Of a stretch of 64,000 nt of DNA, positions 1 through 64,000 are shown in pieces (position 1 is the first letter of the stretch; each line of letters opens with the position of its first letter). Source of the DNA: an uncultured Methylomonas sp. (GTDB taxonomy: Bacteria; Pseudomonadota; Gammaproteobacteria; Methylococcales; Methylomonadaceae); the NCBI GenBank assembly GCA_936941155.1, contig CAKZJE010000032.1, positions 124,001 to 188,000 on the forward strand. Reading direction: 5' to 3'. The notes beneath the pieces are model-generated. The model was given only the letters and a program-made list of their open reading frames with translations. It did no database searches and was not told the origin of the DNA. Made by a program: the position numbers and the translations under genes.

Positions 1-2
1 TG

Positions 3-734
3 ACGGCGTATGGCAAAAAAGCCCATCCGTATGATTTTTTCAAAATGCGTTATGTGGTCGCAGGTGCTGAAAAATTGCAACAAACCACTCGTGATTTGTG
101 GGCAGAAAAATTTGGCATTCGGATTTTAGAGGGTTATGGCGCAACCGAAACTTCTCCAGTCACTTCGGTGAATACACCGATTGATTATAAAGCCGGTTCT
201 GTCGGACGTTTTATGCCAGAAATGCGTTATCAACTTGAGCCAGTTGAAGGGATTGAACATGGCGGCAAGCTGCATGTGGCAGGGCCTAATATTATGAAAG
301 GCTATTTATTGCCTGATAATCCGGGTGTGTTAGTGCCACCTGCGTCGTTGTTTGGTGAAGGTTGGTATGACACGGGCGATATTGTGGACGTGGATGATGA
401 TGGTTTTATTCATATTAAAGGACGCAGCAAACGTTTTGCCAAAATTGGTGGCGAAATGGTGTCGTTGACGGTGGTTGAGCAATTGGCGTTGAGAGCATGG
501 GCAGACGCGCATCATGCCGCTGTGAGTTTGACGCATCCAAAAAAAGGTGAAGAGATTATTTTGCTAACCACGCAAAAAGCAGCTACGTTAAAAGAATTAA
601 CGGATGTTTCAGAAGGTTTGGCAGCGATTAATTTGCCGCGAAAAATTTTTACGGTAGAGGCAATTCCGTTGCTCGGTGCTGGAAAAACCGATTACGCAAA
701 AGCGACTGAATTGGCAGCGAAATTGAATGCTTAA
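3..734 (+). CDS. aas: Aas C-terminal part: acyl-ACP synthetase / 2-acyl-GPE acyltransferase (5' partial)
   Basis: The reading frame is open to the left edge, so only about the last 243 residues are present. The visible part is the end of an AMP-forming acyl-activating enzyme. It contains GYGATETSP (adenylate-binding A5), WYDTGD (A7), KGRSKRFAKIGGE (A8, domain-swing hinge) and near the end GKTDYAK, the A10 loop with the catalytic lysine. The opening FFKMRYVVAGAEKL is typical of Aas rather than of ordinary fatty-acyl-CoA ligases. Aas re-acylates lysophosphatidylethanolamine at the inner membrane with an acyl chain from acyl-ACP. Its usual partner, the flippase LplT, lies 3.4 kb downstream and is separated by a nuclease/methylase cassette. 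The acyltransferase half cannot be checked because it lies outside the window. Confidence 0.85.
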   Translation, partial: TAYGKKAHPYDFFKMRYVVAGAEKLQQTTRDLWAEKFGIRILEGYGATETSPVTSVNTPIDYKAGSVGRFMPEMRYQLEPVEGIEHGGKLHVAGPNIMKGYLLPDNPGVLVPPASLFGEGWYDTGDIVDVDDDGFIHIKGRSKRFAKIGGEMVSLTVVEQLALRAWADAHHAAVSLTHPKKGEEIILLTTQKAATLKELTDVSEGLAAINLPRKIFTVEAIPLLGAGKTDYAKATELAAKLNA

Positions 735-776
735 ACGTGTTAGCATTCTTCTAATTCTTTCGACACGCTAAACATA

Positions 777-3179
777 ATGACGCAACAAAATTTATATACA
801 AAACTTAAACACGCCAAAAGCGAAGAAGATGTGAAAGATATTTACATCAAAACCTTAGGGCTGAAAAGCTATAACAAAGGCGTGTTTAATGTTGATATTA
901 GTACCGATGAAATTTGGTTTGAAGCCAAAATCACGGGTAAGCATTCTGCTTACGACATGTTCACACAATTACTTCACTACGTTCAAATAGGCTTAGATAA
1001 AGGCGAAGTTGTGCCGCCGTTTTTAGCGGTGATTGATACCGAAAAAGCGGCATTAATGAAAACCTCGGATATATTGCCCTTTTTAGCCAAAAAAACGGTG
1101 AAGTGGGGAAAATCTGCCAGCCAATATACCAAGGCAACACTTGATGAAGTGTCTGCCAATATCGGTGCGCATTTTGTGCAATTCTATCTTGAATCACATG
1201 AAGAAGAATTTATTAACACGGTTAAGGAGGCGATTAAATCAGGTGAAATTATAGGCAGGCAAATTACACCCGATAATTTAAAACAGGTATTTGATAAATG
1301 GGTTTTAATGATTGGGCGAGAGCTTATTGGCGCATCTGAGCAGGATTATAATCTCATCTTTTTTGCTGATATTATGAGCGATGGTGAATGTTCTGTATAT
1401 GAGGGTTTGCCTGTAGAGCTATTAATTAAAAATAAATACCCCGTCTTTTACTTGAATAAAAAATTTTATGAATTAGCAAGTAAAATAGGCTATAAAAGAT
1501 TTTGGAAAATTTATATTAGACCGCCTAAATCAGAATATCGCAATTATTTATTAGAACGGCGCGATAGTTTAATTCCCCTTAATGAACGCAGCTTTAAAGG
1601 CGCGTTTTATACGCCGTTAAATGTTGTTGATAAAGCTTATGACAAACTTGCTGAAATATTAGGGCAAAACTGGCAACAAGAATATTTAATTTGGGATATG
1701 TGTTGCGGTGTTGGGAATTTAGAAATTAAACACAGCAATCCTCGTAATCTTTTTATGAGTACGCTGGATAAAGCGGATATTGATATTATGAAAACGAATA
1801 ATACTTGCGCCGCTGCGCAGCGTTTTCAATATGATTATTTGAATGATGATATTAGCGATAATGGCAAAATTGATTACAGCTTATCAAATAAAACCCCACT
1901 CGAATTACGGCAAGCGATTTCTGAAAAGAAAAAAATTTTGGTATTAATTAATCCGCCGTATGCAGAAGCCGCGAATATGCTGGGTAATGAAGGAAAAACG
2001 GATGTAGCAAACACAAAAATCTCAAATACGATGGCTGGGTATGGTTATGCATCGCGTGAATTATTTACCCAGTTTTTAGCGCGAATTGCACAAGAAATAC
2101 CAACCGCTACAATCGCAATATTCAGCAAATTGAAATATGTCAACGCACCTAATTTTGAAAAGTTTAGAGCGATTTGGAATGCTCAGTATTTAGGTGGCTT
2201 TGTTGTGCATAGCCAATCATTTGATGGATTAAAAGGTGATTTTCCTATTGGTTTTTTAGTTTGGAAAACCAATCAATACGCCAAGAAAAAACACACCATT
2301 ATTGATATTACTGTTGAAGCTCTGAACAAAAACATAGAGCCAATTGGTCAAAAGTGTTTTTATAACTTGCCAAATTCTCAGTTATTAACAAATTGGGTGG
2401 ATCGCCAAAAACCAAATGATGTCGATGCTTTGCCTTTAATCAATGCAATAACACCAACAACGGTCGTCAAAAATGTGCGACGTACAAAATGGGCGGACGG
2501 TGCAATTGGACACATGCTATCGGATAGTAACGATTTGCAAAATGCCACGCAAACAGGTTTGTTTTCATCAGTTCATAGTATTGGACATAAAGGTGGGTTT
2601 TTCGTTACCTCTGAGAGTCTGTGGCAAGCTGCAATCATTTTTTCAGTGCGCCGTTTAATTAAACCAACATGGTTAAATGACCGTGATCAATTTTTACAAC
2701 CCATTGCGGAATTAAATGACGAATTTAAAAACGATTGCCTGATTTGGATGTTATTTAATGGCAGTAATTTAACCGCCAGTGCAGATAATTTAGAATGGAA
2801 TGGCAAAACATGGTCAATCGTAAACCATTTTATTCCGTTTACTGAAATGGAAGTCAATGCCAATGGACGATTTGAATCAGATTTTATGGTGCAATATTTA
2901 AAAAATAAAACATTATCAAAAGAATCTGAAAATGTTTTAAATAGCGGGCGAGAATTATGGAAGTCTTATTTTGCACAATCCGATGAATATCGTGTTCGTG
3001 AAGAGCTGAAATTAAATCGCCCCGATGTGGGTTGGTATCAAATTCGTAACGCTTTGAAAAAACGTAATGAGAATGGAGATTTTATACCTGTTGATTTTGC
3101 AACGTTTGAAGCTGCTTATAAAACTTTAACCGAAAAATTGCAGCCGCTGGTGTTTGAACTAGGTTTTTTGCGGGCTTAA
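777..3179 (+). CDS. Type IIG-like restriction enzyme: PD-(D/E)XK nuclease fused to N6-adenine methylase
   Basis: This 800-residue protein carries an apparent PD-(D/E)XK nuclease site near the N-terminus (D40, then E49-A-K51, with Q64 further on). A class I adenine methyltransferase follows, introduced by GAFYTP (about 277-282), with SAM-binding motif I DMCCGVGN at 307-314 and catalytic motif IV NPPY at 392-395. The rest, about 400 residues, probably holds target recognition. Nuclease and methylase in one chain is the plan of type IIG (Eco57I-like) enzymes, which cut and modify using one recognition domain. The gene starts 43 bases after aas without a clear ribosome-binding site. AT-rich codon use (many AAA, AAT, TTA) and its position between aas and lplT suggest insertion by transfer. 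The recognition sequence cannot be read from the protein. Confidence 0.75.
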   Translation: MTQQNLYTKLKHAKSEEDVKDIYIKTLGLKSYNKGVFNVDISTDEIWFEAKITGKHSAYDMFTQLLHYVQIGLDKGEVVPPFLAVIDTEKAALMKTSDILPFLAKKTVKWGKSASQYTKATLDEVSANIGAHFVQFYLESHEEEFINTVKEAIKSGEIIGRQITPDNLKQVFDKWVLMIGRELIGASEQDYNLIFFADIMSDGECSVYEGLPVELLIKNKYPVFYLNKKFYELASKIGYKRFWKIYIRPPKSEYRNYLLERRDSLIPLNERSFKGAFYTPLNVVDKAYDKLAEILGQNWQQEYLIWDMCCGVGNLEIKHSNPRNLFMSTLDKADIDIMKTNNTCAAAQRFQYDYLNDDISDNGKIDYSLSNKTPLELRQAISEKKKILVLINPPYAEAANMLGNEGKTDVANTKISNTMAGYGYASRELFTQFLARIAQEIPTATIAIFSKLKYVNAPNFEKFRAIWNAQYLGGFVVHSQSFDGLKGDFPIGFLVWKTNQYAKKKHTIIDITVEALNKNIEPIGQKCFYNLPNSQLLTNWVDRQKPNDVDALPLINAITPTTVVKNVRRTKWADGAIGHMLSDSNDLQNATQTGLFSSVHSIGHKGGFFVTSESLWQAAIIFSVRRLIKPTWLNDRDQFLQPIAELNDEFKNDCLIWMLFNGSNLTASADNLEWNGKTWSIVNHFIPFTEMEVNANGRFESDFMVQYLKNKTLSKESENVLNSGRELWKSYFAQSDEYRVREELKLNRPDVGWYQIRNALKKRNENGDFIPVDFATFEAAYKTLTEKLQPLVFELGFLRA

Positions 3180-3237
3180 AACAGTGTAAAAAACGACGCG
3201 CATTTTTAATCTCATTGAAAAAACAGCAGAAAATATT

Positions 3238-3486
3238 ATGACTAGTACCGAGTTATACCCCACCGTACAAGCTTTACAACACGCTGACAAACTTCGTTTA
3301 ATGCAGTTTCTCATTACTGAATTTGCGCGTGAAGAAAAAACTACCTTAGAAATGCCTAACCAGTCTGCAAAACCTATAGACGCGCTACAAGCACTTGCGA
3401 ATATGGAGCAACCGCTAGGCGATGAAAATCTAGCGCGGAATTTCAAAGACCATAAACGACAACTCATCAATAATGAAACAAGATAA
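3238..3486 (+). CDS. Small acidic hypothetical protein in the restriction cassette
   Basis: This 82-residue protein has no cysteines and no membrane segment. Its first half (STELYPTVQALQHADKLRLM...) looks like a helical small protein of the kind often placed directly upstream of toxin or nuclease genes in gammaproteobacteria and cyanobacteria. The second half is charged and probably disordered. It lies 58 bases after the type IIG-like gene and 27 bases before the small nuclease-like gene, in the same direction, so the three probably form one transcript. An antitoxin or controller role is possible but rests on position and size alone. No DNA-binding motif can be recognised with confidence. Confidence 0.5.
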   Translation: MTSTELYPTVQALQHADKLRLMQFLITEFAREEKTTLEMPNQSAKPIDALQALANMEQPLGDENLARNFKDHKRQLINNETR

Positions 3487-3513
3487 AAATGCTTCGTTAA
3501 AAAGAGATTAATC

Positions 3514-4137
3514 ATGGCTTATAACCGCTACACATTAGATAAACTAAAAGACAAACTAGAAATTAATGATATTACGCAAGAGTTTTTGCCTATTTCATTA
3601 CCCACTTTTCAAGCCAGTCAAAATCTACTAGAAAACTTAGCCGATGCAATAGGTGTTGGTTTACTCAGCGAAAAATCAAAGTCAGAACATATTATTGTGC
3701 CTGTTTTAAAAGAACTTCGGCATAAAAACCCGAATCGTTTTAGCTATTTTTCAGGCTATCAATTTAATATTGATCAAAAATTAGACTTAAAAGGATATTG
3801 TGATTTTATTCTATCCGCTGTGCCTAATTCGCTCACAATAGATGCGCCTGTATTTTGCATGGTGGAAGCCAAAAAGGGCGAAATAGAAGAAGGTTTTGGA
3901 CAATGCGGAGCTGAAATGTATGCCGCCCAATTATTTAATCAACGTCACAATAATCCGCAAAAAGTCATTTATGGCTGTGTCACCAATGCGTTTACTTGGT
4001 GTTTTTTAAAATTAGAGAAAAATGTACTGGCGATAGACCCTAATTACATTCCTTTAACATTTGCAGAGCCGCACAAAGTTTTAGCGGTTTTGCAATGGAT
4101 CTTAAATAGCTGTTTGGCAGAAAGGAAAACAGAATGA
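3514..4137 (+). CDS. PD-(D/E)XK nuclease-like protein, 207 aa
   Basis: A compact protein with a plausible PD-(D/E)XK core: acidic E58 in an N-terminal helix, D97 in GYCDFIL, then E118-A-K120 in FCMVEAKKG, and Q130/E134 in the following helix. Such single-domain proteins occur next to restriction and defence genes and in many cyanobacterial and filamentous-bacterial genomes. Whether this one cuts DNA or acts as an accessory protein is unknown. Its stop codon overlaps the lplT start (ATGA, 4134-4137), so lplT is probably translated by coupling to this cassette gene. That is odd for a lipid flippase, whose normal neighbour is aas. An AGAG-containing stretch precedes the ATG. Confidence 0.6.
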   Translation: MAYNRYTLDKLKDKLEINDITQEFLPISLPTFQASQNLLENLADAIGVGLLSEKSKSEHIIVPVLKELRHKNPNRFSYFSGYQFNIDQKLDLKGYCDFILSAVPNSLTIDAPVFCMVEAKKGEIEEGFGQCGAEMYAAQLFNQRHNNPQKVIYGCVTNAFTWCFLKLEKNVLAIDPNYIPLTFAEPHKVLAVLQWILNSCLAERKTE

Positions 4138-5294
4138 ATAAACACCTTTACCCAATTCTTATCGCACAATTTTTTTCAGCTCTAGCTGATAACGCTTTGC
4201 TATTTGCAGCAATTGCGATGCTAAAAGAAATGCACTCTCCCGATTGGCAAATTCCGCTGCTGCAAGAATTTTTCGCTATTGCGTTTATTGTTCTCGCCCC
4301 CTTTGTTGGCTCATTTGCAGATAACTGGTCAAAAGGCGCGGTGATGTTTGTCGCTAACTTGTTTAAGTTGCTTGGCACAGTGGCAATGCTCGCAGGATTG
4401 CATCCGTTATTAGCCTATAACTTAGTTGGTTTAGGTTCAGCCGCGTATTCGCCTGCTAAATATGGGATTTTGAGTGAAATAGTTCCCGCTGATAAATTGG
4501 TAACAGCCAACAGTCTGATGGAAGGTTCAACCATTGTGGCGATTTTATTAGGCACAGTGTTAGGTGGCACGTTAGCAGATGAATCCGTGATACTGTCATT
4601 GGCGGGCATTGCTGGATGTTATGTATTAGCGGGTGCGGTGAATTTATTGATTCCAAAATTACCTGTGGCACATCCGATTACTAATTTTTCGCTACTCGCA
4701 TTGTTTAAAGATTTTTGGCAAGTCTTAATCGCATTGAGTAAGAACTCGGATGCGCGTTTTTCCATGTTGGGTACGAGTATTTTTTGGGGCAGCGGCAGCA
4801 CTTTGCGTTTTATTCTGGTGGCATGGGTTCCTGTGGCGTTGTTAATCAATGACAACAGCACCGCTGCTAATTTAAGTGGCATGGTCGCAATTGGTGTAGC
4901 GTTTGGTGCAGGGGCAGCAGCAAAGTTTGTGAATTTAGATACGGTGAACCGCGCCTTGCCTGCGGGGATTTTAATCGGTGTTTGGATTGTGATTATGGCG
5001 CAGATTAATACGCTGCCACTGGCGATTACCTTGTTAATTTTGATTGGTATGTGTGGCGGTTTTTATGTTGTGCCACTGAATGCGTTGTTGCAAGAACGCG
5101 GACATGAAACGGTGGGCGCAGGTCATGCCATTGCGGTGCAAAATGTGTTTGAAAACTTGGCGATGATTGTGATGGTTGGGATGTATACTTTGATGGTGTC
5201 TACAGGCATGTCGGTGACAACTTCTGCGAGTGTGTTTGGGTTGTTGGTGTTTTTAAGTATCGGTGGCTTGGCGTGGTTGCGGGTGCGAAAGTAA
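4134..5294 (+). CDS. lplT: Lysophospholipid transporter LplT (MFS)
   Basis: This 386-residue polytopic membrane protein of the major facilitator superfamily begins with NKHLYPILIAQFFSALADNA and contains SAAYSPAKYGILSEI, both characteristic of LplT. LplT moves lysophosphatidylethanolamine from the outer to the inner face of the cytoplasmic membrane, where Aas re-acylates it. In E. coli the two genes are adjacent. Here an insert of about 3.4 kb separates them, and the start codon overlaps the stop of the preceding nuclease-like gene. An AAGGA element 8-9 bases before the ATG supports the start. The length matches the family (about 395 residues), and the gene looks intact. Confidence 0.88.
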   Translation: MNKHLYPILIAQFFSALADNALLFAAIAMLKEMHSPDWQIPLLQEFFAIAFIVLAPFVGSFADNWSKGAVMFVANLFKLLGTVAMLAGLHPLLAYNLVGLGSAAYSPAKYGILSEIVPADKLVTANSLMEGSTIVAILLGTVLGGTLADESVILSLAGIAGCYVLAGAVNLLIPKLPVAHPITNFSLLALFKDFWQVLIALSKNSDARFSMLGTSIFWGSGSTLRFILVAWVPVALLINDNSTAANLSGMVAIGVAFGAGAAAKFVNLDTVNRALPAGILIGVWIVIMAQINTLPLAITLLILIGMCGGFYVVPLNALLQERGHETVGAGHAIAVQNVFENLAMIVMVGMYTLMVSTGMSVTTSASVFGLLVFLSIGGLAWLRVRK

Positions 5295-5333
5295 TTGTAT
5301 TTGCTTAGAAAAATTGAAAGTTTTTGTCATTTG

Positions 5334-5360
5334 CTAAGCTAAGTTATTATTTTAGCTTAG
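5334..5360. terminator. AT-rich hairpin after lplT
   Basis: Arms CTAAGCTAA (5334-5342) and TTAGCTTAG (5352-5360) form a perfect 9-bp stem around a 9-base AT loop. It lies 40 bases past the lplT stop. There is no strong T-run and the stem is weak in GC, so termination is only a guess. Confidence 0.35.
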
Positions 5361-5404
5361 TTATTTGATAGTTTGAACAAATTAAGGAAAACGATAGTGT
5401 TTTT

Positions 5405-5590
5405 TTAATCAGCTGGATTAGCTAATAAGCCCTTGGAATTCATATAGAGCCTTATTAAAATATCAAAAGCACTCGTATCAGTGATTAAACAATTCTTAAC
5501 ACAAAACTCGTTACAAAAATAAACGGTTGTTTCAAATTTATCTAACAAATCTTGCTGGTTGATATACTCTTTTGCAGTTATCGTAGTCGT
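5405..5590 (-). pseudogene. Possible remnant or non-canonical small ORF opposite the nadA leader
   Basis: On the minus strand a frame of about 60 codons runs between stops and would encode a plausible-looking peptide (for example KEYINQQDLLDKF near its start and LLANPAD at its end, with three cysteines in the middle). It has no ATG near its 5' end, only ACG/ATA or a later TTG, and no ribosome-binding site. It could be the decayed end of a former gene. I do not recognise the sequence, and chance is a real alternative for so short a frame. Confidence 0.2.
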
Positions 5591-5693
5591 TTATACTGAT
5601 TTACATCTATTTAAAAAGCAGTAATATCAACGATATTTTAATTAATGGAGTACAGACTTTAGTTTGCATTCCTCTCACCTTGAGTCTTTTCAG

Positions 5694-6782
5694 ATGACCT
5701 TACCCATACAAAACTACGCCCTCCTCAGTGACGAAGAATGCGATGATTTAATCATTGCCGCTAAACAAAAATTAGGTGATCGCTGCATTATTTTAGGACA
5801 CCACTATCAACGCGACGAAGTGTTCAAACATGCTGATATTACCGGCGATTCGTTAAAACTATCGCGTGAAGCAGCGCAATCTGCGGCGGAATATATCGTG
5901 TTTTGCGGCGTGCATTTTATGGCAGAAGTGGCAGATATACTGTCACGCCCTGAACAAATCGCGATTTTGCCAGACATGGCAGCGGGCTGTTCAATGGCGG
6001 ATATGGCAAATAAAGTGAATGTGGAAAAATGTTGGCAGCAACTCGCTGAAATTATTGATGTTGAAAACACCGTTACGCCAGTCACTTATATTAATTCCGC
6101 TGCGGATTTAAAATCGTTTTGTGGCAAACACGAAGGCATTGTTTGTACTTCATCAAATGCCCGAAAAATTCTGGAATGGAGTTTTTCCCGCCGCGAAAAA
6201 GTGTTGTTTTTCCCCGATCAACATTTAGGACGCACGACGGGTTATTTAATGGGTATTCCATTAGAAGAAATGGTGGTGTGGGATTTCGACAAACCGCAAG
6301 GTGGCCTAACGGTTGAACAAATTCAAAACGCAAAAATTATTTTATGGAAAGGTTTTTGTTCTGTTCATCAAGTGTTTAAAGCGCAACATATTGATGATTT
6401 CTTAGTGCGTTATCCTGAAACTATCGTAGTTTCGCACCCTGAAGCTTGTTTTGAAGTGTGTCAAAAGTCTGATTACATTGGTTCAACCGAAACAATTTTA
6501 AAAATTGTGCGTGAAGGCGAGCCGAATACGCGCTGGCTGGTGGCTACCGAGTTAAATTTGGTGAATCGTTTGCATGAGGAATGCAAAAAAGACGGAAAAA
6601 ACGTGCATTTTATGTCGCCGACTTTGTGTATGTGTTCCACGATGTTTAGAACTGATCCACAACATTTAGCGTGGGTATTGGAAAATTTGGTGGCAGGTAA
6701 TGTGGTGAATCAAATTAAGGTCAATGAAGAAGATGCTAAATTAGCAAAAAAATCGTTAGATAATATGTTGTCGGTTGTTTAG
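5694..6782 (+). CDS. nadA: Quinolinate synthase NadA
   Basis: NadA condenses iminoaspartate with dihydroxyacetone phosphate to quinolinate in de novo NAD synthesis, using a [4Fe-4S] cluster. Visible family features are ILGHHYQRDEVFKHAD near the N-terminus, AAGCSMADM, GIVCTSSNA and the C-terminal SPTLCMCSTM. Together they supply the three cluster cysteines, and HPEACFEV lies between. The protein is 362 residues from the ATG at 5694. An in-frame TTG at 5664 would add ten residues and has a GGAG 13 bases upstream, but the ATG fits family length better and neither start has an ideal ribosome-binding site. The gene stands alone, and a bidirectional hairpin separates it from the convergent ppx. Confidence 0.92.
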   Translation: MTLPIQNYALLSDEECDDLIIAAKQKLGDRCIILGHHYQRDEVFKHADITGDSLKLSREAAQSAAEYIVFCGVHFMAEVADILSRPEQIAILPDMAAGCSMADMANKVNVEKCWQQLAEIIDVENTVTPVTYINSAADLKSFCGKHEGIVCTSSNARKILEWSFSRREKVLFFPDQHLGRTTGYLMGIPLEEMVVWDFDKPQGGLTVEQIQNAKIILWKGFCSVHQVFKAQHIDDFLVRYPETIVVSHPEACFEVCQKSDYIGSTETILKIVREGEPNTRWLVATELNLVNRLHEECKKDGKNVHFMSPTLCMCSTMFRTDPQHLAWVLENLVAGNVVNQIKVNEEDAKLAKKSLDNMLSVV

Positions 6783-6790
6783 GTAACGCC

Positions 6791-6818
6791 GTAGAGACGC
6801 AAAATCTTGCGTCTCTAC
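6791..6818. terminator. Bidirectional hairpin between nadA and ppx
   Basis: Arms GTAGAGACGCAA (6791-6802) and TTGCGTCTCTAC (6807-6818) are perfectly complementary, with a 4-base loop. The hairpin lies between two convergent genes, 9 bases from the nadA stop and 13 from the ppx stop. A closely related hairpin occurs at 16697-16725. It probably ends both transcripts. Confidence 0.6.
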
Positions 6819-6830
6819 ATTTAGAAATAG

Positions 6831-8330
6831 CTACGAAAAATCCAATTTAAATCCTGCATCTTCCAAATAATCCGCCTCTATGACCAAATCTGCCTGAGTT
6901 AAAGGCACTTGCGATAACCAATCTTTTTGAAACGTTACAGTCACTTTAGTTTTACTCATCTGGATTTGAAACTCAGGCAATTCCAACGTATGGCGATTGC
7001 GATGCAACACTACAGCAAGGCGCAAAATAATCACCAAAAACGGTGCGTAATAGCCCCAAGGACTGGGCAACCGTTTCAATTGACTTGCTGAAAACTTTTT
7101 CCGATGCGAACTAATCAAGGTTGCCAGCAGCACTTGGTCTTGTTGAGAGAATCCCGCCAAATCGCCATTTTCAATAATATACGCGCCATGTTTGTGATAT
7201 TGGCTATGAGCAATATCACGTCCAATTTCATGCAAATCCGCTGCCCAATCTAAAAATTGCATAATATTTTCATGGTCTTGCAATGTGCGGCTGATATTGA
7301 GTTGCGCAAACATATATTGCAGAGTTTGTTTGATTTGTGCGGCGTGTTTTTTATCCGTGTGATAATTAGTTGCCAGCGTTTGCACGGTTTCAGAACGAAT
7401 ATCGCGGTTATAAATTCGCCCTAACAAATCGTGAATCAAGCCTTCGCGTAACGCACCATCCGATACGGTCATTTGCTGAATGCCTAACGTTTCAAATGTG
7501 GCGTAAGTAATTGCCAAACCACCCACAAACACAGGCAGGCGATCTTCGTTCAACTCCGGCAAATTAATATCATTAATATGGTTGCAACTGACCACATGCT
7601 CAACCAACTTTTCCAAGCCTTCAAAAGTAATGCCGTTATTACTCCAGCCGGAAGCGTTTAACACTCTGTCGATCGCTCTTAAACTGCCGGATGCGCCAAT
7701 TGCCTCATCCCATTGTTGATAATCAAAATTATCTTGATGCGGCTCTAAATGTTGTTCGGCGTATAACACCGCTTGCCGGAAAGCACGTTTTGACAAATAT
7801 CCATCTTTGAAAAAGCGATTACTCACCGTCACGCAGCCCATATTCAAACTTTCTTTGGTGCGTGGTTTGTCATCAGTGCCAATAATATATTCGGTACTCC
7901 CGCCGCCAATATCCATCACAAAGCGCGTGCTCGCGTTGCTGCTTAAACTATTTGCCACGCCTTGATAAATCAACCGCGCCTCTTCCACCCCGGCAATCAC
8001 ATGAATTTTATGCCCCAAGGCTTGTTCTGCTTGCACAATAAACTGCTGTGAATTCAAGGCAGTACGCAAGGTATTTGTTCCCACTACGCGCACACTATCG
8101 GGGGGAAAATTACGAATGCGCTCACCAAATCGCTGCAAACACGCCAACGCACGTTTTTGTGTTGCATCATCTAAGTTTTTATCTTTATCTAAACCAGCAG
8201 CGAGTCGCACCATTTCTTTTAAACTATCTAAAGTTTGCAACTTACCATCTTTCAAACTGCAAACAATCATATGGAAACTATTAGAGCCTAAATCAACAGC
8301 GGCAACGAATTCGGGTAATGTTTTTGGCAT
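6831..8330 (-). CDS. ppx: Exopolyphosphatase, Ppx/GppA family
   Basis: A 499-residue actin/Hsp70-fold phosphatase with the phosphate-1 loop VAAVDLGSNSFHMIV at the start and the second nucleotide-binding loop VMDIGGGSTEYIIG near residue 142. A C-terminal HD-like helical region (DWAADLHEIGRDIAHS) follows. Ppx hydrolyses terminal phosphates from polyphosphate, and GppA converts pppGpp to ppGpp. The length and the HD-like tail fit Ppx, but the two are hard to separate by eye. The ATG is preceded by AGGATA at good spacing. A polyphosphatase fits an organism with the full Pho system found later in this window, although it is not beside it. Confidence 0.88.
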   Translation of the reverse strand: MPKTLPEFVAAVDLGSNSFHMIVCSLKDGKLQTLDSLKEMVRLAAGLDKDKNLDDATQKRALACLQRFGERIRNFPPDSVRVVGTNTLRTALNSQQFIVQAEQALGHKIHVIAGVEEARLIYQGVANSLSSNASTRFVMDIGGGSTEYIIGTDDKPRTKESLNMGCVTVSNRFFKDGYLSKRAFRQAVLYAEQHLEPHQDNFDYQQWDEAIGASGSLRAIDRVLNASGWSNNGITFEGLEKLVEHVVSCNHINDINLPELNEDRLPVFVGGLAITYATFETLGIQQMTVSDGALREGLIHDLLGRIYNRDIRSETVQTLATNYHTDKKHAAQIKQTLQYMFAQLNISRTLQDHENIMQFLDWAADLHEIGRDIAHSQYHKHGAYIIENGDLAGFSQQDQVLLATLISSHRKKFSASQLKRLPSPWGYYAPFLVIILRLAVVLHRNRHTLELPEFQIQMSKTKVTVTFQKDWLSQVPLTQADLVIEADYLEDAGFKLDFS

Positions 8331-8451
8331 CGGCGGGTATCCTGTTTTATCTACTTGCTTAAGAAATATCTGTTAAAATTATACCGTCAATAAACAATCA
8401 TCGCCTGTTTTACATTTTTTAATTCTCCTTAAGTTAAGCATTATTCCCACA

Positions 8452-9357
8452 ATGAACGCTTTGTCTTTGCGTAATCTCAGAAAAACCTACAACAACGGCT
8501 TTGAAGCATTAAAAGGTATTGACCTTGATGTGAAAGCTGGTGATTTTTTCGCCTTGCTCGGCGCAAATGGCGCGGGTAAATCCACCACTATCGGCATTAT
8601 TAGCTCGCTAGTTAATGAAACCAGTGGCACAGTCAGTGTTTTTGGACATGACTTGCGCAAAGAAAACCAACAAGCCAAACGCTGCATTGGTTTAGTGCCG
8701 CAAGAAGTGAACTTTAATCAATTTGAAACCGTCAGAAATATTGTGCTCAACCAAGCCGGCTACTACGGCATGTCGAGCAAAGAAGCCAAAATCAGCACAG
8801 AACATTGTTTAAAACAAATGCAGCTGTGGGATAAACGCGACACGGTTTCCAGACGGCTATCCGGCGGCATGAAACGGCGCGTAATGATTGCCCGCGCGTT
8901 GGTGCATTCGCCTAAGCTATTGATTTTAGACGAACCTACCGCAGGCGTGGATATAGAAATTCGCCGCTTAATGTGGGAAATGATCCGTGAAGTCAATCAA
9001 AACGGCACAACCATTATTCTCACCACGCATTATTTGGAAGAAGCGGAAAACTTATGCCGCAATATCGCGATTATTCATCAAGGTTTAATTGTAGAAAATT
9101 CCGATATGGCGACTTTATTAGGTCGAATTCATGTAAATCATTTCTTATTGGATTTAGCCAACCCTTTACAAGTTGCACCGCAATTAGAAGGCTGTGTGTG
9201 TGAATTAGTGGAAGAAAAAGTATTAAGCGTTAGCGTGCCAAAACAAACAAGTCTTAATCAATTATTTGAAAAACTTTCTGCATTAAATATTGAAGTGGTG
9301 AGTTTAAAAAATAAATCCAATCGTTTAGAACAATTATTTATGGACATAGTGCAATGA
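8452..9357 (+). CDS. yadG: ABC exporter ATPase, YadG-like
   Basis: A 301-residue ABC ATPase of the drug/polysaccharide/multidrug export type. It has Walker A GANGAGKST, signature SGGMKRR, Walker B LLILDEPTAGVD and the switch histidine in LTTHYLEEAE. A C-terminal extension of about 80 residues follows the nucleotide-binding fold, as in YadG/CcmA-type ATPases. It pairs with the overlapping permease gene downstream (ATGA at 9354-9357). The substrate is not known for this family. No ribosome-binding site stands out before the ATG, and the ppx gene is divergent with about 120 bases between them, so both promoters must lie there. Confidence 0.87.
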   Translation: MNALSLRNLRKTYNNGFEALKGIDLDVKAGDFFALLGANGAGKSTTIGIISSLVNETSGTVSVFGHDLRKENQQAKRCIGLVPQEVNFNQFETVRNIVLNQAGYYGMSSKEAKISTEHCLKQMQLWDKRDTVSRRLSGGMKRRVMIARALVHSPKLLILDEPTAGVDIEIRRLMWEMIREVNQNGTTIILTTHYLEEAENLCRNIAIIHQGLIVENSDMATLLGRIHVNHFLLDLANPLQVAPQLEGCVCELVEEKVLSVSVPKQTSLNQLFEKLSALNIEVVSLKNKSNRLEQLFMDIVQ

Positions 9358-10118
9358 ATTCAGCAATTGCGTTGCGCACCATTGCGTTTAAAGAAATTCG
9401 CCGTTTTGTACGGATTTGGCCACAAACATTATTACCGCCAGCTATTACCACCGCTTTATATTTTCTAATTTTTGGAAAATTAATTGGCAGTCGAGTTGGT
9501 ACAATACACGGCATTAGTTATATGGAATATATTGTGCCGGGAATTATTTTAATGTCGGTGATTAGTCACTCTTATGCCAATGTGGTTTCGTCATTTTATT
9601 CGACTAAATTTCAACATAATATTGAAGAGTTATTAGTTTCACCCGTACCTAACTGGGTGATTTTATTAGGTTATATTATGGGGGGAATTGCGAGAGGTTT
9701 ATTAGTCGGTCTTGTTGTCACTTTAATTTCGTTATTATTTGCAAAAATTGCGGCTCCGCATTTAGCACTGGCGTTATTAGTTGCTTTTTTAACTGCAACT
9801 TTATTTTCGTTAGCTGGATTTATTAATGCCGTATTTGCCGATAGTTTTGATGATATTTCAATTATTCCCAACTTTGTTTTAACCCCTTTAAGTTATTTAG
9901 GCGGCGTATTTTATACCGTAGAAATGTTGCCGGATATTTGGCAATCTATTTCTTTAGCTAATCCTATTTTATATATGGTAAATACTTTCCGTTATGGCTT
10001 ATGCAATGTCAGCGATGTAGATACTGTATTAGCACTGATTATCACCAGCGGATTCATTGTTGTTTTAACCTTATTTAGTTTGTTATTGCTACATAAAGGT
10101 GTTGGCATTAAAAATTAA
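9354..10118 (+). CDS. yadH: ABC exporter permease, YadH-like (ABC-2 type)
   Basis: A 254-residue membrane protein with six predicted hydrophobic segments and the ABC-2 permease family features YMEYIVPGIILMSVI and FSLAGFINAVFADSFDDI. A conserved PLSYLGGVFY segment precedes the fifth helix. It would form the membrane channel for the preceding ATPase, with which it overlaps by four bases (ATGA), implying translational coupling. The pair resembles E. coli YadGH in order and length. The transported compound is unknown. Confidence 0.87.
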   Translation: MNSAIALRTIAFKEIRRFVRIWPQTLLPPAITTALYFLIFGKLIGSRVGTIHGISYMEYIVPGIILMSVISHSYANVVSSFYSTKFQHNIEELLVSPVPNWVILLGYIMGGIARGLLVGLVVTLISLLFAKIAAPHLALALLVAFLTATLFSLAGFINAVFADSFDDISIIPNFVLTPLSYLGGVFYTVEMLPDIWQSISLANPILYMVNTFRYGLCNVSDVDTVLALIITSGFIVVLTLFSLLLLHKGVGIKN

Positions 10119-10132
10119 TTGCCAAAAGTTAA

Positions 10133-10156
10133 GAATATAAAACCAGCTTTATATTC
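10133..10156 (+). promoter_or_regulatory. Perfect AT-rich hairpin in the glyA leader
   Basis: Arms GAATATAAA (10133-10141) and TTTATATTC (10148-10156) pair perfectly around a 6-base loop. It lies 57 bases before the glyA start and 15 after the permease stop. It has no T-run, so it may be a weak terminator of the ABC operon, an operator, or a leader structure of glyA. Confidence 0.3.
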
Positions 10157-10212
10157 GACAATACGAATCGAACAATTTATATCGAATTACAAACTACCTT
10201 TTTGGAGAGAAC

Positions 10213-11469
10213 ATGTTTAAAAAATCTATGACTATTGCAGGTTTTGACGATGAGTTATTTCAAGCTTTGGAAGAAGAACGTCATCGGCAAGAAGACCATA
10301 TTGAATTGATTGCCTCAGAAAATTACACCAGTCCGCGTGTTTTGGAAGCGCAAGGTACTGTTTTAACCAATAAATATGCCGAAGGTTATCCAGGTAAACG
10401 TTATTACGGCGGTTGTGAGTTTGTAGATAAAGCAGAACAATTGGCAATCGACCGCGCCAAAGAATTGTTTGGTGCAGATTATGCTAACGTGCAACCGCAT
10501 TCAGGTTCGCAAGCGAATATGGCGGTGTTTATGGCGTTGATTCAACCCGGCGATACTATTTTAGGCTTGGCGTTATCCGATGGTGGGCATTTAACACACG
10601 GCGCGAAACCGAATTTTTCTGGCAAAATTTATCACGCCGTGCAATACGGTTTGCATCCTGAAACGGGCTGTATTGATTACGAGCAAGTGGAAAAACTGGC
10701 TGTAGAGCACAAGCCGAAAGTGATTGTGGCAGGTTTTTCTGCCTATTCCAGAGTTTGGGATTGGCAACGTTTTCGCGAGATTGCAGATCAAGTTGGCGCG
10801 TATTTATTTGTGGATATGGCGCATGTGGCAGGGCTTGTGGCAGCCGGTTTATATCCTAATCCAGTGCCGATTGCAGATGTGGTAACAAGCACTACGCATA
10901 AATCATTACGCGGCCCGCGTGGTGGTTTGATTTTGTGCAAAAGCAATCCAGATTTAGAGAAAAAATTAAATTCTAATATTTTCCCCGGCATTCAGGGTGG
11001 GCCTTTAATGCACGTTATTGCTGCAAAAGCAGTGGCATTTAAAGAAGCATTGCAACCAGAGTTTAAAGCGTATCAACAGCAAGTGATTGATAATGCGCGT
11101 GCAATGGCTGCGGTGTTTGTGGAGCGTGGTTTTGATGTGGTATCAGGCGGCACAGACAATCATTTGATGTTGGTCTCGTTGATTCCCAAAGGCATTACTG
11201 GCAAAGATGCGGATGCGGCTTTAGGCAAAGCACATATTACAGTGAATAAAAATGCCGTGCCAAATGATCCACAATCACCGTTTGTGACTAGCGGAATTCG
11301 AGTGGGAACGCCAGCTCCAACCACGCGCGGCTTTAAAGAAGCACAAGTGATTGAAGTGGCGCATTGGATGTGTGATGTGATGGAAAACATGAATGATGAA
11401 ACGGTGATTGTGGCAGTGCGCGAGAAAGTGGCGGCGTTGTGTAAACGGTTTCCGGTTTACAGTGAATAA
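10213..11469 (+). CDS. glyA: Serine hydroxymethyltransferase GlyA
   Basis: A 418-residue PLP enzyme that interconverts serine plus tetrahydrofolate with glycine plus 5,10-methylenetetrahydrofolate. Family marks are [12 protein letters not shown] at the N-terminus, [15 protein letters not shown], and the PLP lysine in [14 protein letters not shown]. Length and ends match E. coli GlyA (417). GGAGAG sits 5 bases before the ATG. Together with fhs at 13 kb it supplies one-carbon folate units. No riboswitch was recognised in the 94-base leader, which does carry a small perfect hairpin. Confidence 0.96.
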
Positions 11470-11483
11470 CAGTAACACTCAGT

Positions 11484-11506
11484 ATTTCGGTGGGTTTTAC
11501 CGAAAT
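11484..11506 (+). terminator. Weak hairpin after glyA
   Basis: ATTTCGGT (11484-11491) pairs with ACCGAAAT (11499-11506) around GGGTTTT, followed by an AT-rich run (TAATTATTTCTTTA). It lies 15 bases past the glyA stop and is compatible with a weak intrinsic terminator. Confidence 0.45.
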
Positions 11507-11536
11507 TAATTATTTCTTTACACTGAGATAACCACT

Positions 11537-12337
11537 ATGACAGATGATGCAGACGACTATAAAGTATTGATTCGCAAAATCAATTTACAAGAAAAACAGA
11601 TTGATCAACTTAGGGAAAAAGTATTTGCGCTACAAGAATCACTGCTTCATACGCATTCTCCCACTTGTGATTTAGAACATTCGCTTGCGCCTATCACGCC
11701 AATCATCAGCAGGGTTTTTCCTGATGCGCGAACTACGGTGATTGCATTTGGTGGAATGCTGACAAGATTAGGGATGCCGCCAGCAGAGTTTTTGAAAACA
11801 TTTATGGTTAAAAATATGAATACCGTATTTGTGAAAGATTTTAAGCAATGTTGGTATCAACAAGGTTTGCTTGCGCTATCAAACAATACCAGAAGCAGCG
11901 TTGAGTTGATTAAAAAACAAATCCCTAGTCGGCAAGAAAAAGTTTATACCATTGGCACAAGTGCTGGTGGATTTGCGGCAATTTTGTTTGGCGTATTATT
12001 GGATGTTGATAAAGTGATTGTGTTTGGGCCACAAACAATAGTGACAAAACAAGTTTTCCAAAGATTTAAAGGGGTTGATTCCAGAATTGCAGATATTAAT
12101 TTTGCAGACGAACTTTTAGATTTAAAAAAATTGCTTGAAACAACGCAATACAAAGGTTCAATACATATTCATTTTGCAAACAGTAATAGAATTGACAGAA
12201 TTGCCGCAGAGCGTTTAAAGGATTTTGAACAGGTTCATTTACATCCTTGGGAAACTAATGCTCACAATGTGGCAGGCTGGTTGAAAAAGGAAAATAAATT
12301 AGAGTCGATTTTAAGCGAGTTATTTCCAGATAATTAG
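11537..12337 (+). CDS. Putative alpha/beta-hydrolase-fold protein with coiled-coil N-terminus
   Basis: A 266-residue protein not recognised as a named family. Residues 10-35 (LIRKINLQEKQIDQLREKV) look like a short coiled coil. From about 50 onwards the pattern is that of a hydrolase fold: a strand TTVIAFGG, a nucleophile-elbow-like GTSAGGF around residue 140, the strand KVIVFGP, and a late histidine in HPWETNAHNVAGWL that could complete a Ser-Asp-His triad. Similar proteins lie beside glycan or peptide biosynthesis genes in other bacteria, but nothing here ties it to a pathway. It follows glyA at 68 bases, with a weak hairpin in between, so it may be separately transcribed. Confidence 0.55.
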   Translation: MTDDADDYKVLIRKINLQEKQIDQLREKVFALQESLLHTHSPTCDLEHSLAPITPIISRVFPDARTTVIAFGGMLTRLGMPPAEFLKTFMVKNMNTVFVKDFKQCWYQQGLLALSNNTRSSVELIKKQIPSRQEKVYTIGTSAGGFAAILFGVLLDVDKVIVFGPQTIVTKQVFQRFKGVDSRIADINFADELLDLKKLLETTQYKGSIHIHFANSNRIDRIAAERLKDFEQVHLHPWETNAHNVAGWLKKENKLESILSELFPDN

Positions 12338-12570
12338 CATTAAAAAACGATTAAGGATGTTGCTAAGTTTCATACATGCGTATCTCTTCTTTAAAACAAA
12401 CACCCCGCTTTGAAATGTGGGGTGTGCGTTCCTCAATAAAATACTGAAGCTGCTTTACTTTAAAAAACTGTGTTTTCCGCATCATAAAACTTGAAACCAG
12501 TTGTGCTTGGTTTTACGAAATTAACCAATAACTCGTAATCGTCTGCTGATTTTGTCAATTCAAGCGCGTG

Positions 12571-12607
12571 AATTTTTTAAGACGACCAGTCGTTTTGAAA
12601 ATTTTTT
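12571..12607. repeat. Dispersed palindrome, GACGACCAGTCG copy
   Basis: Core GACGACCAGTCG at 12581-12592, flanked on the left by AATTTTTTAA and on the right by TTTTGAAAATTTTT. Core and flanks recur at 35605, 47106 and 50961. It lies about 410 bases before the fhs start. Confidence 0.6.
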
Positions 12608-12676
12608 GCATAACTTCTATTTGCGTAACATTCATTCATAAAGAAGATCTTTCGTTGACATGCTAGCTTACAAAAA

Positions 12677-12705
12677 ATGACAAAACGTATTACAAAATTT
12701 GTCAT
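12677..12705. promoter_or_regulatory. ATGACAAA/TTTGTCAT inverted repeat upstream of fhs
   Basis: ATGACAAA (12677-12684) and TTTGTCAT (12698-12705) are exact inverted repeats 13 bases apart. A second, looser pair ATGAC/GTCAT follows at 12734-12750. Repeated TGAC half-sites in one leader suggest a regulator binding region, but no regulator can be named. Confidence 0.35.
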
Positions 12706-12859
12706 AATTCCACTGATGCAATTAGAAAAAATAATGACATAATGCGTCATGCGAATTTACTCAGCAAAAGTGCTGATAAAGCAAAGTTCTTAACAGTTTC
12801 TAAGCAATTAATACGATTAAGTAACCGCACATAAGTTTTCGGGTATTAAGATTTGTTTT

Positions 12860-12905
12860 GTAGGTGCGAATTTATTCGCATTGTTCGGATAAATCCGAAC
12901 CTACA
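12860..12905. repeat. GTAGGT...ACCTAC dispersed element, copy 1
   Basis: A 46-base element bounded by GTAGGT and ACCTACA that contains two internal palindromes (GCGAATTTATTCGC and TTCGGATAAATCCGAA). An inverted, slightly diverged copy is at 47195-47238 and a half-length form at 51087-51110. Each copy lies within 300 bases of a GACGAC palindrome. Confidence 0.6.
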
Positions 12906-12999
12906 TATCCTTTAAAACTTTTGCTTAACTACTTATTCGATAATTTCAGCAGTGAAATGACGAACATTTTTTATATATTTTATTTACTCAGGAGACCTT

Positions 13000-14673
13000 A
13001 TGTCTGATATAGAAATCGCCCAACAAGCCACCATGAAACCGATTATTGGCTTGGCGGCAGAAAAATTTAATATTCCCGCTGAACATCTTGACCCGTATGG
13101 TCACTATAAAGCCAAACTATCACTTGAATACGTCAACAGTCTGGCGGATAAAAAAGACGGCAAGTTGATTTTAGTCACTGCAATTAGTCCAACTCCAGCT
13201 GGCGAAGGCAAAACCACGACGACAGTAGGATTAGGCGACGCGCTGAATCGCATTGGCAAAAACACCATCATGTGTTTGCGCGAGCCTTCTTTAGGGCCTT
13301 GTTTTGGTGTAAAAGGTGGGGCGGCAGGTGGCGGTTACTCGCAAGTTGTACCGATGGAAGATATTAACCTGCATTTTACCGGTGATTTTCACGCGATTGG
13401 CGTAGCGCATAATTTGTTATCTGCAATGATTGATAATCACATCAATCACGGCAATGCGTTAGATATTGACCCGCGCCGGATTCAATGGAAACGTGTGGTG
13501 GATATGAATGACCGCGCGTTGCGCAATATTGTGGTCGGAATGGGCGGAGCAGCGAATGGTTATTTGCGTGAAGATGGTTATGACATTGTGGTTGCCTCAG
13601 AAGTGATGGCGATTTTATGTCTTGCCACCAGCCGTGCGGATTTGAAAGCGCGTTTAGGGCGGATTGTGATTGCTTACAAATCTGACAGAGTAACTCCCGT
13701 TTATGCCAGCGATTTGAATGCGCAAGGGGCAATGGCTGCATTGTTGAAAGATGCGATCAAACCAAACTTGGTTCAAACGTTAGAAAATAACATCGCGATT
13801 ATTCACGGCGGGCCTTTTGCGAATATTGCGCATGGCTGCAATACCGTAACCGCTACCAAAACAGCTTTAAAATTAGCCGATTATGTGGTGACAGAAGCCG
13901 GTTTCGGCGCGGATTTAGGTGCGGAAAAATTCATTGATATTAAATGCCGAATGGCAGGATTAACACCGTCAGCTGTAGTTTTAGTTGCCACTGTACGCGC
14001 CTTGAAATTTCATGGCGGCGTAGCCAAAGAAGACTTAAACCAAGAAAACTTGGCGGCGTTGGAAAAAGGTTTTGTGAATTTAGAGCGGCATTTGAGCAAC
14101 ATCAATAACCATTATGGTTTGCCATGCGTGGTGTGTATTAATCATTTTACCTTTGATACGGATGCTGAAATTGCGTTGTTACAAGCCAAATGTGCTGAGT
14201 TGGGTGCAAATTGTGTGGTTTCCAAACATTGGGCAGAAGGCGGGGCAGGGGCGCAGCAGCTTGCGCAAACTGTGTTAGAAGTCGTGGATAATCGCGAACC
14301 TGGTTTTACCTTTGTTTACGAAGAAAATGCCACGTTGTGGGATAAAATCACCGCGATTTCTACCAAACTTTATGGCGCAAGCAATGTGACTGCGAGTGCA
14401 AAAGTGCAGGGTGAAATTAAAGCGTTGCAAGAGAAATATGGGCATTTCCCGATTTGCATGGCGAAAACGCAAATGTCGTTTTCGACTAATCCGAATTTAA
14501 AAGGTGCGCCGTCAGGTCATACGGTTGAAATCAGAGAAGTGCGTTTAGCAAATGGTGCGGGTTTTATTGTGGCGATTGCAGGTGACATGATGACGATGCC
14601 GGGCTTGCCGAAAGTGCCAGCTGCGGAAAGAATTGATATTACCGATGAAGGGGTTATCACCGGATTGTTCTAA
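13000..14673 (+). CDS. fhs: Formate-tetrahydrofolate ligase Fhs
   Basis: A 557-residue enzyme that makes 10-formyl-THF from formate, THF and ATP. It shows the P-loop [18 protein letters not shown], the conserved [20 protein letters not shown] and the C-terminal [11 protein letters not shown]. Length is as usual (about 555-560). AGGAGA 5 bases before the ATG is a strong ribosome-binding site. Fhs is absent from many enteric gammaproteobacteria but present in others. With GlyA it gives two entry routes for one-carbon units. The 660-base leader is unusually rich in inverted repeats. The gene ends at a perfect 34-base palindrome. Confidence 0.96.
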
Positions 14674-14680
14674 GCGATTT

Positions 14681-14714
14681 AGACCTGACAGGTTTTTAAA
14701 AACCTGTCAGGTCT
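14681..14714. terminator. Perfect palindromic hairpin between fhs and dienelactone hydrolase gene
   Basis: AGACCTGACAGGTTT (14681-14695) and AAACCTGTCAGGTCT (14700-14714) are exact inverted repeats around a TTAA centre. It sits 7 bases after the fhs stop and 8 before the end of the convergent gene, so it can terminate in both directions. The same motif recurs at 48854, 56328 and, in variant form, 47028 and 53308. Confidence 0.75.
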
Positions 14715-14722
14715 GCTTTAGA

Positions 14723-15442
14723 TTAAGCAAAAATCTCAGTAAAAAAATTAAGCATCGTTTGCCAAGAACGTTTATCAGCCGTTGCATCGTAAATCATGCC
14801 TCGATCAACATCATTCGCATTGGGATTGGTAAAAGCGTGCACGGTATTGCCATAATTGTGTAATTGCCAATCCGCGCCTGCTGCGGTTAATTCCTGCTGT
14901 AAATCAGGTACTGCTTGCGCTGAAGCGAGCGGGTCATCATTGCCATGCAAAACCAATACTTTCGCTTTAATTTGAACATTATTGAGATTTTCGGGCGGAT
15001 TCAGCAAGCCATGAAAAGAAACCACGCCTTTAATACCCACGCCAGTTCGGGCTAAATCTAACACACAGAGTCCGCCAAAACAAAAGCCGATTGCGGCAAT
15101 TTTTGTATCGTCTACCCAAGGAAATAATTTAACCGCCGACAGCGCGGCATGAATCCGTTTTTGTAACATGGCTCTGTCTGCCATAAACGGCTGCATGAGC
15201 TCGCTATTTTCTTCGATACTTTTTCCTACTTTGCCTTGTCCGTACATATCTAAGGCGAAAGCAAAATAACCTAATTCAGCGAGTTTTTTCGCTTTTTCCA
15301 TGACAAAAGTATCGCGTCCTGACCAAGGATGGCTGATGAGTACCGCAGGGCGGCGTGTGCTGATGCTATCGTCGTAAGCAAAAAAACCTTCTAGGACAAC
15401 ATCGTTATCTAAATAATTAATTGTGTTGGAAATAATGCTCAT
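14723..15442 (-). CDS. Dienelactone hydrolase family protein
   Basis: A 239-residue alpha/beta hydrolase with the cysteine nucleophile elbow GFCFGG (about residues 118-123), the triad aspartate in LVLHGNDDPLAS and the triad histidine in NTVHAFTNP. Cys-Asp-His is the hallmark of dienelactone hydrolases. Most bacterial members have no link to aromatic degradation and act as general carboxylesterases, and no such pathway is visible here. It lies 29 bases from the low-molecular-weight phosphatase gene in the same direction and probably shares its transcript. Confidence 0.85.
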   Translation of the reverse strand: MSIISNTINYLDNDVVLEGFFAYDDSISTRRPAVLISHPWSGRDTFVMEKAKKLAELGYFAFALDMYGQGKVGKSIEENSELMQPFMADRAMLQKRIHAALSAVKLFPWVDDTKIAAIGFCFGGLCVLDLARTGVGIKGVVSFHGLLNPPENLNNVQIKAKVLVLHGNDDPLASAQAVPDLQQELTAAGADWQLHNYGNTVHAFTNPNANDVDRGMIYDATADKRSWQTMLNFFTEIFA

Positions 15443-15471
15443 AAATTTTAATGCCTATCTGTGTTTTTGAA

Positions 15472-15957
15472 TTAACGAATTTGACCAGATTTTTTCAATG
15501 TTTCTAAAAAACCTTGCGAAGCTGCCTCAACCATATCCAAGACTTTTTCAAAGCCATTTTGTCCGCCATAGTAAGGGTCTGGAACTTCGCGGAAATTAAG
15601 TTCTTTAGCATAATCAAGTAGATAATTAATTTTATTTTTGTATTGTGCGGGGCATTTACTCATCAAAGTGTCGTAATTATCATCATCCATCACTAGCAAA
15701 TAATCAAAATCAGCAAAATCACCAAAAGTGACTTGTCTGGCGCGTAAGTGACTTAATTGGATGCCGCGATCACGCGCTGCTTTTTGGGCGCGTAAATCAG
15801 GAGCTTCATCAGCATGATAAGCGTGAGTGCCTGCGGAATCTATTTCAAAAAAATCATGCAGATTTTTTTCTGTGACCAATTGGGTAAAGACCCCTTCAGC
15901 AGTAGGAGAACGGCAAATATTGCCCATGCAAACGAATAAGACTTTTATTTTTTTCAT
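15472..15957 (-). CDS. Low-molecular-weight protein-tyrosine phosphatase
   Basis: A 161-residue phosphatase with the active-site loop CMGNICRSPTAEG at residues 10-22 and the general-acid aspartate in VPDPYYGG near the C-terminus. Length and both motifs fit the Wzb/YfkJ family. In other bacteria such enzymes regulate polysaccharide export kinases or stress responses. The capsule-type export operon at 20-26 kb is 4 kb away with no BY-kinase in sight, so a functional link is not supported. It is the upstream gene of a two-gene minus-strand unit. Confidence 0.9.
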   Translation of the reverse strand: MKKIKVLFVCMGNICRSPTAEGVFTQLVTEKNLHDFFEIDSAGTHAYHADEAPDLRAQKAARDRGIQLSHLRARQVTFGDFADFDYLLVMDDDNYDTLMSKCPAQYKNKINYLLDYAKELNFREVPDPYYGGQNGFEKVLDMVEAASQGFLETLKKSGQIR

Positions 15958-16141
15958 CTGAGGTTAAAAAAGTTATGTTTTTATTGCGCGGTAAAGAAGC
16001 TTTTTTAGCTAAAACAGGTACAATCATATCATAAGGGGAAGGTTGCAATGGGTATGTTGTCGTTTGAAGGTTTCAAGCAAAAGGCAGCGTGGAAACAGAT
16101 CATTTAGATTAAGATTTTGATGTCTTGAGAAAGGGGGAAAT

Positions 16142-16675
16142 ATGAAAATAATCACTTTGTTGATGATGACAACGAGTATCAGTGTGGCGCAGGCAGAAAT
16201 TTATAAATGTCCGGGTAGTGTGGAAGGGAAATTCACTTATCAGGAAAGACCTTGTAAAGGGGCAAAAGTAGATGAGCATACGCTGAAAACAATTCCAATT
16301 GATAAGCAAAGAATTGCAGAAGCACAAGCTAAGTTGGCGCGAGAATTAGACCCAGAAGGAACTCAAAAAACAGAAGAGACTTCGAGAGAAACAGAAGCTG
16401 CTGCCGCGCCTAAAACGGGTTCAGAGCCAAATTCTGATATGAGCTCGCCGCCACTCGTTATTGAAAAACCGCCAACAAATCCACCCCCACCTACTAACGC
16501 GAGTCAGAAAGTTCTACCGACTAGTTCAAAAGATGTGCTGCCTAAGTCTGTTTTGCCATTGCCTGTTTCAACTCCAAAAGTGACTACGGCTACGGTATCT
16601 GTGATTCCACCCAAAGTTGTTACAACTCCAGCGGTTAGTGTAACTCCGGTCATTTCAACGCCTAAAAAGAAATAA
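16142..16675 (+). CDS. Secreted proline/threonine-rich protein with DUF4124-like N-terminus
   Basis: This 177-residue protein has a signal peptide (residues 1-18, cleavage after AQA). A short domain follows with two cysteines (EIYKCPGSVEGKFTYQERPC) that matches the DUF4124 pattern, whose function is unknown. The remainder is low-complexity, rich in Pro, Thr, Val and Lys, and likely an extended periplasmic linker. GGGGGA 4-5 bases before the ATG is a strong ribosome-binding site. The gene stands alone and converges on the methyltransferase gene, with a hairpin at 16697-16725 between them. Confidence 0.7.
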   Translation: MKIITLLMMTTSISVAQAEIYKCPGSVEGKFTYQERPCKGAKVDEHTLKTIPIDKQRIAEAQAKLARELDPEGTQKTEETSRETEAAAAPKTGSEPNSDMSSPPLVIEKPPTNPPPPTNASQKVLPTSSKDVLPKSVLPLPVSTPKVTTATVSVIPPKVVTTPAVSVTPVISTPKKK

Positions 16676-16696
16676 CTGGAAACAATCTTTCAGATG

Positions 16697-16725
16697 CGTA
16701 GAGATGCACATAGCGCGTCTCTACG
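16697..16725. terminator. Bidirectional hairpin, second copy of the GTAGAGA family
   Basis: CGTAGAGATGC (16697-16707) pairs with GCGTCTCTACG (16715-16725) with one G-T pair, between convergent genes. The arms resemble those of the hairpin at 6791-6818, which also lies between convergent genes. Confidence 0.55.
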
Positions 16726-16741
16726 ATAGTGAGGTGTCAGT

Positions 16742-17476
16742 TTAAGGTTTGATAGCTTTGACTAAAGCATTGATTTCAGCGCGATGTGAAAGATTAATAT
16801 CAACAAAGCCTGCGTCTGTTAATTGTGCTAAGGCAACACTTTCACGCATCAGATGATTTTCAGACTCATCGCAAAATAGATGAATCGTCCATTGTTCCAG
16901 TAAGTCCAAACGGTTTTGCGCAGTAAATACTTTAAAGTAGCCTGCTAACTCATTTTGAACTGTTAATGTATGCGCTGAAATATCATCTAAGCCGTAACGA
17001 TCGCCATTGATAAATTGACCGCCGCTTTTTAGCACGCGAAAAATTTCCGCAATCACTTGGACTCTGTAGTCGTGTAAAAAGTTATGTAACGTGTATGCAC
17101 TAGCAATAATATCGACACTATTGCTGGGTAGTTGTTTTAAAGCGGTCAGAGCATCATTTGCAGAAAAGATTAATCGTCCTTGTTCCTGCCAATGCTGCAA
17201 ACTTTGTTGCGCCTGTTGTTGCATCGTAGGTTCATTGTCAACACTGGTGAGAACCATGTTTTCACTGGCAGATAAAATGGCAGAGCTGGTAATTCCTGTG
17301 CCTCCACCGAGTTCAACGATATTAAGTGTGTGAGAATGATTTTTGCTGTAATCAGCCACCGCTTCGCCAACCAAGCGGCTCATTTGAGCTGCCAAAGGAC
17401 AAATTAAACTCAGCGCGTGGTATTCTTTTCCGATAACGCCTGAAAACATGGCTTCATATTGTGATTGTTCTGACAT
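16742..17476 (-). CDS. SAM-dependent methyltransferase, class I
   Basis: A 244-residue Rossmann-fold methyltransferase with SAM motif I NIVELGGGTGITSSAI around residues 48-63, acidic motif II LTSVDNEP, and DIIASAYTLHNF at the motif IV position, followed by FRVLKSGGQF (motif V). The substrate is not recognisable. AAGG 6 bases before the ATG supports the start. The gene lies 3 bases from the DUF1244 gene and is cotranscribed with it. Pairing of a small-molecule methyltransferase with DUF1244 is context only and does not identify the substrate. Confidence 0.8.
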   Translation of the reverse strand: MSEQSQYEAMFSGVIGKEYHALSLICPLAAQMSRLVGEAVADYSKNHSHTLNIVELGGGTGITSSAILSASENMVLTSVDNEPTMQQQAQQSLQHWQEQGRLIFSANDALTALKQLPSNSVDIIASAYTLHNFLHDYRVQVIAEIFRVLKSGGQFINGDRYGLDDISAHTLTVQNELAGYFKVFTAQNRLDLLEQWTIHLFCDESENHLMRESVALAQLTDAGFVDINLSHRAEINALVKAIKP

Positions 17477-17479
17477 AAC

Positions 17480-17779
17480 TTAACCTTTTTTTTGTTGTTT
17501 CGCTTGATAAGCTGCAAGTTGTTCCTGTGTTGCTTCGGTTTGATAGTTATCTTTCCATTCGTGATAAGGCATTCCATAAATAATTTCTCGCGCTTGCTCA
17601 TAATCAATTGCGACACCTTGTTTTTGAGCGGCTGCGGCATACCATTTTGCTAAACAATTTCGGCAAAAATCAGCTAAAATCATCAACTCAATGTTTTGAA
17701 CCTCCGTATGAGTTTGCAAATGCTTGATAAGTTCTCTAAAAGCAGCGGCTTCTAACTCAGTTTGCGTTGTTTTATCCAC
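17480..17779 (-). CDS. DUF1244 family protein
   Basis: A 99-residue protein with the DUF1244 signature: QNIELMILADFCRNCLAKWY, then IIYGMPYHEWKDNYQ. The CRNC pair and the conserved GMPYxEWK stretch are intact. I chose the GTG at 17779 as start because a GGAG (complement of 17787-17790) precedes it by 7 bases and the family begins here. A longer frame to 17863 adds a non-conserved stretch. The function of DUF1244 is unknown; the two cysteines could bind metal. It is the first gene of the pair with the methyltransferase. Confidence 0.85.
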   Translation of the reverse strand: MDKTTQTELEAAAFRELIKHLQTHTEVQNIELMILADFCRNCLAKWYAAAAQKQGVAIDYEQAREIIYGMPYHEWKDNYQTEATQEQLAAYQAKQQKKG

Positions 17780-18002
17780 AAATAATCTCCAAAATAAAAA
17801 CATTCTAGCAGAAAGATATGAGCTCTCATGTACAAACTTAGTTAAAGATTTTACAATGTACAACTAACGAAAATAGTAATATCTGCGTTTGAATATGTTT
17901 TTTCCTATCGCTTAAATTAGCTAAGCTTAATGTGTATTGAAGTTTTTAAAGAATGACCTCATTAATGTTTTGCTCCTTCCCTTTTGCTCTTTACTAACTG
18001 CC

Positions 18003-18542
18003 ATGAAGAAACAGTTGCTTGAATTTTTCCCCATTGTTCTATTTTTTATCACTTTTAAACTTTACGATATTTATGCTGCAACAGCGGTGGTAATTGCCGC
18101 AACGATTGTGCAAGTTGCTTTTACTTGGTTTAAATACCGGAAAGTCGAACCGATGCAATGGATTACTTTAGGGTTGATTTTAGTGATGGGAGGCGCAACC
18201 CTTTATCTTCACGATGAAAAGTTTATCAAATGGAAGCTGACCATTATCGAATGGTTGTTCGGGATTGCGTTTTTAGGCAGTCAATATATTGGTGAAAAAC
18301 CTTTTATTGAAAGAATGATGGGGACAGCCTTAGTGTTACCTCAAAACATTTGGAAACGCTTAAATATTGTTTGGGCTGCATTTTTTATTGCAGTCGGTTT
18401 TTTAAATATTTATGTGATGGATCATTACAATACCGATGATTGGGTGACATTTAAAACCATTGGCGTACCGGCTTTAATGGTATTGTTTATTTTGCTGCAA
18501 ATGATTTTTTTATATAAATATATCCCTGAAACAGAGGAATAG
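18003..18542 (+). CDS. yciB: Intracellular septation protein YciB
   Basis: A 179-residue inner-membrane protein with five hydrophobic segments, starting MKKQLLEFFPIVLFFITFKL and containing GSQYIGEKPFIERMM and NIYVMDHY, all typical of YciB/IspZ. It affects cell-envelope and septum integrity in enteric bacteria. The ATG at 18003 gives exactly the E. coli length. The frame extends upstream to 17937 without family support. No clear ribosome-binding site precedes the ATG. It opens a tight run with yciI, a bolA-type gene and a parvulin lipoprotein gene, an order seen in several gammaproteobacteria. Confidence 0.9.
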   Translation: MKKQLLEFFPIVLFFITFKLYDIYAATAVVIAATIVQVAFTWFKYRKVEPMQWITLGLILVMGGATLYLHDEKFIKWKLTIIEWLFGIAFLGSQYIGEKPFIERMMGTALVLPQNIWKRLNIVWAAFFIAVGFLNIYVMDHYNTDDWVTFKTIGVPALMVLFILLQMIFLYKYIPETEE

Positions 18543-18545
18543 AAC

Positions 18546-18848
18546 GTGTTATACGCAATCATCAGTGAAGATGTAAAAAACAGTTTGGAAAAAAGACTCA
18601 GTGTACGTCCGGCGCACTTGGCGCGTTTGCAAGTTTTGCAGAGCACGGGAAAATTAGTGTTAGCAGGGCCGCATCCTGCCATTGATAGTGCTAATCCGGG
18701 TGATGCAGGTTTTACAGGCAGCCTGATTGTGGCTGAGTTTGATAATTTACAGCAAGCGCAACAATGGGCGGTTGCTGATCCTTATATTGAAGCAGGTGTT
18801 TATGCATGTGTTGTTGTTAAACCCTTTAAGCAGGTCTTTCCTCAATGA
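18546..18848 (+). CDS. yciI: YciI-like protein (YCII domain)
   Basis: A 100-residue protein of the YciI dimeric alpha/beta-barrel family. It has the conserved RPAHLARL histidine near residue 23, KLVLAGPHP, and [15 protein letters not shown] with the conserved aspartate. YCII domains may carry a His-Asp catalytic pair, but the E. coli protein has no proven reaction. It starts with GTG, preceded by GAGGAA at 7-8 bases, three bases after yciB. Its stop overlaps the next start (ATGA). Confidence 0.88.
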
Positions 18849-19129
18849 TAACTGAACTGATTAGACAAAAATTAACCACAGAATTTAATCCACAGCTGAT
18901 TGAAATTATTGATAATAGCGCAGCTCACGCAGGACATGCAGGAGCGCGCAAAGGTGGTGGTCACTACCATGTTACGATTGTTTCTGATGCTTTTGATGGC
19001 AAATCTTTAGTGCAACGTCATCAATTAATTTATGCCGTGTTAGCTGAAATGATGAAAGATCAGATTCATGCACTGGGTATTAACGCTTTAACTCCTTCTG
19101 AACATATTACGGATACTACAAATGAATAA
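18845..19129 (+). CDS. bolA: BolA family protein
   Basis: A 94-residue BolA-fold protein: an N-terminal helix ([16 protein letters not shown]), the variable loop with a histidine pair (AAHAGHAG), then [29 protein letters not shown], the core with the conserved histidine. BolA proteins bind monothiol glutaredoxins through a shared [2Fe-2S] cluster and can act in stress and morphology control. The start overlaps yciI by four bases and the stop overlaps the following gene by eight, so the group is translationally coupled. Confidence 0.88.
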
Positions 19130-20192
19130 AAAATTAATTCCTTTTCTTTTAATGAGTGGCGCGTTCCTCGCAGGTTGCAACGCTCAGCAAGCTACACCTG
19201 AAACTCCCGCTGCTACAACAGCTCCAGCACCTGCTGCAAATACTGTAGCAAAAGAAGATGCAGTGGCTATTGTGAATGGAGAGGCTATTAGTAAAGCGAC
19301 TTTTAAAACATTAGAAGATGAAATCGCGCTGCGTGCTCACGGACAAAAATTCCCTAAACAACAATTGTTAGAAGAATTAATTCAACGTGAATTGTTGGTT
19401 CAAGATGCACATAAAAAACATATCGATCAATCAACTGAAGTGAAAGAACGTATTCAAATGGCTGAGCGTTCTTTGATTTCTCAAGCGGATTTACAAGATT
19501 ATTTGAAAGCAAATCCGATTACAGATGCAGATCTTAAAGCGGAATACGACAAAGAAGTTGTTAAGGCATCTGGAACTGAATACAAAGCTCGTCATATTTT
19601 GGTAAAAAGTGAAGATGAAGCGAAAAAGTTAATCGCTGACTTAGGTAAAGGTGCTAAGTTTGAAGACTTGGCGAAAAAACACTCTATTGATCCGTCTAAA
19701 GATCAAGGCGGCGATTTAGGTTGGTTTACCGCAGGACAAATGGTTGAGCCGTTTTCCAAAGCTGTTGCTGCTTTAGAAAAAGGAAAATTTACTACAGCAC
19801 CTGTGCAAACTCAATTTGGCTGGCATGTTATTTTAAGAGAAGATTCCAGAACTCAAACGCCGCCTGCATTTGAAGCTGTAAAAGAGCAGTTAAGACCTGT
19901 TTTGCAACAACAAAAAGTTCAAGCTATGTTAGAGGGTTTGCGCAAACAAGCAAAAGTTGAAGTGTTAATGTCGCTTGAAGAGCCTAAACCTGCTACGCCG
20001 CCAGAAGCAACACCTGCTACTGCACCTACAGATGCCGCTAAACCAGACGCAGCGGCAGAAAAACCTGCTAAGCCAGAAGCAACAAAAGATGCTGCTAGTG
20101 CTGAAGCTGCTGTAAAGCCCGCAAAACCTGCTAAAGCAGAGACAAATGCTGCTGCACCAGCAGAAAAACCAGCTGAGTCTGCTAAAAAATAA
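19122..20192 (+). CDS. Lipoprotein peptidyl-prolyl isomerase (parvulin, PpiC/SurA type)
   Basis: A 356-residue lipoprotein with lipobox LAGC (lipidated Cys19), a SurA-like helical N-terminal chaperone region, and a parvulin domain at about 150-240 (YKARHILVKSEDEA, GGDLGWFTAGQMVEPFSKAV, FGWHVILRED). The last 80 residues are an Ala/Pro/Lys/Glu-rich tail (repeated KPAKPEA-like units), probably extended. It should act in the periplasm on outer-membrane protein folding and may be substrate-tethered by the tail. It is the last gene of the yciB run and is followed by a good terminator. Confidence 0.88.
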   Translation: MNKKLIPFLLMSGAFLAGCNAQQATPETPAATTAPAPAANTVAKEDAVAIVNGEAISKATFKTLEDEIALRAHGQKFPKQQLLEELIQRELLVQDAHKKHIDQSTEVKERIQMAERSLISQADLQDYLKANPITDADLKAEYDKEVVKASGTEYKARHILVKSEDEAKKLIADLGKGAKFEDLAKKHSIDPSKDQGGDLGWFTAGQMVEPFSKAVAALEKGKFTTAPVQTQFGWHVILREDSRTQTPPAFEAVKEQLRPVLQQQKVQAMLEGLRKQAKVEVLMSLEEPKPATPPEATPATAPTDAAKPDAAAEKPAKPEATKDAASAEAAVKPAKPAKAETNAAAPAEKPAESAKK

Positions 20193-20226
20193 AGTCCTGT
20201 TTAAAACAGAGCTTTGCTTTTTATTT
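20191..20226 (+). terminator. Intrinsic terminator after the parvulin gene
   Basis: AAAGTCCTGTTT (20191-20202) pairs with AAACAGAGCTTT (20204-20215) with one mismatch and one G-T pair. It is followed by GCTTTTTATTT. It overlaps the parvulin stop codon and ends the yciB operon. Confidence 0.7.
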
Positions 20227-20233
20227 AATACAG

Positions 20234-20271
20234 AACAACCTCGACAGACTTATAAATTTGCTGGGGTTGTT
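20234..20271 (+). promoter_or_regulatory. Hairpin upstream of the capsule export operon
   Basis: ACAACCTC (20234-20241) can pair with GGGGTTGT (about 20262-20269), followed by TTT. It lies about 25 bases before the permease start and could be a second terminator or a leader structure. Confidence 0.35.
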
Positions 20272-20294
20272 TTGGAATTTGTTGTTCTAAACTC

Positions 20295-21083
20295 ATGTCA
20301 TTAAATACGCGTACATCACTTTTAGTCACCTACGAAACTTGGCAAGCACTTTTTTTTCGCGATGCGATTGTACGTTTATCCAAAGGGCGTGCCTCGCTAA
20401 GTGAATTATTTGACCCTATCAAACAAATTCTGTTTATGTCGTTCATGTTTAGTGTTATTCGGATGAGGGCAGTTGGGGGAATTGATACCGTTATTTGGTT
20501 AATGGTAGGAATTTTAACCTACAATACGTTTAAAAAGACAATGAACTCGGCTAAACAAGCGGTTAAATCAAATATGATGCTGTTTAACTATCGACAAATA
20601 AGACCTATTGATACAGTGTTTGTAAGAGCTGCGATGGAGTTTTTTTTAACGATTATAGTTGCAATTATTGTGTTTACTGGTGCGGGGCTTTACGGACTTG
20701 ACGCGCTTCCTGCAAATCCATTAGCTGCTGTGGCTGCTGTATTTGCGGTGTGGCTAATAGGTTTAGCAGCTGCGCTGACATTTTCAGTGACAGAAATTTT
20801 AATACCTGATTCTGCTAAAGTGATAACTATCATTATGGGTCCACTTTATTTTTGTTCAGGTGTTATTCTTCCTATTTCAAGTGTGCCACCACCTTACCGC
20901 GACTGGTTAATCTTTAATCCACTACTTCATGCTGTGGAAGCTGCTAGATTAAGTTTTGCACCTTATTATCACGCAATTCCTGAATTAGATCTTCTTTATG
21001 TGTATAAGTTTGCGCTAACCTTTCTTTGTTTAGGATTGGCTTTGCAAGTGCGTTTTAAAAGTCAATTGATGATGGGAAAATGA
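20295..21083 (+). CDS. kpsM: Capsule-type polysaccharide ABC export permease (KpsM-like)
   Basis: A 262-residue ABC-2 permease with six hydrophobic segments. It opens with an amphipathic stretch (TYETWQALFFRDAIVRLSKG) and contains the family's late SGVILPISSVPPPYRDWL loop and FNPLLHAVEAARLSF. This is the KpsM/CtrC pattern of group 2 capsule exporters. It would move a lipid-linked polysaccharide across the inner membrane with the next gene's ATPase, with which it overlaps by four bases. No ribosome-binding site is evident before the ATG. It opens a five-gene operon that lacks glycosyltransferases and the KpsC/KpsS linker enzymes. Confidence 0.85.
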   Translation: MSLNTRTSLLVTYETWQALFFRDAIVRLSKGRASLSELFDPIKQILFMSFMFSVIRMRAVGGIDTVIWLMVGILTYNTFKKTMNSAKQAVKSNMMLFNYRQIRPIDTVFVRAAMEFFLTIIVAIIVFTGAGLYGLDALPANPLAAVAAVFAVWLIGLAAALTFSVTEILIPDSAKVITIIMGPLYFCSGVILPISSVPPPYRDWLIFNPLLHAVEAARLSFAPYYHAIPELDLLYVYKFALTFLCLGLALQVRFKSQLMMGK

Positions 21084-21754
21084 TTATCCTGAAGGATGTT
21101 CACAAGCGATATAACGCAGATCAAAAGTCTGAAAAATGGGTCTTAAAAGGTGTGTCTTTTTCCATTCCATTAGGTGTAAGTGTAGGATTGGTAGGTGAAA
21201 GTGGTTCAGGAAAGTCTACCTTACTACGTTTGATAGGTGGAATTGAAGCTGTGAGCTCTGGAAGAATAGTGCGGCGTTGCCGTGTGTCCTGGCCTATGGG
21301 ATTTGCAGGTGCGTTACGTTCTTCTCTCACAGGGAGACAAAATGCCCGCTTTATTTTTAGAATACAAGGGCATACAGAGGATATAGAAGAGCGTTTGACG
21401 TATCTTCAGGATTTTTCAGAGTTAGGAGCTGATTTTGACAAGCCTTTAAAAAGCTACACTGCTGAAATGAAAGGTAAAATTCTTTTTAGTTTATTTATAG
21501 CGTCTGATTTTGATGTGTATCTTTCAGATGTGGGGATGTTGATTGGAGCAAAGAGGGATCTTGCGTTTAAAACAAAAGCAATTAAAACATTTAAAACACT
21601 AACTGAGCAATCAGGGGTGATTATGACAGCACCTAATGAGAGAATTCTAAAGCAGTTTTGTAGTGCTGGTATTTGGCTACATGAAGGACAAGCACACTGG
21701 TTTGATAATATTGACGATGCTTTGAAACATCACAAGGAAAGTTCTACTGTATGA
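21080..21754 (+). CDS. kpsT: KpsT-like ABC ATPase with degenerate Walker B
   Basis: A 224-residue ABC ATPase with intact Walker A GESGSGKST (39-47). The KpsT-like signature is divergent (SYTAEMKGKI around 125-134). At the Walker B position the sequence reads DFDVYLSDVGM, so the catalytic glutamate expected after D150 is replaced by valine. The D-loop aspartate of the family (SVGD) reads LIGA. The switch histidine region reads MTAPNE, with no histidine. ATP binding is likely, but fast hydrolysis by the usual mechanism is doubtful. Either it works with altered chemistry or the exporter is a slow or regulatory version. The gene overlaps both neighbours and is otherwise full-length and undamaged. 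Confidence 0.8.
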   Translation: MIILKDVHKRYNADQKSEKWVLKGVSFSIPLGVSVGLVGESGSGKSTLLRLIGGIEAVSSGRIVRRCRVSWPMGFAGALRSSLTGRQNARFIFRIQGHTEDIEERLTYLQDFSELGADFDKPLKSYTAEMKGKILFSLFIASDFDVYLSDVGMLIGAKRDLAFKTKAIKTFKTLTEQSGVIMTAPNERILKQFCSAGIWLHEGQAHWFDNIDDALKHHKESSTV

Positions 21755-23562
21755 ATAATTATCAAAGAAGGCTCGTTTTAAAGTCTAAAAACTCGATGCA
21801 ATTCTGGCAGAAAACTATTTTTATCTGCTTTTTTCTGGTGGTCGTGAGTCATGCAGCTTTTGCAGCCTCAGCAACCAGTGCTGGGGCAGGACAGGTGGCT
21901 GCTAGTGGGCAAACCAATAGTACAGCAGTATTGCCGCCTATTAATGGGACTCAGTCATTAACAACAGGTCGTGCACTGACAACTCAGCAATCGCCAGTTC
22001 AATCACAAACGGTTACTGCGCCAACGACAGTGATTAGCTCGCAGCCACCGCGCAAGTTTTATTACTCTGCCAACTTAAAAAGTGATGTATTTGGGATGTC
22101 GCTTTTTACAGGTAGCTTTGCTCAGCAAGGCGTTGTCCAGTTTAATCCAGACTATTTAGTTACCGTTGGCGATCAAATTCAAGTTCGCTTATGGGGAGGC
22201 TATATTTTTGATAGCTTACTTAATGTAGATCCCAAAGGTAATATATTTTTACCACAAGTCGGGCCTGTCAAAGTATTAGGCGTACACAATCAAGACTTAC
22301 AGCATATTGTAGAAAACGCAGTGCGAGGCGTGTTTCGAGCCAATGTGTTTAGTTATGCCAGCCTTGCAAGTGCGCATCCTGTGCGAATTTTTGTCGGTGG
22401 TTTTGTAAACCGTCCCGGGCTGTACAATGGAACAAGTATGGATAGCTTGTTACATTATCTAGATCAAGCAGGTGGTATAGACCCTGAGCGTGGTAGTTTT
22501 CTGAATGTGAAAGTTAAGCGAGGTCAACAGACACGCGTTACACTTAATCTTTACGATTTTCTGTTGCAAGGACGAATTCCTTTAATTCAATTAGCTGACG
22601 GAGATGTTATCTTTATTTCTCCACGTCAAAACATTGTGAAAGTGTTGGGGGAAGCTAAAACAACCAAGCGTTTTGAGTTTCAGGGGAATGCACTGACAGT
22701 TGCGCAATTATCTTCTTTAGCTAAACCTTTTTCTCGCACCACTCATGTGCGGATAACACGCAATTCAGGCGTAATTAAAAATATTGATTATTATGCGTTA
22801 GGCGATGCGAATGAGGTTGTTATTCATAACGGTGATACGGTTGAGTTTACGACCGATAAAAAACCGGGCACAATTAGTGTGCGTGTCGAAGGTGAGCATT
22901 CAAGTGCTCAAGAATATGTGTTGCCTTATGGTGCTCGGATTGGTGAATTATTACAAAAAGTTAAATTTTCTGAGCGTTCTGATACTGCCAGTATCCAACT
23001 TTACCGTGAAAGTGTAAGAGAACGGCAAAAAATTAAATTAGCCGCCTCATTAAAAACCTTAGAAGCAAGTGTTTTAACTGCACGAAGTGGATCAAGCGAA
23101 GAATCTGCGATTAGAAAAGAAGAAGCGGCAAGAATTTTGCAGTGGGTAGAGCGAGCGAAAACAATTGAACCCACTGGGCAAGTGTTGATTGCTCAAGCCG
23201 ATAATCGAGATGGATTACTATTGGAAAATGGTGATATTATCAAGATTCCAGCCCGTGATGGATTAGTTTTAGTGGCGGGAGAGGTGCTTTTTCCAAATTC
23301 AATTGCCTATGATGAAGAGCTTAGCTTAGAAGATTACGTTAATCTTGCTGGTGGTTATACTCAAAATGCGGATGATTCAAGAATTCTTATTTTGCACCGT
23401 GATGGCAATGTTGAAGATGGCAGTGCAAACTCTGAATTACGCGCAGGTGACGGTATTATGGTGATGCCGCAAGTAGACGCAAAACTATTTCAAGTTAGTA
23501 AAGAGTTTATTCAAATTCTGTTTCAAATTGGCATTGCTGCTTCTGTGCTTTTATTGTTATAA
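21751..23562 (+). CDS. kpsD: Outer-membrane polysaccharide export protein, KpsD-like, paralogue 1
   Basis: A 603-residue protein with a long signal sequence (hydrophobic core about residues 28-42, ending AFA). A Ser/Thr/Gln-rich linker follows, then the polysaccharide export domain (TVGDQIQVRLWGGY, VDPKGNIFLPQVGPVKV) and SLBB-type repeats (IFVGGFVNRPGLYNGTSMD, VLVAGEVLFPNSIAYDEEL). It ends in a hydrophobic segment (IGIAASVLLLL) that the second paralogue lacks. OPX proteins of this kind carry capsule polymer through the periplasm and outer membrane. It overlaps the ATPase gene (ATGA). An alternative start at Met16 (21796) would shorten the signal's n-region. Confidence 0.85.
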   Translation: MNNYQRRLVLKSKNSMQFWQKTIFICFFLVVVSHAAFAASATSAGAGQVAASGQTNSTAVLPPINGTQSLTTGRALTTQQSPVQSQTVTAPTTVISSQPPRKFYYSANLKSDVFGMSLFTGSFAQQGVVQFNPDYLVTVGDQIQVRLWGGYIFDSLLNVDPKGNIFLPQVGPVKVLGVHNQDLQHIVENAVRGVFRANVFSYASLASAHPVRIFVGGFVNRPGLYNGTSMDSLLHYLDQAGGIDPERGSFLNVKVKRGQQTRVTLNLYDFLLQGRIPLIQLADGDVIFISPRQNIVKVLGEAKTTKRFEFQGNALTVAQLSSLAKPFSRTTHVRITRNSGVIKNIDYYALGDANEVVIHNGDTVEFTTDKKPGTISVRVEGEHSSAQEYVLPYGARIGELLQKVKFSERSDTASIQLYRESVRERQKIKLAASLKTLEASVLTARSGSSEESAIRKEEAARILQWVERAKTIEPTGQVLIAQADNRDGLLLENGDIIKIPARDGLVLVAGEVLFPNSIAYDEELSLEDYVNLAGGYTQNADDSRILILHRDGNVEDGSANSELRAGDGIMVMPQVDAKLFQVSKEFIQILFQIGIAASVLLLL

Positions 23563-23632
23563 AAGTCCGTTTTTGTTTTGAAGGCGCAGTGTTGATACAC
23601 TCAAATGATTAGGTTAAGGAAAGTATTACCGC

Positions 23633-24790
23633 ATGATTAATCACAACCAACAACAAAGGGCTTCTGCAAGAAAAAAAACAACTAAGTCGCTGTCTGTTAT
23701 TGCTAAGCATCCTACTTTGAGTGTTGTCTTTATACTTTCTATTTTTGCAAGCATTTATTGGGGCATGATTGCTTCTGATCGCTATGTATCTGTTGCTCAT
23801 GTTGTGATTCAAAGTACGATGGATACATCGAATACACAAACAGCGATGGATCTTGGTTCCTTATTAAATGGGGGCGCGGCTGGCAATATTATTGATCAAA
23901 TGTTGTTGCGCGATCGTTTATTATCAGCAGATATGCTGGAAATATTAGATGCTAAGCTTGACTTGCGCAGCCATTATAGCGATAAAAATCGTGATGTGAT
24001 TTCAAGAATGTGGTCAAAAGATGTTCCACAAGAGTGGTTTTATAAATATTATCTTTCGCGGGTGAGTATTGAATTTGATTTGTATTCCGGCGTTTTGATT
24101 ATTCAAGCGCAGGCTTTTGATGCAAAAACGGCTCATGCCATTGTCGATTTGATGATTGAAGAGGGCGGGCGAGCCATGAATGAAATGGCGCACGATTTAG
24201 CAAGAGAGCAAGTTTCTTCGATGGAAAAACAAGTGACCCAAGTTGCGCAAAAATTTCAGCAGGCTCGAATGGCTGTTATTGCTTATGAAAATAAACAAGG
24301 ATTCGTTTCACCGCAAGATACTGCCACTAGTTTTTCTAAAACAATTGATCAACTTAATTCACAACGCGCTAGTTTGCAAGCTCAGCGCAATGTGTCACTG
24401 GGTTATTTATCGCCACATGCACCGGGGATAGTTGAGATAGACCTGCAACTTGCTGCTATTCAAGATCAAATTAAAAAGGAAGGAGCTCGCTTAACTGCAC
24501 CAAAAGGTGGTCATACTCTGAATAGCGTGGTAGAGGAATTCGAACGTTTGGAGTTAGCCGCAGGTTTTGCGCAGGATATTTACAAGACCGCGCTAGTTGC
24601 GTTGGAAAAAAGTAGAATAGAGGCAACACGAACCATTAAAAAAGTATCGGTATTACAATCTCCTACAGTGCCGCAATACCCATTAGAACCTCGGCGTATT
24701 TATAATATTACCGTTTTTATTTTGATGACTTTGCTGGTAGCAGGCATTATCCATTTGCTAGCTGCTATTATCAGAGATCATAAGGACTAA
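23633..24790 (+). CDS. kpsE: KpsE-like inner-membrane capsule export protein (PCP family)
   Basis: A 385-residue protein with one transmembrane segment near the N-terminus (about 24-47), a long periplasmic helical region with coiled-coil character (about 185-300), a PxxP-containing SPTVPQYPLEPRR before the C-terminal membrane segment (about 357-380), and a short tail. This is the polysaccharide co-polymerase plan of KpsE/CtrB, which links the inner-membrane ABC exporter to the outer-membrane OPX protein. AGGAAAG about 9 bases before the ATG supports the start. It lies between the two OPX paralogues, two bases before the second. Confidence 0.85.
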   Translation: MINHNQQQRASARKKTTKSLSVIAKHPTLSVVFILSIFASIYWGMIASDRYVSVAHVVIQSTMDTSNTQTAMDLGSLLNGGAAGNIIDQMLLRDRLLSADMLEILDAKLDLRSHYSDKNRDVISRMWSKDVPQEWFYKYYLSRVSIEFDLYSGVLIIQAQAFDAKTAHAIVDLMIEEGGRAMNEMAHDLAREQVSSMEKQVTQVAQKFQQARMAVIAYENKQGFVSPQDTATSFSKTIDQLNSQRASLQAQRNVSLGYLSPHAPGIVEIDLQLAAIQDQIKKEGARLTAPKGGHTLNSVVEEFERLELAAGFAQDIYKTALVALEKSRIEATRTIKKVSVLQSPTVPQYPLEPRRIYNITVFILMTLLVAGIIHLLAAIIRDHKD

Positions 24791-24792
24791 CA

Positions 24793-26535
24793 ATGCGCTA
24801 TTTGATAACAACGATTTTTATTTGTTTAGCCAATAGCAGCATTGCACAACCTACCAATGGCTCTTTAGCATCCCCAAACAATTCAACTGGCATAAATGCT
24901 ATTTCTGGAGGCGCGGCGCAAAACACAATGGCAATGCCTGCTGCTCCAGTTAGTTCATCAGCATCTGCGCCAGACCAACCTGTTCAGTCTTTTGATTATT
25001 CACTTAATCTTAAAAGTGATGTGTTTGGTGCGCAGCTTTTTACAGGCAACTTTGCACAGCAAGGCACGATGCAATTTAATCCTGATTATATGGTTGAAAT
25101 AGGCGATCAAATACAGGTTCAGCTGTGGGGAGGGTATACTTTTGATAGTGTCTTGAGTGTAGATCCGCAAGGAAATTTGTTTTTGCCGCAAATAGGTCCA
25201 CTTAAAGTATTAGGGGTTCGCAATCAAGATTTACAAACGGTAATAGATGCAGCAGTGAAAAAGGTATTTCGAGCTAACGTTTATAGTTATGCCAGTCTTG
25301 CAGCAGCTCAGCCTGTACGGATTTTTGTAGGCGGTTTTGTAAATCGTCCTGGACTGTACAATGGCACTAGTATGGATAGTTTATTGTACTATTTGGATCA
25401 AGCAGGCGGTATAGACACGGAACGAGGCACTTTTCTGAATGTACAAGTGAACAGAGGAGAGCAAGTTCGGGCGAATGTTAATCTTTATGATTTTTTATTC
25501 AATGGGCAAATTCCATTAGTGCAGTTGATGGATGGAGATGTGATTTTTGTTCCCTCTAAGCAAAACTCTATTAAAGTCACAGGATTAGTAGAAAATGCGA
25601 AAATTTTTGAGTTTACAGATAAAATTCTTTCGGTTAAGGCATTATCAGAGTTAGCAAGACCCCAAGCGATAGCAACTCACATCCGAGTTACGCGCAACAA
25701 AGGCGTTATCAAAAATATCGAATATTATCCTTTAACAGATGCGAATAACATACAAATCGGCAGCGGTGATGAAGTTGAGTTTACCGCAGATAAAAAGCCT
25801 GGCACTATTACTGTCCGCATAGAGGGTGAGCATCAAAGTCAGCAAGAATATGTTATGCCTTATGGCTCTCATTTTGGGGATTTGATTCGGCAAATAAAAT
25901 TTACTGACAGGTCTGATACAGATAACGTACAACTTTTTAGGCAGAGTGTGCGTGAGCGGCAAAAAGAAATGTTAAAAACTTCCCTCAATACTCTGGAGGC
26001 GAGTGTTCTGACAGTTCGTAGTGAAACGCCCGAAGAAGCGATGCTACGAAAAGATGAAGCAGATATTATTATGCAATGGGTGCAGCGTGCCAAAACGATT
26101 GAACCTAATGGTCAAGTGGTGATTGCACAAACCACTAATCGTGATGAATTATTATTGGAAGATGGCGATCTTATTAATGTGCCTAAACATGATGGCTTAA
26201 TTCTAGTGAGTGGCGAAGTATCATTGCCTAATGCGATTGCCTATAACGAAAGTTTAGATATTGACGATTATATTAATAAAGCGGGCGGATATACGCAAAA
26301 CTCAAGTAGTGCACGGATTGTGATTGCACATCAAGATGGTAGTTTTGATGATGGTTCAAAATCCGCTTTGCGAGCTGGCGATGAGATTTTAGTTTTGCCC
26401 GGAATTCAGGTGAAAAGTCGGCAAATGTTGTTAGATATTAGTCAATCTATCTATCAAATTGCTATTTCAACAAGAATGTTGACAGGTACAAAAAGCAACA
26501 GCTCAACTAGCAAATCCAGCAGTACTTTGTTTTAA
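24793..26535 (+). CDS. Outer-membrane polysaccharide export protein, KpsD-like, paralogue 2
   Basis: This 580-residue protein has a cleavable signal (MRYLITTIFICLANSSIAQ) and the same domain order as the first paralogue. They are nearly identical over many stretches (for example DQIQV-LWGGY, FVNRPGLYNGTSMDSLL, YLDQAGGID, QEYV-PYG). The main differences are the Ser/Asn-rich linker after the signal and a serine/threonine-rich C-terminus without the terminal hydrophobic segment. AAGGA precedes the ATG. The similarity and placement flanking kpsE point to duplication followed by divergence, and both copies keep open frames. The two may form mixed or alternative outer-membrane exits. Confidence 0.85.
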   Translation: MRYLITTIFICLANSSIAQPTNGSLASPNNSTGINAISGGAAQNTMAMPAAPVSSSASAPDQPVQSFDYSLNLKSDVFGAQLFTGNFAQQGTMQFNPDYMVEIGDQIQVQLWGGYTFDSVLSVDPQGNLFLPQIGPLKVLGVRNQDLQTVIDAAVKKVFRANVYSYASLAAAQPVRIFVGGFVNRPGLYNGTSMDSLLYYLDQAGGIDTERGTFLNVQVNRGEQVRANVNLYDFLFNGQIPLVQLMDGDVIFVPSKQNSIKVTGLVENAKIFEFTDKILSVKALSELARPQAIATHIRVTRNKGVIKNIEYYPLTDANNIQIGSGDEVEFTADKKPGTITVRIEGEHQSQQEYVMPYGSHFGDLIRQIKFTDRSDTDNVQLFRQSVRERQKEMLKTSLNTLEASVLTVRSETPEEAMLRKDEADIIMQWVQRAKTIEPNGQVVIAQTTNRDELLLEDGDLINVPKHDGLILVSGEVSLPNAIAYNESLDIDDYINKAGGYTQNSSSARIVIAHQDGSFDDGSKSALRAGDEILVLPGIQVKSRQMLLDISQSIYQIAISTRMLTGTKSNSSTSKSSSTLF

Positions 26536-26827
26536 CGTTTAACGTTTAACTTTAAACTATAGCAATCATAAATATTAAGGCTTAATTTTTTAGATATTAA
26601 GAATTTGAACTGATCAGATTGAGCATTTTCGTAAGTATTTAAAGAAAGCCCTACGAATGTTATAAAAAAATCAAACGTTTGATTATGAAAAAACTTAGTT
26701 GGAGAATGGCACTTTGACTGCAATTGTCAAATTGCAATTTCAGGCACTTTCAGCTGTTAAAGCGGGCTTTGCTGTGGAATTATGCTGATTTACAACTATA
26801 CTAATTAGCTTAAATGGAGATCATAAT
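26536..26827. other. Gene-free stretch before the HicB-HicA fusion
   Basis: About 290 AT-rich bases. After the export operon there is an imperfect tandem GTTTAAC repeat (26536-26553). The last 130 bases contain TTTGACTGCAATTGTCAAA-like inverted sequence (around 26713-26731) that could be an autoregulatory operator of the downstream gene. No convincing ORF is present. Confidence 0.4.
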
Positions 26828-27247
26828 ATGCAAAATAACTACTATAAGATTAGTATCTTTGTAAAAGAAGAAGAGGGCGTTTATTACGCTTATTGTCCTG
26901 AATTAGCTGGATGCCACAGTCAAGGTGACAGTTATAAAGAAGTGAAAGAGAATATTCAAGAGGCGGTAGATTTGTATTTAGAAACGTTTACCGAACATGA
27001 GGCTATGGAATGTTTAGGAAAAACTCCAAGCGAGGAAGCCTCGAATTCTAATTTTGATATACAACTAAGACTTAATTCTGCACAGGCAGAAAAATTGCTA
27101 TTGAACGCAGGATTTTCATTAGCAAGCAGCAAGGATAAACACAGAATCTATTTGAAAAAAAATCAACGCTTTATTTTACCCTTGCTTCCCGCAAAAAACT
27201 TATCCCAAAAAATGGCGAAAGAAATTTTAGATTTAGTGGGAGTGTGA
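26828..27247 (+). CDS. Single-chain HicB-HicA toxin-antitoxin fusion
   Basis: A 139-residue protein made of two halves of the HicAB module in one chain. Residues 4-54 are HicB-like (YKISIFVKEEEGVYYAYCPE, then GCHSQGDSYKEVKENIQEAV), the RNase-H-like antitoxin fold without the usual C-terminal DNA-binding part. Residues 80-139 are HicA-like (EKLLLNAGFSLASSKDKHRI, then FILPLLPAKNLSQKMAKEIL), the dsRBD-like mRNA-interferase fold with its conserved histidine, H105, retained. About 25 charged residues link them. GGAGA 7-8 bases before the ATG gives a good start. Normal hicA and hicB are separate genes. Fusion could hold the toxin permanently inhibited, or it may be released by cleavage. Confidence 0.72.
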   Translation: MQNNYYKISIFVKEEEGVYYAYCPELAGCHSQGDSYKEVKENIQEAVDLYLETFTEHEAMECLGKTPSEEASNSNFDIQLRLNSAQAEKLLLNAGFSLASSKDKHRIYLKKNQRFILPLLPAKNLSQKMAKEILDLVGV

Positions 27248-27252
27248 TGACG

Positions 27253-27591
27253 TTATGAACGATCCATCCCTAAGAATTTGCCAACAAACTCAAACCATTT
27301 ACTAAATCCAATTGTAGTTAAGACAAAACCTACCATTGATAATCCTTCTTCAAAAATAGTTTCAAATAAATCAACTCCCATAGCATCGTAATCAATAATT
27401 TCATCGCTCCAATCTAAAAGCATAGCGACTTCAATACAGATAAAACCGAATATAATTAAGTTCCAACTGCCGCCAGCAAGTTCTGGGTATTTTTTTCCAC
27501 AACGCCAAAGTACAAAAACTAAAGCCAAAACAAGCAGGGCTTTGATTCCTTCGATAATAATATCTGTGTGGTTGATGTGTTCTACAAACAT
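27253..27591 (-). CDS. Small membrane protein resembling an orphan sensory input region
   Basis: A 112-residue protein with three hydrophobic segments (about 12-26, 40-58, 85-102) and acidic loops (LLDWSDEIIDYD). The pattern with SWNLIIFGFICIEVAMLLDW and VGFVLTTIGFSKWFEFV is like the membrane input region that precedes GGDEF or kinase domains in many gammaproteobacteria, but no output domain follows. AAGGTG before the ATG supports it as a real, separately translated gene. It converges on the HicB-HicA gene (stop codons 5 bases apart). It may be a stand-alone membrane partner or the leftover of a larger sensor. Confidence 0.5.
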   Translation of the reverse strand: MFVEHINHTDIIIEGIKALLVLALVFVLWRCGKKYPELAGGSWNLIIFGFICIEVAMLLDWSDEIIDYDAMGVDLFETIFEEGLSMVGFVLTTIGFSKWFEFVGKFLGMDRS

Positions 27592-27649
27592 GAATGTTCA
27601 CCTTGGTTGATTAATAATTAGAGAGTGATAATCAGTCAATAAAGCAAGA

Positions 27650-28099
27650 CTAATATTTTTTGTTGACTAGGAAAACACAAGCAGAAGCTTTTTGGGCACG
27701 GCACTGTACTTCTGTAACGATAACTGGTTGACTAGGACTTATTAAGCCACAGATAAGACCACTCAAAAAGTCACACTGAGCAGTGCTGGAAGTTTCTTTA
27801 ATGTGTATACAAAAAGGGCAAATAGAAACATGTAATTCATTTTCTTTTATTTTTGCCATTGTGAAAGGTGAAATAGTAGGCAAAACAATTTTCTTTAATG
27901 CTTGCCCAACAGAATCATCACCTTTCAATGATTTATATTTGCTGTGAAAAATTTTTCTACCTACCGCTTCGCCCATATCGTACACAATCAAGCGTTTATA
28001 CTCGTTATCGTCTAGGCTATTGGTAAATTCTTTTAAACTTCCCATAATATCTGGGTGTTTTCGGGCAATTACATCAGTAATAGAGAGTAGTGTATTCAT
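27650..28099 (-). CDS. V4R-domain-like protein
   Basis: A 149-residue soluble protein. The C-terminal half has the pattern of V4R (4-vinyl reductase) small-molecule-binding domains: ICPFCIHIKE, CDFLSGLICGLIS, then VTEVQCRAQKASACVF with the conserved cysteines, followed by strand and end. V4R domains bind hydrocarbons or metals and serve as sensors or as accessory parts of tetrapyrrole or methyl-transfer enzymes. Here the domain is alone. It lies between the small membrane gene and the Pycsar-like gene on the same strand. No ribosome-binding site stands out. Confidence 0.6.
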   Translation of the reverse strand: MNTLLSITDVIARKHPDIMGSLKEFTNSLDDNEYKRLIVYDMGEAVGRKIFHSKYKSLKGDDSVGQALKKIVLPTISPFTMAKIKENELHVSICPFCIHIKETSSTAQCDFLSGLICGLISPSQPVIVTEVQCRAQKASACVFLVNKKY

Positions 28100-28152
28100 G
28101 TTGTATAGTTTTTTATAAAAGGGTCGTAAAGCAAAACTACTTATCCTTGTAT

Positions 28153-30015
28153 TTAATGTTTAGCGCAGCCATTTTTAATATTCAATTGATCGTATTTGAG
28201 GATAATATAACGAGCAGCTGTTGATTCGCCTACTAATACCCCATCAGTAATCATTACAACTCGTGGTTGTCCATGCCACAACATAGGAGCCATGCCTTCG
28301 GTTTCTTCAAATCCTGTTAAACCTGTGACAGTAACAGGTTGTACAGCATCTGTATCACCGCACCAAAGCCATAACTTAAAGTTTACGTTATCACTTTTTC
28401 CTACAGGCCCACTCATAATTAAATAGCCATTTAAAAGTGGAAAGTAATTAATACTACGAACGCCATTACCACCTAAATCTAGCAAAGACACTGTTTCAGA
28501 AACTTGCGGCGTGGCATTTGCTGTTGTGAAAAGTTCTTTAGGATTATTAATGCTTACAATTACCGTTTTATTATCAACCAAAGGAGATCGTAATCCAAAT
28601 AACAACTTATCTTGAGATGAGTTAAGGCTTAGACCTTCAATATTAAATCCATCATTAGACTTACTGTCAGGATTTGCGATGGCTTTTGCTAAAAAAGGAT
28701 GTTGTTTAGCAATACTTTCTTCTAGGTTATTAATCACACTAGGCTCAAGAATTTGATTGCCTTCCATTTTAAAGCGCAGCAGTTTTTTTCTATCAGGTTT
28801 TTTCTCGCCTTTACTATTAAAGGCATGAGAAGTTACAGCGTAAATATAGCCTTGATTATCAATATCTATACCTTCTAAATCAGCTAGTTTTCTAAAGCCA
28901 CTACCAATACTATCTTTTTCAAACTGCTTATCAGGATAAAGTTCTTCAGCACTAAACTGGCCTGCGTCATTTAACGTTAAAAGATCCATAGGATGATCTT
29001 TTTCATCGTTGATAACTAAAAAGCGACCATCAGGAAGTTGCCCAATACCAGAAGACTCATGAACGCTATCTAAATCTTTAAATTCACTAAAAACAGGCAA
29101 TGATATTTTTTCTAAAGGTTTAGCTATAACTGTAACTGGCGTTGTTGCTTTTTCGCTAGTCGTTACCGCAGCAAGTACTGTTTGTTGAGCGGTGTTTTTT
29201 ATTGAAACTGGAATTGCGTCTGGTTCAGTACTTTTTTCTGCAAGCGAGATATGTTTTTGTTCAGGAGATTTTGCCGCAACAGATTTTACGGATTGTTCTA
29301 TTGCTTTTACTGAGTTAATTAGAAAATCCTTATTAAGCAACAGATAGATAATAATAAACAGAGAAATACTTACGCCTAAACCTGTAATAAAGACGGTATA
29401 CGCCCATTGCAGTAATTTGAATTTTCTAACTAATCCAACGCCTAAGCCATGTGTGTGTTGGCTAAGCAATTGATATGTCAACTTACGACTTCTCATGATT
29501 TTTTTCACTACTTTAAAATAGTCTGCGGATGATAGTGAGGCGAAATGTCCAAAAAACAAAGCATTTGCTCTGCCTTCTAAAAAATCCTCTTTAGTAAGCT
29601 CCGGTGCTCGGTAAACATTTGGACGTGCAGCTTGAATTGCAAAAAAAATAGCTGTTAAACTAGAAACCAGCAATACCCCAACAGGCAATAACAAATAAGG
29701 GTTAGATGTAATGTTTGTTCCGCTACTTGCAATGACAATGGACAAAATGATGCCATTTATGGAGATCATCATATTCGCTTTATTGTCGGCTAAGGTCGTT
29801 AATGCCAATTGAGTTGTATATGAACTTTTAAACATCGTCTCTACCCCCCGAATACTGCCACCTTTCACAGACTTTTTGTCTGATTTGCTTTTTTGCTTTT
29901 TCGTTTGTTCATGTTGGTTAGCATCTTCATCAGCAAGGTTGGCAGGAGAAGCAACATTCACTTTTTCAGAGCTAGGCGGAGTATTCTCTTCTTCCTCTGA
30001 TAACTGCTCATTCAT
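28153..30015 (-). CDS. Pycsar-effector-like (DUF5706) membrane domain fused to a DUF3616 beta-propeller
   Basis: This 620-residue protein has three parts. Residues 1-58 are polar and charged. Residues 59-235 match the PycTM/DUF5706 plan: TTLADNKANMMISINGIILSI, two closely spaced membrane helices, a loop, a cytoplasmic helical hairpin, and a further helix (AYTVFITGLGVSISLFIIIY). After a Lys/Ala/Thr-rich linker, residues 300-620 form a DUF3616-type beta-propeller (SGIGQLPDGRFLVINDE, DLEGIDIDNQGYIYAVTSHA, IEGLSLNSSQDKLLFGLRSP, LDLGGNGVRSI). If the family topology holds, the propeller is periplasmic. PycTM proteins are the membrane-damaging effectors of cyclic-pyrimidine anti-phage systems. No cyclase gene is visible nearby, so the role is open. 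Confidence 0.68.
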   Translation of the reverse strand: MNEQLSEEEENTPPSSEKVNVASPANLADEDANQHEQTKKQKSKSDKKSVKGGSIRGVETMFKSSYTTQLALTTLADNKANMMISINGIILSIVIASSGTNITSNPYLLLPVGVLLVSSLTAIFFAIQAARPNVYRAPELTKEDFLEGRANALFFGHFASLSSADYFKVVKKIMRSRKLTYQLLSQHTHGLGVGLVRKFKLLQWAYTVFITGLGVSISLFIIIYLLLNKDFLINSVKAIEQSVKSVAAKSPEQKHISLAEKSTEPDAIPVSIKNTAQQTVLAAVTTSEKATTPVTVIAKPLEKISLPVFSEFKDLDSVHESSGIGQLPDGRFLVINDEKDHPMDLLTLNDAGQFSAEELYPDKQFEKDSIGSGFRKLADLEGIDIDNQGYIYAVTSHAFNSKGEKKPDRKKLLRFKMEGNQILEPSVINNLEESIAKQHPFLAKAIANPDSKSNDGFNIEGLSLNSSQDKLLFGLRSPLVDNKTVIVSINNPKELFTTANATPQVSETVSLLDLGGNGVRSINYFPLLNGYLIMSGPVGKSDNVNFKLWLWCGDTDAVQPVTVTGLTGFEETEGMAPMLWHGQPRVVMITDGVLVGESTAARYIILKYDQLNIKNGCAKH

Positions 30016-30110
30016 TTAAAAATCCCATTAAATTTAGATAGTCACTATTCTGCTTGAATTCTAGCATATTTCTCAATAGCAAAATAAGTTTAAATAAAAG
30101 GTATTGTCTT

Positions 30111-30998
30111 TTATTTAAGTGGTTTTATTGCAATTCTTCCGCCTAAAACTTCGTCTTCACTTGCCATAATTAAGCCGTTAGCAGTAAAAACAAGTCCTTC
30201 TATTTTTACATTATCTTTTTCATATCGGACAAAAGGGACGTTGTTTTTATTAGGATTCCAGACTATTTGGTTTTCATGGTGCAAAAACGCACCTAAATTA
30301 TAAATAGCGGATTTAAAAGAACCAACATCACTTGGATCTGAAATGGCACTTGCCCAGACGTTACCACTATTATCTATGGCTAATTCACTAATAGAACGAT
30401 GATCGCTCGCTTCAGGATAAGGTGCGTTAAATTCAAAAGGATCTGTTTCAGGTGATTCTACGTCATTTTCTTTAGTGTCAAAACGAGCCCAAGAAAGTTT
30501 TGCAGGCGTTTTATCATCGCCGCGTTCTGCCCAGGTTAAAATGCAGTCGCTGTCAAAACAATATAAAGCAAGTCCTTCCATATTGCTTTTCTCTGTGGCA
30601 GTGGGCAAATCAAAATCTGCCAAGACTTTGCAGCTATTGTTTTCTGTCAATTGAATGCGAGTGACTTTGCCTTTACTTTCTAAGACTAAATATTCTTTGG
30701 GGTAATTTGGGATAGCAGTCACGGCTTCTAAGTCGATTGGAAAATTATCGCTATCACACCAATCAAGCCGAGATAGAAAAGGTTTTTCGCCTTTTTTCCA
30801 TGTTACGATGCTTAAACGCGGTTCATTAGGTTTTTTTCTGTCATGGACGACTAAAAAATGCTCTTCATCAATTCCGCTAATTCCTGAGATGCCGTTTATT
30901 TTTTGTGATCCTAATAAATGCCACTGCATAGCTTGTTCTGCAAAAATAGTGCAGGGCAATAACAAAAGCAAGGCAGATAATAAACGTTTAACTTGCAT
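30111..30998 (-). CDS. Secreted beta-propeller-like protein
   Basis: A 295-residue exported protein with signal peptide MQVKRLLSALLLLLPCTIFA. The mature part shows repeated propeller-like blocks: ISGIDEEHFLVVHDRK, PIDLEAVTAIPNYPKEYLVL, SNMEGLALYCFDSDCILTW, SELAIDNSGNVWASAIS, KIEGLVFTANGLIMASED. The recurring (D/N)(L/M)EG(L/A) motif is shared with the propeller half of the preceding-position neighbour (28153-30015), suggesting distant relatedness. I chose the ATG at 30998 because GGAG (complement of 31006-31009) sits 7 bases upstream and the signal peptide begins there; an upstream in-frame ATG at 31025 lacks this. Function unknown; a phytase- or esterase-like propeller is one possibility. Confidence 0.65.
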   Translation of the reverse strand: MQVKRLLSALLLLLPCTIFAEQAMQWHLLGSQKINGISGISGIDEEHFLVVHDRKKPNEPRLSIVTWKKGEKPFLSRLDWCDSDNFPIDLEAVTAIPNYPKEYLVLESKGKVTRIQLTENNSCKVLADFDLPTATEKSNMEGLALYCFDSDCILTWAERGDDKTPAKLSWARFDTKENDVESPETDPFEFNAPYPEASDHRSISELAIDNSGNVWASAISDPSDVGSFKSAIYNLGAFLHHENQIVWNPNKNNVPFVRYEKDNVKIEGLVFTANGLIMASEDEVLGGRIAIKPLK

Positions 30999-31272
30999 AA
31001 CAACACTCCGAAGGTAGTTTTTCAATCAATGTATTTAATTCACAATTTATAAGCGGCAGTTTCAAGCAGTGTAATAACAGAACTTATTAAAACTTTAAAA
31101 TAGCTGATTCTTTAAAGTTAAAACAGAGTTAATGCCAATTGACAATAAGTTGCTGATAATATTAAACGAACCGATTATGAGCGACAAGGGCAAAATGATT
31201 TATTTTGCTTAAAATTGATAGTACAGATTGGTGAGACATAACAATAAATTCAAAGTTAAATCCTGCGCTGAT

Positions 31273-32028
31273 TTATAAAGTTTTAAAAGGTTTCAAGGTT
31301 TTATGTAACCAAGCGTAATGAGTTTTTTTAAACCAAATACTGATATACATACGCTTGATTAATTTGAGTTTTTCTAATAAAGGAATTGATGGGGGAATTG
31401 CGGCTTTAGGAATATACCAGCAGTTTCTATTTAAGCGTCGAACTAATTTATAGCCTTGCTGTTTTAAAAAAAAATGCTTTTTTAAATATAAATGCTTATC
31501 TTCTAGCAAAATTAACTGTGGTTGATAGCGATTAAAATCAAAACCAAGTAATACATCCATTTCCGCGCCTTCGACATCAATTGATAAAAAATCAATTTTT
31601 TCAATAGCTTGAGATTGTAGAATATGTGTCAAAGTATCTGCTTTAACTTTAACCGTGTTGTGATGCAGATAATTATGTTCGTCAGCATTTTTTTCCAATG
31701 ACGCATGACCAGTTACTTCTTGATTATTGTCATCCAGCGGAATATTCAAGGTCATACTGCCAATATTTTCAGGGGCTGTGCAGGCAAACTCACAGACTTT
31801 TGCTTTAGGGCGAAGCGCGATGGCTTTTTGGGCTAAAACAGGATTAGGTTCAACTAAAACACATTGCCAGTTTAGTTTTTCTTCTAAATGTAGCGACTGT
31901 GAACAAACAGAAACAGGTTCATTTGCCCCGACTTCCACACAAATTCCGGCTTGTTTTTGCTGAAAAAATTGCCGAATTTGAGCTTTTTCGTACTCTTCAT
32001 TTAAGTCATGTGTGGAGATAGTGGACAT
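31273..32028 (-). CDS. FkbM family methyltransferase
   Basis: A 251-residue SAM-dependent methyltransferase with motif I GICVEVGANEP (about 28-38), VLVEPNPVLAQ (motif II) and the FkbM hallmark DFLSIDVEGAEMDVLLGFD. FkbM enzymes O-methylate sugars or polyketides, often as part of surface glycan modification. The capsule export operon is 5 kb away on the other strand, so a link is possible but not shown. AAAGG about 9 bases before the ATG supports the start. The gene is flanked by non-coding gaps on both sides and is probably monocistronic. Confidence 0.85.
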   Translation of the reverse strand: MSTISTHDLNEEYEKAQIRQFFQQKQAGICVEVGANEPVSVCSQSLHLEEKLNWQCVLVEPNPVLAQKAIALRPKAKVCEFACTAPENIGSMTLNIPLDDNNQEVTGHASLEKNADEHNYLHHNTVKVKADTLTHILQSQAIEKIDFLSIDVEGAEMDVLLGFDFNRYQPQLILLEDKHLYLKKHFFLKQQGYKLVRRLNRNCWYIPKAAIPPSIPLLEKLKLIKRMYISIWFKKTHYAWLHKTLKPFKTL

Positions 32029-32134
32029 ATTTTTTAAACCTTTCAGGTAACTAATTTTTTTCTATGGATTCACTTTTTATTTTGTTCATAAAAAGGATGT
32101 TTTTAATTATTGCCACTATGCAAAATCTTTTAAT

Positions 32135-34378
32135 TTATTCGGCACTAAAAGAGGCGGGTGGTTTAGATTCAAGGATTTTTAGTTGGGCTTTTGCTTCTGA
32201 ATTATCTTGCGCTGCGGCTTTTTTATACCATATTAAAGCTTCTGTGGTATCTGCTTCCACGCCATAACCATTTTCATACATAATGCCTAGCAAATATTGA
32301 GCTTTATCGTTGCCTTGTTCTGCGGCTTTTTGATACCACACAATAGCGGCTTGATAATCTTGAGTTACGCCTGTTCCGTAGTGATACATTACCCCTAAAC
32401 TGTATTGAGCATCAGCGTTTTCTTGCTCGGCGGCTCTTAAATACCACTCGACAGCTTGTTTATCATCTTGTTGCACGCCTTGACCTTTTTCATACAGTAC
32501 GCCTAATAAATATTGGGCATTTGTTTGATTTTGTTCAGCCGCTTTGCGATACCACTTTGTTGCTTCTTTGAGATTTTTTTCTGTGCCATAACCGCTTTGA
32601 TACATCATCCCTAAGTTAGTTTGTGCGAAAGCATTACCTTGTTCGGCGGCTTTTTTATACCACTTGAGTGTTTCAACATAATCTTGTTTGACACCATCAC
32701 CACTGCGATAGCATCCTCCTAGCAATAACTGTGCGACAGCGTAACCTTGTTCAGCGGTACGTTGCCAAAACGCAATGTTTTTTGGACACCATTGTTGATA
32801 AAAATCAGTGCTTGAACCTTTGGATTTTAACGCCGCGATGATGGACTTTTCTTGCTCAGCCAATTGTTTTTCATCTTCTAACTTTAGCGTCTCTGCTAAT
32901 TCAATTAATTTTTCCTCTGCCTTAGGTTTATCCGTACATTGCACACAAGTGCTTAAATAGGTTTGAAAGTCTTCCAGTGTTTGGGCTTTACTAAACAACA
33001 ACGCTTCTTGTTCATATTGTTTTTGTTGCGATAACAAGTTTTGTTGCTCTTTCTCAAGTTGTGAGATTCGCTCCAGTGCACGTTGCTGATTTTCACAGGT
33101 AATACAATTGCTTAAATAGTTTTTATAATCTGTTATGGATTGTGATTGTGAAAATAACAAATTATCTTGTTTGCGCTCTTGTGCTTGCTGCAAATCATAG
33201 CTTTGATAGGCGATATATCCGCCATAAACCAAGCTAATGACAGCACCTAAAGCGCACAGAAACATTAACAGACTGCGCATCAACGAAGTGGGTTTCACCA
33301 GTGGCTGACGCAGTTCAGGTTTATGGTTGAAATTGCTATGTACCGCTGTGCGAGCTGGCGTTATCGAGTCTACAAATTGTGTTGCATAAGAGGTTTGTGT
33401 CGCCCAAAGAGGAGAGAGCTCAGTCAATAGCTGCGTGGTACTTTTAGGGCGTAAATTTGCATTCAATTGCAAACAATGTACAGCGACCGTTTGCAAAATT
33501 TGCGCATTTTTATCTGTAGAGTTCAGCAGATTAAGTGATGCACCTTGGCGGCGTGCTTCTACCGGCGGCGGAGCTTGTCCATGTAAACAGAGGTAAATGA
33601 CAGCACCTAACGCATATAAATCGGTGCGATGATCGCAATAAGCACCGCTAAGTTGTTCTGGCGCGATAAAAGTACCTGTTCCTAACGTCGATGGTTTGAG
33701 TAATTCATCTCGCACACCTTCGCGAGCTAAACCAAAATCCATCAGCACAGGTTTATCTTGTGCAGAAAGAAAAATATTATTGGGGCTAATGTCGCGATGA
33801 TAAATGTCTTTCGCGTGCAGTTTTTGCAAGGTTTCTAGCAAAGGTTTTAGCCATAAACAAATTTGCTGGGCAGATAATTGTTTTTGTTCGCTTAAATAAT
33901 CAGCAAGACTAATACCGTTTAAGCGTTCCATGACTAAATAGGAAGTATTGTGCTGATTAATCAACGCTGTGTAATGCACTACGCCAGATTCAACCGATGG
34001 ATGGTCATAACAACTGCGTAATAATTCAGCTTCTCGAATAAAATGATTTTGCCAAATTGTCAGTTGTTCTTGCTGGCGTTTGGGTTTGACAGTTTTGCTA
34101 TCTAAACCGCGCTGTGCTAAGTCGCGTGGATAATATTCTTTGATAGCACTGCTGAGGAAATCTTTTTCACGGATGGCGGCATAAACAATAGCGAAACTGC
34201 CTTCGCCTAGCACTCTGCCGATGACATAACCTTTTTCCAAACGGGTAAATAATGGCAGGTGATGCGCAGCAGCGTAATCGGTTAAATACGCTTCTTTGTC
34301 AAATTGACAGGAGGCACACACCTTAGTGGAACTGAGCTGAAAGCAGTTAGGACAATGAGTTTTGAGTTGGTATTCCAT
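32135..34378 (-). CDS. Membrane Ser/Thr protein kinase with zinc ribbon and Sel1 repeats
   Basis: A 747-residue protein. Residues 9-25 hold two CxxC pairs (CPNC, CASC), a zinc ribbon. The kinase domain follows at about 50-320: glycine loop GEGSFAIVY, lysine in AIKEYYPRDLAQR, HRDISPNN catalytic loop, and DFGLA, so it should be active. A membrane helix lies at about 367-390. Outside it are a coiled coil and two copies of a (D/N)Y-x-x-YLSxCxxC unit. The C-terminal 200 residues comprise about six Sel1-type repeats (YKKAAEQGNAFAQTNLGMMY pattern). Kinase inside, repeats outside, fits a sensor of periplasmic proteins. The domain order is common in Thiotrichales-like bacteria. Confidence 0.88.
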   Translation of the reverse strand: MEYQLKTHCPNCFQLSSTKVCASCQFDKEAYLTDYAAAHHLPLFTRLEKGYVIGRVLGEGSFAIVYAAIREKDFLSSAIKEYYPRDLAQRGLDSKTVKPKRQQEQLTIWQNHFIREAELLRSCYDHPSVESGVVHYTALINQHNTSYLVMERLNGISLADYLSEQKQLSAQQICLWLKPLLETLQKLHAKDIYHRDISPNNIFLSAQDKPVLMDFGLAREGVRDELLKPSTLGTGTFIAPEQLSGAYCDHRTDLYALGAVIYLCLHGQAPPPVEARRQGASLNLLNSTDKNAQILQTVAVHCLQLNANLRPKSTTQLLTELSPLWATQTSYATQFVDSITPARTAVHSNFNHKPELRQPLVKPTSLMRSLLMFLCALGAVISLVYGGYIAYQSYDLQQAQERKQDNLLFSQSQSITDYKNYLSNCITCENQQRALERISQLEKEQQNLLSQQKQYEQEALLFSKAQTLEDFQTYLSTCVQCTDKPKAEEKLIELAETLKLEDEKQLAEQEKSIIAALKSKGSSTDFYQQWCPKNIAFWQRTAEQGYAVAQLLLGGCYRSGDGVKQDYVETLKWYKKAAEQGNAFAQTNLGMMYQSGYGTEKNLKEATKWYRKAAEQNQTNAQYLLGVLYEKGQGVQQDDKQAVEWYLRAAEQENADAQYSLGVMYHYGTGVTQDYQAAIVWYQKAAEQGNDKAQYLLGIMYENGYGVEADTTEALIWYKKAAAQDNSEAKAQLKILESKPPASFSAE

Positions 34379-34560
34379 AAGCGATTGTATGGGTAGTTTA
34401 AGCTTATTAACTATTTTCGACTTATCGTGGAAAGGTGAAAATAGTATTTATTTAGTCTTATTGTAATCGCTTGTGCTGTTTCAAAACAGCAGGAAAGGGG
34501 AAAATCAGTGAGGAATTAGAATTGCGTTTGCAGAAAATCAGTGTTTTTGAAATCTAAAAG

Positions 34561-34887
34561 CTATTTTTTTTCAAGCTTTGCAGCATCATTAAATTGCTTT
34601 TCTTGAATGGCTAACTGCTTTTTTTGCTTTTCCAAATGGTCTTTTTTCATTTCAACCATTTTTTTCTGCTGTGCGTCATTTTTGGCATTTTTACAGACTT
34701 CAAAATCAGCTGGTTTTTCAGCAGATTGAATGCAGGTTTTAAATTGGGTGAGAATGCCAATTTCACTATCAACATAACGCACGAGATTTTGTTTAAGGGC
34801 TTCGAGTTGATTGTTGTTTTCTTTGGCAAGAAGTTGCGAAGAGAATGAGAAACAGAGAAAAGCGAATACAGCGATGCTTGATTTCAT
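34561..34887 (-). CDS. Small secreted coiled-coil protein, paralogue A
   Basis: A 108-residue protein with a signal peptide (MKSSIAVFAFLCFSFSSQLLA). A helical, highly charged body follows, with two cysteines 15 apart (FKTCIQ...ADFEVCKNAKN) and a Lys/Gln-rich coiled-coil tail. It shares this layout with the gene directly upstream (34973-35329), so the two are tandem duplicates that have diverged strongly. The paired cysteines could form a disulfide in the periplasm. No known function; it resembles small periplasmic chaperone-like helical proteins only in general shape. Confidence 0.55.
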   Translation of the reverse strand: MKSSIAVFAFLCFSFSSQLLAKENNNQLEALKQNLVRYVDSEIGILTQFKTCIQSAEKPADFEVCKNAKNDAQQKKMVEMKKDHLEKQKKQLAIQEKQFNDAAKLEKK

Positions 34888-34972
34888 AAAAAGTTACAGT
34901 GTAAGTGATTGATTTTTTTATTATTGTAGCGGCAAAAAATCAGCCGCTACAGTTTATTTGAGTCACGCTAAA

Positions 34973-35329
34973 TTACTTTTTTGCTTTCATTTCGTCATTG
35001 AGTCTTTTTTCTTCACTTGCTATCGCTTTTTTTTGGCTATCTAAATAAGCCTTTTCCATTTCCAATCTAAATTTCTTCGCAGATTCGTTTTGAGCGTTAT
35101 TGCAGGCATTAAAATCAGCTTCACTTTTGATGGTTTGAATGCAAGATCTGAACTGCGACATAATCGCATCTTGTTTTGCTCTTACTTGATTGACACTTGC
35201 CATTTCTCTGTCAATTTGTTGTAAAATTTTTTGCTTAATGTCGTCAATTTTTTCGGCTTTGTCTTCAGCGATTGCCAAAGTTGAGAAAGCTAGCAATGCT
35301 GCAAACCCTGAGATAATGATTTTTTTCAT
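34973..35329 (-). CDS. Small secreted coiled-coil protein, paralogue B
   Basis: A 118-residue exported protein with signal MKKIIISGFAALLAFSTLAIA and a helical charged body. Its FRSCIQTIKSEADFNACNNA block aligns with FKTCIQSAEKPADFEVCKNA of the downstream paralogue, including both cysteines. AGG 7 bases before the ATG supports the start. It lies 85 bases upstream of the paralogue on the same strand, and a shared transcript is likely. Function unknown. Confidence 0.6.
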   Translation of the reverse strand: MKKIIISGFAALLAFSTLAIAEDKAEKIDDIKQKILQQIDREMASVNQVRAKQDAIMSQFRSCIQTIKSEADFNACNNAQNESAKKFRLEMEKAYLDSQKKAIASEEKRLNDEMKAKK

Positions 35330-35590
35330 AAATGACCTGTTAAATGTTGGGTTAGGTTAAATTTCATCGTGCAATTCTAGCATCAAAGTCTGACTTAAAA
35401 CTGAACGCATCTATACCATTGGTTAAGGTGGTTGCTAAGTTTGCTCTTTTCAAGGCAGATACGATGAATTAACAAGATTGCTGTTAAGTTCAAAGATTAA
35501 TACCTGAACATTAACTCAAAACAGCAGAAGTGAATAAACGATGTTATGCACGGTAAGCTCTAAGCACATCTACTCAAATAAGAGTTTAGG

Positions 35591-35621
35591 CGAAAAATTT
35601 TAAAGACGACTGGTCGTCTGG
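35591..35621. repeat. Dispersed palindrome, GACGACTGGTCGTC copy
   Basis: The perfect inverted repeat GACGAC/GTCGTC with a TG centre lies at 35605-35618, preceded by AAAAATTTTAAA. It is about 210 bases before phoB and the best-conserved of the four copies. Confidence 0.6.
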
Positions 35622-35762
35622 TAAACTTCAGAGAACTTTAACAAATTGAAAAATCCATTTGTCCTGACAAATCATTAGCTCATTTTCCTCGACAATGACT
35701 CTATTTTGCGTAACATCTAAGGAATAATAAAAGACATCAAGGCTTTTGTTGTAAGATGCTGT

Positions 35763-35791
35763 TGTCATTAAAAAGTCATGTAAAGCTATTA
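35763..35791 (+). promoter_or_regulatory. Pho box upstream of phoB
   Basis: Three 7-mers spaced exactly 11 bases apart: TGTCATT (35763), AGTCATG (35774), GCTATTA (35785), each followed by an AT-rich 4-mer. This is the PhoB-binding direct-repeat pattern (consensus TGTCATA). It predicts autoregulation of phoBR under phosphate limitation. Confidence 0.75.
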
Positions 35792-35827
35792 GAATGGAGC
35801 TATGTTTTATCAATGAATAATTTATCA

Positions 35828-36520
35828 ATGTCTAAATTTACTGTGCTGGTGGTTGAAGATGAAGATGCTATCAGGGAAATGCTGGTAGTGATTTTGGAGC
35901 AAGTAGGATTGCGTGTGTTGGCAGTGGCAAGTGCTGAAGAAGGGCAAATTGCCTTAGCGGATAATCTACCTGATTTGATTCTATTGGATTGGATGTTGCC
36001 GGGGATTAGCGGCGTGGAATGGGCGCGGCGGATTAAGCGCGATGAAAGCTGTAAAGATTTGCCAATTATTTTGCTCACCGCCCGCAGTGAAGAAGAAGAT
36101 AAAGTCAGCGGCTTAGATTGTGGCGCGGATGATTACATTACTAAACCATTTTCCCCCAAAGAGTTGATTGCTCGGATTAAAGCCGTGATGCGTCGGAGTG
36201 GCAAAGGCAGTGAGTCGGCACTCATTGTGGCTGGAGATTTGGTGTTAGATACCGAGCAGCATCGCCTTACTATTGCAGAAACACAGCTGGAAGTCAGCCC
36301 AACTGAATTCAGATTGATGCAGTTTTTTATGACGCACCCTGATAAAGTCTATAGTCGCACTCAATTGTTAGATCAAGTATGGGGGCGCAGTGTTTATATT
36401 GAAGAGCGCACGGTTGATGTGCATATTCGCCGCTTAAGAAAAATACTCACAGAGCATGAACGCGAAAGCCTAGTGCAAACCGTGCGGGGGTTCGGCTATC
36501 GTTTTTCATTAAGCCAATAA
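35828..36520 (+). CDS. phoB: Phosphate regulon response regulator PhoB
   Basis: From the ATG at 35828 the protein is 230 residues, as in the family. The receiver domain has the acidic pair E10-D11, phospho-acceptor D54 in LLDWMLPGISG, and the conserved lysine in DDYITKPFSPKEL. A winged-helix OmpR-type domain fills the C-terminal 100 residues (EERTVDVHIRRLRKIL, VRGFGYRF). Upstream in-frame ATGs at 35813 and beyond are possible, but the longer frame overlaps the Pho box. PhoB activates phosphate uptake genes, including pstS and pstC here. It is followed 10 bases later by phoR. Confidence 0.93.
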   Translation: MSKFTVLVVEDEDAIREMLVVILEQVGLRVLAVASAEEGQIALADNLPDLILLDWMLPGISGVEWARRIKRDESCKDLPIILLTARSEEEDKVSGLDCGADDYITKPFSPKELIARIKAVMRRSGKGSESALIVAGDLVLDTEQHRLTIAETQLEVSPTEFRLMQFFMTHPDKVYSRTQLLDQVWGRSVYIEERTVDVHIRRLRKILTEHERESLVQTVRGFGYRFSLSQ

Positions 36521-36530
36521 GATTTTTAAG

Positions 36531-37808
36531 ATGACATGGCTTTGGAAAAAGGAAATTGAATCGGTTGTATTTTGGTTGTTGCTTGCGAGTGTTCTTTCGC
36601 TGGCTATAGGGCATTTTTCAACAATGGTATTTTTGATTTGTCTAGGCGTATTGATTCGACAAATTCGATTTATTAATCAATTGGAAAAATGGTTACGACA
36701 AGGCGCAAAAGGCAAAGTACCAAAAGCCTGCGGTGTATGGGAAGATATTTATTATCACTTTCTGCGCTTGAAAAAAACCAACCGGCAACAAAAAAAAGAA
36801 CTCGCCAAACGCTTAGAACAATTTCGTAAATCCACAGGCGCATTGCCCGATGCGGCGGTTGTGCTCAATGCGCAAGATGAAATTGAGTGGGAAAACGCTG
36901 CCGCGCGGGATATGTTAGGCTTAAAAAAATCTGACAAAGGGCAGCGCATTCCTAATTTGATTCGCTTTCCAGAATTCAATCATTTTTTAAAGGCAAAGGA
37001 CTATAGTCAATATTTAACGATTGTTTCGCCGATTAACAGCAATATTATCTTAGAAATCAAGGTTGTTTCTTATGGAAAGGGATTGCGATTGCTGTTGGCG
37101 CACGATGTGACGCAGCTGAAAAAAATGGAGCGAATGCGCAAAGATTTTGTCGCGAACGTTTCCCATGAATTGAGAACACCTTTGACCGTATTAAAAGGCT
37201 ATTTGGAAACGCTGACTGATTTTGATAATGGCTTATCGCCTTTGCATACGACCTCGTTTCAGCAAATGCTGGAGCAAACCGATAGAATGCAACACCTTGT
37301 TGATGATTTACTCTTATTGACTCGTCTTGAAACCAAGCAAAAAAAATCAGATTGTGTGGACGTGCCAAAATTGTTGAGACAAATTTGTCAAGAAGGCGAA
37401 TATTTAGCGAGTGTTAAACAGCGCATTGAGTTGAGTTTAGAAACTCAGGTAAAAGTGACTGGCGATGAAGAGGAGTTGCGCAGTGCCTTTACTAACTTGG
37501 TAGTCAATGCCCTCAAATATTCACCTGAAGAAAGTTTAGTAAAAGTACGCTGGCATCAAAATGCTGGCAAGGCATGGATGTCAGTAACGGATAAAGGCGA
37601 AGGAATTAGCCTGGTGGATATTCCGCGTGTCACTGAACGCTTTTATCGTGTTGATGTAAAACGCAGCCGAAAACTGAGCGGTACGGGGTTAGGGCTTGCA
37701 ATTGTTAAGCATGTACTGATGCGACATGATGCACAGCTACAGATTGTCAGCGAATTAGGAAAGGGCAGTTGTTTTAGTTGTGAGTTTCCACATAAGCGCA
37801 TTTGTTAG
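36531..37808 (+). CDS. phoR: Phosphate regulon sensor kinase PhoR
   Basis: A 425-residue histidine kinase with two N-terminal hydrophobic segments (about 10-45), a PAS-like region (about 95-190), a dimerisation/phosphoacceptor helix with VANVSHELRTPLTVLKG (His212), and an ATPase domain with N-box NLVVNALKYSP, G1 DKGEGIS and G2 GTGLGLAIVKH. The lack of a large periplasmic loop is typical of PhoR, which senses phosphate through PhoU and the Pst transporter. It is in an operon with phoB. No clear ribosome-binding site lies in the 10-base gap. Confidence 0.93.
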   Translation: MTWLWKKEIESVVFWLLLASVLSLAIGHFSTMVFLICLGVLIRQIRFINQLEKWLRQGAKGKVPKACGVWEDIYYHFLRLKKTNRQQKKELAKRLEQFRKSTGALPDAAVVLNAQDEIEWENAAARDMLGLKKSDKGQRIPNLIRFPEFNHFLKAKDYSQYLTIVSPINSNIILEIKVVSYGKGLRLLLAHDVTQLKKMERMRKDFVANVSHELRTPLTVLKGYLETLTDFDNGLSPLHTTSFQQMLEQTDRMQHLVDDLLLLTRLETKQKKSDCVDVPKLLRQICQEGEYLASVKQRIELSLETQVKVTGDEEELRSAFTNLVVNALKYSPEESLVKVRWHQNAGKAWMSVTDKGEGISLVDIPRVTERFYRVDVKRSRKLSGTGLGLAIVKHVLMRHDAQLQIVSELGKGSCFSCEFPHKRIC

Positions 37809-37938
37809 TTTTTCCCACACCGTTTTAACCCAAAATACTCAAGATTTGCGTAATCAGTAGGATAATTTTGTTAATCCTGTAAATTCTGATTCATAATAGA
37901 GACATTGTATAATTTTTGTGAAAGGATGATTGTCTACT

Positions 37939-38592
37939 ATGGCTTTTATGAACAACGATTCTGATCGGCAAACCGCTCTTACACATTTTTTACGGCTATG
38001 CCAAATCAAAACTTACCCTGCAAAAACAACATTGATTCACTTAGGTCAGTTCAATGAGAGCTTATATTACATTGTGAATGGCTCGGTTGTCGTTGAAGCG
38101 GAAGATGAGGATGGTAAAGAATTAGTGTTGGCCTATTTAAGCAAAGGTGAGTTTTTTGGTGAAATGGGGGTTTTTAATGGCGAAGAAGTTCGCTTGGTGA
38201 ATGTAAGAACCCGTTGTGAATGCAAATTAGCAGAAATCAGCTACGAACAGATTAATACCTTGTTGCGTAAAGAGTTGCCTGAATATGCTGCCGATATTTT
38301 GTTTATGCTCGGTGAGCAAATGGCAAAGCGGCTATTGACTACAAGCCGTAATTTTCGCGATTTAGCTTTTATGGATACGCGCGGACGGATTGCCAGAACT
38401 TTGTTGGATTTATGCAAAGAGCCTGATGCAATGACTCATCCTGATGGAATGCAACTGCATATTAGTCGCCAAGAAATTGGGCGGATTGTAGGCTGCTCTA
38501 GAGAAGTGGTTGGGCGGGTTTTAAAAGAGCTGGAAGAGCAAAAATTGATTAGTGCGCATGGTAAAACGATTGTGGTTTTTGGCACTCGCTAA
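37939..38592 (+). CDS. crp: CRP-family global regulator (CRP/Clp-like)
   Basis: About 217 residues with the CRP plan: a cyclic-nucleotide-binding domain (LIHLGQFNESLYYIVNGSVV, GEFFGEMGVF), a long dimer helix, and a winged helix ending ISRQEIGRIVGCSREVVGRV and LISAHGKTIVVFGTR, almost identical to E. coli CRP. In the ligand pocket the family Glu (GEMG) and Arg (VRLV) are kept, as are Thr-Ser (LLTTSRN). Ser83 of CRP is replaced by Leu, and a five-residue insertion precedes the dimer helix, both as in the Xanthomonas Clp protein. It may therefore respond to a ligand other than cAMP. Start chosen at the first ATG; a TTG at 37930 is less likely. Confidence 0.88.
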   Translation: MAFMNNDSDRQTALTHFLRLCQIKTYPAKTTLIHLGQFNESLYYIVNGSVVVEAEDEDGKELVLAYLSKGEFFGEMGVFNGEEVRLVNVRTRCECKLAEISYEQINTLLRKELPEYAADILFMLGEQMAKRLLTTSRNFRDLAFMDTRGRIARTLLDLCKEPDAMTHPDGMQLHISRQEIGRIVGCSREVVGRVLKELEEQKLISAHGKTIVVFGTR

Positions 38593-38633
38593 GCGGTATT
38601 AATCGAGCCTTTACTGTTAAATACTTCGCAAAA

Positions 38634-39584
38634 ATGACCGCAAGTGCTGCCAAAATTATTACGGTCACTGCCAATACTGCAATAGACTATGTGATTGAAG
38701 TAAATCAGTTGTCCTTAGGCGATAACGTGGTTGCGGAAAATACGCGAAAATTCGCAGCAGGGAAGGGCATCAATGTCGCTAAAGCGATTGCCTCGCTCTG
38801 TTGTCCCGCGCATATCTTAGGTTTTGTTGGAATGAAATCACAAAACCTATTCCAAGAATTTAACTATTCAAAAATAACCGCAGATTTTTGTTTTGTTGCC
38901 GGTGAAACTCGCACCAACATCACTCTTTTTGATTCTTTCAAAAAACAAGAAACGCATATCCGAACCGCAGGTTTTTCTGTGACCCGCTCAGATTGTCAAA
39001 ATCTATTTGATAAATTAAGTGCTTGCATCAAGCAAAACGATATTGTGGTTTTTTCTGGTAGTTTGCCAAATCATGCTCCGCTTAATCTCTATCGACAGCT
39101 GATTTATTTGTGTCAGCAAAAAAAAGCGATCACTTTTTTAGATAGCAGTGGCGAAAGTTTGCAAGCAGGATTAAAAGCAAAGCCCTATTTGATAAAACCT
39201 AATTTAACAGAGTTTGAATCACTAATGGGGCGGAGTTTGACAACTGAGGCTGCAATTGTTGCAGCGGCACACGAAATTATCGCGACAGGAATCCAATGTG
39301 TAGTAGTTTCCAGAGCAGAGCAAGGGGCATTATTCATTACAGAAGATTTGGTTTTTTCCGCCGTAGTCGATATAAAAGATGAAGAAGTGGTTAGCTCCGT
39401 AGGGTGTGGTGACGCGCTGGTTGCAGGTTTGGCGGTTGCTAAATTGCGTGATTACAACACAGAACAGAGCTTGAAATTAGCAGTAGCTTGCGGAGCAGCA
39501 AACCTATTTTCGCCAGAGCCTGGCGTGTTTCAAGCAGATAAATTAGCGCAAATGATTGCAAAAGTGCGAATTCGAGTGTTGTAA
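38634..39584 (+). CDS. PfkB-family sugar kinase (1-phosphofructokinase / 6-phosphofructokinase-II type)
   Basis: A 316-residue ribokinase-fold kinase with the N-terminal motif RKFAAGKGINVAKAIA, DSSGESLQAGLKAKPYLIKP in the middle, and the C-terminal SSVGCGDALVAGLAV, where the GxGD motif carries the catalytic aspartate. The pattern VTANTAIDYVIEVNQLSLGD fits the 1-phosphofructokinase/tagatose-6-phosphate kinase subgroup. No PTS genes or fructose operon lie nearby, so the substrate is uncertain. It follows crp by 41 bases and could be cotranscribed. Confidence 0.8.
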   Translation: MTASAAKIITVTANTAIDYVIEVNQLSLGDNVVAENTRKFAAGKGINVAKAIASLCCPAHILGFVGMKSQNLFQEFNYSKITADFCFVAGETRTNITLFDSFKKQETHIRTAGFSVTRSDCQNLFDKLSACIKQNDIVVFSGSLPNHAPLNLYRQLIYLCQQKKAITFLDSSGESLQAGLKAKPYLIKPNLTEFESLMGRSLTTEAAIVAAAHEIIATGIQCVVVSRAEQGALFITEDLVFSAVVDIKDEEVVSSVGCGDALVAGLAVAKLRDYNTEQSLKLAVACGAANLFSPEPGVFQADKLAQMIAKVRIRVL

Positions 39585-39695
39585 ATTATCGAAATACCTT
39601 AAAATAAAAACAGTTAGCCCCTGTTATCGACACAGTGTAAACTTTTAAAACTGAAGTATCTTCGCTGATTACAGCATAATTTTTAGGAGATTGAC

Positions 39696-40160
39696 ATGTT
39701 AGAAATACAACAAGTAGCCCCCGCTTTTACTGTGGCAAATCAAAATGGTGAGTTCGTAAGTTTGGCAGATTACAATGGTAAAAAAAATGTCGTTTTGTAC
39801 TTTTACCCTAAAGATGACACCCCCGGCTGCACCATCGAGGCGAATGATTTTACGAAGCTAGCAGTAGAATTTGCCGAGTTTGAGACAGTAGTGATTGGCG
39901 TGAGCAAAGATTCTTGCGAAAGCCACACAGACTTTATAAAAAAGTTTGGCTTAAAAGTTGATTTGCTGGCGGATGTATCGGGCGAGTTATGCGAAAGTTA
40001 TAATGTTTGGCGCGAACGTGAAAAAGATGGGGTGAAAAAAATGGCAATCCTGCGTTCAACATTTATCATTAATAAGCAAGGAATTCTGGTGGATGTAGAG
40101 TATGGAGTTACGCCAGATGGTCATGCAGAAGAAGTCTTGAAAAAAATCAAGAACCTATAA
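39696..40160 (+). CDS. bcp: Thioredoxin-dependent peroxiredoxin (Bcp/PrxQ)
   Basis: A 154-residue peroxiredoxin with YFYPKDDTPGCTIEANDF containing the peroxidatic cysteine C45. In E. coli Bcp a resolving cysteine occurs five residues later; here that position is Asn50. A cysteine at C74 (SKDSCESH) and another near 97 (GELCESY) could resolve the disulfide instead. AGGAG before the ATG is strong. It reduces hydroperoxides with thioredoxin. The gene precedes pstS, with a Pho box between, and appears to be a separate unit. Confidence 0.92.
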   Translation: MLEIQQVAPAFTVANQNGEFVSLADYNGKKNVVLYFYPKDDTPGCTIEANDFTKLAVEFAEFETVVIGVSKDSCESHTDFIKKFGLKVDLLADVSGELCESYNVWREREKDGVKKMAILRSTFIINKQGILVDVEYGVTPDGHAEEVLKKIKNL

Positions 40161-40173
40161 GTATTTTTAGCTT

Positions 40174-40213
40174 TGTAACAATTTTGTCATATTACAATCA
40201 TATTATTGTCATG
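40174..40213 (+). promoter_or_regulatory. Pho box upstream of pstS
   Basis: Four 7-mers at exact 11-base steps: TGTAACA (40174), TGTCATA (40185), AATCATA (40196), TGTCATG (40207), each separated by four AT-rich bases. The best match is the pair at 40185 and 40207. This is the expected PhoB site for pstS, 46 bases before its start. Confidence 0.82.
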
Positions 40214-40258
40214 TTACAAGCAGATAATCGCTTTATTTAAAATATATAGAGAAATCGT

Positions 40259-41257
40259 ATGAAAATTACATTTAAAATGAAAACACTGATAGTAGGATTA
40301 GGCTTAGTTTCTGCCTCTTTCCTAAGCGGAACGGCTCTTGCGAAAAAGGCTGTGCAAACAGTTGATGCAGGTGTTCCAGCGTATACAAAAACTAGTGGTG
40401 TTTCTGGAAATTTATCCAGCGTAGGTTCTGACACTTTAGCGAACGTAATGACACTATGGGCAGAAGAATTTAAACGTCTTTATCCAAATGTGAATATTCA
40501 AATTCAAGCAGCAGGTTCTTCTACTGCGCCTCCAGCGTTAACTGAAGGCACATCAAACTTAGGGCCTATGAGCCGTTTGATGAAAGATAACGAAATCAGT
40601 GCATTTGAGAAAAAACACGGTCATAAACCAACAGCTATTCCTGTAGCGGTTGATGCGTTAGCCGTGTTTGTACACAAAGATAACCCAATCAAAGGCTTAT
40701 CAATTCCACAAGTTGATGCGATTATGTCTACGACTCGCAAATGTGGTTATGCAACGGATATTGCTACTTGGGGTCAAGCAGGCTTAGACGGCGCGTGGAA
40801 AGAAAAGCCAATTCAATTGTACGGACGTAATTCTGTTTCTGGCACTTACGGTTATTTTAAAGATGACGCTTTATGCAAAGGCGATTTCAAAAGCAACGTA
40901 AATGAGCAACCTGGTTCTGCATCAGTGGTGCAATCAGTCACATCTTCATTAAATGGTATCGGTTATTCAGGTATTGGTTATGCAACTTCTGGCGTAAAAG
41001 CGGTTGCTTTAGCTGAAAAAGATGGCAAACCTTTTGTTGATGCAACACCTGAAAATGCGTTATCTGGAAAATATCCTTTAACACGTTATTTGTACGTTTA
41101 TGTCAACAAAAAACCTAATGAAGCTTTAGCACCATTAGAGTTAGAGTTTGTAAAAATGATGTTATCTCAAACTGGACAAAAAGACGTGATTAAAGACGGA
41201 TACATTCCATTGCCAGCAGCTGTTGTGAAAAAAGCTCTGGAAGCAGTAACCAAATAA
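40259..41257 (+). CDS. pstS: Phosphate-binding protein PstS
   Basis: A 332-residue periplasmic protein with signal sequence ending TALA (about residues 1-28). Family motifs are [30 protein letters not shown], and [15 protein letters not shown] with the phosphate-contacting residues, plus [12 protein letters not shown] near the C-terminus. It delivers phosphate to PstCA. Its own Pho box precedes it and a strong terminator follows it, so it can be produced in excess over the membrane components. Confidence 0.94.
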
Positions 41258-41369
41258 CATTAAGATTTTGTTGTAAGTCCGAGAATGGAATATAGTGAGC
41301 AAGGATGCGTAAAGTTTCATACTGAATAAACTTTTCCCCTCAAACGTAAAAGTCAGTTGTTACGATAAA

Positions 41370-41410
41370 GAGCTGAGACTGGAGTTATCTGGTCTCGGTT
41401 CTTTTTTTTT
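41370..41410 (+). terminator. Strong intrinsic terminator between pstS and pstC
   Basis: GAGCTGAGAC (41370-41379) pairs fully with GTCTCGGTTC (41392-41401), counting two G-T pairs, around a 12-base loop. Nine T residues follow. It lies 112 bases after pstS and 20 before the second Pho box. It probably ends most pstS transcripts. Confidence 0.85.
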
Positions 41411-41429
41411 CAGGCAGACGATTTCTGGT

Positions 41430-41458
41430 TGTCATACTTTCGTTATATTTTCACTTTA
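41430..41458 (+). promoter_or_regulatory. Pho box upstream of pstC
   Basis: TGTCATA (41430), CGTTATA (41441) and CACTTTA (41452) follow the 11-base PhoB repeat spacing. The site lies only ten bases before the pstC ATG, so any promoter it activates must produce a very short leader. It would let pstCAB-phoU be transcribed independently of pstS. Confidence 0.65.
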
Positions 41459-41468
41459 TAATGTGTTT

Positions 41469-43748
41469 ATGGCTGATATAACTCACATTCAAAAAAATAT
41501 GTCTTCAACACTCACTCCTGCTGGCTATTATCAACGCTGGCGACTTATCAAAGATACACTCGCACGACACACTGTTGTGGTTGGCGGCTTAGGCATTATC
41601 GGCGCAATTGTGCTGATTTTCTTTTATCTGCTTTATGCAGTATTCCCGTTATTTTTACCTGCGCACTCGGAAACCGTTGCTAGTTATAGCGTTCCTGAAA
41701 AAAGTTTAGGTAAAACCTTACTCTTAGCTGAGGAAGAGCAAAATGAAGTCGGGGTGCGTTTTACTGATCAAGGCAAAGCGGTGTTTTTTGCAGTAAAAAC
41801 AGGCAAAACACTCTTAAATGAAAGTATTGCGTTGCCAGAAAACACTCAAGTAACCAGTTTTGCACAAGGTGATTTTGCTAACGGTATTGTGGTTTATGGC
41901 TTATCTGACGGTAGAGCTGTAGTAGTGAGTCATCAATACACACTCAGTTATCCTAATAACGTGCGTGTTATTACACCTAGCATTGATTATCCTTTAGGAA
42001 AAGAGCCGTTATTAATAGATAACAAAGGCAAAGCGTTAGAGAAAATAGCTTTTAAAAAAGGTGATGATGTTTCAACGTTTGTGGCAAAAACCGCTGATCA
42101 ACGCATGATTTTGACCAGTTTTGAAAAAAAATCAGCGATGTTTGGGGAAGAGCCTACGTTAGAGCGGATTGATGCGGAGTTAAAAACACCTGCTAAAGAT
42201 GTCGCTTATATTTTAATTAATAAAGATCATAACAACTTATATCTGGCTAGCAGCACGGGCTTGTTAAGTTATTTTGATATAGGTGACAAAGCCGCCCCTG
42301 TTCTTAAACAACAAATTAATGTGCTTGAAGCTGGCTCAAAAATTACCAGCATGGATTTTTTAAACGGTGACTTGTCCGTATTAGTGGGTGATTCTCACGG
42401 CGTTATTTCGCAATGGAGTATGATTCGTGATGCAAAAAACCAATCTGCTATGCAAAAGCTACGTTTCTTTAAAGCGTCTGAAAATCCAATTATTGCAATT
42501 AATCCTGAAGCTAGACGCAAAGGTTTTATTGCAGTGGATAGCACGGGTGAAGTTGGGATTTATTACACCACGTCTGAACGTGAATTGATTAAAGAGTCTG
42601 TGGCAAATGCAGCACCTGTGGCATTGGCTTTATCGCCGCGTGCGAACAGCTTTTTGTTGGAAGGCGCAAACAACCAAATTCATGTTTGGCAGGTTGAAAA
42701 TGAGCATCCAGAAATTTCGATTAAATCGCTGTGGCAAAAAGTATGGTATGAAAGCCATTCTGAGCCTGAGTATATTTGGCAATCCTCTTCCGCCAGCAAT
42801 GATTTTGAGCCAAAAATGAGCTTAACACCGTTAGTGTTTGGCACGTTGAAAGCTGCGTTTTATGCCATGTTGATTGCAACACCTCTGGCATTAATGGGCG
42901 CAATTTACACAGCGTATTTCATGGCTCCTGCGATGCGGTTGTATGTGAAACCGGGTATTGAATTAATGGGGGCGTTGCCAACCGTTATTTTAGGATTTTT
43001 AGCTGGACTTTGGCTTGCTCCAATGGTTGAGTTAAATCTTGCCGCGTTGTTTTCGCTGTTAATGTTTTTGCCGCTCAGTGTGATGCTGTTTGCGTATTGC
43101 TGGCAAAGGTTTTTGCCAAAAGATTATAAAGAAAAAGTGCCAGAAGGTTGGGATGCAGCCATTCTAGTTCCTGTGCTGTTATTAGGTGCTTGGTTATCGG
43201 TGCAACTGAGTATTCCGTTAGAAAATCTATTTTTCAATGGCAATATGCGCAGTTGGTTTAGTCATGAATTGGGAATTGGTTATGACCAACGCAATGCGTT
43301 AATCGTGGGCTTAGCAATGGGATTTGCAGTAATTCCAACGATTTTCTCAATTGCAGAAGATGCGATTTTCAGTGTTCCTAAACATTTAACCATCGGCTCA
43401 TTGGCATTGGGGGCAACACCTTGGCAAACCATGGTTAGAGTGGTACTGCTAACTGCGAGTCCTGGAATTTTTTCTGCCATTATGATTGGTTTAGGGCGTG
43501 CGATTGGCGAAACCATGATTGTATTAATGGCAACAGGCAACACCCCTGTAATGGACTTAAGTGTATTTCAAGGAATGCGCACATTATCCGCGAATATTGG
43601 GGTAGAAATGCCAGAATCGGAAGTTGATAGCACGCATTACCGCGTGTTGTTTTTAGCGGCATTGGTTTTGTTTATGTTTACCTTTGTTTTTAACACACTG
43701 GCAGAAGTTATTCGTCAACGTTTACGTCAAAAATATAGTTCATTATGA
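41469..43748 (+). CDS. pstC: Phosphate ABC transporter permease PstC (long form)
   Basis: About 759 residues, much longer than E. coli PstC (319). One N-terminal membrane helix (about 40-60) is followed by roughly 400 periplasmic residues with propeller-like repeats (KDVAYILINKDHNNLYLASS, LSVLVGDSHGVISQWSM, IHVWQVENEH). The ABC permease core with six helices and the EAA-like loop ALGATPWQTMVRVVLLTASPG begins around 460. Large PstC proteins of this type occur in Pseudomonas-related gammaproteobacteria. ATG at 41469 chosen; GTG at 41463 is also in frame. No ribosome-binding site is clear. It overlaps pstA by four bases. Confidence 0.9.
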   Translation: MADITHIQKNMSSTLTPAGYYQRWRLIKDTLARHTVVVGGLGIIGAIVLIFFYLLYAVFPLFLPAHSETVASYSVPEKSLGKTLLLAEEEQNEVGVRFTDQGKAVFFAVKTGKTLLNESIALPENTQVTSFAQGDFANGIVVYGLSDGRAVVVSHQYTLSYPNNVRVITPSIDYPLGKEPLLIDNKGKALEKIAFKKGDDVSTFVAKTADQRMILTSFEKKSAMFGEEPTLERIDAELKTPAKDVAYILINKDHNNLYLASSTGLLSYFDIGDKAAPVLKQQINVLEAGSKITSMDFLNGDLSVLVGDSHGVISQWSMIRDAKNQSAMQKLRFFKASENPIIAINPEARRKGFIAVDSTGEVGIYYTTSERELIKESVANAAPVALALSPRANSFLLEGANNQIHVWQVENEHPEISIKSLWQKVWYESHSEPEYIWQSSSASNDFEPKMSLTPLVFGTLKAAFYAMLIATPLALMGAIYTAYFMAPAMRLYVKPGIELMGALPTVILGFLAGLWLAPMVELNLAALFSLLMFLPLSVMLFAYCWQRFLPKDYKEKVPEGWDAAILVPVLLLGAWLSVQLSIPLENLFFNGNMRSWFSHELGIGYDQRNALIVGLAMGFAVIPTIFSIAEDAIFSVPKHLTIGSLALGATPWQTMVRVVLLTASPGIFSAIMIGLGRAIGETMIVLMATGNTPVMDLSVFQGMRTLSANIGVEMPESEVDSTHYRVLFLAALVLFMFTFVFNTLAEVIRQRLRQKYSSL

Positions 43749-45400
43749 TTAAGCAATGGTTTAAAAGCGGTGAGCCTTGGGTATGGCTTAACGCTGCGGC
43801 GGTGAGTGCCAATTTGATTTTAGTAGTTGGCTTGTTTACATTGATTGCCGTGCGTGGTTTAGGGCATTTTTGGCCAGCACAAGTGGTTGAGTATGGCTAT
43901 AAAGACAAAGACGGCATTGCAACTGTGATTGTTGGGGAGGTTGTCGACACTGTCGTGCTCTCTGCTCAACAAGCAAAAGATGCTAATTACGAAATCCTAG
44001 CGGGTGGTGATTCATTAGAGCAACGACTGATTAAAACAGGCAACCGTGATACCACCGGCATGGATTTTCATTGGATAGAACAACAACGCATTAGCGGTGA
44101 AACCTATCCTGCGGATATGTTGGTTGTGGAGCGGCGCGAGTGGGGGAATTTTTACGGTCGCTTAGTGGCTGTCAAAGAACAAGGCAAAACCATTGCGAGC
44201 GGTGCACAAGCATGGCCAATTGCAGAGCAAAAATTGCAAACAGCGTTAGAGCTGTTTGAAGAAATAGATAAGATGCAGCAAAAAGATGTCGGCGCAATTA
44301 ACTATGCTTTAGAGCGGTTAAGGCTGAAACAGAAAAAACTGCAACTTAAAAATCAATGGGATGATAATGCTAAGCAAGAGTTAGCCGCACAAGAAGCTGA
44401 ATATAAGCAACAGTATCAAAGCCTGCAAGGTGAGTTAGCCAAGCTGAATGAAAAAATTGCCTTAGACAGCATTGTGGTAAAAGAAGCCAGCGGTAAAGAA
44501 GTTGAAATTCCGATGTCTAAAACAGTCAGAATTTATCAACCTAACGAAATGAATGTGTTTGCGAAAATCTTGCACTATGGCGAAAAAGTGGTTGAGTTTG
44601 TCAGTGACGATCCTAGAGAAGCCAATACCGAAGGTGGGATTTTCCCAGCTATTTTCGGTACAGTGATGATGGTGATGGTGATGGCGGTAATTGTGACTCC
44701 ACTGGGCGTTGTTGCTGCTGTTTATATGCGTGAATATGCGAAACAAGGTTTTTTAACGCGCTTAATTCGGATTGCGGTGAATAACTTAGCGGGTGTGCCT
44801 TCCATTGTTTATGGTGTGTTCGGCTTAGGATTTTTTGTATATATTCTAGGTGGCAATATTGACCGGCTGTTTTTCCCAGAATCGTTACCCGCACCTGTTT
44901 TTGGAACGCCGGGTTTGTTATGGTCATCGCTAACTTTAGCTTTATTGACCTTGCCTGTGGTGATTGTTTCTACTGAAGAAGGGTTATCACGAATTCCAAA
45001 AGCAATTCGCGAAGGTAGTTTAGCGTTGGGCGCAACTAAAGCAGAAACGTTATGGCGCACCATATTACCGATGGCAAGTCCTGCGATTATGACCGGTTTG
45101 ATTTTAGCGGTAGCGCGTGCTGCGGGTGAAGTTGCTCCGTTAATGTTGGTTGGCGTGGTAAAACTAGCTCCAACTTTGCCATTGGACGGTAACTTTCCCT
45201 ATATGCACTTTGACAGAAAATTCATGCACTTAGGGTTTCATATTTATGACGTAGGTTTTCAAAGTCCAAACGTGGAAGCTGCGCGTCCTCTAGTTTATTC
45301 CACTGCATTATTGCTGGTGTTAGTAATTATTGGACTAAATATGACCGCTATTAGCATTAGAAATCATCTGCGCGAAAAATATCGTGCATTGGATAATTAA
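43745..45400 (+). CDS. pstA: Phosphate ABC transporter permease PstA (long form)
   Basis: About 551 residues with an N-terminal membrane helix (about 18-38). A periplasmic insert of about 230 residues follows whose second half is a strong coiled coil (YALERLRLKQKKLQLK, LAAQEAEYKQQYQSLQGEL). The core permease starts at about 290 and contains the EAA-like loop SLALGATKAETLWRTILPMASP. It pairs with the long PstC, and both inserts probably meet in the periplasm near PstS. The overlap ATGA with pstC implies translational coupling. Confidence 0.9.
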   Translation: MIKQWFKSGEPWVWLNAAAVSANLILVVGLFTLIAVRGLGHFWPAQVVEYGYKDKDGIATVIVGEVVDTVVLSAQQAKDANYEILAGGDSLEQRLIKTGNRDTTGMDFHWIEQQRISGETYPADMLVVERREWGNFYGRLVAVKEQGKTIASGAQAWPIAEQKLQTALELFEEIDKMQQKDVGAINYALERLRLKQKKLQLKNQWDDNAKQELAAQEAEYKQQYQSLQGELAKLNEKIALDSIVVKEASGKEVEIPMSKTVRIYQPNEMNVFAKILHYGEKVVEFVSDDPREANTEGGIFPAIFGTVMMVMVMAVIVTPLGVVAAVYMREYAKQGFLTRLIRIAVNNLAGVPSIVYGVFGLGFFVYILGGNIDRLFFPESLPAPVFGTPGLLWSSLTLALLTLPVVIVSTEEGLSRIPKAIREGSLALGATKAETLWRTILPMASPAIMTGLILAVARAAGEVAPLMLVGVVKLAPTLPLDGNFPYMHFDRKFMHLGFHIYDVGFQSPNVEAARPLVYSTALLLVLVIIGLNMTAISIRNHLREKYRALDN

Positions 45401-45458
45401 TATTATTGCCTAGATGATAAGGCATGAGCCTTAAATCTTAAACCTTGAGCTTAAATTT

Positions 45459-46295
45459 ATGACTACAGAGCAAACACGCACCCACGCTATTAATATGAGT
45501 TCATTAGGGCGTGATGAACAAAAAAATACATCCGAAAAAGAAGAAACCTGTATCGAAGTAAAAGATTTAAATCTTTTTTACAGCAATAAGCAGGCGTTGT
45601 ACGGCGTAAACATGAAAATGCCAAAGAAAAAAGTGACTGCTTATATTGGGCCTAGCGGCTGTGGCAAGTCTACTTTATTGCGCTGCATTAACCGAATGAA
45701 TGATTTGGTTGATAACGTCAGAATTGATGGCCAAATATTACTGGATGGCGAAAATATTTATGCAAAATCAGTGAACGTTGCTGATTTGCGCCGTCGCGTA
45801 GGAATGGTATTTCAAAAGCCGAATCCATTTCCAAAATCAATTTATGAAAATGTCGCTTATGGCTTGAGAATTCAAGGCATCAACGACCGTGCTATTTTGG
45901 ATGAGGTAGTTGAAAAGTCTTTGCGCGGTGCAGCATTGTGGGACGAAATGAAAGACCGTTTGCAAGATAACGCTTTAGGCATGTCGGGCGGTCAGCAACA
46001 ACGGTTGGTGATTGCCAGAGCAATTGCGATTGAACCGGAAGTGATTTTATTAGACGAGCCAGCCTCGGCACTTGATCCAATTTCAACTCTAAAAATTGAA
46101 GAATTAATTAATGAGTTGAAAGAAACCTATACCATTGTGATTGTGACGCATAATATGCAACAAGCAGCGCGAGTTTCTGACTATACTGCTTTCATGTATA
46201 TGGGCGAGTTGATTGAGTTTGGCAGTACTAACGAGCTGTTTACCAATCCAACTAAAAAACAAACAGAAGATTATATTACCGGACGCTACGGTTAA
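45459..46295 (+). CDS. pstB: Phosphate ABC transporter ATPase PstB
   Basis: A 278-residue ABC ATPase with Walker [10 protein letters not shown], signature [10 protein letters not shown], Walker [13 protein letters not shown] and switch histidine in VTHNMQQA. The C-terminus ITGRYG is the standard end of PstB. An N-terminal tail of about 25 polar residues precedes the domain. It lies 58 bases after pstA. It drives phosphate import and, with PhoU, transmits the phosphate signal to PhoR. Confidence 0.95.
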
Positions 46296-46308
46296 TACGA
46301 GGCAAATC

Positions 46309-47004
46309 ATGGATACAAATAAAGTCGGTCATCACATTTCGCAACAATTTGACAGAGAACTGGAAGATATACGCAATAAAGTTTTGGTGATGGGGGGATT
46401 GGTCGAACAACAAATGGATTTGGCGATTAAAGCATTCTCAACTAGCGATACTGCATTAGCTGAACAAGTGATTAAAAATGATTCGCAAGTCAATGCAATG
46501 GAATCGACTATTGATCAAGAATGTATGCAAATCATTGCGTTACGTCAGCCTACTGCGTTTGATTTACGATTGTTAATTGCTGTCATAAAAATTCTGACTG
46601 AAATTGAAAGAGTGGGCGATCACGCGAAAAAAATTGCACAAATGGCAATTCATTTAGCCGTTGATTCTGACTCGGTGGATTCTTTCTATGAATTACATCA
46701 CATTAGTGAAATGACCAAAGCCATGTTGCACCATGCTTTAGACGCTTTTGCCAGAATGGATATTGACGGCTTGGCGGAGATGGATGAGGCAGATGATGAT
46801 GTCAATCGTGAATACAAAGGCATTGTTCGGCAATTGATTACACGAATGATGGAAGACCCACGCTGCATTGGTCGTTCTTTAGACGTATTATGGGCTGCGA
46901 AAGCGTTGGAGCGCATTGGCGACCATTCTTGCAATATTGGTGAGTACATTGTGTATATGATGAAAGGTGAAGATATTCGCCACACCAAAGTTTCTAAAGA
47001 TTAA
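46309..47004 (+). CDS. phoU: Phosphate signalling regulator PhoU
   Basis: A 231-residue all-helical protein made of two PhoU repeats, with FDRELEDIRNKVLVMGGLVE at the start and the metal-binding-type motifs ERVGDHAKKIA and ERIGDHSCNIGEYI. The ATG at 46309 is preceded by GAGG at 6 bases. A longer in-frame extension into pstB has no support. PhoU restrains PhoR when phosphate is plentiful. It is the last gene of the operon and is followed by a terminator-like hairpin at 47028. Confidence 0.94.
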   Translation: MDTNKVGHHISQQFDRELEDIRNKVLVMGGLVEQQMDLAIKAFSTSDTALAEQVIKNDSQVNAMESTIDQECMQIIALRQPTAFDLRLLIAVIKILTEIERVGDHAKKIAQMAIHLAVDSDSVDSFYELHHISEMTKAMLHHALDAFARMDIDGLAEMDEADDDVNREYKGIVRQLITRMMEDPRCIGRSLDVLWAAKALERIGDHSCNIGEYIVYMMKGEDIRHTKVSKD

Positions 47005-47027
47005 AACTTAAGTTTTTATAAACAATG

Positions 47028-47064
47028 AAACCTGCCAGTTTTCAAAAAGCTGGTAGGTTTTTTT
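47028..47064 (+). terminator. Terminator after phoU
   Basis: AAACCTGCCAGTTTT pairs with AAAAAGCTGGTAGGTTT (minor mismatch), followed by further T residues. It is a diverged member of the CCTGACAGG hairpin family found at 14681, 48854, 53308 and 56328. Confidence 0.7.
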
Positions 47065-47095
47065 ATGCCTTGAAACTTACAAAAACACGTTGCAG

Positions 47096-47130
47096 AATTT
47101 TTTAAGACGACTGGTTGTCTTGAAAAATTT
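47096..47130. repeat. Dispersed palindrome, GACGACTGGTTGTC copy
   Basis: Core GACGACTGGTTGTCT at 47106-47120, one mismatch from the perfect palindrome, with TTTTTTAA before and TTGAAAAATTTT after, as in the copy at 12571. It lies about 100 bases past phoU. Confidence 0.6.
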
Positions 47131-47194
47131 TCGGATTATTTTTACAAAGGCAGGCAAATCTTGATAGGAGTTTTTAAATCGTTTTAAAGAATAG

Positions 47195-47238
47195 GTAGGT
47201 TCGGATTTATCGGAACAATGTGAATTTGTTGCGCCTAC
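47195..47238. repeat. GTAGGT...CCTAC dispersed element, copy 2 (inverted)
   Basis: Reverse-complement relative of the element at 12860-12905, with its two internal palindromes slightly decayed. It begins GTAGGTTCGGATTTATCGGA and ends GCGCCTAC. Confidence 0.6.
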
Positions 47239-47291
47239 AAAAAACGGCAATACCTTGAAACTGATGATGGGTTAGTTATGGAAGTGTCACC

Positions 47292-47587
47292 ACGACTGCC
47301 AGTCCTTGAAGGCATAGGTATCTACACAAAATAGCTTGACAGTTTTTATAATGAAATCATTGATAATAAAGAGTTTTTGTAGGTTGGGTTAGCATTATTG
47401 AGCGAAGCGAGATAAGCGTAACCCAACATGCAGCGTTAAAATAAATGTACTTTGTTGGGTTACGCTCTTTTTTCTGACGAAAAAAGCAGCTAACCCAACC
47501 TACATATTTCAATATCCCATTGATATATAAATATTTTTTTAAACTAAAGATGTGTAGATAACTATGCATTGAAGGACTGGCAGTCGT
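47292..47587. mobile_element. MITE-like element with 37-bp terminal inverted repeats
   Basis: The ends, 47292-47328 and 47551-47587, are inverted repeats matching at 34 of 37 positions (outer part ACGACTGCCAGTCCTT). Inside, a second inverted pair TGTAGGTTGGGTTAGC (47378-47393) and its complement (47489-47504) bounds a 127-bp core. No transposase is encoded. The first 97 bases recur at 63903-64000. No clear target duplication was found at the borders. Confidence 0.7.
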
Positions 47588-47591
47588 AACC

Positions 47592-48596
47592 TCAGCTATC
47601 TAAATCTAATTTTTCAACGGCACACTCTTTTTTTTCCAATTCAGCCAATAAGTGCTTAATCATTTTGGATAACGCAGGGTTATTCAATTCCTCCATTGCC
47701 TGTTTTGGCGAGAACCATTGCCGCAGTCTGTGACTTTCCTCCCATTCATGGGAATCAACCATTTCTGTTACAGCCATTGGAAACACTTCAATCGTACATT
47801 GTCCGTGCCATTTTTCGCGACTATAGCAGCCTAAGGCTTGATCCATCACAACGCCTTTTAAACCTGCCTCTTCCCATGCTTCCTTCGCTGCTGAGGCTTG
47901 TGGGCTAAAGCCGGGTTCAATCACACCTTTAGGAAATCCCCACTTTTGTTTGCTGCCCGCAGAAATCAGCAATAATTTTAATTCGCCATTAATCATGCAA
48001 TACGGGATTACGCCCGATTGCACATAATAATAAGCAGGACGTTCTCGTTGTTCTGTTCCTGTCAGAGTCACAAACGGAAAAGCTTGTGGCAATAAACTCG
48101 CGCGGGTGAGGTGATGCAATTGTGCGCAGGAGGTGTGGGTTTGCGACCAATGTTGAGAAAGGGTTAAATGCGCCACTGTCGCTGTGGGTAAAATTTTTCC
48201 ATCCTCTGTTTCAGGCAGAGAGTGATCGACTAAATCTGCTAACAAATGCTCCAAGCCTGGATTATGTCCAACGATCATCACCCGTTGTGCTTGGTGCGGA
48301 CATTCATTGAGAATTGCTTTCAGAGTTGCAGCATTGGCTTCATAAATACGCGGCTCTTGATAAATATGGCGATCACTTAATCCCATTGCTTTAGCGCATT
48401 TTCGCGCTGTTTCAATCGCACGCACCGCAGGAGAACTGAGAATAAAATCAGGAAATAAATGTTGTTGTTGTAACCATACCCCTAATAATTCTGCACCTCG
48501 TTTGCCGCGTTCCACTAGCGGGCGGTGAAAATCATCACATTCAACGTTCCAATCGGATTTGCCGTGTCGAAGAATTAGCAGTTCTTTTTTAATCAT
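47592..48596 (-). CDS. SixA-like histidine phosphatase fused to a Nudix hydrolase
   Basis: A 334-residue two-domain protein. Residues 1-165 are a histidine phosphatase of SixA type (ELLILRHGKSDWN with the catalytic histidine; MIVGHNPGLEHLLADL with the second). Residues 195-320 form a Nudix domain (YYVQSGVIPYCMI, KWGFPKGVIEPG, SAAKEAWEEAGL). In the Nudix box (G-x5-E-x7-R-E-U-x-E-E-x-G-U) the first Glu is Phe and the Arg is Lys, while the metal-binding Glu pair is kept, as in diphosphoinositol-type Nudix enzymes. Mycobacterial MutT1 has the same two folds in the opposite order. A nucleotide or inositol pyrophosphate substrate is possible. A MITE-like element ends 4 bases past its stop. Confidence 0.82.
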   Translation of the reverse strand: MIKKELLILRHGKSDWNVECDDFHRPLVERGKRGAELLGVWLQQQHLFPDFILSSPAVRAIETARKCAKAMGLSDRHIYQEPRIYEANAATLKAILNECPHQAQRVMIVGHNPGLEHLLADLVDHSLPETEDGKILPTATVAHLTLSQHWSQTHTSCAQLHHLTRASLLPQAFPFVTLTGTEQRERPAYYYVQSGVIPYCMINGELKLLLISAGSKQKWGFPKGVIEPGFSPQASAAKEAWEEAGLKGVVMDQALGCYSREKWHGQCTIEVFPMAVTEMVDSHEWEESHRLRQWFSPKQAMEELNNPALSKMIKHLLAELEKKECAVEKLDLDS

Positions 48597-48904
48597 GCTT
48601 ATGCTCTTTTATTTTTACTGATTAAAGTCAATGAGTTAAGTTGTATTTTGTTGAGGTGTTTTTTTATAAATTGATGTTACGCACAAGTAAAAAATATCCA
48701 CGAAACACACAAAAAACACGAATTTAAAGAAAACACATATTATCTGATAAAAGTTTAACCGTAATGACAGCTATATTACCAGTTTTAAAAAATGCCATTT
48801 TGTCGCTAACAGCTACCATTTTTTTAACCATTATACAAATGCGAGGCAAAAAAAAACCTGCCAGATTTTTTTCAACCTGACAGGTTTAACAGGGGACTTA
48901 CAAT
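48597..48904. other. Gene-free stretch downstream of htpG
   Basis: 308 bases between the start of the phosphatase/Nudix gene and the end of htpG, both on the minus strand. It holds the htpG terminator hairpin (48854-48887) and otherwise AT-rich sequence in which the promoter of the phosphatase/Nudix gene must lie. No gene was seen. Confidence 0.6.
48854..48887 (-). terminator. Terminator hairpin after htpG
   Basis: AAACCTGCCAGATTT and AACCTGACAGGTTT form a near-perfect stem. On the minus strand it is followed by a run of T (complement of the A-run at 48848-48856), giving a good intrinsic terminator 18 bases after the htpG stop. It belongs to the CCTGACAGG family. Confidence 0.75.
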
Positions 48905-50842
48905 TTAACGCAACAAACTTTGTAACAAACCATTTAATTTATGCACGAAAGCCGCAGGATCATCCAAATGACCGCCTTCGCTTAAAATGGCTTGGTCAAA
49001 CAAGATGTTAGTGATGTCGGCAAAACGCTCATCATCTTGTTCTTCTTTGATTTTAGTCACTAACGGATGAGTTGGATTGATTTCAAAAATCGGTTTAGAA
49101 CTGCCACCGCCAAACATGCTGAAATCTTGTCCGGCTTCTTTCATAATTCGCTGCATGTTCAAACTCATGTCATACACATCCGTCACCAAACACGCTGGGG
49201 AATCGGTCAAACGATGACTTAAACGCACTTCGCTGATTTTGTCGCCTAACACGTCTTTGACTTGTTTCAGCACCGATTCAAAATCTTTATTCGCTTCTTC
49301 CAGCTCTTTTTTCTCTTCTTCAGAATCGAGTTTATCTAAATCCAACTCGCCTTTTGCCACAGACTGTAAATGTTTATCTTCAAAGTCAGTCAAGCTAGAC
49401 AACAACCATTCATCCACGCGGTCTGATAATAATAAGACTTCAATGCCTTTTTTGCGGAAAATTTCCAAATGTGGGCTGTTTTTCGCTGCGGCAAAACTAT
49501 CAGCAGTCACATAATAAATTTTTTCCTGACCTTCTTTCATCCGACTGACATACATTTCCAGCGACACATTTTGCGCTTGCGCGTTGCTGTGTGTGGAAGA
49601 GAAACGCAGTAATTTCGCGATGCGGTCTTTGTTTTTCGCATCTTCAATCACGCCTTCTTTCAACACGTTACCGAAAATTGACCAGAAAGTAGAATATTTG
49701 CTGCCGTCTTCTTCACTTGCCAATGATTCTAACAAGCCTAAAACTTTTTTCACCGCACCGGCTTTAATCGCGCTGATTTGTTTGCTTTGTTGCAAAATTT
49801 CGCGCGACACGTTCAGCGGCAAAGCATCAGCATCAATCACACCGCGAATAAATCGCAAATAACGTGGCATCAATTGTTCTGCATCGTCAGTGATAAACAC
49901 TTTGCGCACATACAGTTTTACGCCGTGCTTGGCATCTCTGTCCCACATATCAAACGGGGCGCGGGCTGGAACGTACAGCAACATAGTGTATTCGTTTGAG
50001 CCTTCGACTTTGCTGTGAACGTGTGCGAGCGGCTCTTGATAATCGTGCGAAACGTGTTTGTAAAATTCGTTATACGATTCCTCAGAAATATCATCTTTCG
50101 ATTTTGTCCACAACGCGGAGGCATTATTAATGGTTTCTTCTGTGACATGCTCGGCTTCGGTGACATTGCCTTCGTCGTCTTTTTGCTCAGGAATAGTTTT
50201 GTCCATCACAATTGGCAATGAGATATGGTCTGAGAATTTTTTCACGATAGAACGGATGCGCCATTCGTCTAAAAATTCGTCTTCATCTTCTTTTAAATGC
50301 AGGATGATTTCGGTGCCGCGAGTCGCTTTTTCAACTGATTCTAAGGTGTATTCGCCTTCGCCAGCCGATTCCCAACGCACGCCTTGTTCGCTGTTTGCAC
50401 CAGCTTTGCGAGTAATCAAGGTCACTTTATCTGCAACGATAAAGGCAGAGTAAAAACCAACCCCGAATTGACCAATTAACTCGCTGTCTTTGGCTTGGTT
50501 TCCGGTTAAAGATTCAAAAAACTGTTTCGTGCCTGATTTTGCGATCGTGCCGATGTGTTCTTGCACTTCTTCGCGGGTCATGCCGATACCGTTATCAATC
50601 ACGCTGATGGTGCGGGCTTCTTTATTAAATTCCAGACGGATTTTTAAATCACTGTCATGTTCGTACAAACTGCCATTCGACAAGGCTTCAAAGCGCAATT
50701 TATCAGCCGCGTCTGAGGCGTTAGAAATCAGTTCACGCAGAAACACTTCTTTATTGCTATATAAAGAGTGAATCATCAAATGCAATAAATGTTTAACTTC
50801 GGTTTCAAAACCTAAGGTTTCTTTTTTTGCTTCAACAGTCAT
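48905..50842 (-). CDS. htpG: Molecular chaperone HtpG (Hsp90)
   Basis: A 645-residue Hsp90 with the GHKL ATP-binding motifs [27 protein letters not shown] and [15 protein letters not shown]. The middle-domain arginine motif is in [12 protein letters not shown], and the C-terminal dimerisation domain follows. Length is slightly above E. coli HtpG (624). CAGGAAAA lies about 11 bases before the ATG. It is transcribed alone, divergent from uvrB. A GACGAC palindrome lies about 120 bases upstream of its start. No heat-shock (sigma-32) promoter could be assigned by eye. Confidence 0.95.
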
Positions 50843-50947
50843 CGTGTATTTTTTCCTGTGTTAAAAATAAAGTTGTTGCGTTGAAAGTGGGGGTGAGTTT
50901 GTTTTTTTCAAGGGCGAATTTAAGTCGACTAAGCAAAACCTGATTTG

Positions 50948-50983
50948 AATTATTTTTAAAGACGACTGGTCGTTTTTAAAAAA
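50948..50983. repeat. Dispersed palindrome, GACGACTGGTCG copy upstream of htpG/uvrB
   Basis: Core GACGACTGGTCGT at 50961-50973, preceded by AATTATTTTTAAA and followed by TTTTAAAAAATT. It abuts the left arm of the inverted-repeat unit. Confidence 0.6.
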
Positions 50984-51287
50984 TTGTCTGAATCAAGATT
51001 TTCAGGATTTTAGGATTAGCAGGATAATGTTTTCTGCTCAGGATTCGGTTAATAATAACGTCCTTGAATCTTTTATTATTGCTTCTGCGGGCGAATTAAT
51101 TCGCCCCTACATCAAGCTAAAGTTTTACAACATAAAATTAAAATGGAGTACAACAGCTTTAGCTGTTGGCGGTTAAAATATTAAAAACCATGTAATTCCA
51201 TAACATCTCAAAAATTTCACCTACCCACTTCCAGCCATTCATAATATCCTGTTCATTCTAAAATCCTGTAAATCCTGATTCAGACAA
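50984..51287. repeat. 304-bp unit with 43-base terminal inverted repeats
   Basis: The arms 50984-51026 and 51245-51287 match as inverted repeats at 38 of 43 positions (outer ends TTGTCTGAATCA and TGATTCAGACAA). A related string, AATCCTGTAAATTCTGATTC, is found after phoR at about 37873-37892. It encodes nothing and may be a second MITE-like family. It forms the entire uvrB leader. Confidence 0.6.
51087..51110. repeat. Half-length GTAGGT-family hairpin
   Basis: GGGCGAATTAATTCGCCC is a perfect palindrome, followed by CTAC, matching half of the elements at 12860 and 47195. Confidence 0.45.
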
Positions 51288-51294
51288 AAACGCC

Positions 51295-53301
<2,007 letters not shown>

Positions 53302-53307
53302 GAGAAA

Positions 53308-53340
53308 AAACCTCGCAGGTTTTAAAAACCTGCGAGGTTT
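53308..53340 (+). terminator. Terminator hairpin after uvrB
   Basis: AAACCTCGCAGGTTTT (53308-53323) pairs perfectly with the complementary arm ending at 53340. It is the GC-richer variant of the gene-end hairpin family and lies seven bases after the uvrB stop. Confidence 0.7.
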
Positions 53341-53510
53341 GGGTTTGTTCTAAGGCTTGTGCTACTAAAGCGATAATCACTACCTTATCATTTGAAAACA
53401 AAAAACAATTTCTTTTGCCCAAAATCTGACAGAGTTAATCTTTCACAACAACAAGTTGGAGTTGTTATAATCACGCAGCCTCGCAAACAAAGATTTTTTG
53501 GATATTTTCA

Positions 53511-53747
53511 ATGAACACCTTAAGTATTAGACTTTCCGAATCATTACATCAACAACTGCGTCAACTGAGCAAAAAAGACAAAGTCTCCATTAATCAGTTT
53601 ATTGTCAGTGCCATTTCAGAAAAAACCGCCGCTTTTTTAACCCGTGATTATTTAATACAACGCGGGGAACAAGCGAGTCGAGAAAAGTTTTTAAATGCAC
53701 TCGCCAAAGTCGCAGACATTGAAGCCGAACCGTATGACAAGCTATAA
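53511..53747 (+). CDS. Ribbon-helix-helix antitoxin-like protein
   Basis: A 78-residue protein whose first 45 residues fit a ribbon-helix-helix fold (LSIRLSESLHQQLRQLSKKD, then VSINQFIVSAISEKTAA), the DNA-binding form of HicB/Arc-like antitoxins. The remainder (ALAKVADIEAEPYD) is the short tail seen in HicB-type and PIN-associated antitoxins. No toxin of the usual size follows. Instead the next gene, nine bases on, encodes an Rpn-type nuclease. The two may form an autoregulated pair, or the RHH gene may be an orphan antitoxin. Confidence 0.7.
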   Translation: MNTLSIRLSESLHQQLRQLSKKDKVSINQFIVSAISEKTAAFLTRDYLIQRGEQASREKFLNALAKVADIEAEPYDKL

Positions 53748-53756
53748 AACATCACC

Positions 53757-54629
53757 ATGCAAATCGCCAATCCCATTTATGACAGTGTGTTTAAATTTTT
53801 AATGGAAGACACGCCCAGTGCTATTTTGCTGCTTTCTACCATTATTGAAGAAACCATCGTCAGTTTAGATTTTCTGCCGCAAGAAAATATTTTGCAGTTG
53901 AGCAACCGCTCTTTGACTGTTTACAGACTGGATTTTTGCGCCAAAATAAAAACATCACAAGGCGACAAACAGGTTTTAATCGAAATTCAAAAAGCAAAAC
54001 TGCCTTCTGACATTATGCGTTTTAGGCGTTATTTAGGTGAACAGTACAGCAAAAAAAGCAATCGCTATCAAATGCTTGATTCGCAAAATAAACCTCACTA
54101 CAAATCGTTGCCTATTCTCACAATTTATTTTCTCGGCTATCCACTTGAACACCTGAAAGCTCCAGTGATCAAAGTCAAACGCCACTATTATGATGCGGTG
54201 CAGAATCAAGAAATTCATACCAAAGAAGACTTTATTGAAAGTCTGACCCATGACAGTTATGTGATTCAAGTTTCACAACTCCAAGAACCATGCCAATCTG
54301 AAATTGAACAGTTACTAGCCATTTTCGACCAACACAAACATTTGCCCAGTGATGAACATATTTTAGAAATTGATGAAAAAATTTATCCTGCTAAATATCG
54401 AAGCATCATCCGCCGTTTGCAGCAGGCGATAGCAGAACCTGAAATTAGAAAAACGATGGATGGCGAAGATGAAATTCTGGAGGATTTGCAAAACATGGAA
54501 CGGTTGATAGAAGAACAAAACCGCGCGTTGGAACAACAAAACCGCGCTTTAGAAGAAAAAAATCAGGCTTTGGAAGAAAAAGATAAAATTATTGCGCAAT
54601 TGCAACATCTTTTAGATAAATCGCCATAA
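53757..54629 (+). CDS. Rpn-family PD-(D/E)XK nuclease / transposase-like protein
   Basis: A 290-residue protein of the recombination-promoting nuclease type (PD-(D/E)XK family transposase). It has the N-terminal NPIYDSVFKFLMED and a catalytic core with D59 in YRLDFCAKI, then E76-I-Q78-K79 in VLIEIQKAK. The C-terminus is a coiled coil of heptad-like repeats (EEQNRALEQQNRALEEKNQA), whose repeat number may vary between strains. Rpn proteins in E. coli promote RecA-independent recombination and some act against phage. It is paired with an RHH gene upstream. No terminal inverted repeats were found, so mobility is not shown. Confidence 0.78.
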   Translation: MQIANPIYDSVFKFLMEDTPSAILLLSTIIEETIVSLDFLPQENILQLSNRSLTVYRLDFCAKIKTSQGDKQVLIEIQKAKLPSDIMRFRRYLGEQYSKKSNRYQMLDSQNKPHYKSLPILTIYFLGYPLEHLKAPVIKVKRHYYDAVQNQEIHTKEDFIESLTHDSYVIQVSQLQEPCQSEIEQLLAIFDQHKHLPSDEHILEIDEKIYPAKYRSIIRRLQQAIAEPEIRKTMDGEDEILEDLQNMERLIEEQNRALEQQNRALEEKNQALEEKDKIIAQLQHLLDKSP

Positions 54630-54810
54630 ACAAAAGACAATCTCTAAGAATCCCCAAAGCACATCAAGAATAATTGCAAACAAAACACGCGGTAAAGTTC
54701 CACATTTAAATGTCACATTCATTGACTAAAATAGCAGCTTCGCAAATAAAACAACACGAACATCCAGCAACGTTTTGTTGACAGCCGTTAAACTCAACAG
54801 CAATTTATAG

Positions 54811-56319
<1,509 letters not shown>

Positions 56320-56327
56320 TTTCCTCT

Positions 56328-56360
56328 AAACCTGACAGATTTTTAAAACCTGTCAGGTTT
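56328..56360 (+). terminator. Terminator hairpin after guaB
   Basis: AAACCTGACAGATTTT and AAAACCTGTCAGGTTT form a stem with one mismatch, eight bases after the guaB stop. It is almost the same as the palindrome at 14681-14714. Confidence 0.75.
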
Positions 56361-56465
56361 ATTCAAATCAGTTGCTAAGTGATTTCTTATTACTTGTAAT
56401 TCGACTTTTAGCAAAAATAATGTAAAAATCAGCAATAGAAGTCATTTTTTATTATTTTTACTATC

Positions 56466-57761
56466 ATGCTTATTCGTTTCGGATGCTCAAATTACAAATC
56501 AATTTTTAGTTATCAAGAATTGTTTTTTACAGCATCGAGCCTAAAAGACACGCAATCTGACCTGATTGAAACTACAGCCGTTCCAGAAAAAATTTTACCG
56601 AGCATCGCGCTTTATGGTGCAAATGCGTCTGGAAAAACAAATATGATTGAAGCTTTGCAGTTTTTCATAGGCTTTATTAAAAGTTCTTACAGAGAAGGAC
56701 AAACGACTGGAATTAATAGACCCATTTTTAAACTGAATTCAGAGGCAAAAAATCAAGCTAGCGAATTTGATATTGATTTTATTTTAGATAACAAACATTA
56801 TCATTATGGCTACAAAATTAATAATGAAGCAGTAATTGAAGAATGGCTATTTTCTTACGCTTATGAAAATCGAAAATCCAGAACCATTTTATTTCATCGC
56901 AGTAGTGAAGAAGAAAACGAATATAAATTTAGCAAATATTTAAAAGGTGAAAATAAAGTAATTTCTAAATTGACAAGGGATAATAGTTTATATTTAAGTA
57001 CCGCTGCACAAAACAATCATGCTCTTCTTGGTGAAACGTACAATTATTTCAAATCAATTTTTTCATTTAGATTTGACAATTTATTAAACCCCACTATCGT
57101 TGCTCATCACGTTAAAAAATATGGAACAATCAAACAAGTAAGCAATTTTTTAATGAATTCAGGAACAGGAATAGAAACAATTCAATTAAAATTAAAAACA
57201 CTTGAAGGCGAAGATTTAATTATTAGAAATAAACTCCAATCATTTCTTAAAGATTCTTTATTAGAAAACGCAAAAGACCTTGATCTAGCAAAAGAACTTG
57301 ATTTAATAGAACTGACTCATAAAGATAAAAACGGTAACTTTATCTCTTTTGAATTAGAAGAGGAAAGCTTAGGCACAAAAGCTATGATTGCTTTATTAGC
57401 TCCAATATTTAAAGTGTTAAATGAAGGCGGCATTTTTATTGTTGATGAAATTGAATCGAGTTTACATATTTTATTAACCTTAGAAATCGTTAAATTATTC
57501 AGTCGAAAAGAAACTAATCCCAAAGGTGCGCAATTATTGTTTACTACACATGAAACGCATATTTTGTGCAGTGACATTTTAAGACGCGACCAAATTTGGT
57601 TTTCAGAAAAAAACTATGCGGGTGAAACCGTTATCGCACCTTTAACAGATTATGAATTACGCGCAACCGATAATTTTCAAAAAGGTTATTTAGAAGGACG
57701 ATTTGGCGCAATTCCCTTTTTAGGCGATATTCAAAAACTGTTTCAAGTTGAAAAACAATAA
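56466..57761 (+). CDS. RloA/AbiL-like AAA ATPase
   Basis: A 431-residue ABC-type ATPase of the RloA/AbiLi group. It starts LIRFGCSNYKSIFSYQELFF and has Walker A YGANASGKTNM (about 53-63), a long inserted region, Walker B IFIVDEIESSLH (about 322-333) and LLFTTHETHIL as the switch histidine. Such proteins are SMC/Rad50-like sensors paired with Toprim or RloB effectors in abortive infection systems. It overlaps the next gene by one base (TAATG). Codon use is AT-rich compared with guaB, in keeping with transfer. Confidence 0.8.
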   Translation: MLIRFGCSNYKSIFSYQELFFTASSLKDTQSDLIETTAVPEKILPSIALYGANASGKTNMIEALQFFIGFIKSSYREGQTTGINRPIFKLNSEAKNQASEFDIDFILDNKHYHYGYKINNEAVIEEWLFSYAYENRKSRTILFHRSSEEENEYKFSKYLKGENKVISKLTRDNSLYLSTAAQNNHALLGETYNYFKSIFSFRFDNLLNPTIVAHHVKKYGTIKQVSNFLMNSGTGIETIQLKLKTLEGEDLIIRNKLQSFLKDSLLENAKDLDLAKELDLIELTHKDKNGNFISFELEEESLGTKAMIALLAPIFKVLNEGGIFIVDEIESSLHILLTLEIVKLFSRKETNPKGAQLLFTTHETHILCSDILRRDQIWFSEKNYAGETVIAPLTDYELRATDNFQKGYLEGRFGAIPFLGDIQKLFQVEKQ

Positions 57762-58423
57762 TGGCAAGAAGAATTCCGCAATCAAAACCAATTAGTCGAA
57801 AATTAGGTAAAAAATCGCCCAAGTTTTTGATTATTGCGTTTTGTGAAGGAAAAAATACTGAGCCAGAATATCTTAAAAGTTTCGCCAGACATCACGGTAA
57901 TAACTTAGTCGAAGTTCAAACCATCGCGCCAGCAGGTGCACCATTCACAATTGTGCAATCTGCTGTTGCTCGCAAAAAACAGGAAGATGCTAAGAAAAAA
58001 ACCAATAGTTTTGATGAGTTATATGAAGTTTGGGCGGTATTCGACATAGACGAACATCCCAATATCCCACAAGCACTGGATATGGCAAAAGCAAATCAGG
58101 TGCATACTGCCATATCAAATCCGTGCATAGAAATTTGGTTTTTATGGCATTTTACCTTTCATCAATCGCACATTCACCGACACGACCTTCAGCGTGAATT
58201 GGCAAAATATATGGCAAGCTATCAATCAGATGGCAGCAAACTCATTGATTATGAAAGAATAAAAGATCAGTATGTTTCAGCCAAAACCAGAGCCGAAAAA
58301 CAATTCGCAAATCATGCTGCAACAGGTAATTCTTCTGGAAATCCATCAACAACTTTTTATAAGTTACTCGAAAAAATAATTGAAAATGGCATTGCAACTA
58401 AACCAATCGATTCTAACACCTAA
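57761..58423 (+). CDS. RloB-family protein (putative Toprim effector)
   Basis: A 220-residue RloB/AbiLii-type protein. LIIAFCEGKNTEPEYLKSF contains the Toprim-like glutamate (about residue 30), VWAVFDIDEHPN the DxD pair, and SNPCIEIWFLWHF the conserved block of the family. It probably acts as a metal-dependent nuclease released or controlled by the ATPase, with which it is translationally coupled. Together they look like an intact two-gene anti-phage module inserted between guaB and the convergent tamB. An RloB function as nuclease is inferred from the fold and has not been shown for this protein. Confidence 0.78.
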   Translation: MARRIPQSKPISRKLGKKSPKFLIIAFCEGKNTEPEYLKSFARHHGNNLVEVQTIAPAGAPFTIVQSAVARKKQEDAKKKTNSFDELYEVWAVFDIDEHPNIPQALDMAKANQVHTAISNPCIEIWFLWHFTFHQSHIHRHDLQRELAKYMASYQSDGSKLIDYERIKDQYVSAKTRAEKQFANHAATGNSSGNPSTTFYKLLEKIIENGIATKPIDSNT

Positions 58424-58453
58424 ATTCTCACTAAAAAACAATAACTTAAACCA

Positions 58454-61400
58454 CTACTCATGCGAAAACTCATAATTGATATACGCACGTTGTGACTCTC
58501 CCGCCTGCGTACTTATACTCAATCCCTCAAGAATTTTATACTTTAACGTCAAAATTGTTTGCTTACTAAACAAACCCACTTTCGCCCCAACATAAAAATC
58601 CGGCGTTAAATATTGCCCCACCGCCATTAAACTATCTTTCATGCTTTCGCCCTCCTGCAACTCCATTTCATCAATCCCAAACTTTTCAGCCAACCACGCT
58701 ATTTGTCCTGCTCCATAAGACAACGCCGCACTTGCCAGCATATTGCCATCACTTTTGGTCAATTGATTTAACCCGCGCCCCGTCACTAAATAAGCCAGCG
58801 CGTCCGATTCTGGCAGCGGCGGTTCTGAGGAGATTTGCGCCTGTGGCGTTTGAGTTACGCCGGTTAATTTTAAAATAGCCGTGACTTTTTTCGATTTCGA
58901 CAGCCGAATTGCCTCCACATCCAGCAGCGGATTACCGGGATCGCCATTAAACACAAAGCGTCCACGCCGCACAGTTAAATCTTGCCCATAACTTTTATAA
59001 CGCGCCTTCTGCATGTCAACAGATCCAAATGTCAGCAATTTGTCAGCTTTTTGGGTCAACTTTAATGAGCCGACTAAATCCGTATTTAATCCTAAACCTG
59101 AAAAATGAGTTTGTTTACCTAAATCAATGGTTATATCAACGCCAAAATCCGACTGCGCCGCTGCTTTATCTTTATTTTTTTTCTCCTCGCCGATAATTTC
59201 TTCATCTTCACTCGGCAACACCGCATTTTTAGGCAATTCTTGTAATTGAATTTGCGCTTTTGCCAACGATAATTTTCCTGAAATCAAGCTATTATTTTTG
59301 CTATAAACGCATTTCAATTCTGGTGAAATCAACACTTGTGCGATAGGCAGCTTCACCACTTCAAACTGATTGCCCGTAATCAACAGCTCCGCAGGATAAC
59401 CCGCCTCAGGATTTAACTGCACTTTGCCGGATAAATTCAATTGCCCGTCACCGGATTTGGCATGGCCTGAAATCAAAACTTGCTCACCGGTTAAACTTTG
59501 CAATTTCAGCGTGATATTTTGCAAATGAATTCCCGCCTGCTCCACAGTCACCGAGCTGTTATTGATAGCAAGTTCGCCTTTTAATTCAGGCTTTTTGACA
59601 CTGCCAGCAATGTCTACCGCCGCTGAAACAGAGCCTTTTAACTCAGATAAAGGTTCAATATAAGGTTTGAGTAAATCAAAATTCATCACCGCTGCCGATA
59701 AATGCCCTGAGATGGCTTGATTCGCTCCGGTATCTAAACGCAATTGCCCACGCACATAATTTTTATCAGCGAACACCAGATTTACATCGTTGCTGATTTG
59801 TGAACCTTGCAATGTGCCGGCTAAAGAAACTTGATTCAATGCCAGCGTGGTTTGCTGCTTATCCACCAGCATCGTAACCTGCGTATTTTTTGACATATTC
59901 AGTTGATAATTGCCGGACAGCCCACCGCGTATTTTTTGCACCGCGCCGGATGCGGTTAATTGTCCGCTCAGTTTTAACGTTTCTGGCAAATACTTTTGCG
60001 CTAATTCGGAAGGTAACAGGGCGTGAAAAGCTCCTTGAAAATCGCCGGTTGCAGGATAACTGCCTTCCACACAAACTTTTGCCGCCGCTTGCGTAAAACA
60101 GCTTTCGCCTAGCGCAACATCAAAACCGGCACTGTGTTTGTGAATCGCTAAAGCAATCGCTTTGCTTATCTGCCATTGTCCGGCTTGGGCTTGTTTCAGG
60201 CTTAACTTGGTTAATTGCGCTTGCCAATCGTTGTTTTTGAATGCGCCCGCAACAGCCAAATCAATATCGCCCTGATTAGAATTGGCAAGTAAAGTCAGAA
60301 GGTGATTTGGTTTTGTGCCAACCGCAGAGAAAGCCAGCGTAGAAACTTGGTTTGCACCTGAGCTGATGCCGTTTGCATTAAATTGTAGCTGCGATTTTTT
60401 CTGTTCATCCGCTGCATAATTCAAATCAATCGCCAAATCTTGCAAGGCATGTTGTTCAAAACGCAGTTGTTTTCCCTTTGCTTTTAACAACACATTGGGA
60501 TTTGTCAACGCACCTTCTAAATGCGCATTCGCATTCAATTCACCACTTAAAGTCGCCCATAAACTATTCAAGTGCGGCGCGGTAATCGCAATATCCAAAG
60601 CGGCATTTTTTTCACCCAGCGCACCTTGCACGCCAATTTTATTTGCCCCAGAAACCAACGAAAATGCTTTAACCGTCAGATTTTTATCGACTAAATCGAG
60701 TTGCCCTGTTGCCAACAACGGATAATTGCGTAATTTTCCGCTTAAATAATCAATATTGACTGACAAACTGAGTTTATCTGCTAATAAATGCCCTTTCAGC
60801 GCGGTTTTAAAATTCAAATCGCCCGGCAAATCAGGCTTCACAATCGCAGGATTAAAATGCGCTCCGGTGGCTACTAAATCAAACTGCGGCGCGTCGTGCC
60901 AACCAACTCGCCCTTGAACTTGCAACTGCCCAAGCTTTGCAGTCAAGTTGAATTGGCTAATCTGCAAGTTTTCAGCATCACCCGCACCGATAAATTGTAG
61001 CCGCGCTTCTTCCAATTGCGTTTGCGTTAAAGCTGCTTGCAATTGCAATTGGTATTTTTTTGCTGAACCTGAAACTTTAAAATCACCCGTTTTGCTAGAA
61101 ATTTGCACGGTTTTCCCAGTCAAAGGCCAGCGCAGATTTTGCCAACTGCCGTTTGTCACGAGCGTAGGCTCTTTCATGACATTTTCCACCAACCCTTGTT
61201 GCTGAAAAATAAATGGCGCAAGCAGTTGATTATTAAAACTTACTTTATTGCTATCGCCGCTGGCTTGAATAGCCCCGCGCCATTGTCCGTGTTCAGGATG
61301 ATTAAATTGCCACGCGATATTCACAGAAAATGGAAAACCTTCGCCCAATTTGGTTTTGCCTTTTACGGTCGCGCTGCCGCCTTCACCTTGCACGGTTAAA

Positions 61401-61912
61401 GCTGGCAATTGCAGTTGATTTTCAATAGTTTGTGCAGAAAACTGAATTTTATCAATGTGATAACTTTGCTCTTCTTGCTTAATTTTTAAATTAGACAGCG
61501 AAAAATCATCCAGCGCGATTTGCACAGGTAATTCTATTTTTGCCAGCGGATCAAAATCACTTTTTTCGTCGGTTTTTTTCAACACAACCGATAAATCATC
61601 CAGTTTTATTTGCTTGATTTTCAACACGCCTGACAATAAATCTTCTAATTTCCATTGAATAAGCCCATGTTTTAATTCAATTGTTTGGCTTTCTGTGTGT
61701 AATTTAAAGTTCTCTATTTTGATTCCATCACGCAAACGACCTTCTGTTGCGCTGGCAGAAATTTGTTCAGGAAACAGCGCGAAAACTTGTTGCAAGACCC
61801 ATTCGCTGGCAGAAACGCTGTTAATAATCGCCAAAACTGCCAGCGGCACGCAACCGAGTAAAACAAAGCAAAACAAAGTGATTTTTAAACTACGCCGAAT
61901 CGTGATTTTCAT
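58454..61912 (-). CDS. tamB: Translocation and assembly module subunit TamB
   Basis: A 1152-residue inner-membrane-anchored protein with one N-terminal signal-anchor (about 9-29), a long periplasmic beta-rich body of AsmA-like repeats (for example GELAINNSSVTVEQAGIHLQ), and the conserved C-terminal TamB (DUF490) domain ending KAYINYEFSH-like. C-terminal marks are VRRGRFVFNGDPGNPLLDVEA, SDALAYLVTGRG and YLTPDFYVGAKVGLFS. TamB bridges the periplasm with TamA and takes part in lipid transport and autotransporter assembly. The gene overlaps tamA by four bases. The length is somewhat shorter than E. coli TamB (1259). Confidence 0.92.
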   Translation of the reverse strand: MKITIRRSLKITLFCFVLLGCVPLAVLAIINSVSASEWVLQQVFALFPEQISASATEGRLRDGIKIENFKLHTESQTIELKHGLIQWKLEDLLSGVLKIKQIKLDDLSVVLKKTDEKSDFDPLAKIELPVQIALDDFSLSNLKIKQEEQSYHIDKIQFSAQTIENQLQLPALTVQGEGGSATVKGKTKLGEGFPFSVNIAWQFNHPEHGQWRGAIQASGDSNKVSFNNQLLAPFIFQQQGLVENVMKEPTLVTNGSWQNLRWPLTGKTVQISSKTGDFKVSGSAKKYQLQLQAALTQTQLEEARLQFIGAGDAENLQISQFNLTAKLGQLQVQGRVGWHDAPQFDLVATGAHFNPAIVKPDLPGDLNFKTALKGHLLADKLSLSVNIDYLSGKLRNYPLLATGQLDLVDKNLTVKAFSLVSGANKIGVQGALGEKNAALDIAITAPHLNSLWATLSGELNANAHLEGALTNPNVLLKAKGKQLRFEQHALQDLAIDLNYAADEQKKSQLQFNANGISSGANQVSTLAFSAVGTKPNHLLTLLANSNQGDIDLAVAGAFKNNDWQAQLTKLSLKQAQAGQWQISKAIALAIHKHSAGFDVALGESCFTQAAAKVCVEGSYPATGDFQGAFHALLPSELAQKYLPETLKLSGQLTASGAVQKIRGGLSGNYQLNMSKNTQVTMLVDKQQTTLALNQVSLAGTLQGSQISNDVNLVFADKNYVRGQLRLDTGANQAISGHLSAAVMNFDLLKPYIEPLSELKGSVSAAVDIAGSVKKPELKGELAINNSSVTVEQAGIHLQNITLKLQSLTGEQVLISGHAKSGDGQLNLSGKVQLNPEAGYPAELLITGNQFEVVKLPIAQVLISPELKCVYSKNNSLISGKLSLAKAQIQLQELPKNAVLPSEDEEIIGEEKKNKDKAAAQSDFGVDITIDLGKQTHFSGLGLNTDLVGSLKLTQKADKLLTFGSVDMQKARYKSYGQDLTVRRGRFVFNGDPGNPLLDVEAIRLSKSKKVTAILKLTGVTQTPQAQISSEPPLPESDALAYLVTGRGLNQLTKSDGNMLASAALSYGAGQIAWLAEKFGIDEMELQEGESMKDSLMAVGQYLTPDFYVGAKVGLFSKQTILTLKYKILEGLSISTQAGESQRAYINYEFSHE

Positions 61913-63639
61913 AAGCGTGTGCCTGCGGCGAAATAAATTTGATAACTGGAATTGGCATCATTCAACGGAATCGCAAAATCAAGCCGAATTGGGCCTATCG
62001 GTGAATACCAGCGCAAACCAATGCCCGCTCCTGTTTTGATGCTGATGTTGTCCAAGTTAAACGCATTGCCAGTGTCGATAAACGCCGCAACGCCATAATC
62101 GCCAAACAATGTTTGTTCATATTCCGCACTGAGCAGGGCTGAAAACTTGCCGCCTGCTACATTTCCGAGTCCATCTTTTGGGGCTAATTCTTTGTAATCA
62201 TAACCACGCACACTGTTGATGCCCCCTGCATAAAACCGATAACTGGTCGGCAAGTTATTAAATTTATTCACGGTCATCGCGCCTAAATTCATTCTGCCAG
62301 TGAAAACGCCAGACCAAGGCAAAGGAGTCATCCACACGCCATCGAGATTCGCGCGGAGAAAACTCACATTCGACAGCGGCGTTTCATAACTGCCGCCTAA
62401 ATCAACGCGCAAACGTCTGCCTTCGGTCGGGTGCATCATATTATTAGAAAAACTATTCAACCAATTTCCGCCCAGAATGAACAACAATGACTGCTTTTTT
62501 TCCTGCTGAATCGTGAATTTTTCATAACTAAAATCGGCAAACAAGGTTTGTTTCCAGCCATCCGCCAAGCCATATTTTAAACGGTTAGAAAGCGTGGCAG
62601 ATTGCGAGGTAAAGTTATCGGTTTTCTCCCTTTTTAAACCCGCGCCGAAGGTGTAAGAATCGCTCAACGGATTATCCAACGGAATGTTGTATTGGGTTTC
62701 CAAAGTCGATAACACCAAAGAAGCATCCAAGTTTGCACTAAACGTATCGCCATCGGTATTCAAACGGCGATTTTCATAAAACGCATTCACCAACACGCCC
62801 ACATCAGTGCCGTAACCTAAACCAAAACTATAATGATGCTTGTCTTTTGGGTATAAACTAATCGCAATCGGCACACGTTGGCTTTCAGCACGTTGAAAAT
62901 CTGGGCGAATTTCCACTTGTTCAAAATAGCCACTTTTCGATAACGCATCGTAAGTTTCCACCAATTTACTGGCGTTATAAGGCTTGTCAGCAACCAACGC
63001 GGAATATTTTTTTGCCAATTCTGGATCTAAAACTTGTTGTTTAATCTCAACTTTTCCAAAACGATGTTGTTTACCGCTGTCAAAAACCAGCTTAAATTCT
63101 GCTTGCGCCCGCGCTTTATCAATCAGCAATTGTTTTTGTTTCCATTTTCCCTGCAAATAACCATGCTCCTGAGCTAAAGCGTTAAATCGTGCTTTAATGC
63201 TTTCATAAAAACTATGTTGCAAAGGCGAGCCGATTTTTGCCTGATATTTCTGCACCAATTTTAAAAACTCGGCATCGTTTTTTGCATCGCCTTCAATTGC
63301 AATCGAGATGGTTTTCACAGTGGTTTGTTGTCCCAATTCCACTGTAAATTCTGCCAACCAGCAGTCGTCTTTAACGGTTAAGTTTTTTTTCAACTTAAAT
63401 TGGTAATACCCCAACGCCCGCAAACTACGATCAATTTCTGCATCCGCTTGGGCAAATAATCGCTGAATTTTCCAGTTTGGTGCGGTGCACGGCTGCTCAG
63501 TTAATGCCAGCAAAGCTAAGGCATTTTCTTTGGTTTTTCCTTCCAAGCCATTCATCACAACTTCGGCGCGTGCCGTGCTGGTGAGAAAAACACTTAAAAG
63601 GCTGCAAATAGTTAAAACAGATTTAACATTCAGATTCAT
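61909..63639 (-). CDS. tamA: Translocation and assembly module subunit TamA
   Basis: A 576-residue outer-membrane protein of the Omp85 family: signal peptide (about 1-25, ending ARA), three POTRA domains (about 35-260; KTISIAIEGDAKNDAEFLKL, RFGKVEIKQQVLDPEL), then a 16-strand barrel with YRFYAGGINSVRGYDYKEL (the family VRGY lid-lock motif) and a C-terminal PIGPIRLDFAIPL strand. It works with TamB, whose gene follows with an ATGA overlap. No ribosome-binding site is clear. Upstream lies a repeat-containing gap running to the window edge. Confidence 0.93.
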   Translation of the reverse strand: MNLNVKSVLTICSLLSVFLTSTARAEVVMNGLEGKTKENALALLALTEQPCTAPNWKIQRLFAQADAEIDRSLRALGYYQFKLKKNLTVKDDCWLAEFTVELGQQTTVKTISIAIEGDAKNDAEFLKLVQKYQAKIGSPLQHSFYESIKARFNALAQEHGYLQGKWKQKQLLIDKARAQAEFKLVFDSGKQHRFGKVEIKQQVLDPELAKKYSALVADKPYNASKLVETYDALSKSGYFEQVEIRPDFQRAESQRVPIAISLYPKDKHHYSFGLGYGTDVGVLVNAFYENRRLNTDGDTFSANLDASLVLSTLETQYNIPLDNPLSDSYTFGAGLKREKTDNFTSQSATLSNRLKYGLADGWKQTLFADFSYEKFTIQQEKKQSLLFILGGNWLNSFSNNMMHPTEGRRLRVDLGGSYETPLSNVSFLRANLDGVWMTPLPWSGVFTGRMNLGAMTVNKFNNLPTSYRFYAGGINSVRGYDYKELAPKDGLGNVAGGKFSALLSAEYEQTLFGDYGVAAFIDTGNAFNLDNISIKTGAGIGLRWYSPIGPIRLDFAIPLNDANSSYQIYFAAGTRL

Positions 63640-64000
63640 ATAATCACTAACGATTTATGGATGATTGAAAAGAATAATTTAGATTGTTATACGTTATTAA
63701 GCAAAACTTTTGCCAGCGAAATTTTAAAACAGGAGTAATGTAATTTAATTTTGCATGAGTAAAGGCGTACTGCGCAAACAAAAATGCTTGCGCGTTCTGC
63801 AATTTTTCTTTTATTCAGGATGTTACGCAAAATAAATTAAGTGTTGATGAAAATCAGCTGAGGTTACGCATCAGCAATAATTAGTACGTTTTAGCACAGA
63901 AAACGACGGCCAGTCCTTGAAGGCATAGGTATCTACACAAGATAGCTTGACAGTTTTTATAATAAAACCATTGATAATAAAGAGGTTTTTGTAGGTTGGG
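63640..64000. other. Gene-free stretch at the right edge
   Basis: About 360 bases. The first 260 are AT-rich and should include the tamA promoter. The last 98 are the left end of a second MITE-like copy (63903 onwards), cut by the window edge. No gene is visible. Confidence 0.6.
63903..64000. mobile_element. Second copy of the MITE-like element (left part only)
   Basis: From ACGACGGCCAGTCCTTG onwards the sequence matches 47292-47388 with only a few differences, including the start of the inner repeat (GTAGGTTGGG). The right part lies beyond the window. Confidence 0.7.

What the first reader, a model, noticed from the sequence alone, without database searches (positions are those of the whole stretch)
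26828..27247. HicB and HicA fused in one 139-residue chain
The antitoxin half comes first and lacks a DNA-binding domain; the toxin half keeps its histidine. Fusion of a toxin with its inhibitor in cis is rare and raises the question of how the toxin is ever freed: proteolysis in the charged linker, or loss of toxicity with a new RNA-binding role.
Basis: partly seen in the sequence, partly recalled or inferred. Interest (0 to 1): 0.6.

Follow-up and report, generated by a model that had tools for sequence, protein, structure and literature searches.

The report
Fused HicB–HicA protein, toxin loop eroded
A bacterial antitoxin and its toxin have become joined into one small protein, a rare arrangement already described in 2024; here the toxin half has lost a residue needed for killing, and a sister species keeps only a broken copy, so it looks like a disarmed relic rather than a new kind of toxin switch.

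Summary
One intact ORF (26828-27247, +, 139 aa) encodes a small HicB domain without a DNA-binding domain, then a HicA domain. It is not a sequencing join. A same-genus genome carries a decayed remnant of the same gene at the same place, sharing the linker. The closest intact relatives are two-gene "Class 2" hicBA operons across many phyla; none of 85 examined loci is fused. The fused architecture is published as "Class 12" HicBA (Gerdes 2024), so this is a new member of a known kind.

The toxin half keeps its histidine and is predicted to fold as HicA, but it has lost the glycine two residues before the histidine. That glycine is as essential as the histidine in B. pseudomallei HicA. It has also lost other family-invariant loop residues, and the glycine-to-aspartate change is shared by the sister remnant. 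Both halves sit on the longest branches of their trees.

Best reading: a detoxified fusion, disarmed before the species split and pseudogenised in the sister. The open frame in this genome hints at a retained non-toxic role, perhaps RNA binding or interaction with the genome's roughly 19 other HicA loci. A CapRel-like autoinhibited toxin is possible but less likely. Toxicity was not tested.

The parts
26828..27247 (+). fused hicB-hicA gene, 139 aa
   Evidence: single open frame; Pfam HicB and HicA matches; AlphaFold2 model pLDDT 87
26816..26819 (+). GGAG, ribosome-binding-site-like, 8 nt before the ATG
   Evidence: read from sequence
26843..27004 (+). HicB domain (aa 6-59), partial RNase-H-like fold, no DNA-binding domain
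   Evidence: PF15919 E 1e-7; VIA-align Z 7.9 to TTHA0281, 7.6-7.8 to E. coli HicB
27014..27070 (+). linker and remnant of the HicB C-terminal strand (aa 63-81); aa 72-77 predicted disordered; junction where the HicB stop/HicA start overlap and the 'MPxxP' N-terminus of the two-gene relatives is missing
   Evidence: alignments; pLDDT < 50 at 72-77
27083..27241 (+). HicA domain (Pfam match aa 86-138), abbba dsRBD-like fold
   Evidence: PF07927 E 8e-5; Z 8.9 to 6g26_F and 1whz
27134..27142 (+). D103-K104-H105: active-site turn, G->D and S->K beside the retained His
   Evidence: relatives are 100% G and 100% S here, 79 aligned (the locus filter used there required an intact motif, so see also the unfiltered list); 17 of 19 other HicA loci of this genome have G at -2 and all 19 have a G within three residues; G22C and H24A both abolish toxicity in B. 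pseudomallei HicA (PMC3969222)

Best explanation
This is a Class 12 hicBA fusion that arose from a two-gene Class 2 hicBA operon by loss of the overlapping stop/start at the junction. Its HicA half was disarmed before the split of two species of this genus, by G22->D and then further loss of active-site-loop residues. The protein still folds as HicB plus HicA, but the HicA half is most likely no longer a growth-arresting RNase, so nothing needs to be released. It persists as a non-toxic relic, possibly kept for a residual role such as RNA binding or interaction with other HicA/HicB proteins, and has decayed to a pseudogene in the sister species. Shown here: the fusion, its Class 2 relationship, the residue losses, the predicted fold and the sister remnant. 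Inferred: non-toxicity, the order of events and any residual role.
For: Relatives: all 85 related loci resolved have hicB and hicA in separate frames, none fused. Residues: the HicA half lost 13 of 30 positions conserved in at least 80% of 79 relatives, including R100S, G103D, S104K, H120L, H126S and P127Q, where relatives are 97-100% identical. G22C and H24A both abolish toxicity in B. pseudomallei HicA (PMC3969222). In this genome 19 of 19 other HicA loci keep a Gly within three residues before the His (17 at -2); the fused one has none. Branches: the fused protein has the longest terminal branch in both trees, 1.18 against a median of 0.10 for HicB and 1.52 against 0.14 for HicA, which suggests relaxed constraint on both halves. 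Sister species: G002 has a syntenic remnant with stop codons, the same linker (KASNAEFDI / EASNSNFDI) and the same SKD, without the His; DNA alignment score 132 against a maximum of 83 in 1000 shuffles.
Against: The 139-codon frame is intact although the two genomes are about 1.08 substitutions per fourfold site apart. A neutral simulation gives a stop-free frame in under 1% of runs at 0.2 or more substitutions per site, so a wholly functionless relic is unlikely unless constraint ended recently. The HicA half keeps a relative-like net charge (+6, median +6) and H105-R-I-Y. G22 was tested only in one distant HicA and only as Cys, and E. coli HicA carries its Gly one residue further from the His (from memory), so the turn tolerates some variation.
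Confidence: 0.6

Rival explanations
1. Active but autoinhibited single-chain toxin. The HicB half caps the HicA active site in cis, and a trigger (phage protein or proteolysis of the disordered linker) releases RNase activity, like CapRel-SJ46.
For: Both domains are predicted well folded and joined by a flexible linker, disordered at aa 72-77; the His and a basic surface charge are kept; the frame is intact against neutral expectation. Gerdes 2024 proposes this mode for fused HicABs by analogy with CapRel (PMC10865869).
Against: The required G22 is Asp and S23, H120 and the LHP motif are gone; the sister species has lost the gene without keeping a separate hicBA there; neighbours are polysaccharide-export genes and a membrane/V4R gene pair, not a recognisable defence island; no PADLOC match.
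Confidence: 0.15
2. Repurposed non-toxic RNA-binding or anti-addiction protein: selection keeps the fused chain because its HicA half binds RNA or HicBs, or its HicB half neutralises HicA toxins from the genome's other modules.
For: Stop-free frame over about 0.5 neutral substitutions per site per lineage; fold and basic charge retained; about 19 other HicA loci in the same genome; fewer mismatches at codon position 2 than at 1 and 3 between gene and remnant (12/77 against 47/158).
Against: Long branches in both halves look like relaxation as much as adaptation; it is pseudogenised in the sister species; no close HicB or HicA paralogue in the genome (best HicB 40%).
Confidence: 0.2
3. Sequencing or assembly artefact joining two genes.
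For: Draft assembly of 124 contigs; ten of the top relatives have single-base-type frameshifts in hicA, some of which may be errors.
Against: The junction lacks both the stop/start overlap and the HicA N-terminus, which no single-base error explains; the linker and the SKD motif recur in an independent genome.
Confidence: 0.02

Closest known systems
Class 12 HicBA (Gerdes 2024, mBio, PMC10865869; example MBI3260764.1)
   Same: single gene; small HicB without DNA-binding domain first, HicA second; example domains at aa 12-60 and 74-127, here 6-59 and 86-138
Class 2 hicBA operons (e.g. Synechocystis PCC 6714 pSYLB D082_RS16710/16715; Helicobacter prophages)
   Same: same HicB and HicA subfamilies, gene order and sizes; up to 52% (HicB) and 45% (HicA) identity in the aligned domains
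   Different: two genes with overlapping stop and start, in different frames in most; intact GSH turn and PFHxGxxLHPK loop
B. pseudomallei HicA/HicB (4c26, 6g26)
   Same: HicA fold (Z 8.9, 1.9 A over 58 aa) and catalytic His
   Different: separate proteins, HicB with DNA-binding domain (prior knowledge), G22 present and required
CapRel-SJ46 fused toxin-antitoxin
   Same: toxin and antitoxin in one chain
   Different: unrelated domains, antitoxin part C-terminal, activity shown experimentally; known here only through PMC10865869

Membership tests
Class 12 HicBA | HicB and HicA domains in one open reading frame, HicB first | tested here: met
Class 12 HicBA | small HicB without DNA-binding domain | tested here: met
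   Pfam finds only HicB and HicA families above noise
Class 12 HicBA | HicA domain with abbba dsRBD-like fold | tested here: met
   the model was informed by relatives' sequences, and the single-sequence model was poor
Class 12 HicBA | clusters with other naturally fused HicBAs | not tested
HicA toxin (PF07927) | curated Pfam score cut-off | tested here: not met
   23.1 bits against 27; E 8e-5, and homology supported by alignment and fold
HicA toxin (PF07927) | catalytic histidine | tested here: met
   H105 aligned with the invariant His
HicA toxin (PF07927) | essential glycine of the b1-b2 turn (G22) | tested here: not met
   D103; requirement from PMC3969222
Type II toxin-antitoxin system | toxicity neutralised by the antitoxin | not testable with these tools
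   needs expression assays
Anti-phage defence system | match to a known defence profile | tested here: not met
   no PADLOC match

The most novel reading that the evidence does not exclude
A toxin-antitoxin pair turned, by fusion and loss of the catalytic turn, into a single-chain non-toxic protein that selection keeps in one species, for example to bind RNA or to neutralise the genome's other HicA toxins.
Probability: 0.2. Interest if true: 0.5.

Novelty: new member of a known kind. Interest (0 to 1): 0.27.

Why it matters
[quoted passage not shown] This case suggests that for some of them the question does not arise, because the toxin was disarmed. The surviving gene beside a sister pseudogene gives a datable example of how a toxin-antitoxin operon fuses and decays. 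It also shows that a retained catalytic histidine alone is not evidence of an active HicA.

Tried and rejected
Searches with the fused protein alone in genome contigs and viral contigs found nothing; the alignment query found 233 relatives, of which 80 were kept. Phages and plasmids gave only two-gene pairs in the rows listed. Broader genome searches in class and phylum found no other long match without a stop. The single-sequence AlphaFold model was poor (pLDDT 54). The first relatives' alignments misplaced domain rows and were replaced by A5. Promoter scan: no sigma-70-like site upstream of the gene; no convincing operator, since inverted repeats at AT-rich spots are expected by chance. A separate HicA product from an internal start was considered: the only in-frame ATG ahead of the HicA domain, after the first, is M60 (27005), with GAGG only 2 nt before it, which is poor spacing. 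Faster decay of the HicA half alone was considered and not supported: both halves have terminal branches about 11 times the median. Orthologous loci in another genus of the family (L153, L155-L157) carry neighbouring genes but no hicBA.

Full report
WHAT IS THERE. The frame 26828-27247 (+) is a single intact ORF of 139 aa with a good ribosome-binding site. Pfam recognises a HicB-like antitoxin domain (aa 6-59, above cut-off) and a HicA toxin domain (aa 86-138, E 8e-5 but below the curated cut-off). NCBIfam and PADLOC give nothing relevant. AlphaFold2 without relatives was poor. With 55 relatives' rows it reached pLDDT 87, with two folded domains and a disordered stretch at 72-77. The HicA half aligns to solved HicA structures (Z 8.9, 1.9-2.0 A) and the HicB half to HicB structures (Z 7-8). 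The fold is thus supported, with the caveat that relatives' sequences shaped the model.

WHERE IT COMES FROM. The nearest relatives are two-gene hicBA operons with a small HicB and no DNA-binding domain, seen in other genomes of the same order, cyanobacterial and Campylobacter/Helicobacter plasmids and prophages and many phyla. In 85 loci examined none is fused. In most of these operons the HicB stop overlaps the HicA start in another frame; in ten of them a hicA frameshift puts it into hicB's frame behind the stop, which may be enriched by the ranking. In the fused gene the stop, the start and the 'MPxxP' beginning of HicA are missing and the linker is a few residues longer. One deletion across the overlap would do this; that step is inferred.

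A SISTER REMNANT. A second species of the genus (G002) carries orthologues of the two downstream genes (27253-27591 and 27650-28099, both -) at 66-67% protein identity. Beside them, at the place of the fused gene, lies a remnant with stop codons. The DNA alignment of gene and remnant scores 132, against at most 83 in 1000 dinucleotide shuffles. The remnant shares the linker (KASNAEFDI against EASNSNFDI) and SKD, but not the histidine. So the fusion is older than this species split, it is not an artefact, and by parsimony the G-to-D change beside the catalytic His was already present. Related loci in another genus of the family have the neighbouring genes but no hicBA.

IS THE TOXIN HALF ALIVE? 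In B. pseudomallei HicA, H24A and G22C both abolish toxicity while S23A, G14C and P41A do not (PMC3969222). The fused protein keeps the His (H105) but has D at the Gly position. All 79 aligned relatives have G there, and all 19 other HicA loci of this genome have a Gly within three residues before the His, 17 of them at the same position. One caution on the 79: the script kept only loci whose HicA shows a G-x-H-R-I motif, and the database patterns also touched this motif, so 100% is partly built in; the unfiltered list nevertheless shows KGSHRI in every locus whose HicA frame could be read that far, and the own-genome count does not depend on that filter. The fused protein has also lost R100, S104, H120, G122, H126 and P127, at positions 89-100% conserved. 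These losses cluster in the two loops that Butt et al. discuss as the likely substrate and antitoxin site. Net charge is unchanged. Both halves have the longest terminal branch in their trees, each about 11 times the median, so constraint relaxed on the whole chain, not on the toxin alone.

IS IT KEPT? The two genomes differ by about 1.08 substitutions per fourfold site in the flanking genes (49 sites, so a rough figure). A neutral simulation leaves the 139-codon frame stop-free in 0.9% of runs at 0.2 substitutions per site and 0 of 4000 at 0.5. So some constraint held in this lineage for part of that time, or ended recently. Mismatches between gene and remnant are fewer at codon position 2 (12/77 against 47/158), a weak sign in the same direction. 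This is the main argument against a pure relic.

MECHANISM. The best reading is a disarmed fusion: no release step is needed because the HicA half is probably not an active RNase. A CapRel-like autoinhibited toxin (proposed for fused HicABs in PMC10865869) remains possible if the turn tolerates Asp. A repurposed RNA-binding or anti-addiction role is possible and would explain the open frame.

KNOWN OR NEW. Gerdes 2024 defined Class 12 as a hicBA gene encoding HicA fused to a small HicB and argued that some are under selection. This protein meets the architectural criteria. It is a new member of that class; the eroded active-site turn and the sister pseudogene are the added information.

Noticed in passing
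28153-30015 (-): Protein combining a Pycsar-effector transmembrane domain (PycTM, E 8e-21) with DUF3616/phytase-like C-terminal part; a similar frame lies in the same place in orthologous loci of another genus of the family (L153, L155-L157).
   Followed up: partly
27650-28099 (-) and 27253-27591 (-): A V4R-domain protein (below Pfam cut-off) and a small membrane protein; orthologues of both lie together in the same-genus genome G002 (L151).
   Followed up: partly
21751-23562 and 24793-26535 (+): Two tandem, similar polysaccharide-export (Poly_export/SLBB) genes flanking a chain-length-determinant-like gene.
   Followed up: no
L060-L063, L065-L068, L070, L073: Ten Class 2 hicBA relatives have hicA shifted by an indel near its start into hicB's frame behind the hicB stop, with hicB intact; at least two are from isolates (Microseira wollei, Helicobacter labacensis). 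Ranking by single-frame matches enriches for this; errors not excluded.
   Followed up: partly
L047 and L048 (G000 contig C45, 33767 and 36110): Two nearly identical hicAB modules 2.3 kb apart in the same genome, among about 20 HicA loci in all.
   Followed up: no
32135-34378 (-): Serine/threonine-kinase-like protein with C-terminal Sel1-like repeats.
   Followed up: no
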